Assembly: GCA_016937695.1 (NCBI GenBank)
Contig: JAFGWC010000132.1
Coordinates: 1 to 39,507, forward strand
Length of the DNA stretch: 39,507 bases
From: Bacteroidales bacterium
GTDB lineage: Bacteria; Bacteroidota; Bacteroidia; Bacteroidales; NBLH01
Reading direction: 5' to 3'
In this document: positions 1-39,507 of the stretch, piece after piece
How the letters are laid out: every line of letters starts with the position of its first letter
Position numbering within the stretch: position 1 is the first letter of the stretch
Notes under the pieces: model-generated
Seen by the model: the letters and a program-made list of their open reading frames with translations, nothing else
What the model was told of the DNA's origin: nothing
The model's database searches: none
Program-made: the position numbers and the translations under genes

Positions 1-1
1 G

Positions 2-433
2 TGTTTTTATTATGTAGAATATGCAATTTCTATTATTAAAGGCGAAGAAAAATTAAATGCTTATTATATTACTAATCATACTGTTAATGCTTTTTTCGAT
101 AGCAATGAAAAGTATATTTATGAGAAAACGTTTTTCGATAGAATTTTAAGTGGCGAAATATATGATTTACAGGAAGATGACATATTATCTTCTGGATATG
201 TGATTGATAGTCTTGAAGCTGCTTTATGGTGTTTTTTTAAAAATGATGATTATAAATCAACTGTTTTGAATGCTGTTAATTTAGGTGAAGATACCGATAC
301 AATTGCTGCAATTGTTGGTGGATTAGCAGGTATTTATTATGGTTTTGACTCAATTCCTGAAAACTGGATTAATTCGATTGCTAAAAAAAATGAAATCGAA
401 AAATTATGCAATCGCTTTTATTTGAGCATGTAG
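2..433 (+). CDS. ADP-ribosylglycohydrolase family protein (C-terminal part)
   Basis: The reading frame is open from base 2 to a stop at 431-433, so 143 C-terminal residues are present and the 5' end lies outside the window. The decisive motif is NLGEDTDTIAAIVGGLAG near the end. It matches the C-terminal D(T)DT metal-binding block of the DraG/ADP-ribosylglycohydrolase fold, whose aspartates bind the two-metal cluster. Upstream, SGYVIDSLEAALWCF matches the helix that normally precedes this block. Known members remove ADP-ribose from proteins or small molecules; the substrate cannot be judged here because the N-terminal half is missing. An internal ATG at 200 is not the real start, since homologous sequence continues upstream of it. 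The gene converges on the minus-strand regulator at 655, with about 220 AT-rich bases between them. Confidence 0.85.
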   Translation, partial: CFYYVEYAISIIKGEEKLNAYYITNHTVNAFFDSNEKYIYEKTFFDRILSGEIYDLQEDDILSSGYVIDSLEAALWCFFKNDDYKSTVLNAVNLGEDTDTIAAIVGGLAGIYYGFDSIPENWINSIAKKNEIEKLCNRFYLSM

Positions 434-654
434 TATATAAAGGCTCTAGTTTAAAATAGCTGTGATTACAAATATTATTTGTTTTGCATTAATTATCATG
501 CAATTAGAAATTAAAAATAGACTCTAACATCATTAATCTCTAATTGCCAATATACTAATTACTTACAAAAAAACAAGCAATGCAAATATTTAAAATATCA
601 CAGAAAAACTAAATTATAGCATATATAAATGATAATATGTTTATTATTAGATAA

Positions 655-1317
655 TTACAAATTCGAGATTATCTTTTTTGCTAAAAAAAGTTTATTTATT
701 TTTTCAATTTTAATTTGGTTTGAAGAATAAGCAGGATTATCGTAATTTATTTTTAAAGTTTTATTATTATATGTAAATCTTCCAATTAAAATATCTTGTT
801 TTGAAACAGCAACAATTATTGTATTCTCAGCAATTTTATCAATATTTTCCAGCAAAATATTTTCGCAAATTAAAATATCACCATGTTTAATTCCTGATTG
901 AAAATTTGCCATTTTATCGCCAATATATTCAAAAGCAATAAGTTTTTTTTTATTATCAGGAAGAATAATTTTTTCTAATGATTTTAAAAAATTTTCATCA
1001 TTATTTTTAATAATATAATCTGCAAAATTTATATTTTTTACAAATGGAATTTTATTACTAATAGTGCTTAAGTTTTCATTAGTAAAACTACTGATACGAT
1101 AAATTTCGTTAAGTGTAAGTTCTTTTGTAAGTAATTGATTAAGAGTTAGTTTAAAGTAATTTGCTATTTCTATAATTGTATCAATTTTGGCTTCTGCTCG
1201 TCCTTCTTCATAAGCTCCAATGCTTGCTCTTTTAAGCCTAAATAAATCTGCAAAAGCTGTTTGACTAAGCTTTTTGGCAGCTCTTATTTTTTTTATATTT
1301 TTTCCGAAAAACGACAT
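655..1317 (-). CDS. XRE-family regulator with degenerate S24/LexA-like domain
   Basis: The protein has 220 residues. Residues 5-62 form a Cro/C1-type helix-turn-helix, with LSQTAFADLF as the first helix pair and KRASIGAYEEGRAEAKID covering the recognition helix and turn. Residues about 90-181 resemble the C-terminal LexA/UmuD-like domain: AFEYIGDKM, then a GIKHGDILIC strand, then DILIGRF. In self-cleaving relatives the first motif is GDSM, with Ser as nucleophile, and the later strand carries the general-base Lys (KR). Here residue 135 is Lys instead of Ser, and residue 179 is Gly where the Lys should be. The fold is therefore probably kept for dimerisation or sensing without autoproteolysis. 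This points to a DNA-binding repressor not controlled by RecA-stimulated cleavage. The target is unknown. The gene appears monocistronic, and I saw no clear operator. Confidence 0.8.
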   Translation of the reverse strand: MSFFGKNIKKIRAAKKLSQTAFADLFRLKRASIGAYEEGRAEAKIDTIIEIANYFKLTLNQLLTKELTLNEIYRISSFTNENLSTISNKIPFVKNINFADYIIKNNDENFLKSLEKIILPDNKKKLIAFEYIGDKMANFQSGIKHGDILICENILLENIDKIAENTIIVAVSKQDILIGRFTYNNKTLKINYDNPAYSSNQIKIEKINKLFLAKKIISNL

Positions 1318-1397
1318 TTCAATAATTTAGATTTACTGATTCTTTTTGATTATAAATGTAATTATAAATTCAAAATATTCATAATGTAAAATATACT

Positions 1398-2162
1398 TTA
1401 AAAAGAATAGCTTAAACTATTTTTAAGATAATAGAATAAGTCCTGAACATCTTCAGGCGGATTTGAATCGTATGTTGTTTCAAAACTAAAGCCAAAATTT
1501 AACGCGTTCGTTATTTTAAATTTCATTGCAGATTCTGAAGATATTCTGTAATCAAGTAAATTATTATAGTTTGGTTGATAATAAGTAATATTTGAAAATT
1601 CGATATTCTCGGTTAATCTGATGCTTAACGACATATAATTATCAAATCTTAATTTTCTACTCGACGTTTCAAGACTGTCTGACAATTTTTCGTATTCCCA
1701 CATTGAAAGTGCTCCTAAAAAAAAAGAAATTTTTTCTGAATTTACAATTCTAAAACGCGGACCGCCGCCAATTAAAAATCTTTGAGATAATAATTTTACA
1801 GGATTATATTGATGTTGTAAAAATGCTTCAAGCGTGAAAAAACTACTGTCCTTTACAGTGTAATTATATCTTAAATGTTGGAATCCATTGTTTAAAAGCG
1901 TTTCATCATCAACAATCATTAATCCAATATTATTGATTAGCAAAATAGTATTTGCGCCTTTTTTGTATTGAAGGTCAATATCGTTGGTTAATTGTAAAAT
2001 TTGTTTTCCAATATCGGTAATAAAAAAAGACAAATCAACCTTACCTGTAAATCCATCGGTATTTGATTTTCTCTTTTTTTCTATGTTAACAACCTGAGAA
2101 TTAATTATTTGACTTAATAAAATAAAAATAAAAAATAAAATTGTTCTTTTTAAAATCAGCAT
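1398..2162 (-). CDS. DUF481-like small outer-membrane beta-barrel protein
   Basis: The protein has 254 residues and an N-terminal signal peptide (hydrophobic stretch 6-20, then SQIINSQ). The mature part is built of alternating amphipathic strands such as SFFTLEAFLQHQYNP, RFLIGGGPRFRI and FFLGALSMWEYEK, and it ends in Phe (SYSF), as outer-membrane barrels usually do. The strand pattern and the GGGPRFRI segment resemble the DUF481 family (salt-induced outer membrane protein YdiY-like). That assignment rests on pattern recognition, not a search. It is divergently transcribed from the DUF1573 gene at 2328 across a 165-base intergenic region. Function is unknown; a structural or porin-like role in the outer membrane is inferred. 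Confidence 0.65.
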   Translation of the reverse strand: MLILKRTILFFIFILLSQIINSQVVNIEKKRKSNTDGFTGKVDLSFFITDIGKQILQLTNDIDLQYKKGANTILLINNIGLMIVDDETLLNNGFQHLRYNYTVKDSSFFTLEAFLQHQYNPVKLLSQRFLIGGGPRFRIVNSEKISFFLGALSMWEYEKLSDSLETSSRKLRFDNYMSLSIRLTENIEFSNITYYQPNYNNLLDYRISSESAMKFKITNALNFGFSFETTYDSNPPEDVQDLFYYLKNSLSYSF

Positions 2163-2229
2163 AATTAGTTAAAAATATTAATTAAATAATTCGGTTTTAA
2201 TTGTTAATAATTATTATAAAATCTCAAAA

Positions 2230-2263
2230 TTTGTACAAAATTACTTATAAAAAACTATTTTTG
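2230..2263 (+). promoter_or_regulatory. Bacteroidota-type promoter of the DUF1573 gene
   Basis: TTTG at 2230-2233 and TATTTTTG at 2256-2263 (fits TAnnTTTG) are separated by 22 bases. This falls in the range known for the -33 and -7 boxes of the Bacteroidota primary sigma factor. It predicts a start of transcription near 2268-2270 and a leader of about 60 bases before the ATG at 2328. Confidence 0.5.
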
Positions 2264-2327
2264 TAACAAAATAAATAAACAATTGCACATACCTTTTTCT
2301 TTGTAGTTATTTAAAATTATCAAAAAA

Positions 2328-2711
2328 ATGAAAAAGTATATAACTATTTTGCTGATTTTATTGTCATTTACAGCTTTTTCTCAAAAAGACAAGAAAATTG
2401 CAGAAATGACATTTAAAGAGACTTTCCATAATTTTAAAACTGTTTGGTACAAAACTGATGCATCATTTGATTTTGTTTTTAAAAACACCGGAAAAATCCC
2501 TTTAGTTATAACAAAAGTTGAATCTTCATGTGGTTGTACAGTTCCTACTTGGGAAAAAGAACCTCTAAATAGAAATAAAAGCGGAATTATTAAAGTTAAA
2601 TACGATTCGAGTAGAATTGGACAGTTTACAAAAACAATAAAAGTATATTCGAATGCTATAAATTCGCCTGTAACAATTACAATACAAGGCGAAGTTAAAG
2701 TAACAGATTAA
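2328..2711 (+). CDS. DUF1573 domain secreted protein
   Basis: The protein has 127 residues. The signal peptide covers residues 1-19 (hydrophobic core ILLILLSFTAF, cleavage probably after AFS). The rest is one DUF1573 domain, an Ig/MSP-like beta sandwich very common in Bacteroidota. Marks are the FKNTGKIPLVITKVESSCGCT block with Cys68 and Cys70, and the closing strand IKVYSNA...VTITIQGEV. The function of the family is not established; members are exported and often sit among envelope genes. A promoter-like site lies about 64 bases upstream. The stop is 32 bases before the next ATG, so read-through into the aminotransferase gene is possible. Confidence 0.85.
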   Translation: MKKYITILLILLSFTAFSQKDKKIAEMTFKETFHNFKTVWYKTDASFDFVFKNTGKIPLVITKVESSCGCTVPTWEKEPLNRNKSGIIKVKYDSSRIGQFTKTIKVYSNAINSPVTITIQGEVKVTD

Positions 2712-2743
2712 AAAAACATAAATTAATATTAATTTTTACAATT

Positions 2744-3940
2744 ATGCCAAACTTATCGATAAGAGGTAAAGAAATGCCGGCCTCACCAATTAGAAAATTA
2801 GTGCCGTTTGCCGAAGAAGCAAAAAGAAAAGGCAAAAAGGTTTATCATTTAAATATTGGTCAACCAGATATTCCAACTCCTAAAGTAGCATTAGATGCTA
2901 TAAAAAATTATAAAGAAGGAGTTATAGAATATAGCCATTCTGCTGGAAATGAGAGTTATAGAAAAGGAATGGCTCAATATTATAAAAATTTGGGAATTGA
3001 TATAAGTTCTAATGAAATTATTATTACAACTGGTGGTTCTGAAGCTATAATTTTTGCAATGCTTGCTTGCATGAATCAAGGTGATGAAATTATTGTGCCT
3101 GAACCATATTATACTAATTATAGCGGTTTTGCTAATGAAGCCGGAGTAAATGTTGTTCCAATTACATCTAATATTGAAGATGGATTTGCACTTCCGCCAA
3201 TTTCTGAATTTGAAAAAGTAATTACCAAAAAAACAAAAGCTATAATTATTTGTAATCCTAATAATCCGACAGGATATTTGTATTCAAAAGAAGAATTATA
3301 TCAATTAAAAGAAATTGTTTTAAAGCACGATTTATACATTTTTGCCGATGAGGTATATCGTGAATTTGTTTACGATGGAATGGAGCATTTTTCTGTTTTA
3401 AAAATTAAAGGTTTAGAACAAAATGTTGTGCTATTCGATTCTGTATCAAAAAGATACAGCATGTGCGGAGTTCGAACAGGAGCTTTAGTAACAAAAAACA
3501 AACAAGTTTACGATTCTGCGATGAAATATGCACAAGCTCGTTTAAGTCCGCCTTCTATCGGGCAATTAGCAGGCGAAGCTGCTCTTCAAACGCCAAAAGA
3601 ATATTTCGTTAATGTTTATAATGAATATATCGAACGCAGAAATTTTGTAATTGAGGCTTTAAATAAAATTGATGGTGTTTTTGCACCAATGCCAAAAGGT
3701 GCTTTTTATTCAATAATTCAATTGCCTGTTAAAGATGCTGAAGATTTTTGCAAATGGCTTTTAGTGGATTTCGATTATAATAATGAAACTGTTATGCTTG
3801 CGCCCGCAAATGGCTTTTATGCTACAAAAGGCCTTGGAAAAAATGAAGCTCGTATAGCTTATGTTTTAAAAATTGATGATTTAAAAAAAGCTGTTAGAAT
3901 ACTTGAAGAAGCTTTAAAAGTTTATCCGGGAAGAGTATAG
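2744..3940 (+). CDS. PLP-dependent class I/II aminotransferase (AspC-like)
   Basis: The protein has 398 residues, normal for fold-type I aminotransferases. Visible motifs are LNIGQPDIPTP (substrate loop), TTGGSEAI (PLP phosphate contacts), NPNNPTG at 171-177, ADEVYREF with the PLP-ring Asp202, and DSVSKRYSMCGVRTGAL with the Schiff-base Lys236. A final Arg in the NEARIAYVL segment would bind the substrate carboxylate. The family transfers amino groups between amino acids and 2-oxo acids in the cytoplasm. Aspartate, aromatic or broader specificity cannot be decided from these motifs. The start ATG at 2744 gives the usual N-terminus. Downstream lies an unusual inverted heptamer repeat at 3944-4024. 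Confidence 0.9.
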   Translation: MPNLSIRGKEMPASPIRKLVPFAEEAKRKGKKVYHLNIGQPDIPTPKVALDAIKNYKEGVIEYSHSAGNESYRKGMAQYYKNLGIDISSNEIIITTGGSEAIIFAMLACMNQGDEIIVPEPYYTNYSGFANEAGVNVVPITSNIEDGFALPPISEFEKVITKKTKAIIICNPNNPTGYLYSKEELYQLKEIVLKHDLYIFADEVYREFVYDGMEHFSVLKIKGLEQNVVLFDSVSKRYSMCGVRTGALVTKNKQVYDSAMKYAQARLSPPSIGQLAGEAALQTPKEYFVNVYNEYIERRNFVIEALNKIDGVFAPMPKGAFYSIIQLPVKDAEDFCKWLLVDFDYNNETVMLAPANGFYATKGLGKNEARIAYVLKIDDLKKAVRILEEALKVYPGRV

Positions 3941-3943
3941 TAA

Positions 3944-4024
3944 ATTGTAAGTTGTTATTTGTCAGATTGTTGCAAGTTGTATAATGCATTTTTATTACAT
4001 AATATGCACCATGTAACTTGCAAC
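3944..4024. repeat. Degenerate heptamer repeat forming a long inverted repeat; possible terminator
   Basis: From 3944 the sequence reads as near-heptamers ATTGTAA, GTTGTTA, TTTGTCA, a GATT break, then GTTGCAA, GTTGTAT, AATGCAT (ending 3989). After a 14-base spacer, 4004-4024 is the reverse complement of the same kind of unit, reading GTTGCAA GTTACAT GGTGCAT on the minus strand. The two 21-base arms match at 17 positions, including a perfect 10-base outer part (3969-3978 with 4015-4024). A T-rich tract follows (from 4026), so RNA from the aminotransferase gene could form a terminator-like hairpin. The repeat also covers a TTG at 4018 that could be mistaken for a start codon. Confidence 0.6.
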
Positions 4025-4056
4025 AGTTTTTATTTGATTTTAAAATAAGAAAAAAT

Positions 4057-5301
4057 TTGAATACCGAACTTTTTATAGCAAAACGACTATTTATTTCGAA
4101 AGAAAATAAAAATGCAATTTCAAATTCTGTAATTAAAATTGCAATTATTGGTATTGCTTTAGGTATGATTATTATGATTTTATCAATTGCAATTGTTACC
4201 GGATTTAAACAAGAAGTAAGAAGAAAAGTTGTTGGATTTGGCTCTCATATAATTATTACAAATTACGATAGTAATTTAAGCTATGAAACAGCACCAATAA
4301 AAAAAAATCAAAGCTTTTATCCTGATATAGAGAGTGTTGAAGGAATAAAACATATACAAACTTTTGCTGTAAAAGCCGGAATTATAAAAACTAAAGAAGA
4401 TATTCAAGGAGTTGTTTTAAAAGGAATTGGCTATGAATACGACTGGAGTTTTTTTAAAAATAACATTATTGAAGGCGAAAATTTTATTGTAGATAAAAAT
4501 TTAAAAACGGATAAAGTATTAATTTCTAAATATATAGCTTCGCTTTTAAAACTTAAAGTTGGCGATCCACTTTTTATGTATTTTGTACAAAAACCTGTTA
4601 AAAGCAGGCGTTTTGAAATTAGCGGAATTTATAACACCGGAATTGAAGAATTTGACAAAACTTTTATAATTACCGATATTGCTCATGTTCAAAAATTGAA
4701 CGATTGGTCAAATAACCAAGTTAGTGGCTTTGAGATAATTATAGACGATTTTGATAATTTAGAGAAAATGACATCAGAAGTTTTCGATATTGTTGGAACA
4801 ATTTATGACGAAAACGAAGATCAGTTAAAAGTTAAAAATATCAGAGAAAACTACCAACAAATATTCGATTGGCTTAAATTATCTGATACAAATGTTTGGA
4901 TTATTTTAGGATTAATGCTTTTAGTTGGCGGTTTTAATATGATTTCAGGACTTTTGGTTATTATTTTGGAAAGAACAAATATGATTGGAATTTTAAAAGC
5001 GCTTGGAGCTAAAAATTTCAGCATTAGAAAAATATTTATTTATTATGCTTCTTTTCTTATCGGAAAAGGTTTGTTTTGGGGTAATTTAATAGGAATTACT
5101 TTATGCCTTTTGCAATATTATTTCCATATTTTTAAATTAGATCCTGCATCATATTATATTGATAATGTGCCAATTAACTTAAAAATCACACACTTGCTTT
5201 TATTAAATACTGGCACTTTATTTATTACAACTTTAATGCTAATTATACCTTCAATCATTATTGCCAAAATAAGTCCTGTAAAAGCAATTAAGTTTACATA
5301 A
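4057..5301 (+). CDS. ABC transporter permease, LolC/LolE-FtsX family
   Basis: From the TTG at 4057 the protein has 414 residues, beginning LNTELFIAKRLFIS, the N-terminus I expect in Bacteroidota members. The frame is open back to a TTG at 4018, but that codon lies inside the inverted repeat, so the later start is preferred. Architecture fits MacB/FtsX permeases. TM1 (IAIIGIALGMIIMILSIAIVTGF) is followed by a large extracytoplasmic domain of about 220 residues. Three C-terminal TM helices follow: WIILGLMLLVGGFNMISGLL, YYASFLIGKGLFWGN and LLLLNTGTLFITTLMLI. The cytoplasmic segment ERTNMIGILKALGAKN is the coupling motif that contacts the ATPase. The family extracts lipoproteins from the inner membrane (Lol) or regulates envelope enzymes (FtsX). 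No LolD-like ATPase gene is adjacent. Confidence 0.85.
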   Translation: MNTELFIAKRLFISKENKNAISNSVIKIAIIGIALGMIIMILSIAIVTGFKQEVRRKVVGFGSHIIITNYDSNLSYETAPIKKNQSFYPDIESVEGIKHIQTFAVKAGIIKTKEDIQGVVLKGIGYEYDWSFFKNNIIEGENFIVDKNLKTDKVLISKYIASLLKLKVGDPLFMYFVQKPVKSRRFEISGIYNTGIEEFDKTFIITDIAHVQKLNDWSNNQVSGFEIIIDDFDNLEKMTSEVFDIVGTIYDENEDQLKVKNIRENYQQIFDWLKLSDTNVWIILGLMLLVGGFNMISGLLVIILERTNMIGILKALGAKNFSIRKIFIYYASFLIGKGLFWGNLIGITLCLLQYYFHIFKLDPASYYIDNVPINLKITHLLLLNTGTLFITTLMLIIPSIIIAKISPVKAIKFT

Positions 5302-5415
5302 TGCATTATTAAAATTGCAAATTTCTATTTGTATTAATTATCTTATATTCAAGATAATACGCTATTTTAATTTGAGAAAAATACTAAAAATAAAAAAGTT
5401 TTACAAGTTTATAAA

Positions 5416-6042
5416 ATGAATAATATTATTATTGAAAAATTAAAAGCTGAACTTTTAAAACCTTTACCGGGATTACATTTGCAAGCTAAAATGGCGCCTA
5501 AGGAAAGGTTGAATAATTATAATCCAAATCCGAAATTTGCAAAAAGGGGAGGAGTTCTTTTATTACTGCATTATTCTGATAATGAGCTATATATGACTTT
5601 TATTAAAAGAGCAGAAGATGAAGGAATTCATAGCGGACAAATTGCTTTTCCTGGTGGTAAATTTGAAAAAACTGACATCAATATTATTGAAACTTCGCTT
5701 AGAGAAGCTAATGAAGAAATCGGTATTGATAAAAATGCTGTTGAAGTAATCGGAACTCTTACAAATTTATATATTCCAGTTAGTAATTATAATGTTTATC
5801 CAACTGTTGGATTTTGTACATCCGAACCAAGATTTGTTATTAATAAAAGAGAAGTTGAAAGAGTTTTTACTGTTCCTCTAAAAGAATTTTTTAAACATGA
5901 AAATATTAAATTTGGCGCTATTACAGTAAGAGGCCAAAATATTAAAACGCCATTTTATGAAATTGAAAATCAAATTATTTGGGGCGCTACTGCTATGATA
6001 ATGAGTGAGTTTGTTGAAATTTCAAAAAATATTTATTCTTAA
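5416..6042 (+). CDS. Nudix hydrolase, CoA pyrophosphatase (NudL-like)
   Basis: The protein has 208 residues. A UPF0035-type signature, FIKRAEDEGIHSGQIAFPGG (residues 62-81), precedes the Nudix helix with REANEEIG at 96-103. That pairing marks the CoA/acyl-CoA diphosphatase branch, which hydrolyses CoA to 3',5'-ADP and 4'-phosphopantetheine with Mg2+ or Mn2+. Metal-binding glutamates E97, E100 and E101 are all present, so the enzyme should be active. The ATG at 5416 is the natural start. It converges with a second, unrelated Nudix gene; only 17 bases separate the two stops. An 8-base hairpin in the upstream gap (5337-5358) has no T tract and no clear role. Confidence 0.88.
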   Translation: MNNIIIEKLKAELLKPLPGLHLQAKMAPKERLNNYNPNPKFAKRGGVLLLLHYSDNELYMTFIKRAEDEGIHSGQIAFPGGKFEKTDINIIETSLREANEEIGIDKNAVEVIGTLTNLYIPVSNYNVYPTVGFCTSEPRFVINKREVERVFTVPLKEFFKHENIKFGAITVRGQNIKTPFYEIENQIIWGATAMIMSEFVEISKNIYS

Positions 6043-6059
6043 ATTCTTAAACTCTTAAT

Positions 6060-6683
6060 TTATTCAAATTTGTTATTTTTTGCATATTCAAAAAGTTCAA
6101 TTAAATTACTGTAAGTGTTCAATAAAATTTCATCTAATTTATCAATATCAACCCATTTTACTTCTGTAATATTTTCTTCAGTTTGTGGAATTAAATTTTC
6201 TATTCCTTTGTAATTCATTAAATACCAATGAGTTGTTTTTAGATATTCTTTTCCTTTTAAAATATAAGTGTGATAAGTTTTAGTAGTTTTTTTTAATATT
6301 TCTAAATCTGAAATTCCGCATTCTTCTTCAACTTCTCGAATTGCAGCTATTTTTAATTTTTCTTTTTTTTCTACTTTGCCTTTTGGTAAATCCCAAGTTC
6401 CATTTCTTTTTATTACTAAAATTTGCGATTTTTTATTAATAACAAGTCCTCCGGCTGCATCAATATGTTTAAATTTTGATTTTAAAATATCAAAAATCTT
6501 TTTGTCTTGTTTCGAAAAGATATGTAGAAATTTTATTTCTGTATTTTTTTTAAATTCTTTAATCACTTTGTTAAATGACTTTTTATTTTTGTAACAAAAA
6601 TAAATGCTGTTGGCTTTAAATTCATTAAAATTCATTTTGGAACCAATGATAATAAGCCTATCTTCAAAAAAAATTTTATACAT
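6060..6683 (-). CDS. Nudix hydrolase (MutT/DIPP-like)
   Basis: With the ATG at 6681-6683 the product has 207 residues and begins MYKIFFEDRLIIIG. The frame is open further, to an upstream codon at 6731, but that form would overlap the pyrE coding region by 42 bases, so the shorter form is preferred. The N-terminal ~90 residues look like the small domain found in many Bacteroidota Nudix proteins. The catalytic domain follows with GTWDLPKGKVEKKEKL and IREVEEECGI, a complete Nudix box GX5EX7REUXEEXGU (residues 102-124). WDLPKGK is typical of diadenosine-polyphosphate and NTP-type Nudix hydrolases; the substrate is not determinable. Only six bases separate its start from the pyrE start on the other strand. 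Confidence 0.85.
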   Translation of the reverse strand: MYKIFFEDRLIIIGSKMNFNEFKANSIYFCYKNKKSFNKVIKEFKKNTEIKFLHIFSKQDKKIFDILKSKFKHIDAAGGLVINKKSQILVIKRNGTWDLPKGKVEKKEKLKIAAIREVEEECGISDLEILKKTTKTYHTYILKGKEYLKTTHWYLMNYKGIENLIPQTEENITEVKWVDIDKLDEILLNTYSNLIELFEYAKNNKFE

Positions 6684-6689
6684 TTTATT

Positions 6690-7322
6690 ATGAATAATAT
6701 TGAAAAAATAATTGCGCAGGAGCTTTTGCAAATTAATGCAATAAAACTCAATCCTGCAAATCCGTTTACTTGGGCATCTGGTTGGAAATCACCTATTTAT
6801 TGCGATAATCGTAAAATTTTATCATATCCAAAAATAAGAGAAATTGTGAAAAACGCTTTTGCTGATATGCTTATTGAAGAATTTGGTATGCCCGATGTTA
6901 TTGCAGGAGTTGCAACAGGAGCTATTGCTCATGGTATGTTAGTTGCCGATATTTTAGATATACCTTTTGTATATGTAAGAGATTCCTCAAAAAAACACGG
7001 ATTAACCAATATTATAGAAGGAGTTTTAGAAGCAAATCAAAAAGTTGTTGTTATTGAAGATTTAGTTTCTACAGGCGGCAGCAGCTTAAAAGCTGTTGAA
7101 ACTATTCGTGAAAAAGGCGCCGAAGTTTTAGGAATGCTGGCAATTTTCAGTTATGGATTTGAAATGGCAGAAAATAATTTTAATAAAGCAAACTGTAAAC
7201 TTGAAACGCTTACAAATTATCAAATTTTAATTGATATAGCTCTGGAAACCAAATATATAAAGGAAACAGATATTGAAACTTTAAAACAATGGCGCAAAAA
7301 TCCTGATACTTGGATGCAGTAA
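6690..7322 (+). CDS. pyrE: Orotate phosphoribosyltransferase
   Basis: The protein has 210 residues, the standard length. The type I PRPP-binding motif VVVIEDLVSTGG is at 119-130, ahead of the SSLKAVE helix. The flexible catalytic loop contains VRDSSKKHGLTNIIEG, and the FTWASGWKSPIYCDNR segment near the N-terminus is diagnostic of PyrE. It joins orotate and PRPP to make orotidine 5'-phosphate in de novo pyrimidine synthesis in the cytoplasm. The next gene starts 22 bases after the stop on the same strand, so co-transcription is likely. Its 5' leader and promoter must lie inside the divergent Nudix gene. Confidence 0.95.
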   Translation: MNNIEKIIAQELLQINAIKLNPANPFTWASGWKSPIYCDNRKILSYPKIREIVKNAFADMLIEEFGMPDVIAGVATGAIAHGMLVADILDIPFVYVRDSSKKHGLTNIIEGVLEANQKVVVIEDLVSTGGSSLKAVETIREKGAEVLGMLAIFSYGFEMAENNFNKANCKLETLTNYQILIDIALETKYIKETDIETLKQWRKNPDTWMQ

Positions 7323-7344
7323 TATTAAAAAATAAAAACCATTG

Positions 7345-8868
7345 ATGAAATTTAAAAAAATCAAAAATATTTTAGAATTCATTTTAAACGCAATATTCTC
7401 ATTATTAGCTGTTTATCTTCTAGTTCTTCTGCTTTTTCCTAATATCAATTTTATTGAAACTAATAGCTTTTATTTAATTGTAATTATTGAAATATACCTT
7501 GTAGTTTTTTTACTGATTAATACTTTTAAAGATATTTTTAGCAAAGTTTTTCCTAGATATTTAAGCTTTTTAGTTGCTTTTTTTCTATATTATTATTCTC
7601 AATACATTTTTTTTTATTTTAAATTCGATAATCCTGATATTATTTATCTTAATTCAGTTTTTACAATTTATATTTTTATCCAATATTTAATATTTAAAAA
7701 TATTAAATACAATAAAAAAATAAAATTTCCTGATAAATCAATTTTTAAGTGGAATTATATTATTATTTTATTCTCAATTTCATTTATTTCAATTTTTATT
7801 ATTTTAAAAAAAAGCGAATTTGATAATAAACAAATAATTTTATACTCATCAAGTTTTTTATTTGCAATTAATCCTTTTTTTAATAAAAGACTGTTGCAAA
7901 TATTTAATAATAATCTGCAATTAGCTTTAAATCAATTAAATATAAATGCAAACTCTTTTTTTTTATTAAAAATTTTTCAAATTAAAACATTTGTTTTTTC
8001 AAGAAAAAAACTAATTGGAAGCGGCGAATATATTTTAGATAATTTTATTCAAAGGCATACTCAAAAGCGCGAAACTGTTTTAAATATTGCTGCTTCTTTA
8101 TTTAAGCTTTGGCAAAGCAATTTTTTTGAAATTATTGAAAGCGAAATGGAAAACCAAGCAGATATTATTGATTTAGAGATAATTATAAAAAATAATGAGG
8201 GAATAATTGTAAACGATAAAAATGAAAATGAGTATATTCTGGGATTTTATTCATTTATAAAAGAATTTTCAGAAGTTAAAAATACACATACTTTTTACCT
8301 TTTAAAAAATAAAATTATTGCCGGCAAATTTAATGTTTTTGAAAAAACAAACACAAATAATTTGCTGATTGTTAATATTTTAAATAAATATGGAAATACA
8401 GTTTTATTAAATAATGATGATAAAATTAATTTTAATTCAGATGTTGTCGAATTTGATAAAACATATTTTTGCGAAGATGTTGAACAGGAAAAAGACATTT
8501 TAAATAAATTAAATTCTAAAGCACCAACAGCTTTTTTTACAAAAAATAAAACTCTTATTTCTCAAGCCGATTTAACTTTCCATATTGCTGATAATACGGC
8601 TTCAGATGAAAATAATGAAAATTATTTAAGTTTACCTGAAAGTAAAATTAATGAAATTGAAAATTTAATGCTTTTAACCAAAAAAGTGCATATTTGGTTA
8701 AATTATGCACTTTTAATTTTTGTTTCAATTAATATTTTAATGTTAATTTTTGCAGCATTTTTTTATATGTATCCAATTTTAATTTTATCGCTAAATATAA
8801 CAATATCAGTTATTTACATGTTAGTGTTTAACAAAATGCCTTTTAAATCTAAATTAAAAAAATATTAA
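7345..8868 (+). CDS. Degenerate P1B-type (CopA-like) ATPase homologue, predicted pseudo-pump
   Basis: The protein has 507 residues from the ATG at 7345; a TTG directly before it is unlikely to be the start. I predict eight membrane helices. Six lie before residue ~188 (about 11-32, 43-60, 72-93, 100-118, 137-155, 164-178) and two at 451-472 and 474-495, the P1B layout MA, MB, M1-M4, M5, M6. Matching it to CopA by eye gives near-constant spacing. INP (175-177) sits where CPC should be, and FSRKKLIGSGE (218-228) where FDKTGTLTEGK should be. IAASLFKLWQSNFFEII matches the N-domain AASLExxSEHPLA helix, LLNNDD replaces LTGD, and AFFTKNKTLISQAD replaces the GDGxND...QAD region. The phosphorylated Asp, TGD, GDGxND, HP and metal Cys are absent, and only about 20 residues link helices 4 and 5, leaving no actuator domain. 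ATP-driven transport is therefore very unlikely. Function is unknown. Confidence 0.7.
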   Translation: MKFKKIKNILEFILNAIFSLLAVYLLVLLLFPNINFIETNSFYLIVIIEIYLVVFLLINTFKDIFSKVFPRYLSFLVAFFLYYYSQYIFFYFKFDNPDIIYLNSVFTIYIFIQYLIFKNIKYNKKIKFPDKSIFKWNYIIILFSISFISIFIILKKSEFDNKQIILYSSSFLFAINPFFNKRLLQIFNNNLQLALNQLNINANSFFLLKIFQIKTFVFSRKKLIGSGEYILDNFIQRHTQKRETVLNIAASLFKLWQSNFFEIIESEMENQADIIDLEIIIKNNEGIIVNDKNENEYILGFYSFIKEFSEVKNTHTFYLLKNKIIAGKFNVFEKTNTNNLLIVNILNKYGNTVLLNNDDKINFNSDVVEFDKTYFCEDVEQEKDILNKLNSKAPTAFFTKNKTLISQADLTFHIADNTASDENNENYLSLPESKINEIENLMLLTKKVHIWLNYALLIFVSINILMLIFAAFFYMYPILILSLNITISVIYMLVFNKMPFKSKLKKY

Positions 8869-8887
8869 TTTTTAATTTAGATTTTTT
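8845..8887 (+). terminator. Intrinsic terminator overlapping the 3' end of the pseudo-ATPase gene
   Basis: A perfect 16-base stem (8845-8860 with 8869-8884) encloses an 8-base loop that contains the TAA stop codon, and a T tract runs through 8887. The left arm is coding sequence for the last residues of the pseudo-ATPase. The right side runs up to the end of the convergent lipoprotein gene (8886). Confidence 0.75.
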
Positions 8888-9758
8888 AATTTCCATCCCA
8901 ACCGGCTAATCTTGTCCATAAATACCAAGCAGCATAAGCTTTCATATTTCCGTTTATAGGCTCACTGTGTGCAGTGTTGCAATTATACCAATCAACATTT
9001 AATGTATGACTGTTTTGCCAATTAATAGCCCAATTTGCATTTAAACTTCCATTTGAGTCAGAGTCGTAATAACATCCATCGTTTGCATATTTATCAAGAT
9101 AATAATTGCCATCAGGATCATACGATTCAATATCGGCAAAATCATATAAAATTTTATTGTTAGTTTTACAAAAGTTTCTTATTTGTTCATTTCTGATGTG
9201 TAAATTGCCTTCTAAGCCTGTTCCGTCAAGATGTCCGGTCATGTAAACAAATTTTACATCAGGATAATCTTTTTCCAACTTATCCATTGCATTCAAATAA
9301 ATGTTTATTCCGCCTTCTGTATTGTCAGAAACTCCGCCACACCACGACCAAATTATAACATTAATATCCTCATTTCTGTAATCGTCAAGATATGAGCGAG
9401 TTGTACTTTCCCAAGCCAAATCACCATTATGTCCTAAATCGCCTGCAATTACTCCGTCTCTTATATCAAGCGCGCCTTCTGTATCGCCATTTGTCCATTT
9501 GTATAAATCACCTTTCCAATTCATTAAACCTGTCATGCCATCAATAATTTGCGAGCCGTGCGATGTATGTCCATATGCAATATGCAAATTTTCTTTTGCA
9601 GTATTTATCCAATCTGACGGAATATTCGAAATATCAATATTACTGTGATTAAAAATAATTGCAAGTTTTGATGCTTCGTCATCATTATTTTTGTTGCAAG
9701 AAATTAATAATAATCCGAAAAAAATTAAAATGCCGAAATAATAAATAAACTTTCTCAT
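8886..9758 (-). CDS. Secreted lipoprotein with SGNH-hydrolase-like features, function unknown
   Basis: The protein has 290 residues. A short charged start, a hydrophobic stretch and the lipobox LLIS-Cys21 predict a lipoprotein. The mature part has four conspicuous blocks: AYGHTSHGSQI (62-71), INVIIWSWCGGVS (132-144), FVYMTGHLDG (170-179) and NTAHSEPINGNMKAYAAWYL (261-280), followed by TRLAGW. The order resembles a flavodoxin-like hydrolase core: a Ser-containing first block, a central strand ending in a glycine turn, and a C-terminal His block. That resembles SGNH/GDSL hydrolases, but the canonical GDS and GxND motifs are not recognisable, so the link is tentative. Richness in Asp, Asn and Trp would suit carbohydrate binding. 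It converges on the pseudo-ATPase gene, and its upstream region carries a striking inverted repeat. Confidence 0.6.
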   Translation of the reverse strand: MRKFIYYFGILIFFGLLLISCNKNNDDEASKLAIIFNHSNIDISNIPSDWINTAKENLHIAYGHTSHGSQIIDGMTGLMNWKGDLYKWTNGDTEGALDIRDGVIAGDLGHNGDLAWESTTRSYLDDYRNEDINVIIWSWCGGVSDNTEGGINIYLNAMDKLEKDYPDVKFVYMTGHLDGTGLEGNLHIRNEQIRNFCKTNNKILYDFADIESYDPDGNYYLDKYANDGCYYDSDSNGSLNANWAINWQNSHTLNVDWYNCNTAHSEPINGNMKAYAAWYLWTRLAGWDGN

Positions 9759-9858
9759 AGTCTTCTTATTTTTAGTAAATTGCTTAATATTAGTTATTTA
9801 TGTGTTTGTTTTTAATAAAAAATATTTGTATTAATAATATATACTTAAAAGAACTGAT

Positions 9859-9939
9859 AGTCATCGTATCAATTGTTTAAAAAAAGTGTAGAAAACTTGC
9901 AGATATTCTACTGTTAATTAATTGATTGATACGATGACT
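9859..9939. repeat. Perfect 15-base inverted repeat in the divergent intergenic region
   Basis: AGTCATCGTATCAAT at 9859-9873 is exactly reverse-complemented at 9925-9939, with 51 bases between the arms. A shorter related element containing ATCGTATTG follows at about 9944-9952. The repeat sits between the start of the minus-strand lipoprotein gene (9758) and the plus-strand AlkD-like gene (10045). The arms are richer in GC than their surroundings. No transposase, target duplication or T tract accompanies it. It could be a pair of operator sites, a small mobile-element relic, or an RNA stem. Confidence 0.6.
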
Positions 9940-10005
9940 TGCGAATCGTATTGTTAAAATAAGCTAAAAAGGAATAATCAAATTTTTCACTAAGCTAAAA
10001 AATGC

Positions 10006-10013
10006 TATTTTTG
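10006..10013 (+). promoter_or_regulatory. Possible -7 promoter element for the AlkD-like gene
   Basis: TATTTTTG fits TAnnTTTG and lies 31 bases before the ATG at 10045. No convincing TTG is seen at the -33 position, so the assignment is weak. The 286-base gap 9759-10044 otherwise holds only the inverted repeat at 9859-9939. Confidence 0.3.
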
Positions 10014-10044
10014 TTATAATCTTCAAATATACGACAAAAAAATA

Positions 10045-10713
10045 ATGGACGAAGTTGCTTTAAAATATAAAGAATTAAAAAAAAGATTCAGAACCAGAGA
10101 AAATGGACCTGCAGTTGAAAGCATGATTCGGTTTGGATTAATTTACCAAAAAAATCATGGCGTTGCTTTATCTGAATTAGCCGAGATGGCAAAAGATTAT
10201 AAAAATGATAGTGTTTTTGCCGAGTTTTTATGGAAACAAAATATCAGAGAAGCAAAAATTCTTTCTCTTATGATAGATAATCCTGAAAATATTACGGAAC
10301 AAAGAATAAAAACAATTCTTGAAAACATCAATAATATTGAACTGGCAGAGCAAGCTTGTTATAATTTATTCGAAAAAGTTGAAGGAATATTATCAGAAAT
10401 AAAAAATTGGTTATCAAACCCAAATAAATATTATAAAATAACCGGATTAATATTAATTTCCCGAATTTTAAAAACTAAAAATAATATTAATAATGAAGAA
10501 ATATTAAAGTTTTTTGATATTTTTGATGAAATAGCTAAAGAAGATAACATGCTTATAGTTAGGAGTTTATCTAAAGCTCTTTTGCAAATCGGTAAAAAGG
10601 ATGAAAATTTTGAAAAATTGGTTTTAGATTTTATCACAAAAATTAATGAAAAGGGATACAAGTCTGCGGCTTGGCTTAAAGAAGAAGTCGTTTATTTTTT
10701 AATAAACAAATAA
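10045..10713 (+). CDS. DNA alkylation repair protein, AlkD-like (HEAT-like repeats)
   Basis: The protein has 222 residues, predicted to be all alpha-helical. The helical pairs MIRFGLIYQKNHGVALSELA, DSVFAEFLWKQNIREAKIL and ELAEQACYNLFEKVEGI, and the later ILKFFDIFDEIAKEDNMLIV, match the ARM/HEAT-like build of the AlkC/AlkD family. The FAEFLWKQNIREAKILSLMI segment is especially like the AlkD core, where Trp and Arg/Asp residues line the DNA groove. Enzymes of this fold excise N3- and N7-alkylated purines, but many Bacteroidota members are untested and some relatives lack glycosylase activity. The next gene begins 12 bases after its stop, which suggests an operon with the Bax-inhibitor protein. 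Confidence 0.65.
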   Translation: MDEVALKYKELKKRFRTRENGPAVESMIRFGLIYQKNHGVALSELAEMAKDYKNDSVFAEFLWKQNIREAKILSLMIDNPENITEQRIKTILENINNIELAEQACYNLFEKVEGILSEIKNWLSNPNKYYKITGLILISRILKTKNNINNEEILKFFDIFDEIAKEDNMLIVRSLSKALLQIGKKDENFEKLVLDFITKINEKGYKSAAWLKEEVVYFLINK

Positions 10714-10724
10714 AAAAAACAGAT

Positions 10725-11453
10725 ATGAGAATAGGACAATCATCAAATCCTGCATTAAGCAAAAATGCTTTATCAAGAGTTTACAATACTTCTGATGTTG
10801 GACAAATGACGATAAACGGAACAGTTAATAAAACTATATTAAGTTTATTGCTTGTAATGCTTTCAGCATATTTTACTTGGAAATACAATTTTGGAATGGG
10901 CATAGGTATGGTTGGTGCCATAGTTGGATTTATTTTAGCAATGGTAACAGTTTTTAAATCAGAATGGGCACATATTACAACTCCTTTTTACGCAATTTTC
11001 GAAGGATTATTTTTAGGAAGTGTTTCTGCATATTTTAATGCAATGTTTTCAGGAATTGTTTTTCAGGCTGTTGGTTTAACATTCGGAGTTGCTTTTGCAA
11101 TGCTTTTTGCATATCGTTCCGGTTTAATTAAAGCAACACCTAAATTCCAAAAAGGAATTATTGCTGCAACAGGCGGAATTGCAATTTTTTATATTTTAAA
11201 TCTGATTTTAGGTTTTTTTGGCGGCGGAGTTTCACTTGCAAACATGGGTTTATTAGGTATTGGAATTCAGCTAGTTATAGTTGGTGTAGCCGCTTTAAAT
11301 CTAATTCTTGATTTTGATATGATTGAAAAGCTTTCTAAAACAGGAGCACCTAAAGTTATGGAATGGTATGGTGCATTTGGGCTTTTGGTTACATTAGTTT
11401 GGTTGTATTTTGAAATACTAAAACTTTTATCGTTGCTTTCTAACAGGGATTAA
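10725..11453 (+). CDS. Bax inhibitor-1/YccA family membrane protein
   Basis: The protein has 242 residues with a cytoplasmic N-terminus of about 35 residues (SSNPALSKNALSRVYNTSDV) and about seven membrane helices. TPFYAIFEGLFLGSVSAYFN and LNLILDFDMIEKLSKTGAPK are the family landmarks. The latter carries the DFD(M)I acidic pair linked in relatives such as BsYetJ to the pH-sensitive calcium-leak pore. The EWYGAFGLLVTLVWLYFEIL end is also typical of the YccA-like branch common in Bacteroidota. In E. coli YccA interacts with FtsH; the function here is inferred only from the family. It is probably the last gene of the unit, because a terminator overlaps its stop codon. Confidence 0.85.
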   Translation: MRIGQSSNPALSKNALSRVYNTSDVGQMTINGTVNKTILSLLLVMLSAYFTWKYNFGMGIGMVGAIVGFILAMVTVFKSEWAHITTPFYAIFEGLFLGSVSAYFNAMFSGIVFQAVGLTFGVAFAMLFAYRSGLIKATPKFQKGIIAATGGIAIFYILNLILGFFGGGVSLANMGLLGIGIQLVIVGVAALNLILDFDMIEKLSKTGAPKVMEWYGAFGLLVTLVWLYFEILKLLSLLSNRD

Positions 11454-11469
11454 TAAAATCCCTTTTTTT
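11445..11469 (+). terminator. Intrinsic terminator after the Bax-inhibitor gene
   Basis: AGGGATT (11445-11451) pairs with AATCCCT (11457-11463) across a 5-base loop, and a run of seven T (11463-11469) follows. The stop codon TAA (11451-11453) is partly inside the stem. Confidence 0.8.
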
Positions 11470-11548
11470 ATAAAATCAAATTATAAAAATACAAAACTGC
11501 ATAAATCTAAACTATTGATTATTAGTTAAATAATGAAAAAATAAATTT

Positions 11549-13027
11549 ATGGAATCTTTAGAAAAGTATTTTGAACAATTCAGAAAAAATATAGTCGGTA
11601 TTGATTCAACTTTTGAATCTCCATACGGAACAAAAAAAATTATTTATGCAGATTGGATTGCAAGCGGAAGGCTTTATGCACCAATAGAAGACAAAATTAA
11701 AGAGGTTTTCGGGCCTTTTGTTGGAAATACTCATTCAGAAGCCAGCGAAACTGGCGTTGCAATGACTTTAGCTTATCATTTGGCACATAAAATAATAAAA
11801 GACCATGTAAATGCAAACGAAAAAGATATTTTAATTACTGCTGGAGCAGGAATGACAGGAGTGGTAAATAAATTTCAACGAATTTTAGGATTACGCGTTC
11901 CTGAACAAGCTCAGGAACTTTGCAAAATGTCAAAACTGCCTGATAATGAACGACCTGTGGTTTTTATTACTCATATGGAACATCATTCAAATCAAACTTC
12001 TTGGTTAGAAACTATTGCTGATGTAGTTGTTCTTGAGCCTTCTTTATCAATGAGAGTTATTCCTGATAATCTAGAAGCGGAATTACAGAAATATAAAGAC
12101 CGAAAAATTAAAATTGGTAGCTTTTCGGCATGTTCAAACGTAACCGGACTAATGCCGCCAATATACAAATTAGCCAGAATTATGCATGAAAATGGAGGAT
12201 ATTGCTTTATCGATTTTGCTGCTTCTGCACCATATGTTGATATCAATATGCATCCGGAAGATTCTATGGAACAATTAGATGCAATATTTTTCTCGCCTCA
12301 TAAAGCTCTTGGCGGACCAGGAAGTGCAGGTGTTTTGGTTTTTAACTCTTCTCTATACAAAAACAAAGCACCCGATAATCCGGGAGGTGGAACAGTTGCA
12401 TGGACAAATCGTTGGAACGAATTTGAATATGTTAGTGATATTGAAGCCAAAGAAGACGGCGGAACTCCTGCATTTATTCAAACTTTTAGAGTAGCTTTAA
12501 CTTTAAAGCTTAAAGAAAAAATGGGTGTTAAAAATATTCACAATAGAGAAAAAGAGATTTTAGATATCATTTTTCCTGAATTTGACAAAATAGATAAATT
12601 ACATATTTTATCCTCTGAAAATAGAGATAGATTAGGAGTAATCTCTTTCTATATTGAAGGTGTTCATCATAATTTAATTGTTAAATTAATGAATGATAAG
12701 TTTGGGGTTCAATTTCGTGGAGGTTGTTCATGTGCAGGAACTTACGGGCATTTTTTACTAAATGTTGACAAAGAAAAATCTAATGAAATAACCAAAAAAA
12801 TAAATAGTGGCGATTTAACCGAAAAACCGGGTTGGGTCAGAATGTCAATTCATCCAACAATGAGTAATAATGAGGTTTATTACATTATTGATGCATTAAA
12901 ACAGTTGGTAGAGAATATAGAAGAATGGCAAAAAGATTATTATTTTGATAAAATAGTTGGAGAGTATTTTAACAGAAATATTGAAAAGAAAACTATGAGT
13001 GATTTTAATAGCTGGTTTGAGATTTAA
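11549..13027 (+). CDS. Class-V aminotransferase-fold PLP enzyme (SufS/CsdA-related)
   Basis: The protein has 492 residues, about 80 longer than SufS. Motifs are IIYADWIASGRLYAP (31-45), the PLP-stacking HMEHHSN region (142-148), IDFAASAPY with Asp222 for the PLP nitrogen, and IFFSPHKALGGPGSAGVLVF with the Schiff-base Lys252. Near the end FRGGCSCAGTYGHFL has Cys393 and Cys395 where cysteine desulfurases carry the persulfide Cys. Known family reactions are cysteine or selenocysteine desulfuration and other eliminations from amino acids. The insertion after the Lys region (GGGTVAWTNRWNEFEYVSDI) and the double Cys motif set it apart from SufS. No suf or isc genes are nearby, so the substrate is open. 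It appears monocistronic between two terminators. Confidence 0.8.
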   Translation: MESLEKYFEQFRKNIVGIDSTFESPYGTKKIIYADWIASGRLYAPIEDKIKEVFGPFVGNTHSEASETGVAMTLAYHLAHKIIKDHVNANEKDILITAGAGMTGVVNKFQRILGLRVPEQAQELCKMSKLPDNERPVVFITHMEHHSNQTSWLETIADVVVLEPSLSMRVIPDNLEAELQKYKDRKIKIGSFSACSNVTGLMPPIYKLARIMHENGGYCFIDFAASAPYVDINMHPEDSMEQLDAIFFSPHKALGGPGSAGVLVFNSSLYKNKAPDNPGGGTVAWTNRWNEFEYVSDIEAKEDGGTPAFIQTFRVALTLKLKEKMGVKNIHNREKEILDIIFPEFDKIDKLHILSSENRDRLGVISFYIEGVHHNLIVKLMNDKFGVQFRGGCSCAGTYGHFLLNVDKEKSNEITKKINSGDLTEKPGWVRMSIHPTMSNNEVYYIIDALKQLVENIEEWQKDYYFDKIVGEYFNRNIEKKTMSDFNSWFEI

Positions 13028-13051
13028 AATTATTCTATTTAATAATATTTT

Positions 13052-13092
13052 AAAGCTGTTGTGAAAATATTTTTTCTAAACAGCTTTTTTTA
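13052..13092 (+). terminator. Intrinsic terminator between convergent class-V aminotransferase and murI
   Basis: AAAGCTGTT (13052-13060) pairs with AACAGCTTT (13079-13087) around an 18-base loop, followed by a T-rich tract. It lies 24 bases after the plus-strand stop, and it could also serve the minus-strand murI, which ends at 13095. Confidence 0.75.
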
Positions 13093-13094
13093 TT

Positions 13095-13928
13095 TTACAG
13101 TTCAATTTGTTTCACATTATTTATTTTATCACAAAAAATACTACCAAATTCTTTAAATAATTTTGGCGAATCTGTTGTATAAAATTTATGGATTGAATTT
13201 TTTGAGCACATTGCATCCATTTCCGGATGTCTGTTCAGATAATCTTTTAAGCTGTTTGCTACAATTTCTCCTTGCGATAAAATTGATATATGTTTAGGAG
13301 TGTATTTTTTTATTTTTTCAATCAATAAAGGATAATGAGTACAACCAAGTATAAGTGTATCTATTTGATTATCAAGGCTTAAGATATTAATGATGTTGTT
13401 CTCTATAAAATAATCGGCTCCATCATTATTAAACTCATTATTTTCAACTAAAGCCACCCACATCGGACAAGCTTCTTGCTGGACAGTGATTTCAGGATAA
13501 ATTTTATGTATTTCGAGAGGATATGAATTTGAGGCAACAGTTCCTCTTGTTCCTAAAACACCAACATGCGATGAATTCGTGTATTTTCCAATAATTTCAA
13601 CACTTGGTCTTATTACTCCAAGAACTCTTTTCCAAGGCTGATTTAGTGTTGGTAAATATTCTTGTTGTATTGTTCTTAAAGCTTTTGCTGATGCAGTATT
13701 ACATGCTAAAATAACAAGCTCAGAGCCAAGTTCGAATAATTTTTTTACAGATTGTAATGTGTAGGTGTAAACAGCTTCAAACGACCTATTTCCATATGGT
13801 GTACGAGCATTATCGCCTAAATAATTAAAATCATAATCAGGCATCAGCTTTATGATCTCTTTTAAAACAGATAATCCTCCATATCCGGAGTCAAAAACAC
13901 CAATTGCTTTGTTATTTAATTTATCCAT
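13095..13928 (-). CDS. murI: Glutamate racemase
   Basis: The protein has 277 residues, a normal length. It starts with the family signature IGVFDSGYGGLSVLKEI. LACNTAS carries catalytic Cys76 and LGCTHYPLL carries catalytic Cys196, the acid/base pair that interconverts L- and D-glutamate without a cofactor. NYLGDNARTPYG is the usual substrate-pocket segment. D-Glu is needed for the peptidoglycan stem peptide. It is the last gene of the minus-strand envelope block. A terminator lies between it and the upstream Skp-like gene, so it probably has its own promoter or relies on read-through. Confidence 0.95.
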   Translation of the reverse strand: MDKLNNKAIGVFDSGYGGLSVLKEIIKLMPDYDFNYLGDNARTPYGNRSFEAVYTYTLQSVKKLFELGSELVILACNTASAKALRTIQQEYLPTLNQPWKRVLGVIRPSVEIIGKYTNSSHVGVLGTRGTVASNSYPLEIHKIYPEITVQQEACPMWVALVENNEFNNDGADYFIENNIINILSLDNQIDTLILGCTHYPLLIEKIKKYTPKHISILSQGEIVANSLKDYLNRHPEMDAMCSKNSIHKFYTTDSPKLFKEFGSIFCDKINNVKQIEL

Positions 13929-13941
13929 TTAAAATTAATAT

Positions 13942-13974
13942 AAAAAAAAGCCCTTTATTTAAACACAGGGCTTT
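13942..13974 (-). terminator. Intrinsic terminator after the Skp-like gene, before murI
   Basis: AAAGCCCT (13947-13954) is complementary to AGGGCTTT (13967-13974) across a 12-base loop. Read on the minus strand, the stem runs into a T tract (A run 13942-13949 on the plus strand). Confidence 0.8.
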
Positions 13975-14002
13975 AAATTTTATTAACAGTCAAAAAATAT
14001 AT

Positions 14003-14536
14003 CTATTTCACAGTTAGTTTCGCTTTTACCATCGATGTAATATCAATACTATCGTCAGAATGATATAATAAAACAGAAATGTCAAAAATATATGTGAATT
14101 TGTTTTCGCTTGCAACATCTTTAATAGCTTTATCTACCTTTTCAAGGATAGGCTTAAAAAGCTCAGCTCTTTTATTTTGAATTTGTTCTTGAGCAGTCAT
14201 TTGAAATTCTTGTACTCTTTTTCCAAGGTTTTGAATTTCTTTTTCTTTATCAGATTTTACTATATTTGACCATTTTTTTGCTTCTCCAACAGGTAATTTA
14301 TCATTTTCAACGTAGTCATTAACTTTGTTGTTATATTCAACTTGCATTGTTTCTAACTGGTCTTGTATTGATTTTCCTTCAGCTTCAAGAGCTTTTTGTG
14401 CTTCAGCACTTTCAGGTAATGATTGTAATAATTTTTGAGAATCAATATGTCCAAATTTATATGCATTTTGAGCATTAACTTGTATAGCTGCAAATATAAA
14501 TAACAAAACAGCTAAAATTTTAGTTGTACCTTTCAT
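14003..14536 (-). CDS. OmpH/Skp family periplasmic chaperone (second copy)
   Basis: From the ATG at 14536 the protein has 177 residues, starting MKGTTKILAVLLFIF. An upstream in-frame TTG at 14563 would put charged residues before the signal peptide and is not favoured. The signal peptide ends near IQVNAQ. The mature part begins YKFGHIDSQKLLQSLPES, the conserved N-terminus of OmpH/Skp, then a long charged coiled coil (about 45-130) and a closing beta segment (FTYIFDISVLLYHSDDSIDIT). Skp trimers hold unfolded outer-membrane proteins during transit across the periplasm. The gene lies 15 bases after a paralogue and downstream of bamA, the usual Bacteroidota order. Confidence 0.9.
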   Translation of the reverse strand: MKGTTKILAVLLFIFAAIQVNAQNAYKFGHIDSQKLLQSLPESAEAQKALEAEGKSIQDQLETMQVEYNNKVNDYVENDKLPVGEAKKWSNIVKSDKEKEIQNLGKRVQEFQMTAQEQIQNKRAELFKPILEKVDKAIKDVASENKFTYIFDISVLLYHSDDSIDITSMVKAKLTVK

Positions 14537-14578
14537 AATTATTTCTTTTAAAAATTTTAACAAATATATAAATTAATC

Positions 14579-15088
14579 TTAATAACCTAATTCTTTTAAT
14601 ACTTCATCACTTTTATCGTATTTTTGATCAGTATACAACATTGTTGCTCCACTAGCCGAATCAAAAATTATTGCATAATTTCCTTCTTCGGCAAGTTTTA
14701 ATATTGCATTATAAATTTCTTCTTGAATTGGTTTTATAAATTCTTCTCTTTTTTTGAATAATTCGCCTTCAAATCCAAAATATTTCTTTTTTAAATCATT
14801 TGCTTCTTTTTCAAGTTGAACTATTTCTTCTTCTTTTTTTATTCTCATTTCTTGAGATAGCAGAACCTTTTCATTTTGAAATTCCTTATATTTTAATTCA
14901 ACCATATCGTATTTTGCTTTAAGCTCTTTTTCCCATTGTTCAGATAATAAATCCAATTTTGCTAAAGCTTCTTTATATGCCGGAATTTTATTTAAAATAT
15001 ATTCTGAATCTACATATGCAAATCTTTGAGCAAAACCAAATTGAGCCGTAAAGAGAAAAATAAATATCGTTATAATTAGCTTTTTCAT
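14579..15088 (-). CDS. OmpH/Skp family periplasmic chaperone (first copy)
   Basis: The protein has 169 residues with a signal peptide MKKLIITIFIFLFTAQFGFA cleaved before QRFAYVDSEYILNKIPAY. The AYVDSEYIL opening, the alternating charged coiled coil (about residues 40-125) and the final FDSASGATMLYTD block follow the OmpH/Skp plan. It is a presumed partner of BamA, delivering outer-membrane proteins. It lies 32 bases downstream of the bamA stop and is likely on the same transcript. The paralogue that follows shares the plan but little obvious sequence, so the two may have separate client preferences. Confidence 0.9.
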   Translation of the reverse strand: MKKLIITIFIFLFTAQFGFAQRFAYVDSEYILNKIPAYKEALAKLDLLSEQWEKELKAKYDMVELKYKEFQNEKVLLSQEMRIKKEEEIVQLEKEANDLKKKYFGFEGELFKKREEFIKPIQEEIYNAILKLAEEGNYAIIFDSASGATMLYTDQKYDKSDEVLKELGY

Positions 15089-15120
15089 AGTATAGATTTT
15101 TAATTTATAAGCTATAATTT

Positions 15121-17580
15121 TTAAAACTGCTGTCCCAATATAAAGTGGAATCTTCCACCATTATTGTCAGGTCTTCCAGGTATTTCATCAAAGCCATATG
15201 CCCAATCAATACCAATTAAACCAAGCATTGGTAAAAATACTCTAACACCAACTCCACTTGAACGATAAAGCTTAAAAGGGTTATAATTTGAAAATTTATC
15301 AAAAGCATTTCCTGCTTCAACAAAAGAAAGTGCGTAAATTGTGGCTGATTGACTGTGAGTTATAAGATATCTCAACTCAGCTGAAAATTTATTATATAAA
15401 TTTCCACCTTCGGTTGGTGTTACCGAACCATTTTCATAACCTCTTAGTCCAATAATGGTTTTGCCATACACATAATATCCCATTCCATCACCACCTATTT
15501 CATAACCTTCTGTTGGTGCTTGACCAATTTTTTCATTATAATATCCTACAAAACCATATTCTGCTTTTGTATTAAGTACTAATTTGCCTATTAATTGAGT
15601 AAACCATGATGCTTTAAATGTCCATTTATGATATTCTAACCATTCATATTTGTCAGCTGTTGTCATTGTGCTGTAATCTTTATTATTCCATAAAGATATC
15701 GGCAGTGTAAATTCTAATCCAAGAGAAAAACTTGAACCAGTTCTACCATATAATGGGTTATCGATAGAACTTCTTGAAAAAACAGTATTAAATGCTAGTT
15801 GTTTGGCAATTCCATTAGCAAGATTTTCAAATATTTCATAATCCACAAATGTATAATGTCTAAAGCTTACTTCATTATATAATGTAAAATAATCATCAGG
15901 CCATTTTAATCTTCTACCGAAACCAACTGAACCACCTGTTACTTTCATATATCTGTCAAGCGTATTTGCATAATAATCATAGCTTGAAGCAGATTGTATA
16001 GTATGATTTACAGATATCGATAATGAATTTGGTTTTCTTCCGCCAAGCCATGGTTCTACAAATGTAGCGCTGTACGATTGATATCTAACACCATTTGTTT
16101 GTGCTCTTATACTTAATTGTTGTCCATCACCTGTTGGTAAAGGTTGCCAAGCTTTTTTCTCAAAAAAGTTTTTTGTAGAGAAATTGTTAAATCTAAGGCC
16201 TAATGTACCAACTATCATTCCTGCACCCCAGCCTCCAGACAATTCAATTTGGTCGTTTGCTTTTTCTACAAGAGAATATTCTAAATCAACTGTTCCGTCT
16301 TCAGGGTTTGGTCTTGGTGTTGGTATTATCTGTTCAGGATCAAAGTGTCCTAGTTGTGCCAATTCTCGAATAGTTCTTATAACATCTTCTCTACTGAAAA
16401 GTTCGCCCGGAAAAGTTCTGATTTCTCGTCTTATAACATGATCGTTTGTTCTCGTGTTTCCGGTTATTATAACATTTTTTATTCTTGCCTGAGGACCTTC
16501 ATAAAGTCTCATTTCCAAGTCAATAGAGTCATTCACTATCTGAATTTCAACAGGAGAAATGCTGAAAAATAAATATCCGTCATTCATATATAAATTTCCA
16601 ACAGCATCTTCATCTATATTCAATCTTTTGTCTAAAACAGATTGATCATAAATATCACCTTTTTTAATTTTTAGAACTTTTGTTAATTGTTCTGAACTAA
16701 ACTTTTTATTTCCAACCCAAGTAATATTTCTAAAATAGAATTTTCTTCCTTCTTCAATATTAAGTGTTAATGATATTGTATTATCATCATTATTTATTAA
16801 AGTGTCGCTAATAATTTTGGCATCGCGATACCCTTTTCCATAAAGTTTTGAAACTAGTTGTATTTTATTGTCTTTATATTTTTCGGGAATGTACTTTGAT
16901 GGTTTAAATAAACCATACCATCTTCTTTCTTTGGTATTTTTTAAAAATTTCTTTAGTTTTTTTTCTTCAAAAACTGTATTGCCAACAAATTTTATTTTTT
17001 TAATTCTAACTTTTTTACTTTTTTCTACATTAACATACAAAATAACAGCATTTTGTAAAGTAGAATCGTCTTTAATTACAGTTGTAACTTTAGTGTAAAA
17101 GAATCCTTTACTGACAAAGTGATTTTTAATTGTTGTTTTAACTTTATTTATAACATAATCTGTTACTTGGCTACCTCTTTTTAAATCAATTTTCTCTTGA
17201 AAATCTTTAATTAGAGATTTTGATAAACCCGAATATTCAACTTTTGATAAACGTGGTCGCTCTTGAAGATAAATATCAAGATAAATAGAATCACCAACTA
17301 TTTTTGTATATGAAATTTTTACATCTGAAAAGAGTCCTTGTTTCCAAAGTTTTCTCATTGATTTTGTGATTTCTTCACCCGGAATTTTAATTTCATCTCC
17401 AACTTGAAGACCAGATAATTGAACTAAAGCTTGATGGTTTAAATATCTAACTCCTGTTATACTTATTTCAGCTATTTTGTATGTTTTTGCATTTGCATAA
17501 TCTAATTCTATTTGACCAAACACATTTGAATTTAAAAATTGTGCTAAAATAATTAATACAAGTAATTTTAATTTATTCAT
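15121..17580 (-). CDS. bamA: Outer-membrane protein assembly factor BamA
   Basis: The protein has 819 residues with a signal peptide (LLVLIILAQFLNSNVFGQ). Five POTRA repeats span about 35-450, seen as recurring segments such as EISITGVRYLNHQALVQLSG, RIKKIKFVGNTVFEEKKLKK and RIKNVIITGNTRTNDHVIRR. A 16-strand barrel follows. The L6 loop motif is present as IIGLRGYENGSV, and the chain ends FHFILGQQF with the terminal Phe of outer-membrane barrels. BamA folds and inserts beta-barrel proteins into the outer membrane. It sits between uppS upstream and the two Skp-like genes downstream. Confidence 0.95.
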   Translation of the reverse strand: MNKLKLLVLIILAQFLNSNVFGQIELDYANAKTYKIAEISITGVRYLNHQALVQLSGLQVGDEIKIPGEEITKSMRKLWKQGLFSDVKISYTKIVGDSIYLDIYLQERPRLSKVEYSGLSKSLIKDFQEKIDLKRGSQVTDYVINKVKTTIKNHFVSKGFFYTKVTTVIKDDSTLQNAVILYVNVEKSKKVRIKKIKFVGNTVFEEKKLKKFLKNTKERRWYGLFKPSKYIPEKYKDNKIQLVSKLYGKGYRDAKIISDTLINNDDNTISLTLNIEEGRKFYFRNITWVGNKKFSSEQLTKVLKIKKGDIYDQSVLDKRLNIDEDAVGNLYMNDGYLFFSISPVEIQIVNDSIDLEMRLYEGPQARIKNVIITGNTRTNDHVIRREIRTFPGELFSREDVIRTIRELAQLGHFDPEQIIPTPRPNPEDGTVDLEYSLVEKANDQIELSGGWGAGMIVGTLGLRFNNFSTKNFFEKKAWQPLPTGDGQQLSIRAQTNGVRYQSYSATFVEPWLGGRKPNSLSISVNHTIQSASSYDYYANTLDRYMKVTGGSVGFGRRLKWPDDYFTLYNEVSFRHYTFVDYEIFENLANGIAKQLAFNTVFSRSSIDNPLYGRTGSSFSLGLEFTLPISLWNNKDYSTMTTADKYEWLEYHKWTFKASWFTQLIGKLVLNTKAEYGFVGYYNEKIGQAPTEGYEIGGDGMGYYVYGKTIIGLRGYENGSVTPTEGGNLYNKFSAELRYLITHSQSATIYALSFVEAGNAFDKFSNYNPFKLYRSSGVGVRVFLPMLGLIGIDWAYGFDEIPGRPDNNGGRFHFILGQQF

Positions 17581-17670
17581 ATTTAAAAAATTTCCTAATG
17601 TTTTTTGAAACGAAACAAGTTTTAATCTATTGTTTGCTTATTTAATCTCTTACCTAAAAAAATAATGTTG

Positions 17671-17699
17671 CGAAAGTAAGATATTTTTCTGAATATCAA
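17671..17699 (-). promoter_or_regulatory. Possible bamA promoter
   Basis: On the minus strand TTG (17697-17699, within the end of uppS) is followed after 18 bases by TACTTTCG (17671-17678). This differs from TAnnTTTG at one base. It lies about 90 bases before the bamA ATG. Confidence 0.4.
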
Positions 17700-18439
17700 T
17701 GCGTAATTTGCTCACTAGTTTTGCCAAATCTTCTTTCTCTTTGCTGATAGTTGATTATAGCTTTAAATAACTCATCTTTATTAAAATCCGGCCATAGTTT
17801 TTCTGTGAAGTATAACTCGGAATAGGCTAATTGCCAAAGTAGAAAATTGCTAATTCTGTATTCTCCACTTGTTCTTATTAATAGTTCCGGATGTGGCAAT
17901 TCTGATGTGCTTAGGTTTTTATCGAAAATTTCTGCAGTTATTTCATCGATTTCCAAGTTGTTATTTTTAACTTGAGATGCAATTTTTTTTACAGCTTCAA
18001 TTATCTCCCATTTAGAGCTGTAACTTAATGCTAGTGTTAAAGTTAAGCCAGTATTATTTTTAGTGTCATCAATAGCTTGATATAATTTTTTTTTTACTTT
18101 TGATGGCAATATTTCATGGTCTCCAATGGCCAAAAGTTTTACGTTATTTTTTATCAAATCTTGGGTTTCTTCATTAATTGCTGAAATTAATAAAGTCATA
18201 AGTGCTTCTACTTCGAATTTTGGTCTGTTCCAATTTTCAGTAGAAAATGCATAAAGAGTTAAGAATTTTATTTCAAGTTCACCTGCTGCTCTTACAATTT
18301 CCTTAACTGCCTTAGCACCTTGTTTGTGTCCAAAAACTCTGTTTTTACCTTGCAGTTTTGCCCATCTGCCATTTCCATCCATAATTATGGCAATATGTTG
18401 TGGCAATTTGCTTTTATCAATTTGATCAGTGATTACCAT
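17696..18439 (-). CDS. uppS: Isoprenyl transferase (undecaprenyl diphosphate synthase)
   Basis: The protein has 247 residues, the typical length. HIAIIMDGNGRWAK (15-28) carries the catalytic Asp21 and the diphosphate-binding residues; FGHKQGAKAV, TLYAFSTENWNRP and LLIRTSGEYRISNFLLWQLAY are the other cis-prenyltransferase signatures. The SELYFTEKLWPDF block and an Arg-rich end (QRERRFG) complete the active site. It condenses isopentenyl diphosphate units into the C55 lipid carrier precursor for peptidoglycan and glycans. The order uppS then bamA is conserved in Bacteroidota. One odd point is SGEYRISNF, where most relatives have SGE.RLSNF. Confidence 0.95.
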   Translation of the reverse strand: MVITDQIDKSKLPQHIAIIMDGNGRWAKLQGKNRVFGHKQGAKAVKEIVRAAGELEIKFLTLYAFSTENWNRPKFEVEALMTLLISAINEETQDLIKNNVKLLAIGDHEILPSKVKKKLYQAIDDTKNNTGLTLTLALSYSSKWEIIEAVKKIASQVKNNNLEIDEITAEIFDKNLSTSELPHPELLIRTSGEYRISNFLLWQLAYSELYFTEKLWPDFNKDELFKAIINYQQRERRFGKTSEQITH

Positions 18440-18461
18440 TTAATTTCTAATCAATTAAGTT

Positions 18462-18517
18462 AAAAAATAAGTTTTACTCTATTTAAAGAAAACTCTAAAA
18501 GTAAATAGCTTAAACTT
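18462..18517 (-). terminator. Probable terminator downstream of the DUF6089 genes
   Basis: On the minus strand a 16-base arm (18502-18517) pairs with 18469-18485 almost completely, with one bulge and a small mismatch around the AAG/AGT step. It then enters a T-rich tract (18462-18468). It would separate the DUF6089 transcript from uppS. Confidence 0.45.
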
Positions 18518-18557
18518 TAAATTTTGTTAATTATTATTAAAAAACAATATTTTATGA

Positions 18558-19241
18558 TTAATGTCCATATGCCGGACATGAATTATTTACGAATGCAAAT
18601 TTATAAGTTAAACTGATACCAGCAAATGAATACCAATCTTTACTTCCATTATATGAAGTTTGTTTCGATTGAAAGTTAGCAGTTCCTTCATATTCATTTG
18701 GCAGCAGTTGGTCTATTTTGTCTGTAAATGTTTTTCTATACATCCATTCAACTGATAAACTTAACTTTTTTGTAAATGCATATTTAAATCCTATTCCAAT
18801 AGGGATAACAGGATTTGCAGGTAAGTCAGTAACTGTTGGAGATATAAATACTCCAATGCCACTTACTACATAAGGACTAAAATAATCAAATTGGCTTTCT
18901 GATTTATAAGGGAAAAAATTAAATTCAAATAAAAATGCAAACTCTGTTATTGCAGTTGAAAAACTGTGGTTTCTTGTTTGTTGATATAAATTATCTGCAT
19001 TTGAATCTGAACCTGTTAAATTTGAAAAAGACAAATTTAATCTTATGTTATATCTTTTATTTATTTCATATTTGTATAAAAAAGAAAATGCAGGGCTTAC
19101 TGATTTAAAAAGCTTATCTTGATTAACATCTCCTGTATAGTAAGATACACCACCAAAAATACCAATTTCATTTGCCTTTTGACTAAAAATTGTTGAGTTG
19201 TAAAAAATAAATAATAATAATAATAATAATTTTTTAAGCAT
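18558..19241 (-). CDS. DUF6089-type outer-membrane beta-barrel protein (second copy)
   Basis: The protein has 227 residues with a signal peptide (LLLLLLFIFYNSTIFSQ). The mature protein starts EIGIFGGVSYYTGDVNQ, the typical N-terminus of the DUF6089 family. Barrel strands such as RYNIRLNLSFSNLTGSD, FAFLFEFNFFPY, FSPYVVSGIGVFISP and KLSLSVEWMYRKTFTDKID follow. A closing strand, FAGISLTYKFAF, is followed by a short tail with Cys (NNSCPAYGH), which is unusual for a barrel end. Function is unknown; members lie next to uppS/bamA in many Bacteroidota. It starts 10 bases after the stop of its longer paralogue, so both are probably co-expressed. Confidence 0.8.
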   Translation of the reverse strand: MLKKLLLLLLFIFYNSTIFSQKANEIGIFGGVSYYTGDVNQDKLFKSVSPAFSFLYKYEINKRYNIRLNLSFSNLTGSDSNADNLYQQTRNHSFSTAITEFAFLFEFNFFPYKSESQFDYFSPYVVSGIGVFISPTVTDLPANPVIPIGIGFKYAFTKKLSLSVEWMYRKTFTDKIDQLLPNEYEGTANFQSKQTSYNGSKDWYSFAGISLTYKFAFVNNSCPAYGH

Positions 19242-19251
19242 TTTTTAGCTT

Positions 19252-20157
19252 TTAGAACTTAGGCAAACCTGTATTTGATCGTTTTAGCTTATATGTTAAT
19301 GTTATTGTTGTAAAAATATACGCATCGTTAAAGTTAGGACTTCCTCTTCTTTCTGTTCCTGAAACATAAGCAGGTAGATCGTTGCCATCAGCATCGATAT
19401 GTCTATCTGCTAGTATTGCGGCAATAGATCCATGAGCTTCTCCAATTGCACCGTTATCGTAGTATTTATCGTGTGCATCGTCAATATAATCTGAATTAGT
19501 ATAAGTATTAGATATTTCTATACCAACTGCTAATTTTCTTGTTAAGCTGTATTTAGCACCTAAACCAATTGGCCAACCTAATGCTATTTTACTGTATAAT
19601 GGAGGGTTTCCTTCAATGCCTTGGCCTTCTGTGCCAAGTGGTTGAAGCGCATATTTAACCCCATCTAATTTTGCTTTTGGGTTAAAATATAAAACAGAAA
19701 AACCAGTAAATGCATATGCACTTATGTTTCTTATACTTCGTAAGCTTGAAAAAGAATACCTCGGATTATCTTTTTCTTTAACAAAATAATATTCGCCATG
19801 TATATTAAATTGCCAAATATTTGATGTGAAACTAAGGTTTCTAAGTTTTCGTCCTATTGACGCTGAGGCTTCATCTGTAGCAGATAAAATTCCCCATGTG
19901 AAACCTGCTTTTGCTGCAACTTGTTCAATTATTCTGAATCTGTAGTTTATTGATATTAGAGGCCTGGTTGTAACAAAATCTAAATCTCTAACACCAAAAA
20001 AATGTGCTGCATCTTTTGAGCCGCCACCAAGATCACCCAAAAAGAAAGTTGTTCCAATACCACCTACAAGTGAATGTCTTTCTGATCTCCATCTTTGTGC
20101 AATTGAATAATTATAATTGATTAAGATTAAACTTAAAAGGATAAGGTTTTTTTTCAT
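19252..20157 (-). CDS. DUF6089-type outer-membrane beta-barrel protein (first copy)
   Basis: From the ATG at 20157 the protein has 301 residues with a clean signal peptide MKKNLILLSLILINYNYSIA. An upstream TTG at 20175 only adds charged residues. The mature part starts RWRSERHSLVGGIGTTFFLGDLGG, the DUF6089 hallmark. It continues with barrel strands (PLISINYRFRI, AAKAGFTWGIL, AYAFTGFSVLYFNP, GLGAKYSLTRKLAVGIEISN) and ends in TTITLTYKLKRSNTGLPKF. It appears to be a duplicated relative of the following gene. Long Asp/Gly-rich loops (GAIGEAHGSIAAILADRHID) may face outside. Its biochemical role is unknown. Confidence 0.8.
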   Translation of the reverse strand: MKKNLILLSLILINYNYSIAQRWRSERHSLVGGIGTTFFLGDLGGGSKDAAHFFGVRDLDFVTTRPLISINYRFRIIEQVAAKAGFTWGILSATDEASASIGRKLRNLSFTSNIWQFNIHGEYYFVKEKDNPRYSFSSLRSIRNISAYAFTGFSVLYFNPKAKLDGVKYALQPLGTEGQGIEGNPPLYSKIALGWPIGLGAKYSLTRKLAVGIEISNTYTNSDYIDDAHDKYYDNGAIGEAHGSIAAILADRHIDADGNDLPAYVSGTERRGSPNFNDAYIFTTITLTYKLKRSNTGLPKF

Positions 20158-20200
20158 ACGAAATTTCAGTTTCAATTTATTAACAATAATTTTGCCACTG

Positions 20201-20208
20201 CAAAAATA
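20201..20208 (-). promoter_or_regulatory. Possible -7 element for the DUF6089 genes
   Basis: TATTTTTG on the minus strand fits TAnnTTTG and lies 44 bases upstream of the ATG at 20157. No clear TTG is present at the -33 distance. Confidence 0.3.
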
Positions 20209-20289
20209 TTTTAAATTCTAGTATTTTTAAAATAATATTATTTAATATATACGTAATTATTAGCTTTTTGTTATTTTTTATCAATTCTT

Positions 20290-20320
20290 TTTTATCAAAG
20301 GCTTAAAATATTTGATAAAA
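20290..20320. other. 10-base hairpin behind nadK
   Basis: TTTTATCAAA (20290-20299) is exactly complementary to TTTGATAAAA (20311-20320) across an 11-base loop, just after the nadK stop. A second direct copy of TTTTTTATCAA lies just to its left. The T tract expected of an intrinsic terminator on the minus strand is poor, so its role as nadK terminator is only possible. Confidence 0.4.
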
Positions 20321-20325
20321 TTTCA

Positions 20326-21210
20326 TTAAATATTTCTTTTATCAATGCCCCACATTAATTTTTCTCTTAAAGTACTAAAAAAAGTTCTGTCATCATGCTT
20401 TAGCATTCTTATTTTAAAATTTGCTTTTTTAATTTTAAGTTCTGTTGATGAAGTAAATGTTTCATATCTGTGATCAAGTGAAATTAAAAAATTTTGGTCT
20501 CTTCCTTCAACTTTTAGTGTAAGTTCTTGATTATTTGGGACTACTAGCGGCCTTATTGTGAGATTATGAGGTGCCAGTGGTGTAATTATAAAGTTTTGAG
20601 AGTTTGGAACAACAATTGGTCCTCCTGCACTTAAAGAATATGCAGTGGAACCTGTTGGTGTTGAGATAATTAGTCCATCAGCCCAATATGTATTTAAAAA
20701 TTGCCCTTTTGAATAAACATGTATAATTATCATTGAGCTTGAATCTTTTTTTTGTACTGTAAGCTCATTTAAAGCAAAATTATATTCGCCAAATAAATTG
20801 TTTTCTGTTTCGAGTTGTATTAAATCTCTTTCTTCGTATGAATAGCTTTTTTTTAAAATTTTTTCTAATGCCGATTTCATTTCATTTTTTGAAATATTTG
20901 CTAAAAAACCTAATCTTCCGCTGTTTATTCCTGCAATGGGAATTTTGGAATCTTTTATAAATATTGTGCTTTCTAAAAATGTTCCATCACCACCTATACT
21001 TAGTAAAACATCAAAATTCTTTTTTAGATCTTTGGGTTTGGTAAAAAAAACAACTTGGTCTAAATCAATATCAATTTTTTCTTTGATAAAATCATAAAAA
21101 GGTTTATAAATGATTATTTCTGTTTTGTTGGCTTTCAATATTTCAAAAAGATTAACAATCGAATCATTAAAATCATTTCCAAAGCTTCTTCCGTATATTG
21201 CTATTTTCAT
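20326..21210 (-). CDS. nadK: NAD kinase
   Basis: The protein has 294 residues, a normal size. LLSIGGDGTFLES (69-81) has the GGDG motif with the catalytic Asp, and GINSGRLGFLANI is the second conserved block. LNELTVQKKDSSSMI follows, as does the glycine-rich ADGLIISTPTGSTAYSLSAG segment that binds NAD. It phosphorylates NAD to NADP using ATP. In Bacteroidota nadK commonly sits between the CBS/pdxJ pair and the DUF6089-uppS-bamA group, as here, apart from the Omp85-like gene inserted upstream. The start ATG at 21210 gives the standard N-terminus MKIAIYGRSF. Confidence 0.95.
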   Translation of the reverse strand: MKIAIYGRSFGNDFNDSIVNLFEILKANKTEIIIYKPFYDFIKEKIDIDLDQVVFFTKPKDLKKNFDVLLSIGGDGTFLESTIFIKDSKIPIAGINSGRLGFLANISKNEMKSALEKILKKSYSYEERDLIQLETENNLFGEYNFALNELTVQKKDSSSMIIIHVYSKGQFLNTYWADGLIISTPTGSTAYSLSAGGPIVVPNSQNFIITPLAPHNLTIRPLVVPNNQELTLKVEGRDQNFLISLDHRYETFTSSTELKIKKANFKIRMLKHDDRTFFSTLREKLMWGIDKRNI

Positions 21211-21272
21211 AAATGTGTGTTTGTTACGTGTTGATTATAAGCACTTTACTGAAATTGCCTGTAATTATTAGT

Positions 21273-22721
21273 TTAAATTGGTGCAATAAAATGTATAAAA
21301 AAACCCGATTCTTTAAATTGATTTATTGAATATTCAAATCTAATAACTTTATCGTAATAAGTAGATATATCAAAACCTATCCCACTGCTATAAAGCATTT
21401 TGTTTGATAAAGTGTTTAAAAGTTCATTATTTACGTATTTATTATTTACATAACCTAATTCAAAAAACAAATTTAGATAAAATGTATAATGTATTTTGTT
21501 AAATTTTTTAAAAGGGATAAAATTTATGTATGATATCTTTTTTGGAAAAGGTTGAAATTTCAATGTGTTTTTAATTAAGTAAAAGTCTTGACCATCAATA
21601 ACATAATATTCAAATCCTCTTAAATAGTATTTGTATCCTAATGCTTGTTGAAAATAGTAAGGTTGTTGTTCGCCATCGAACGAATTTTTAATACTTAAGG
21701 AATTAGCTGCAAAAAATTTATTATTTAGTTTGTAAAAGATTTTATAAGTACTTATAAAATTTAATAAATGCATATTGTTTGACATATTCGGGAAAAGACC
21801 TTTTTCGTTTATCTCAAATGAAAACCAACTTCCTTCTGTTGGGTATGATCTATCATTTCGTTTATCAAATAAATATCTGTATGTTAAACTGAAAAACTTT
21901 TTTTCGTTTACATTTTCGCCCAAAAAGTTATTATTTAATAACAGTAAACTATCTTGAATTGATATTTTATCAAAACTCAAACTAATTTGGTGTTTTTTAT
22001 AAAATTCAGGTCTGTAAGTATAAGTTAATTTATTATTAAAACCATAAATAGCTTTTTCAGAATCACTTGTATATGCTTGCAATTTATTTTCATAAGTTTG
22101 AAAAAAAACTTGTTTTTGCTTAAAATATGAAACTTTATAATCTATAAAGTGCTTTTGGAATTTATCCAAGAATAGATTCTTATACTCTAAAATTAGTTCT
22201 TTTGTATATCCAAAAGAAACTTCAGCTCTAACTATGTGGTTTAATCCAAGCGCATTGTACTTTTTTATTGCTATACGATAATCAAGTTTTTCCAGATTTT
22301 TTTCTTGCCACCAAATATTAAAGTTTCTGTCGTTATTTATAATTTTTATTTCAGGCCACAAATACCATCTTTCTTCAACAACAATAATTATCGAAAAACT
22401 ATAATCTTCTGATTTTAAAACATTAAAATAAACATAATTAAATAAAGGTAATTTCAATAAATTTATTTTGCTTTCGTCAATCTTTTTCTGCAAAGATAGG
22501 CTGTCAATTAATTGATTTTCTTTAAAAGATAATTCCCTTAATATTATTATTTTTTTTGTTTTATCGTTTCCAATTATTTTTATTGATTTTATCGGGTACT
22601 CTTTTTTGATATTATCTAATGTAATCTTATTTGTTGAAGGAATAATTTGTGCATTCGAAATAGAAGAAGAAAATACAATGAATAAGTACAAAAGAGTAAA
22701 TTTTTTTACTGTCAATCTCAT
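21273..22721 (-). CDS. Minimal Omp85/BamA-TamA-like outer-membrane protein with one POTRA domain
   Basis: The protein has 482 residues and a signal peptide ending SISNAQ. A single POTRA-like domain spans about 42-120 (YPIKSIKIIGNDKTKKIIIL, then LFNYVYFNVLKSED and SIIIVVEERWYLWPEIKI). The rest is a barrel of about 350 residues. It includes RYLFDKRNDRSYPTEGSWFS, the typical D15 strand-turn, and the L6 signature KYYLRGFEYYVIDGQDF. The chain ends FIHFIAPI rather than in an aromatic residue. Such one-POTRA Omp85 proteins are known in Bacteroidota, with roles in surface protein or lipid export proposed but mostly untested. It starts 15 bases after the CBS gene and lies 62 bases before nadK, so it may be co-transcribed with both. 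Confidence 0.75.
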   Translation of the reverse strand: MRLTVKKFTLLYLFIVFSSSISNAQIIPSTNKITLDNIKKEYPIKSIKIIGNDKTKKIIILRELSFKENQLIDSLSLQKKIDESKINLLKLPLFNYVYFNVLKSEDYSFSIIIVVEERWYLWPEIKIINNDRNFNIWWQEKNLEKLDYRIAIKKYNALGLNHIVRAEVSFGYTKELILEYKNLFLDKFQKHFIDYKVSYFKQKQVFFQTYENKLQAYTSDSEKAIYGFNNKLTYTYRPEFYKKHQISLSFDKISIQDSLLLLNNNFLGENVNEKKFFSLTYRYLFDKRNDRSYPTEGSWFSFEINEKGLFPNMSNNMHLLNFISTYKIFYKLNNKFFAANSLSIKNSFDGEQQPYYFQQALGYKYYLRGFEYYVIDGQDFYLIKNTLKFQPFPKKISYINFIPFKKFNKIHYTFYLNLFFELGYVNNKYVNNELLNTLSNKMLYSSGIGFDISTYYDKVIRFEYSINQFKESGFFIHFIAPI

Positions 22722-22736
22722 GTTTTTTGAAAAATC

Positions 22737-23402
22737 TTAAATATTCAGATAATTCATAAAAGAATCAAACCTGTCATTGTACATCATATCTATATTATCA
22801 TCATCTAAAAAAGAAGCTTTTATATCATAATCATATCTTTCGAAAGCTTTTATTACCGCAGCTAAATTGGTTGTATTTAATTTAAGAGTTAAATCTAATT
22901 TTGTGGAATCTTTATGAGAAGAAATATATAAACTTAATATTTTAACATCATTACTTTCAACTATTTGCGAAATTTCCGATAAAGAATAATCATTAACATT
23001 TAATTCTAAAACAATAATTCCACCCAGGTCAATTACTGAGCTTAGTGTTGCAAATTGTTGAACTAAGTCTTGAATAGAAATACAGCCTAAATATTGATTT
23101 TTTTCGTCAAGAACCGGTATTATACTTAATTTTAGTCTGGCAACAATTTCAATTACTTCATAAATGTGCTGATAATCAAAAACATGTGGCCTTATTAGTG
23201 ATAAAGGATGGCCACCAATTGCTTCTTCCACCTTATTAAAATTGTAAATATCAGAGTCTGATATTAATCCAAGATAATCACGATTATTTACGATTGGTAA
23301 ATGTGAAATTCTAAAAATTTCCATCCAATTTAAAGCATTTTGGCCACTTTCAGAGGTTTTTATTATTGGAATTACATCTGATATTAAATCTTTAGCAAGC
23401 AT
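22737..23402 (-). CDS. CBS-pair domain protein with C-terminal ACT-like region
   Basis: The protein has 221 residues. Two CBS motifs fill residues 5-115: SGQNALNWMEIFRISHLPIV with YLGLISDSDI, and VIEIVARLKLSIIPVLDE with YLGCISIQDL. A second half, IIVLELNVNDYSLSEISQIV and LDLTLKLNTTNLAAVIKAFERY, has the beta-alpha-beta pattern of an ACT-like fold. Both parts usually bind small ligands such as adenosine nucleotides or amino acids. No catalytic domain is attached, so a regulatory or sensing role is inferred. The gene is divergent from pdxJ, an arrangement I recall as common in Bacteroidota. Confidence 0.85.
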   Translation of the reverse strand: MLAKDLISDVIPIIKTSESGQNALNWMEIFRISHLPIVNNRDYLGLISDSDIYNFNKVEEAIGGHPLSLIRPHVFDYQHIYEVIEIVARLKLSIIPVLDEKNQYLGCISIQDLVQQFATLSSVIDLGGIIVLELNVNDYSLSEISQIVESNDVKILSLYISSHKDSTKLDLTLKLNTTNLAAVIKAFERYDYDIKASFLDDDNIDMMYNDRFDSFMNYLNI

Positions 23403-23428
23403 AATTCTTTAACTTAAAAAAATACTTA

Positions 23429-23464
23429 TAAATTTGTGAAAAAAGATAATAAAATACAAACCTA
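23429..23464. promoter_or_regulatory. Divergent promoter region between the CBS gene and pdxJ
   Basis: The plus strand carries TAAATTTG at 23429-23436, 54 bases before the pdxJ ATG. The minus strand carries TAGGTTTG (23457-23464), about 54 bases before the CBS ATG. Both fit TAnnTTTG, but neither has a clear TTG partner at -33. If both are used, the two transcripts would overlap within this 88-base gap. Confidence 0.35.
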
Positions 23465-23490
23465 AGTTAAATTATTATAATTAACGAAAA

Positions 23491-24204
23491 ATGACTAAAT
23501 TAAGTGTAAATATTAACAAAATAGCTACTTTAAGAAATGCAAGAGGAGGAAACATTCCTGATGTTTTAAAAGTTGCTTTAGATTGCGAAAGATTTGGTGC
23601 TCAGGGAATTACTGTTCATCCAAGACCAGATGAAAGACATATTAGATATCAGGATGTATTAGATTTAAAACCAATATTAACTACAGAATTTAATATTGAA
23701 GGTTATCCAACAAAAGATTTTATTGATTTAGTTTTATCAGTAAAACCAGCTCAGGTTACGCTTGTTCCAGATCCTCCAGATGTTTTAACTTCTAATGCCG
23801 GTTGGGATACTGTTAAAAATAAATCCTTTTTAAAAGAAATTATCTCTGATTTTAAAAAAGCCGGAATTAGAACTTCTATTTTTGTTGATACAGAAACTAT
23901 TAATATTATCAATGCAGTTGAAACCGGAACCCACAGAGTTGAATTATACACCGAGCCATATGCAGATAATTATCATAAAAACAGAGAGTTAGCTGTAAAG
24001 CCATTTATTGAAGCTGCTAAAATTGCAATTGATAATGGCCTTGAAATAAATGCAGGGCATGACCTAAATTTAGATAATTTAAAATATTTTAACCAAAATG
24101 TAAAAGATTTGTCTGAAGTATCAATAGGGCATGCTTTAATTGCTGATGCTTTATATTTTGGCTTAGATAATACAATAAAAATGTATCTGAGATTACTTCA
24201 ATAG
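23491..24204 (+). CDS. pdxJ: Pyridoxine 5'-phosphate synthase
   Basis: The protein has 237 residues, the standard length. The N-terminus [19 protein letters not shown] and the block [21 protein letters not shown] are diagnostic for Pdx[35 protein letters not shown] and [16 protein letters not shown] complete the TIM-barrel active-site loops. It condenses deoxyxylulose 5-phosphate with 3-amino-2-oxopropyl phosphate to pyridoxine 5'-phosphate, the precursor of PLP. The cofactor is used by the two aminotransferases in this window, but the genes are not in the same operon. Confidence 0.95.
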
Positions 24205-24230
24205 CACTCATCATTTTTTTAATATTGGAA

Positions 24231-25034
24231 ATGAATTTATTTTTTCAGAAATTCGGTAAAGGAATACCAATTGTTATTGTTCATGGATTGTTTGGCTCGT
24301 CTGATAACTGGTTAAATATTGCAAAAGAACTTTCAAATAATTTCGAAGTTTATATTATAGATCAAAGAAATCATGGCAAGTCTCCTCATAATGAAGAGTT
24401 TAACTATGATATTCTTGTTTCTGATTTACTAGAATTTATGGATAATCAGAATTTGATTTCTGTAATTTTAATTGGGCATTCTTTAGGCGGAAAAACAGTT
24501 ATGCATTTTGCAAAAAGCTATCCGAAAAGAATTATTGACTTAATAGTAATTGATATTGCACCTAAATCTTATCTTTTTTCATTATCAGAAAAATCTGAAA
24601 GAATAAATCATAAGAAAATTATTGAATCACTTATGGCAGTTAATCTTCAAGGTATTGAAAAGAGAAAAGATATTGAAGAAAAATTATCAGAAAATATTAA
24701 AGAAATAAGATTAAGGCAATTTTTACTTAAAAATATTAGACGAAAAGCAGATAATTCATTTTATTGGACTTTAAATATAAATTCTATTTATAATAATCTC
24801 GAAAAATTAATGGAAGGCGTTAATTATAAGGATTTTGACAATATGAAAATTAGTATTCCTACTATGTTTGTTAGAGGTGCAGATTCAGATTATATTTTAA
24901 ATCAAGATATTGAAAAAATTAAAACAATATTTATCGAATCAAATATAGTAACAATAGATGATGCGGGGCATTGGCTACATGCCGAACAACCTAAAAAATT
25001 AATTAAAATTATTACTGATTTCATTTTAAAATAG
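24231..25034 (+). CDS. Alpha/beta hydrolase (YbfF-like esterase)
   Basis: From the ATG at 24231 the protein has 267 residues; a TTG two codons earlier is an unlikely start. The oxyanion segment [13 protein letters not shown], the DQRNHGKSP strand, the nucleophile elbow LIGHSLGGK (Ser84), a late Asp in [11 protein letters not shown] and the catalytic His in [12 protein letters not shown] give a full catalytic triad. This order and spacing is that of the YbfF/PcaD-like esterase group, whose natural substrates are mostly unknown. It lies 26 bases after pdxJ, an association I recall as frequent in Bacteroidota. Confidence 0.85.
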
Positions 25035-25099
25035 TTTTAATTAATTATGGTTTTGATGAAAAAAAAATATTAATTTCAATCTTTAAAAATAATTGCAAA

Positions 25100-26596
25100 A
25101 TGGCAAAAAAATATATTTTAGCTTTAGATCAGGGAACAAGTAGCTCAAGAGCTGTTATTTTTAATGAAAACACTGAGATAGTTGGAATTGAGCAAACTGA
25201 ATTAAATCAAATATATCCAAAAAACGGATGGGTTGAGCAAAATCCAGAAGAAATTTGGAATTCTCAATATAAAGTTGCTTTAGAAGTATTAACAAAATGT
25301 GATATTTCAGTTGAAGAAATTGCTGCAATTGGAATTACTAATCAGCGTGAAACCACTGTAATTTGGGACAAAAACACAGGAATTCCAATTTATAATGCAA
25401 TTGTTTGGCAAGATAACAGAACTGCTTCATTTTGCAATAAAATTAAAGAGCAAGGCTACGAAGAATACATTAAAAATAATACAGGACTTGTAGTTGATTC
25501 ATATTTTTCGGCAACAAAAATTTATTGGATTTTAAATAATGTTAAAGGAGCCAAAGAAAAAGCCGAAAATGGCGAATTATTATTTGGAACAATAGATACA
25601 TGGCTTGTTTGGAAACTAACAGGCGGAAAACTTCATATTACTGATTATTCAAATGCATCACGAACTTTATTATACAATATTCATTCTTTAAAATGGGATG
25701 AAAAATTATTGAATCTGTTTGAAATTCCTTCATTTATATTACCAGAAGTAAAATCATCAAGCGAAAAATATGGTTTTACTGACAATAAATTATTTGGTGG
25801 TTCTGAAATTCAAATTGCAGGAATAGCAGGCGACCAACAAGCTGCGCTTTTCGGGCAAACATGTTTTGAAAAAGGAATGGCTAAAAATACATATGGCACA
25901 GGTTGTTTTATGCTAATGAATACAGGCACAGAGGCGGTAAAATCGGATTTCGGATTACTAAGCACAATTGCTTGGGGCATTGATAATGAAATTATTTATG
26001 CTCTTGAAGGAAGTGTATTTATGGCAGGAGCAGCCATTAAATGGCTTAGAGATGGTATTAAATTAATTAGTAATGCATCTGAAACTTTTGAGATTGCAAA
26101 GAATTTAAATTCAAGAGGTTGTATATATGTAGTGCCTGCTTTTTCTGGTCTTGGAGCACCTTATTGGGATATGAAAGCAAGAGGCGCAATTTTCGGAATT
26201 ACTCAAAACACAACAGATAAACATATCGTAACAGCTACATTAGAATCAATTGCATATAGAACAAGGGATGTTTTGGATGCAATGAGTAAAGATTCCAAAA
26301 TAAAATTAACTGAGCTTAATGTTGATGGAGGAGCTGCGGTTAATGATTATTTAATGCAGTTTCAGTCTGATATTTTAAAATGTGAGGTTGTAAGGCCTGA
26401 AATTATTGAAACTACGGCTCTAGGCGCAGCAAGTTTAGCCGGTATTGCTGTTGGTTTATGGACAAAAGATTCTATCATTAAAAAAAGAAAAACTAATCGT
26501 ATTTTTTCACCGGAAATGTCAGATGATGAAATAAACAAATTGTATAAAGGATGGCTTAAAGCAATTGAAAAATCCCAGGCATGGGAAGACGAATAA
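25100..26596 (+). CDS. glpK: Glycerol kinase
   Basis: The protein has 498 residues, matching GlpK length. [12 protein letters not shown] is the N-terminal phosphate loop, and [14 protein letters not shown] with [10 protein letters not shown] contacts glycerol. The [27 protein letters not shown] region and [18 protein letters not shown] are FGGY-kinase signatures. [20 protein letters not shown] is the C-terminal ATP-binding block. It phosphorylates glycerol to glycerol 3-phosphate for lipid synthesis or catabolism. No glycerol facilitator or glycerol-3-phosphate dehydrogenase gene is adjacent, and no effector-site inference is made. It may be transcribed with the lipoprotein gene that follows 38 bases later. 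Confidence 0.95.
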
Positions 26597-26634
26597 ACTA
26601 ATAAATAGTAATTATTAATTAATAAATAAATATT

Positions 26635-27285
26635 ATGGAAAGGATTTTTTTATTGATTTTCGTATCAATTTTTCTTTTTTGGTCATGTAATTCAGATGAA
26701 AATGAAGAAAATAGTAATAATGATAATTTAATTGTTGAAGAAAATCAGCAAGTTGTTGAAAATAAGACAAATGAAGATGTTGTTGAAGTACAAGAAATTG
26801 AAGAACTGAAGCCTGTTTTGAATCCCGATTTTAAGAGTTTTTTAAGCCATTTTGCTAAAACATCTCTTCCATACAAGAAAAATCCGACAGGTGAAGAAGT
26901 TTATGAAAAAATATCTTTAAATCAGCAAATTAATTATTTAACCGAAGCTGAAGATTTATCTAAAGCAGATTTAGAAGAAATGGCTGAATATACCGATTTT
27001 TTCTTTGTAAATAATCCATTACAAACAAATAATTATAGTGCTATTATTTATGCTAGATTTGAAATGGGATCTACATATTATTTTCTTTGTACATTCGATA
27101 ATAATGGAAAATTGATATCTCATATCGATTTTGCAAGCTATGAGTTAATAGGCGCCGGACCTCAAGCAGGACAGGAGTTTAATACTAAAGGGTTTATCGA
27201 TGCAAATAGTGAAATTACCGTAAAATCTGAAGAGCATGAGCTGAAATATAAAATTAAAGATGATGGCAAAATTGTTAAGCTTTAA
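26635..27285 (+). CDS. Hypothetical lipoprotein
   Basis: The protein has 216 residues. A signal stretch (IFLLIFVSIFLFWS) precedes Cys18, giving a plausible lipobox FWSC. An acidic, low-complexity linker rich in Asn and Glu (about 20-60) follows, then a globular domain. The domain includes YLTEAEDLSKADLEEMAEYT, YSAIIYARFEMGSTYYFLCT, NGKLISHIDFASYELIGAG and SEITVKSEEHELKYKIKDDG, which suggest a beta-rich fold. I do not recognise a family. The acidic linker after the lipid anchor resembles surface-exposed lipoproteins of Bacteroidota. A clear terminator lies downstream. Confidence 0.7.
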   Translation: MERIFLLIFVSIFLFWSCNSDENEENSNNDNLIVEENQQVVENKTNEDVVEVQEIEELKPVLNPDFKSFLSHFAKTSLPYKKNPTGEEVYEKISLNQQINYLTEAEDLSKADLEEMAEYTDFFFVNNPLQTNNYSAIIYARFEMGSTYYFLCTFDNNGKLISHIDFASYELIGAGPQAGQEFNTKGFIDANSEITVKSEEHELKYKIKDDGKIVKL

Positions 27286-27304
27286 TTAAGAAATGTATTT
27301 TTTT

Positions 27305-27334
27305 AAAGGTTGATTTAATTATCAGCCTTTTTTT
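27305..27334 (+). terminator. Intrinsic terminator after the hypothetical lipoprotein gene
   Basis: AAAGGTTGAT (27305-27314) pairs with ATCAGCCTTT (27321-27330) with one G-U pair and a 6-base loop, followed by a T run. Confidence 0.8.
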
Positions 27335-27386
27335 ATTTGAAATTTTTAAATTGGAAATTTGATAAAAAAAACTGAAATTTGTGAAT

Positions 27387-29504
27387 ATGCAAAACAAAAT
27401 TTTCAATAAAATGAGATTTTTTACGATTCTTAGCATTTTACTTTTCGGAATAAATACTTTAGCTCAAAATAATTCCAAATTTATAGAAGATTTTAACGAT
27501 AATTCAAACAATTGGAATATTGAAAATTCTAAAGACGCAAGTTCTAAAGTTTTAAATGGAGTTTTTTATTTAAATCATTACAAAAACTCTGCCTCTTGGA
27601 GGTTTTGGAAAGAATTTATTTTTGAAACTGATAAAACTTTTAATATTGATGTAAAATTAAAACAAACTTCAGGAGCAGAAGATGGTGGTTATGGAATAGT
27701 ATGGGGCTCAAATGGCTGGAAGAATAGTTATCATTTCACAATCTCTTCAAATGGCGAGTTTGCGATTTGGGGTTATAAAAACGAAGAGTTTTTCGAATGG
27801 AAAAAATGGTCTGCTTTTAGTAAAATTAAACCTTTTGGAGAATATAATACGTTGTCTATTAAGAAGTTAATGGGAAATATGTATTTTTATATTAACGGAA
27901 GTTTAGCTTATAACCATAGATTTGAACCTTTTTTTGGTTCTTTTTTTGGTTTTGTTGTTGGTAAAGAAACGAATGTTATTGTTGACAACTTTACTCTTGA
28001 ATATCCCAAAAAGCAAATTGATATTGCTGGAGATTTAAATCAAAAATATAAAAAGAAAAATCTTGGAAAAAGTATTAACTCAATGTATTCTGAAATTGCA
28101 CCAATAATTTCACCTGATGGTAAAACATTGTATGTTGCCAGACAAAATCATCCCGAAAATTATGGTAGCCAAAAGCTTTATGATGTTTGGTATGCCGAAA
28201 AAAAAAGCGATGGCAGTTGGACAAGTATGAAAAGAATGGGAAAACCAATTAATAATGAAGGAGATAATTTAGTTATTTCTGTTTCGCCTGATGGAAATAC
28301 TCTGCTGCTGGAAGGTTTGTATTCAAGTACAGGTGCTTATGTGAGTGATCAAGGAATTTCTGTTTCTAATAGAACTTTAAATGGATGGACAATTCCAAAA
28401 AAAGTGCTAATAGATAATTTTTATAATAATAATGAATTTGAAAGTTATTGTCCCACGGCCGACAAAAAAGTGTTAATAATGTCGGTTCAAAGAAATGATT
28501 CTTATGGCAATAAAGACTTGTATGTCAGTTTTTTAAAGCAAAACGGCAATTATTCTGAACCTGTAAATATGGGGAAAGATTTAAATACATATTTAAATGA
28601 AGGAACACCATTTATAGCTTCTGATAATAAAACCCTTTATTTTTATTCTTACGCTTTTCCAGGCTATGGAAGTGCTGATATTTTTGTTACAAAAAGGCTT
28701 GACGAAACATGGACAAAATGGTCGAAACCTAAAAATCTTGGGCCAACTGTAAATTCATCAGATTGGGACACATATTATTCTGTTTCTGCAAAAGGAGATT
28801 ATGCATATTTGGTTTCAACAAAAGGATCTTATGGAAATGAGGATATTTTTGAAATAAAAATGAGTGAAGATTCTAAACCAGAGACTGTTGTACTGATTTT
28901 TGGTAAAGTTTTTAATAAAAAAACGAATAAACCAATTGGAGTAGATATTGTTTATGAAGATTTAAAAACAGGAAAAATTGCTGGCTCAGCTCGGTCAAAT
29001 CCAAGAACTGGCTCATATAAAATAATTTTACCATATGGAAAGAACTATTCATTTAGAGCTGAGGCTGATGATTTTATTGCAATTAATGAAGAAATTGATT
29101 TATTGAAAATTGGTAAATACTTAGAGAAAAAGAAAAATCTATTTCTTGTTCCAATTGAAGTAGGTCAAACTGTTGGACTGCAAACAATTCAGTTCACAAG
29201 GAGTAAATCCGAATTAACAGAATCATCTTATCCTGAGTTAGATAGATTTGTTAATTTGATGAAAAAATATCCAAAAATGGAAATTGAACTATCTGGACAT
29301 ACAGATACAAGAGGAAAACCTGAATTGCTTTTATTATTATCAAAAAATAGAGTGAAAGCTGTAAAAGATTATTTAATTAAAAAAGGTATTAATTCTAAAA
29401 GAATAACAGGAAAAGGATATGGCGGAACAAAACCATTAGGAACTGGTTATGATGAAATTGAAATTAAAAACAGGAGAGTGGAATTTAAAATATCAAAAAT
29501 GTAA
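27387..29504 (+). CDS. OmpA-family protein with LamG/DUF1080-like domain and PD40 propeller
   Basis: From the ATG at 27387 the protein has 705 residues; a GTG at 27381 and an ATG at 27411 are alternatives, and the latter would give the tightest signal peptide. A signal sequence ends NTLAQ. Residues about 30-205 look like a concanavalin-type sandwich (FIEDFNDNSNNWNIEN, GYGIVWGSNGW, YFYINGSLAY, VVGKETNVIVDNFTLEY). Next come PD40/WD40-like propeller blades with repeated SPDGKTLYVAR, SPDGNTLLLEG and SDNKTLYFYSYAFPGYGSADIFV motifs. A carboxypeptidase-regulatory-like module (FGKVFNKKTNKPIGVDIVYE) follows, then a C-terminal OmpA domain (IELSGHTDTRGKPELLLLLS, SKNRVKAVKDYLI) that binds peptidoglycan. 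The plan resembles PorE-type envelope proteins, with the sandwich domain in place of TPRs. Confidence 0.8.
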   Translation: MQNKIFNKMRFFTILSILLFGINTLAQNNSKFIEDFNDNSNNWNIENSKDASSKVLNGVFYLNHYKNSASWRFWKEFIFETDKTFNIDVKLKQTSGAEDGGYGIVWGSNGWKNSYHFTISSNGEFAIWGYKNEEFFEWKKWSAFSKIKPFGEYNTLSIKKLMGNMYFYINGSLAYNHRFEPFFGSFFGFVVGKETNVIVDNFTLEYPKKQIDIAGDLNQKYKKKNLGKSINSMYSEIAPIISPDGKTLYVARQNHPENYGSQKLYDVWYAEKKSDGSWTSMKRMGKPINNEGDNLVISVSPDGNTLLLEGLYSSTGAYVSDQGISVSNRTLNGWTIPKKVLIDNFYNNNEFESYCPTADKKVLIMSVQRNDSYGNKDLYVSFLKQNGNYSEPVNMGKDLNTYLNEGTPFIASDNKTLYFYSYAFPGYGSADIFVTKRLDETWTKWSKPKNLGPTVNSSDWDTYYSVSAKGDYAYLVSTKGSYGNEDIFEIKMSEDSKPETVVLIFGKVFNKKTNKPIGVDIVYEDLKTGKIAGSARSNPRTGSYKIILPYGKNYSFRAEADDFIAINEEIDLLKIGKYLEKKKNLFLVPIEVGQTVGLQTIQFTRSKSELTESSYPELDRFVNLMKKYPKMEIELSGHTDTRGKPELLLLLSKNRVKAVKDYLIKKGINSKRITGKGYGGTKPLGTGYDEIEIKNRRVEFKISKM

Positions 29505-29530
29505 ATTTTAAAGATTTTTATAAAAACAAA

Positions 29531-29568
29531 AAACCATATAAAATATAAGTTTATATTTTATATGGTTT
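29531..29568 (-). terminator. Strong hairpin terminator between the OmpA-like gene and clpX
   Basis: An 18-base perfect inverted repeat (29531-29548 with 29551-29568) leaves only two unpaired bases in the centre by sequence. On the minus strand it is followed by T-rich sequence (plus-strand A runs at 29522-29533), as expected for the clpX end. The plus-strand side lacks a T tract. Confidence 0.7.
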
Positions 29569-29587
29569 AAAAAGGAGAAAATAAGAG

Positions 29588-30802
29588 CTATGCAACTCTT
29601 AATTTTTTCATATTGGTTTTGCTTATTTTTTTCTTAGCATAAGCTGTTGTAATTTTAAATGTTTTTTCATTTTCAGAAGGCATTTCAAACATTGCATCTA
29701 TCATTATAGCTTCACAAATAGATCTTAAACCTCTTGCTCCTAATTTAAATTCAATTGCTTTATCCACAATAAAATCTAAAACTTTTTCTTCGTAAGTCAA
29801 CTCAATATTGTCCATCGAAAACAGTTTTTTGTATTGTTTCATCAATGAATTTTTTGGCTCAGTTAATATTCTTTTTAAAGATTCTCTGTCAAGTCTGTTT
29901 AAATAAGTTAAAACTGGTAAACGCCCAATTATCTCAGGTATTAAGCCAAATGATTTAAGATCCTGAGGCGCAATGTATTGCAATAAATTTTTTCTGTCAA
30001 TTTGATCTGTTTGATCACTTACAGAATATCCAACCATTTTTGTATTTAATCTATGACCAATTTTCTCTTCAATTCCATCGAAAGCACCACCGGCAATAAA
30101 TAAAATATTTTTTGTATTTACAGGTATCATTTTTTGATCAGGATGTTTTCTTCCTCCTTGCGGCGGAACATTAACTATCGAACCTTCAAGAAGCTTTAAT
30201 AGTCCTTGCTGAACTCCTTCACCTGAAACATCTCTTGTTATTGATGGATTATCACTTTTACGCGCAATTTTATCAATTTCATCAATAAATACAATTCCTC
30301 TTTCTGCAGCATTTACATCATAATCAGCTACTTGCAGTAATCTGGTCAAAATTGTTTCGATATCTTCACCAACATATCCGGCTTCTGTTAAAACAGTTGC
30401 ATCAACAATTGTAAATGGAACATGAAGCATTTTTGATATTGTTCTTGCTAATAAAGTTTTTCCTGTTCCTGTTTCTCCTACAAGAATAATATTAGATTTT
30501 TCAATTTCAACATCTTCATTATCAGGTTTTTGCGCCAAGCGCTTGTAGTGATTGTAAACAGCAACAGATAAAACTTTTTTTGATTCTTCTTGGCCAATAA
30601 CAAATTGATCTAAGTATGATTTAATCTCTTTTGGTTTTGATAATTTTATTTCGTTTATATCAAAATCATCTTTCTGATTAAATTCTTCTATTACAATTTG
30701 ATGTGCTTGCTCGATACAACTATCACATATATGCCCAGAAACACCTGCAATTAATAAATTTACTTCTTTTTTTGTTCTTCCGCAAAATGAGCACTTATCC
30801 AT
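29588..30802 (-). CDS. clpX: ATP-dependent Clp protease ATP-binding subunit ClpX
   Basis: The protein has 404 residues. The N-terminal zinc finger uses Cys4, Cys7, Cys26 and Cys29. The AAA+ module has Walker A GETGTGKT (109-116), pore-1 loop GYVGED, Walker B IVFIDEID (170-177), and the sensor and arginine regions [11 protein letters not shown] and [10 protein letters not shown]. ClpX unfolds tagged proteins and feeds them into ClpP. It starts 65 bases downstream of clpP on the same strand, so the two subunits are probably co-expressed. The IGF-type ClpP-binding loop is represented by [20 protein letters not shown], where the loop sequence itself is not easy to read by eye. Confidence 0.95.
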
Positions 30803-30867
30803 ATAATTGTATTTTTTATTTTTTTAGAAAAAAATCTTTAATTTCAATCTAAATTTTTCAATATTTT

Positions 30868-31545
30868 TTATTTATTATTTCTAAATAAAATTTCATCAAT
30901 CATACCATATTCTTTAGCTTCTTCAGCAGTCATCCAATAATCTCTGTCTGAGTCTTTTTCAACTTTTTTATATGGATTTCCTGAATGTTTTGCTATGATA
31001 TCATAAAGTTCTTTTTTTAATTTCATAATTTCTCTTGCAGTTATCTCAATATCAGATGCTTGTCCTTGAGCACCACCCATTGGTTGATGTATCATAACTC
31101 GCGAATGTTTTAATGCAGAGCGTTTGCCTTTAGTGCCGGCTGTTAATAATACTGCACCCATTGAAGCTGCCATTCCTGTACAAATTGTAGCAATATCAGG
31201 GCCAATATACTGCATTGTATCATAAATACCAAGTCCTGCATGAACTGATCCGCCTGGAGTATTAAAATAAATTTGAATATCTTTTGATGGATCTGTTGAT
31301 TCTAGAAATAAAAGCTGAGCTTGTATAATATTTGCAACATAATCGTCAATTGGTACTCCTAAAAATATGATTCTGTCCATCATAAGTCTTGAAAAGACAT
31401 CCATCGAAGCTATATTTAACTGTCGCTCTTCAATAATTGTAGGAGAAATATAATTTGCATACATAGATTGGAATCTATCATAGTTCATACTACTTATGCC
31501 AATGTGTTTAGTTGCATATTTCTTAAACTCGTCATTTGATATCAT
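30868..31545 (-). CDS. clpP: ATP-dependent Clp protease proteolytic subunit ClpP
   Basis: The protein has 225 residues. The catalytic triad is Ser128 in TGMAASMGA, His153 in RVMIHQPMGG and an Asp in the DSDRDYWM segment (198-205). IYFNTPGGSVHAGLGIYDTMQ is the oxyanion and handle region, and RDYWMTAEEAKEYGMIDEI the C-terminal signature. The N-terminal 35 residues are a Bacteroidota-type extension (MISNDEFKKYATKHIGISSM) that may be removed on maturation. ClpP rings degrade proteins unfolded by ClpX, whose gene lies immediately downstream. A terminator separates it from tig upstream, so it likely has its own promoter in 31546-31611. Confidence 0.95.
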   Translation of the reverse strand: MISNDEFKKYATKHIGISSMNYDRFQSMYANYISPTIIEERQLNIASMDVFSRLMMDRIIFLGVPIDDYVANIIQAQLLFLESTDPSKDIQIYFNTPGGSVHAGLGIYDTMQYIGPDIATICTGMAASMGAVLLTAGTKGKRSALKHSRVMIHQPMGGAQGQASDIEITAREIMKLKKELYDIIAKHSGNPYKKVEKDSDRDYWMTAEEAKEYGMIDEILFRNNK

Positions 31546-31604
31546 AGTGTATAATTTAAATGGGTTGACTATTTTTCAACAAAATTATAAATTTTTTATT
31601 AAAA

Positions 31605-31663
31605 AAAGCTTAAATGCCTCATTGATAAAATAATTTTTACATTTATTTAACAATGAGGCATTT
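31605..31663 (-). terminator. Intrinsic terminator between tig and clpP
   Basis: AAATGCCTCATTG (31612-31624) and CAATGAGGCATTT (31651-31663) are perfect 13-base complements around a 26-base AT-rich loop. On the minus strand the stem is followed within a few bases by a run of seven T (plus-strand A run up to 31608). This ends the tig transcript before clpP. Confidence 0.8.
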
Positions 31664-31690
31664 TATGTGTTTTATTGATTCGCCAATAAA

Positions 31691-33058
31691 TTATTTTTTT
31701 GTAAACAATTCATTAAATTCGTCTGGTGAAACTTCTTTATTGTCTAATTTTACTGATTCTTTAATTAGATTAACAACTTTGTCTTCAAATTTTTTATCAT
31801 AAAGTTTTCTAACTTCATCTTCTTTCTTTAAATACATTTCATTTGCAAAATGCTCTAATTGTTCTTGTGGAAACATATCTGGTTGAGCACCATACTGTTG
31901 AAGCTGCATTTTAGTTAAATCAACTGCTAGTTCTTTAACTTCTTCGTAATCAACTTTTATTTCGTTTTTTTCAGCAATTTGGCTTGTAATTAATTGCCAT
32001 TTTAAATCAACTAAAAATTTAGAAAAATCCTCTTCAAATTTGTCACCTGTTAATTCTTTGTTTTCGTCTTTTAAAAGCAACCATCTTTTCAAAAAGTCCT
32101 CAGGTAAAGCTATGTCTGTCTTTTCTATTATTTTTTCTCTTGAGTCTATCGCAAATTTATAATCACTATCTTTAATTGTTATAGCTTTTATTTCTTCTCT
32201 AATTTTATTTTTAAATTCATCTTCTGTTTTAATTTCATCTTTTGGATAAACCTTTTTAAACAGATCTTCATTAATTTCAGCTTTAATAAAATTCGTAATT
32301 TCTTTTATTGTATATTGGAAATTATTATCTAATTCAGATATTTTATCTTTTTCAATTCCTAGTACGCTAGCAATCTCATTTTCAGTTGAAAAGGTTTTAT
32401 TAATATCTATTTTAATAACATCATCTACTTTAGCATCAATAAATTTTTTCTTTTCGCTTTTGTCAGATATTTTCTCAATTAAAATTGATGTCCCATCTGT
32501 ACCGATACCGTTTTCAAGAATATTTCCTTCTGAATCCAGTTGGTCAATATAGCCTTTAGTTACAGCAGTTTCTATAACTTTATCTATGCTTTCTAATTTT
32601 CCGTATCTTCCTGTATATGAGTCGATATATTGGTCAATAATTTTTCCGTCAGCTTTTATTTCGTAATATGGAATTTTTAGTTTTTTACTTAATGAAATTT
32701 CAAATTCAGGGCGTAATCCAATATCAAAAATAAATTCAAATTCTTTTTGTGTATCAAAATCTATTAGCTCTTGTTTTTCGTTTGGAATCGGCTCTCCAAT
32801 AACTTGTAATTTTTCGTCAGACATGTATTTTGTAAGGCTTTCCGAAATCATTTTATTTACTTCATCGTACAAAACGCTTTTGCCATACATTTTTTTCACA
32901 AGTCCCATTGGTACTTTTCCCGGTCTAAATCCTTTTAATGAAACTTTTTTCTTTAAATCTGTTAGAGATGTATCTACTTTTGGGGTATAGTCTTCTTCTT
33001 TTAATTGAATTTTTAATACCGCATTTAATTCGTCAATTTGTTCTTTTATAATTTCCAT
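31691..33058 (-). CDS. tig: Trigger factor, ribosome-associated chaperone
   Basis: The protein has 455 residues, in the range of Bacteroidota trigger factors. The ribosome-binding N-domain contains LKKKVSLKGFRPGKVPMGLVKKMYG, the family signature with the loop that docks on L23. A middle region (about 155-255; TKGYIDQLDSEGNILENGIG) stands where the FKBP-type prolyl isomerase domain lies. It is divergent, so isomerase activity is uncertain. The C-terminal helical arms run from about 260 to the end. It folds nascent chains at the ribosome exit. Its neighbours tRNA-Leu, clpP and clpX make a compact group, resembling the tig-clpP-clpX order of many bacteria. Confidence 0.92.
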   Translation of the reverse strand: MEIIKEQIDELNAVLKIQLKEEDYTPKVDTSLTDLKKKVSLKGFRPGKVPMGLVKKMYGKSVLYDEVNKMISESLTKYMSDEKLQVIGEPIPNEKQELIDFDTQKEFEFIFDIGLRPEFEISLSKKLKIPYYEIKADGKIIDQYIDSYTGRYGKLESIDKVIETAVTKGYIDQLDSEGNILENGIGTDGTSILIEKISDKSEKKKFIDAKVDDVIKIDINKTFSTENEIASVLGIEKDKISELDNNFQYTIKEITNFIKAEINEDLFKKVYPKDEIKTEDEFKNKIREEIKAITIKDSDYKFAIDSREKIIEKTDIALPEDFLKRWLLLKDENKELTGDKFEEDFSKFLVDLKWQLITSQIAEKNEIKVDYEEVKELAVDLTKMQLQQYGAQPDMFPQEQLEHFANEMYLKKEDEVRKLYDKKFEDKVVNLIKESVKLDNKEVSPDEFNELFTKK

Positions 33059-33070
33059 TGCTTATAATTT

Positions 33071-33116
33071 AAAAAAACCGCCAAAACTGCGTTATGCTCG
33101 CGAGAATAGACGGTTT
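33071..33116 (-). terminator. Terminator between tRNA-Leu and tig
   Basis: GACGGTTT (33109-33116) and AAACCGCC (33075-33082) form an 8-base stem on the minus strand with one G-U pair. The loop itself contains the palindrome CTCGCGAG. A T run follows (plus-strand A run 33071-33077), 23 bases after the tRNA 3' end. Confidence 0.7.
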
Positions 33117-33138
33117 ATTCATTTAAAATTTTATTAAG

Positions 33139-33220
33139 TACGGATGAAGGGACTCGAACCCCCACGCCTCTCGGCACTAGATCCTAAGTCTAGCGCGGCT
33201 ACCAATTACGCCACATCCGC
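33139..33220 (-). tRNA. tRNA-Leu (anticodon UAG)
   Basis: The 82-base minus-strand sequence folds as a class-II tRNA. The acceptor stem is GCGGATG with CATCCGT (one G-U at the end), the discriminator base is A, and the T loop GGTTCGAGTCC is present. The variable arm is long, as needed for leucine. The anticodon loop CTTAGGA has the anticodon TAG at 33184-33186, reading CUN codons. CCA is not encoded. Confidence 0.95.
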
Positions 33221-33234
33221 AGTAAAAAGGTTTG

Positions 33235-33267
33235 CAAATGTAATTATTTTTTTAAAAAAACAACAAA
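33235..33267 (-). promoter_or_regulatory. Promoter of tRNA-Leu
   Basis: On the minus strand TTTGTTG (33261-33267) is followed after 18 bases by TACATTTG (33235-33242). This is an exact TAnnTTTG match at the spacing typical of Bacteroidota promoters. Its last base lies 14 bases before the tRNA 5' end. Confidence 0.7.
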
Positions 33268-33326
33268 TTTTTTTATTTTTTTAACATTTTATTTTTTTGC
33301 TATGCTTTATTTGTATAACAATGATT

Positions 33327-34082
33327 TTATTCTAGAGAATCGATGAGTTTTTTTATATCATGAAAATACATTTCTTGGTTCATGTCTTGTATATCACAAT
33401 GTCCACCTTCAGCATATAAACTTATTGTTTTTGGTTCATTTGCCCATTCATGTAATTTTTTTGAATGTTCAACACCTATTATTCTATCATCAATTGTGTG
33501 CATAAAAAGACTAGACCCTTTGTAGGATTTTATTGTTTTTTCTATATCAAAATATTTATTTATTTCTTCTTTTAATTGTTCTTCAGTTGTTTCAATATCT
33601 TCAGGGCTAAGGCGTTTAATAATTCGGTCATAAAAATCGGCAATACCGCTTTCTATTATTATGCCTTTAATTTTCGGAAATAATTTTATTGCATGCATTG
33701 CATATATTGTTCCTATTGAGCGTCCGAAAACAACAATATCTTCTTCAGCAACGCCACAATCTTTTATTATATAATAAATATCATCTAAAATATTAACTAA
33801 ATTTGCAAATCCCGACGAGTATGAATAGCCTCTATATTCTGCTACTAGCAAATTATAGCCCATCTTATCTATTTTTTTTGCAAAAACATCGATATAATCA
33901 TTTACTATTTCATTGCTACCATGAAAAACAATCAACATTTTTTTATCTATGTGGCTGAATTGTCTATAGCAAGATAATCTATCATTTTTTGTTTTTATAA
34001 AAAATGGATTATCAAGATGTTTTTTCCTTGGAAATAAAAATCTTTTTGTAACTGTCGATTCTTCTAATAAAGACTTTACCAC
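33327..34082 (-). CDS. Alpha/beta hydrolase
   Basis: The protein has 251 residues from a GTG at 34082; the frame closes 12 bases further upstream, so this is the only sensible start. LIVFHGSNEIVNDY gives the oxyanion region, LLVAEYRGYSYSSG the second strand, and VVFGRSIGTIYAM the nucleophile elbow with G-R-S-I-G. MHTIDDRIIGVEHS supplies the Asp, and YAEGGHCDIQDM the His. The type resembles ABHD13/YqiA-like cytoplasmic hydrolases (FLFPRKKHLDNPFF start, Tyr-Arg-Gly-Tyr turn). No signal peptide is seen. The substrate is unknown. It is separated from the upstream rhomboid gene by 181 bases and appears to be its own unit. Confidence 0.8.
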   Translation of the reverse strand: MVKSLLEESTVTKRFLFPRKKHLDNPFFIKTKNDRLSCYRQFSHIDKKMLIVFHGSNEIVNDYIDVFAKKIDKMGYNLLVAEYRGYSYSSGFANLVNILDDIYYIIKDCGVAEEDIVVFGRSIGTIYAMHAIKLFPKIKGIIIESGIADFYDRIIKRLSPEDIETTEEQLKEEINKYFDIEKTIKSYKGSSLFMHTIDDRIIGVEHSKKLHEWANEPKTISLYAEGGHCDIQDMNQEMYFHDIKKLIDSLE

Positions 34083-34263
34083 TATTACAATAAATTAATT
34101 AAAAATTTTTAACAAGATAAAAAAAAAGCTTAATACTCCTTTATTGTTAAATTAATTATTTCAAACATAATAATTTTAAGAAGGTTAATGTATTGATAAT
34201 TAAATTAATACATCTATTTGGCAAATAAATCATTAATGAAAATACTTAATAAGTAATTCATAA

Positions 34264-34800
34264 TTATTTTGTGTCTTTAAATATGTATGCTAGCAGAATA
34301 CCGGTTATGAATCCGAATAAATGACCTTCCCACGAAATATAAGGTTGTGTAGGTAAAATTCCCCAAATTACACCACCATACATAAAAAATATAATTATTG
34401 CTAAAAGTAAAGCTTTGATGTTTTTTCTAAAAATTCCACTTGCAATTAAAAAACCAATTAAGCTAAAAATAACTCCGCTTGCGCCTATGTGGAAAGCTGT
34501 ACGGCCAAATATCCAAACTAACGAACCACCTATTATTACTGATAAAACCAGAACTCTTACGGCCACTTTTCTATAAAAGAAAAATAAGCCGGTTAGTAAT
34601 ACAAAAAGTGGAATTGTATTTGAAATTAAATGCGCCATATTCATGTGCAAAAACGGCGAAAATAAAATACCTTTTATTCCATTAATATTTCTAGGCAAAA
34701 TACCAAACTGATTAAAATCTATTGGTATTAATGAATTTAAAATTAATATCATCCATAATAATGCAACTATCGACAAGGCTGTTGTTAAACTGTTTTTCAT
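34264..34800 (-). CDS. Rhomboid family intramembrane serine protease
   Basis: The protein has 178 residues and about six membrane helices. The catalytic Ser108 lies in HIGASGVIFSLIGF, and the partner His160 in SWEGHLFGFITGILLAYIF. HMNMAHLISNTIPLFVLLTG carries the early His and Asn61 of the oxyanion hole, so all key residues are present. The size and the short, compact core match the small bacterial GlpG-like type without an N-terminal cytoplasmic domain. It cleaves membrane proteins within or near the bilayer; the substrate is unknown. The ATG at 34800 gives an N-terminus MKNSLTTALSI directly before the first helix. Confidence 0.9.
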   Translation of the reverse strand: MKNSLTTALSIVALLWMILILNSLIPIDFNQFGILPRNINGIKGILFSPFLHMNMAHLISNTIPLFVLLTGLFFFYRKVAVRVLVLSVIIGGSLVWIFGRTAFHIGASGVIFSLIGFLIASGIFRKNIKALLLAIIIFFMYGGVIWGILPTQPYISWEGHLFGFITGILLAYIFKDTK

Positions 34801-35075
34801 ATTATATTATTTAATTTAGAATTATTTTTTTAAATTTAATGTTTTATATATATTAAAGATGCAACTAATAATCAAAAATTATGGTCTAAACCATTAACAA
34901 ATTTAGTATTTGTCCAATTTTCAATGTCCCTTTTTAATTTTATTTCAGAAATTTGATAAATTTAATGAGTTTTTGTTAACCAAAAATAAAAAAATTACGT
35001 ATAATATTAAATTAGCTGTTGTTTTTTTATAATAGTTTGTAAACTAATAAGTTTTTATTTTTTTAAGGCAATAAG

Positions 35076-38000
35076 ATGAAATTATTTTTATTATTATTTA
35101 TAACATTATTCTTTAATATCATTATATATTCGCAAGTATATGTAAAATCTACAGCTGTTGGTGCTAATAATGGAAATTCATGGATAGATGCTTATACAGA
35201 TGTGCAGACAGCAATTAATGATGCTTCAATAGGTGGCGAGGATGTTTGGATTGCTGCTGGAACATATCAACATGGTTCACAAATGGGTTTAAGAAACGGA
35301 GTTACTGTTTATGGTGGTTTTCCAAATACAGGAAATCCGATTTTTGGAGATAGAAACTATGCTGCAAACATAACAATTCTTAGTGGAAATAATTCATACA
35401 GAGTAATTTACAATAATGGAGGAGGAATTGATGCAACTGCTGTTGTTGATGGATGTACAATTCAGGATGGACGTGTTGCAGGTCAAGGGGCAGGTATTTA
35501 TTTAAGAAATTGTTCCCCATCTTTTCGCAATTGTATTATATCTAATAATAATTCAACAGGAACAGCAGGTGATGGCGCCGGTATTTATATGCAAAATATT
35601 TGCATTTCTTCTTTTACAAATTGCACTATAGAAAATAACACGGCACAAGATAATGCGGGAGGTATCCAAACTACTTATATTGGATGCGATCCAACTTTTG
35701 TTAATTGTACAATTAATAATAACCATTCAGGAGATCATGGTGGCGGAATTTATATTTATCAATCATCGCCGGTTTTTGATAATTGTAATATTACAAACAA
35801 TATTATTGACATAGCTGCTAGAAATGGAGGAGGTTTTTATATAGAAAATACTTCAAATCCAATAATTACAAACTGTACAATAACAGGCAATCAATCAACT
35901 AATAATGGTGGTGGTATATGCTCAATTAGCACAACTTGGTCTAATAATATTAATGCTAATACTATTTCAAATAACTCCATTATTGGCGGAAGTGCATTTG
36001 GAGGTGGAGTTTACATAGATAATAGTCATCCTAATATAACTAACAATCAGATTAACAATAATATAGCACAAGGTACAGATAATACAAATGGTAGAGGATA
36101 TGGTGGAGCAATTTATTTAAATGGGAATGATGTTAATCCAAATATAAGTGGGAATACTATAAGTGGAAATACTGCATCTACTATTGGTGATGGTAGTTCT
36201 TGTGGTTGGGGAGGCGCAATATATTGTAACCAGTCTATCCCTGTTTTAGATAATAATATAATATCAAATAATACTGCAACAAGTTCAGGAGTAGGTCTAT
36301 ACTGTGGCAGAGGTGGAGCTGTTTATTCAAATATTGGTGCAATTAATATTACTAACAATACAATTGATAACAATACAGCAAGCACAACAAATGTTTCAGC
36401 AGGTACTGGTTGCGGCTATGGTGGAGGCATTTATTTGAATAGAACCTTAATTAATACAATTTCTAATAATCAAATAACAAACAATAACTCACAAACTTAT
36501 GGTGGAGGGATATATATGTATCAATCCGATCCAAATTTAATATCAAATACAATCGATGGAAATATAGCTACAGGATATTTAATAAATACAGGATATGGAG
36601 GTGGTATTTGCATTTATGATGATACAGGAACAGGAACTAGCCCAACTTTAACATCAAATATTATTATAAATAATCAGGCAAATGATGGTGGAAATTTAAC
36701 AAGTGGATATGGTGGAGGTGTTTATATACGATCAACAGTTGACCCAATATTCACTAATAATACAATTATAGGCAATACTTCAAGTCAAAGAGGAGGAGCA
36801 ATATATATTCGGGATGCAGGAACATTACCTGTATTTAATAGAAATAATATAAACTCGAATACATCGGCTGATGGAGGTGCAGGATATATTGATTTAGCTT
36901 GTTCTCCAGAATTTTATAATAATTTAATTTATAATAATAATGCTACAAATGGAGCAGGATTTTATTTTAACAGTACAAGTACTGGCACATATTTAAATAA
37001 TGTGATTGCAAATAATATAGCTACAATAAATGGAGGTGGACTTTATTGTCAAAATAGCGACCCAAGATTTACAAACGATATTTTTTGGGGAAATATGGCC
37101 GCTTCAGGTAATAATATATATCTTAATGATGGAGGCTCTGATCCATACTTTAATTATTGTAATGTTGAAGGTGGAAATGTTGCATTTGCTGGAGGTGGTT
37201 CTGGAGGAGCATATATTGTAGCAAGGTATACTAATAATGTTGAACTTAATCCTCAGTTCATAAATGATCCTGTAGGTGATTTTCATATTACAAAGCCAAC
37301 TTCGCCTTGCATAGGTGCAGGAAATCCTGCCACTATTATTGGTGATTTTCCTGTTGATGAAGATTATGAAGCTAATGCAAGAATTATTGGAACAATTGAT
37401 ATTGGAGCATTTGAAACTAATAATAATCCTCAATTTGTAGTTTCTATTGGACCCACAGTTGATGATCCCGGACCAAAAACAGTTAATATGGACGAAGATG
37501 CTAATCCAACAGCTTTTTCTCTTATTCTTCACGCACAAGATATTGATAATCAAAATATTACATGGTCTGTTTTAACGCAAGCATCTAATGGATTGGCATC
37601 TATTCCTGCGCCTTTATCAGTAAGTCCGCCTTGGACTTCCGATAAAGCAATAAACTATACATCTAATGCAGATTTTAATGGTGCAGACCAGTTTGTTATT
37701 CAAGTTTCTGATGGTATATTTACAGACCAAATAACTGTTGATGTAAATATTGCGTCTATAAATGATGCACCAGTATTTTCTTCCACTACTATAACAACGG
37801 CTAAAGCAACTCATCTATATACATATAATATTGTAACTTCTGATATTGATGCTGATCCTTTAAACATTTCAATTGTTTCTGTTGTTCCTGCTGCTTTATG
37901 GCTTAATCTTACTGATTATGGAGATGGAACAGCTCTTCTTTCAGGCACACCTAGTGATGCTGATATTGGTCCTTATACGATTACTCTTGAAGTTGATGAT

Positions 38001-38840
38001 GGTGTTGTGGCTGTTCCAATCCAACAGGTTTTTGTTCTAAATGTTTCTGATAGAATTATTTATGTCCCTGCAGATTATCTTACTATTCAGCAAGGTATTA
38101 ATGCAACAGTGAATGGAGACAAAGTTATTGTTGCTGCAGGCACTTATAATGAAAATATCAATTTTAACAATAAAGAAATTGAAGTTGAAGGCGACCCTGC
38201 AAACCCGGCTAGTGTAATTATTAATGGTGGAGGAAATGGTGCAGTTGTTACCTTTGAAAATGGAGAAGCTGGTATTACATCTTTAAATGGATTCACTTTA
38301 AGAAATGGAGGTGGACGACTTGGTATTGATGATTCTTTTTCTTTTCATGCACCTGTTTCTGGCTTCTACGGTGGAGGTGTATTTTGTTATCAATCAAGCC
38401 CTTTGTTGAAAAACTTGAGAATTGAAAATAATATCTTATTTGTAAATAATAATCATGGAGGATCGGGTGCAGGAATATATATAGGAAATAATTCAAATGT
38501 GACAATTGAAGGTCCAAATACATTGATACAAAACAATACTTCAACTATATATCGAGGTGGAGGTATTTGTATTGATAATTCAAACGTAACAATTGATGGA
38601 ATAGTTGCAAATGGTGTAAGAATTGAAAACAATAACGGTGGGAATTATGGAGGTGGGATTTCTGTATTTGAATCTATACTTAATTTAACGGATGTTAGAA
38701 TAAGTAACAATAATGTTGATGGCTCAAATGGTAATGGCGGTGGAGTTTATTCTATTGGTTCTACTTTAAATCAAAATCCGATTACAAACATTTCCGGTAA
38801 TTCTGCAACTCTTGGCAATAATGATTTGTATTCGTTTTAA
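35076..38840 (+). CDS. Giant secreted right-handed beta-helix protein with Ig-like domains
   Basis: The protein has 1254 residues with a signal peptide (FLLLFITLFFNIIIYSQ). Residues about 20-700 form a parallel beta-helix with many copies of a unit like GGGIYIYQSSPVFDNCNITN. The unit has a Gly-rich turn, a short strand and an Asn-rich N-C-I/T-I-x-N-N core, as in polymorphic outer membrane protein and choice-of-anchor-Q proteins. The helix closes with SPCIGAGNPATIIGDFPVDE and IIGTIDIGAFETN. Two Ig/cadherin-like modules follow, about 785-900 (SNADFNGADQFVIQVSDG) and 905-1000 (GTALLSGTPSDADIGPYTIT, a He_PIG type). A second beta-helix begins VPADYLTIQQGINATVNGDK and runs to the end. No C-terminal type IX sorting domain is present. 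It is probably an adhesin or polysaccharide-binding protein. The 275-base gap before it (34801-35075) is AT-rich; I see no clear promoter in it. Confidence 0.85.
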   Translation: MKLFLLLFITLFFNIIIYSQVYVKSTAVGANNGNSWIDAYTDVQTAINDASIGGEDVWIAAGTYQHGSQMGLRNGVTVYGGFPNTGNPIFGDRNYAANITILSGNNSYRVIYNNGGGIDATAVVDGCTIQDGRVAGQGAGIYLRNCSPSFRNCIISNNNSTGTAGDGAGIYMQNICISSFTNCTIENNTAQDNAGGIQTTYIGCDPTFVNCTINNNHSGDHGGGIYIYQSSPVFDNCNITNNIIDIAARNGGGFYIENTSNPIITNCTITGNQSTNNGGGICSISTTWSNNINANTISNNSIIGGSAFGGGVYIDNSHPNITNNQINNNIAQGTDNTNGRGYGGAIYLNGNDVNPNISGNTISGNTASTIGDGSSCGWGGAIYCNQSIPVLDNNIISNNTATSSGVGLYCGRGGAVYSNIGAINITNNTIDNNTASTTNVSAGTGCGYGGGIYLNRTLINTISNNQITNNNSQTYGGGIYMYQSDPNLISNTIDGNIATGYLINTGYGGGICIYDDTGTGTSPTLTSNIIINNQANDGGNLTSGYGGGVYIRSTVDPIFTNNTIIGNTSSQRGGAIYIRDAGTLPVFNRNNINSNTSADGGAGYIDLACSPEFYNNLIYNNNATNGAGFYFNSTSTGTYLNNVIANNIATINGGGLYCQNSDPRFTNDIFWGNMAASGNNIYLNDGGSDPYFNYCNVEGGNVAFAGGGSGGAYIVARYTNNVELNPQFINDPVGDFHITKPTSPCIGAGNPATIIGDFPVDEDYEANARIIGTIDIGAFETNNNPQFVVSIGPTVDDPGPKTVNMDEDANPTAFSLILHAQDIDNQNITWSVLTQASNGLASIPAPLSVSPPWTSDKAINYTSNADFNGADQFVIQVSDGIFTDQITVDVNIASINDAPVFSSTTITTAKATHLYTYNIVTSDIDADPLNISIVSVVPAALWLNLTDYGDGTALLSGTPSDADIGPYTITLEVDDGVVAVPIQQVFVLNVSDRIIYVPADYLTIQQGINATVNGDKVIVAAGTYNENINFNNKEIEVEGDPANPASVIINGGGNGAVVTFENGEAGITSLNGFTLRNGGGRLGIDDSFSFHAPVSGFYGGGVFCYQSSPLLKNLRIENNILFVNNNHGGSGAGIYIGNNSNVTIEGPNTLIQNNTSTIYRGGGICIDNSNVTIDGIVANGVRIENNNGGNYGGGISVFESILNLTDVRISNNNVDGSNGNGGGVYSIGSTLNQNPITNISGNSATLGNNDLYSF

Positions 38841-38905
38841 AATTTAAAATAATTTACAAGATATATTATCAGTTTAGCAACATATTATAATTAATAAATA
38901 AAAAG

Positions 38906-39507
38906 ATGAAAAATAAAGTAAATTCAAAATTAATACATATTAGTTTAAACAAATTTAAATTTGTTTTAATATTAGTGATTTTTCTTTATTCAAATTTGAG
39001 TTTTGCACAAACTCCTACTTCTGCAGATAATACTGTTAGTATTAATGAAGACAACGATAAAGTGTTTATCGCAGGGGATTTTTCATATAGTGATCCAAAC
39101 GGAGATCCATTTACACAAATAATGATTACAGGATTAGAATCGACAGGAACATTATTTTATGATGCTGATAATGATAATGTTATCGATGGTGGTGAAAATG
39201 TCGTTATAAATCAAATTATTACTGTTCCAAATATTCCTAGATTAAAATTTAGACCTAATTCAAATGAAAGTGGTGTATCTTATGATAGTTTTGATTTTCA
39301 GATTAATGATGGAAATGATGGAAATAGTGCACTTTCATATACAATGACAATAGATATTATACTTGTAAATGATGAGCCATCCTTTACATTAGGTGCAAAC
39401 CAAACAGTAAATGAAGATGTAGGAGCTCAAACAGTAGCAGCATGGGCAACAGTAATTAATCGAGGTGCACCAGATGAAGCTGCTCAAACATTAACCTTTC
39501 ATTTAAC
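38906..39507 (+). CDS. Start of a second large secreted protein with cadherin/Ig-like repeats (partial)
   Basis: The frame is open from the ATG at 38906 to the window edge, giving 200 residues. A long signal peptide (FKFVLILVIFLYSNLSFA) is followed by TPTSADNTVSINEDNDKVFI, the beginning of a cadherin-like module of the kind that also occurs in the preceding protein (FNGADQFVIQVSDG). Here the related segment is SGVSYDSFDFQINDGNDG, and a new module starts at EPSFTLGANQTVNEDVGAQT. Such tandem modules are common in very large surface or secreted proteins of Bacteroidota, often with a type IX sorting tail; whether this gene has one lies outside the window. It starts 65 bases after the beta-helix gene and may be co-transcribed with it. 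Confidence 0.8.
   Translation, partial: MKNKVNSKLIHISLNKFKFVLILVIFLYSNLSFAQTPTSADNTVSINEDNDKVFIAGDFSYSDPNGDPFTQIMITGLESTGTLFYDADNDNVIDGGENVVINQIITVPNIPRLKFRPNSNESGVSYDSFDFQINDGNDGNSALSYTMTIDIILVNDEPSFTLGANQTVNEDVGAQTVAAWATVINRGAPDEAAQTLTFHL

Follow-up and report, generated by a model that had tools for sequence, protein, structure and literature searches.

A rare, fast-changing and apparently maintained pseudo-P1B-ATPase family in Bacteroidales

Can the scaffold of an ion pump be kept in a bacterium after the chemistry that drives it has gone? Pseudoenzymes, which keep a catalytic fold and have lost active-site residues, are well known among kinases and proteases (e.g., the pseudokinases), and a regulatory or scaffold role is expected of them. 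P-type pumps, on the other hand, are usually thought to require all three of their cytosolic domains. The question is raised by a contig of 39,507 nucleotides from a Bacteroidales bacterium (genome G000), here called the window in its full length, in which the gene following pyrE encodes a protein of 507 residues (P0001). A first-pass annotation had described this protein as a P1B copper-pump scaffold that lost its catalytic motifs and is maintained rather than decaying, and had named structure prediction, profile searches, homologues with the same losses and the conservation of the pyrE neighbourhood as ways of checking this. All of these were followed up; the features discussed below are collected in Table 1.

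Table 1. Features of the pseudo-pump gene and its neighbours in the window
Feature	Residues	Position	Strand	Remarks
pyrE		6690..7322	+	Conserved upstream neighbour
Pseudo-P1B-ATPase gene	507 aa	7345..8868	+	Starts 22 nt after pyrE; open frame and homology to pumps
Four N-terminal helices	2-121	7348..7707	+	Positional equivalents of MA, MB, M1 and M2 in P1B pumps; low-confidence model
Loop in the place of the actuator domain	122-130	7708..7734	+	Model and alignment; genome without a PF00122 match
M4	161-180	7825..7884	+	INP at residues 175-177; Pro column kept in 6/10 members
P-domain with inserted N-domain	204-436	7954..8652	+	HAD-like fold, catalytic motifs lost
FSRKK	218-222	7996..8010	+	FDKTG site; Ser219 replaces the phosphorylated Asp
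W256	256	8110..8112	+	In 8/10 relatives; Ser in 62/63 pumps; beside the lost HP motif
N351	351	8395..8397	+	In 10/10 of the family; Asn in 7/64 pumps
D371-K372-x-Y374 (FDKxY motif)	371-374	8455..8466	+	Family motif; Tyr also commonest in pumps, 43/64
K392-A-P-T-A396 (KAPTA)	392-396	8518..8532	+	Just before the lost GDGxND; last Ala usual in pumps, 50/64
M5	450-472	8692..8760	+	Model and alignment
N463	463	8731..8733	+	Position of the CopA Cu-site Asn (YN of M5); N, Q, E or H in 9/9
M6	477-497	8773..8835	+	Met of the pump in 0/9 members, its Ser in 3/9
PF08713 (DNA_alkylation, HEAT-like) gene		10045..10713	+	Downstream neighbour
Bax-inhibitor-1-like gene (PF12811, YccA-type)		10725..11453	+	Downstream neighbour

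The frame contains no stop in its 507 codons, as had been stated, and the chance that a random frame stays open over this length is about 2e-22 for the same composition and 7e-13 when composition is taken by codon position. With a GC content of 0.194 the gene is the lowest among the 24 tabulated window genes (window, 0.281), and F, I, N, K and Y make up half of the residues of its product. Promoter and terminator scans gave nothing above shuffled sequences. Sequence searches with P0001 alone against Pfam, NCBIfam and the PDB returned chance matches or none, none of them significant, and a Pfam scan of eight members of its family gave no clear match, with one member touching the Hydrolase model at E 0.067. 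The kinship to P1B pumps is visible only through a profile of relatives: an eight-row family profile ranks copper-transporting P-type ATPases first in the PDB (E 1.3e-8), the family profile matches intact CopA-like pumps among 395 genomes of the class with E values down to 1.5e-41, and an hhalign comparison with one intact pump (L008) gives 98.6% probability over residues 204-493. Singly, five of the eight members match TIGR01525 (E up to 1, best 2.7e-8; P0001 is not among them) and two match TIGR01511 (best 1.3e-8). P1B ATPases are also the top PDB matches for the AlphaFold models of both P0001 (mean pLDDT 70, pTM 0.58) and its relative from G022 (L006; pLDDT 66, pTM 0.54), and VIA-align gives Z 17.1 (219 aligned, rmsd 3.3) for the ATP-binding domain of CopA and Z 17.0 (418 aligned, rmsd 7.9) for a whole CopA. 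The resemblance of P0001 to CopA is not due to chance. Both the predicted structure, with its HAD-like P-domain and P1B core, and the profile searches bear out the kinship originally proposed.

In the model of P0001, four helices are followed by a short loop, two helices, a cytosolic alpha/beta part (residues 204-436) and two final helices. The soluble part, a HAD-like P-domain with an inserted N-domain between M4 and M5, is modelled with confidence. The eight-helix CopA layout of the first-pass annotation is borne out only in part: the model does contain eight helices, yet pLDDT is only about 41-64 for the first four of them and a strict hydropathy scan finds six segments. No HMA metal-binding domain lies ahead of the N-terminal helices. 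The actuator domain is gone, as had been claimed, but the loop in its place has nine residues in the model (between helices 97-121 and 131-154) and not about 20, and its TGES motif is missing from the alignment. The claim that the landmarks keep the CopA spacing to within one residue holds: 42 residues separate P177 and S219, as compared to 43 between the CPC proline and the phosphorylated Asp of an intact pump.

The fate of the catalytic motifs was followed in an alignment of ten relatives with 64 intact pumps. The pump rows had been picked by DKTGT and GDGxND, and the counts of these two motifs in pumps are therefore given by construction, while those of CPC, HP and YN are not. In P0001, CPC is replaced by NPF, DKTGT by SRKKL, HP by SN and TGD by NND, and GDGxND is absent. 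The initial statement that all motifs had been replaced is thus correct for CPC, DKTGT, HP and GDGxND and has to be amended for TGD, the Asp of which is kept. The losses extend through the family: CPC, HP and DKTGT are kept in none of ten members and GDGxND in none of the nine reaching that far, neither a Cys at the CPC site nor the His of HP occurs in any of the ten, and a CxxC motif, looked for in the alignment, is absent. The column of the phosphorylated Asp reads S, A, S, Q, D, E, S, L, S, S, the sole Asp being that of the G089 relative (L007), in which the rest of DKTGT is lost. Some traces are left: a basic residue persists at the DKTGT lysine in nine of ten members, three of ten including P0001 retain the Asp of TGD without T and G, and in four of nine an Asp aligns with the last one of GDGxND. 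With its ATP chemistry gone, P0001 should not hydrolyse ATP and hence should not pump, as judged from these motifs. We are highly confident that it is a pseudo-P1B-ATPase, that is, a protein of pump ancestry that has lost the catalytic parts.

P0001 is not alone. A search of 99 genomes with P0001, its own included, gave matches at E 0.1 in 15, seven of which are of the same short kind. When a seven-row profile was run over 393 genomes of the order, 34 matched at E 1e-5, ten with proteins of the short kind and 24 with frames of 701-841 residues, except for one of 323 residues at a contig edge. With G004, added from the P0001 search, the carriers number 11 and belong to five families of a single order (G000, G001, G003-G006, G022, G062, G168, G089 and G282; G003-G006 share the genus of G000). 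The same losses, predicted to recur if the protein is maintained, are found in nine genomes other than G000, and a tenth (G001) has no more than a C-terminal fragment, located at the edge of a contig. Open frames are present in ten genomes, one of them truncated where its contig ends, and are 19-33% identical to P0001, and the stops counted in the matches of G001, G003, G004, G022 and G089 sit only at match edges. With a cut-off of 1e-25, matches occur in 57 of 395 genomes of the class (G000 and 56 others with frames of 639-791 residues, except for one of 329 residues), and with one of 1e-42 G000 alone is matched among 395 genomes of the phylum; mostly three candidates per genome were scored here. 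The first profile, for comparison, gave L025 no better than 2.9e-38 and L027 no better than 1.1e-22. Members at the distance of those in G168 or G062 would escape thresholds as strict as these, so that the family may extend further. Among the fetched loci L026-L077 (52 in all), 49 encode a protein with DKTGT and GDGxND and three encode one of the short kind; four of the 24 long frames from the order search lie outside this set. Matches obtained with P0001 alone in distant genomes (L010-L015 and L017, E 0.004-0.08) are weak, and the frames of L017 look like a different protein.

In a phylogenetic tree, the short-kind members fall on one side of a branch with support 100/100; long branches may be falsely drawn together, and the end branches here reach 7.1 changes per column. 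Shared neighbours and shared residues argue for one origin, and the tree agrees. The losses happened probably once, in one group of what are taken to be Bacteroidales. Reduction has gone further in some members. The proteins of G004 (L002:1155-2490) and G003 (L004:1312-2232 with L016:1-330) lack the four N-terminal helices and stop soon after M5, M6 being mostly or wholly missing; in G004 most of M3 is missing as well and stops occur upstream in all three frames. The G005 protein has fewer N-terminal helices.

If catalysis is gone, it is of interest which positions have been kept and which have newly become conserved. In CopA, the Asn of a Tyr-Asn pair in M5 belongs to the second copper site, according to PMC7558416. 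The corresponding column in the pseudo-pumps, that of N463, reads N, Q, E, N, N, H, N, Q, N over nine members; strongly polar residues fill nine of its nine cells versus one of 126 in the rest of residues 458-472, a contrast that has to be read with the column having been picked after the alignment had been viewed. Separate C-terminal pieces from G003 and G001, aligned by eye, have N and E at this position. Conservation has been gained in the cytosolic part, not only at W256 and N351 (Table 1) but also at R237 (8/10), N347 (9/10) and K392. Such new conserved residues would not be expected from pure decay.

Evidence for purifying selection after the catalytic loss comes from one close pair, G003 and G004 (59% identity, 221 codons), the only one close enough for a useful rate. 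Its dN/dS is 0.18 (bootstrap 95% 0.05-0.31), an estimate that is rough because dS is about 1.5 and thus near saturation; pN/pS is 0.36 (0.28-0.46). For pyrE of the same two genomes dN/dS is 0.10, and nine other within-genus pairs of pseudo-pumps give 0.21-0.76 at dS 1.0-3.0. The constraint on the pseudo-pump seems real, yet weaker than that on pyrE.

The genetic environment was inspected as well. Six carriers (G000, G003, G004, G005, G006 and G089) have pyrE upstream of the pseudo-pump gene in the same orientation, the two genes overlapping by 10 nt at one extreme and standing about 370 nt apart at the other. The neighbourhood suggested for checking is conserved in these six of the ten carriers with more than a fragment. 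The nearest relatives of the G000 pyrE among 52 named loci come from a Bacteroidales MAG and a Paludibacter MAG (64% identity), and no pseudo-pump occurs in the DNA spanned by these 52 loci, in some of which the downstream part is short (56 nt in L148, 144 nt in L179). The idea that an intact CopA formerly stood beside pyrE was dropped, as the fetched loci, with flanks of about 1.5 kb, contain no such case. Downstream on the same strand, yccA is found in G000, G006, G282, G168 and G062, preceded by the PF08713 gene in four of these five, and in G168 and G062 the latter overlaps the end of the pseudo-pump gene (by 4 nt and 19 nt). Neither pyrE nor yccA was seen in G022, where the contig ends about 60 nt past the gene. 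We did not retain the pseudo-pump as a fixed member of a PF08713-yccA operon, the pair also occurring without it; its genes hint at a partner and nothing beyond that. Between the PF08713 gene and yccA of G089 lies a frame of 879 residues (L137:1560-4199) with roughly six hydrophobic segments. In the window, the pseudo-pump gene converges with a gene on the minus strand (8886-9758) for a 290-aa protein with a lipoprotein-like start and no Pfam family, and a 67% identical relative of this protein is encoded at the same convergent place in G006.

A PF00122 domain is found neither in G000, the genome of which is 99.6% complete, nor in four other carriers, among them G004 and G089 (59% and 77% complete). 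This is not remarkable in itself, since 61 of 247 genomes of the order have no match at E 0.001. The idea that a working pump is needed in trans was abandoned in view of G000, and that the pseudo-pump acts as a partner of, or inhibits, a functional P1B pump of its own cell is very improbable, the six carriers with at least one PF00122 protein standing against the five that show none.

The main rival to a maintained function is that the gene is a decaying copper-pump gene, in which catalysis was lost and nothing gained, the open frame reflecting no more than slow decay or pieces that do no harm yet. The very long branches, the patchy distribution (10 carriers among the 393 genomes of the order, most relatives searched being without a pseudo-pump), the lowest GC content of the tabulated genes and dN/dS values up to 0.76 between distant pairs are all in keeping with decay, and as G003 and G004 have lost outer helices at both ends, it stays a live rival. 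It has, however, to account for frames that are open in ten genomes at identities far past the reach of neutral drift, for new conserved residues common to the members, for the conserved place beside pyrE or yccA and for a low dN/dS in just that closest pair, G003 and G004, whose proteins are the eroded ones. We consider decay rather unlikely, and a maintained function of the pseudo-P1B family likely. The original claim of a maintained gene, made without notice of the polar M5 position or of the outer helices lost at both ends in two relatives, has gained the selection in one pair and the new conserved residues.

Other functional readings are weaker. The order pseudo-pump, PF08713 gene, yccA with its overlaps in G168 and G062, together with the presence of both neighbours nearby in G000 and G006 and of yccA in G282, would fit an assembly or regulatory subunit acting with the downstream HEAT-like and Bax-inhibitor-1-like membrane proteins. 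We regard this as improbable: seven of 30 loci have the PF08713-yccA pair without a pseudo-pump, none is found in the six of these with longer upstream sequence, and in G089 the pseudo-pump and yccA are on different contigs. A passive conduit or carrier, through which an ion, a metal or a lipid would move down its gradient by way of the polar M5 residue without ATP, could build on the N, Q, E or H present in this column in nine of nine members, on the M4 proline in six of ten and on the precedent of TMEM94, for which PMC12134183 describes a gorge of M3, M4, M5 and M7 that holds a phosphatidic-acid-shaped lipid. Apart from this residue both copper sites are lost, however (CPC in 0/10, Met of M6 in 0/9, its Ser in 3/9), G003 and G004 lack the outer helices, and a lone polar residue may just pack helices, so that a conduit appears slightly more improbable still.

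Selection seems to hold the M4 and M5 helices, one polar residue and the shape of the P/N module, and for this reason a role as sensor or docking scaffold is proposed; the first-pass annotation had cautiously named a sensor, scaffold or assembly factor. On this view a P1B copper ATPase of the CopA type has lost the HMA domain, the actuator domain, the copper site and ATP chemistry, and the relic was then retained as a non-catalytic membrane protein. The M4-M5 helix core with the polar N463 may form a small membrane pocket, the nucleotide cleft would be altered by a Trp where pumps have Ser before HP, and the P/N module would serve as a cytosolic platform for a putative partner protein and signal. 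Against this count the Asp residues left at the TGD and GDGxND sites and neighbours that are for the most part housekeeping genes. Overall, the best explanation is a non-catalytic membrane protein, maintained and built on the core of CopA, that serves as sensor or docking scaffold, and we hold it with somewhat better than even confidence; that the role is sensing or scaffolding instead of another one is inferred at slightly less than even confidence. A more specific version, in which the pump turned into a membrane receptor with the M5 polar position as ligand pocket and the P/N module (W256, N351, FDKxY, KAPTA) as signalling platform, is a tentative suggestion that we consider rather unlikely.

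P0001 shares the modelled helix order, the P/N fold and the spacing between M4 and the phosphorylation site with CopA (P1B-1; TIGR01511/TIGR01525; PDB 3j09, 3rfu, 7r0g), and the family shares the M4 proline (in most members) and the polar M5 residue. In contrast to CopA, it is devoid of HMA and actuator domains and of CPC, DKTGT, HP and GDGxND, and ATP chemistry is not to be expected. Like pseudoenzymes in general, it has kept the fold and lost the active site. The nearest parallel is human TMEM94 (ERMA), whose P-type-ATPase-like core is reported to be without ATPase activity or a Post-Albers cycle (PMC12134183), while another paper calls TMEM94 an ER Mg2+ ATPase, so that its status is disputed (PMC13322241). 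TMEM94 differs from the pseudo-pump in being eukaryotic and in having ten helices and an A-like domain. The P4-ATPase-like domain of the Plasmodium guanylyl cyclase was dropped as an analogue, its authors arguing that it is active (PMC7858053).

Pseudoenzymes as a kind are already known; within the literature and databases searched, the present family is new. No inactive bacterial P-type pump family was found in that literature, among the matches listed, the looser of which were judged by title, and this agrees with the earlier remark that no described family like it was known. The pseudo-P1B-ATPases form a rare, fast-changing and apparently maintained family. Routine annotation can miss it, as eight members are without a clear Pfam match and P0001 is without an NCBIfam match. 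By keeping the P/N module, the pump core and one transport-site position without the catalytic motifs, the family offers a way of asking which parts of the pump fold can work without ATP.
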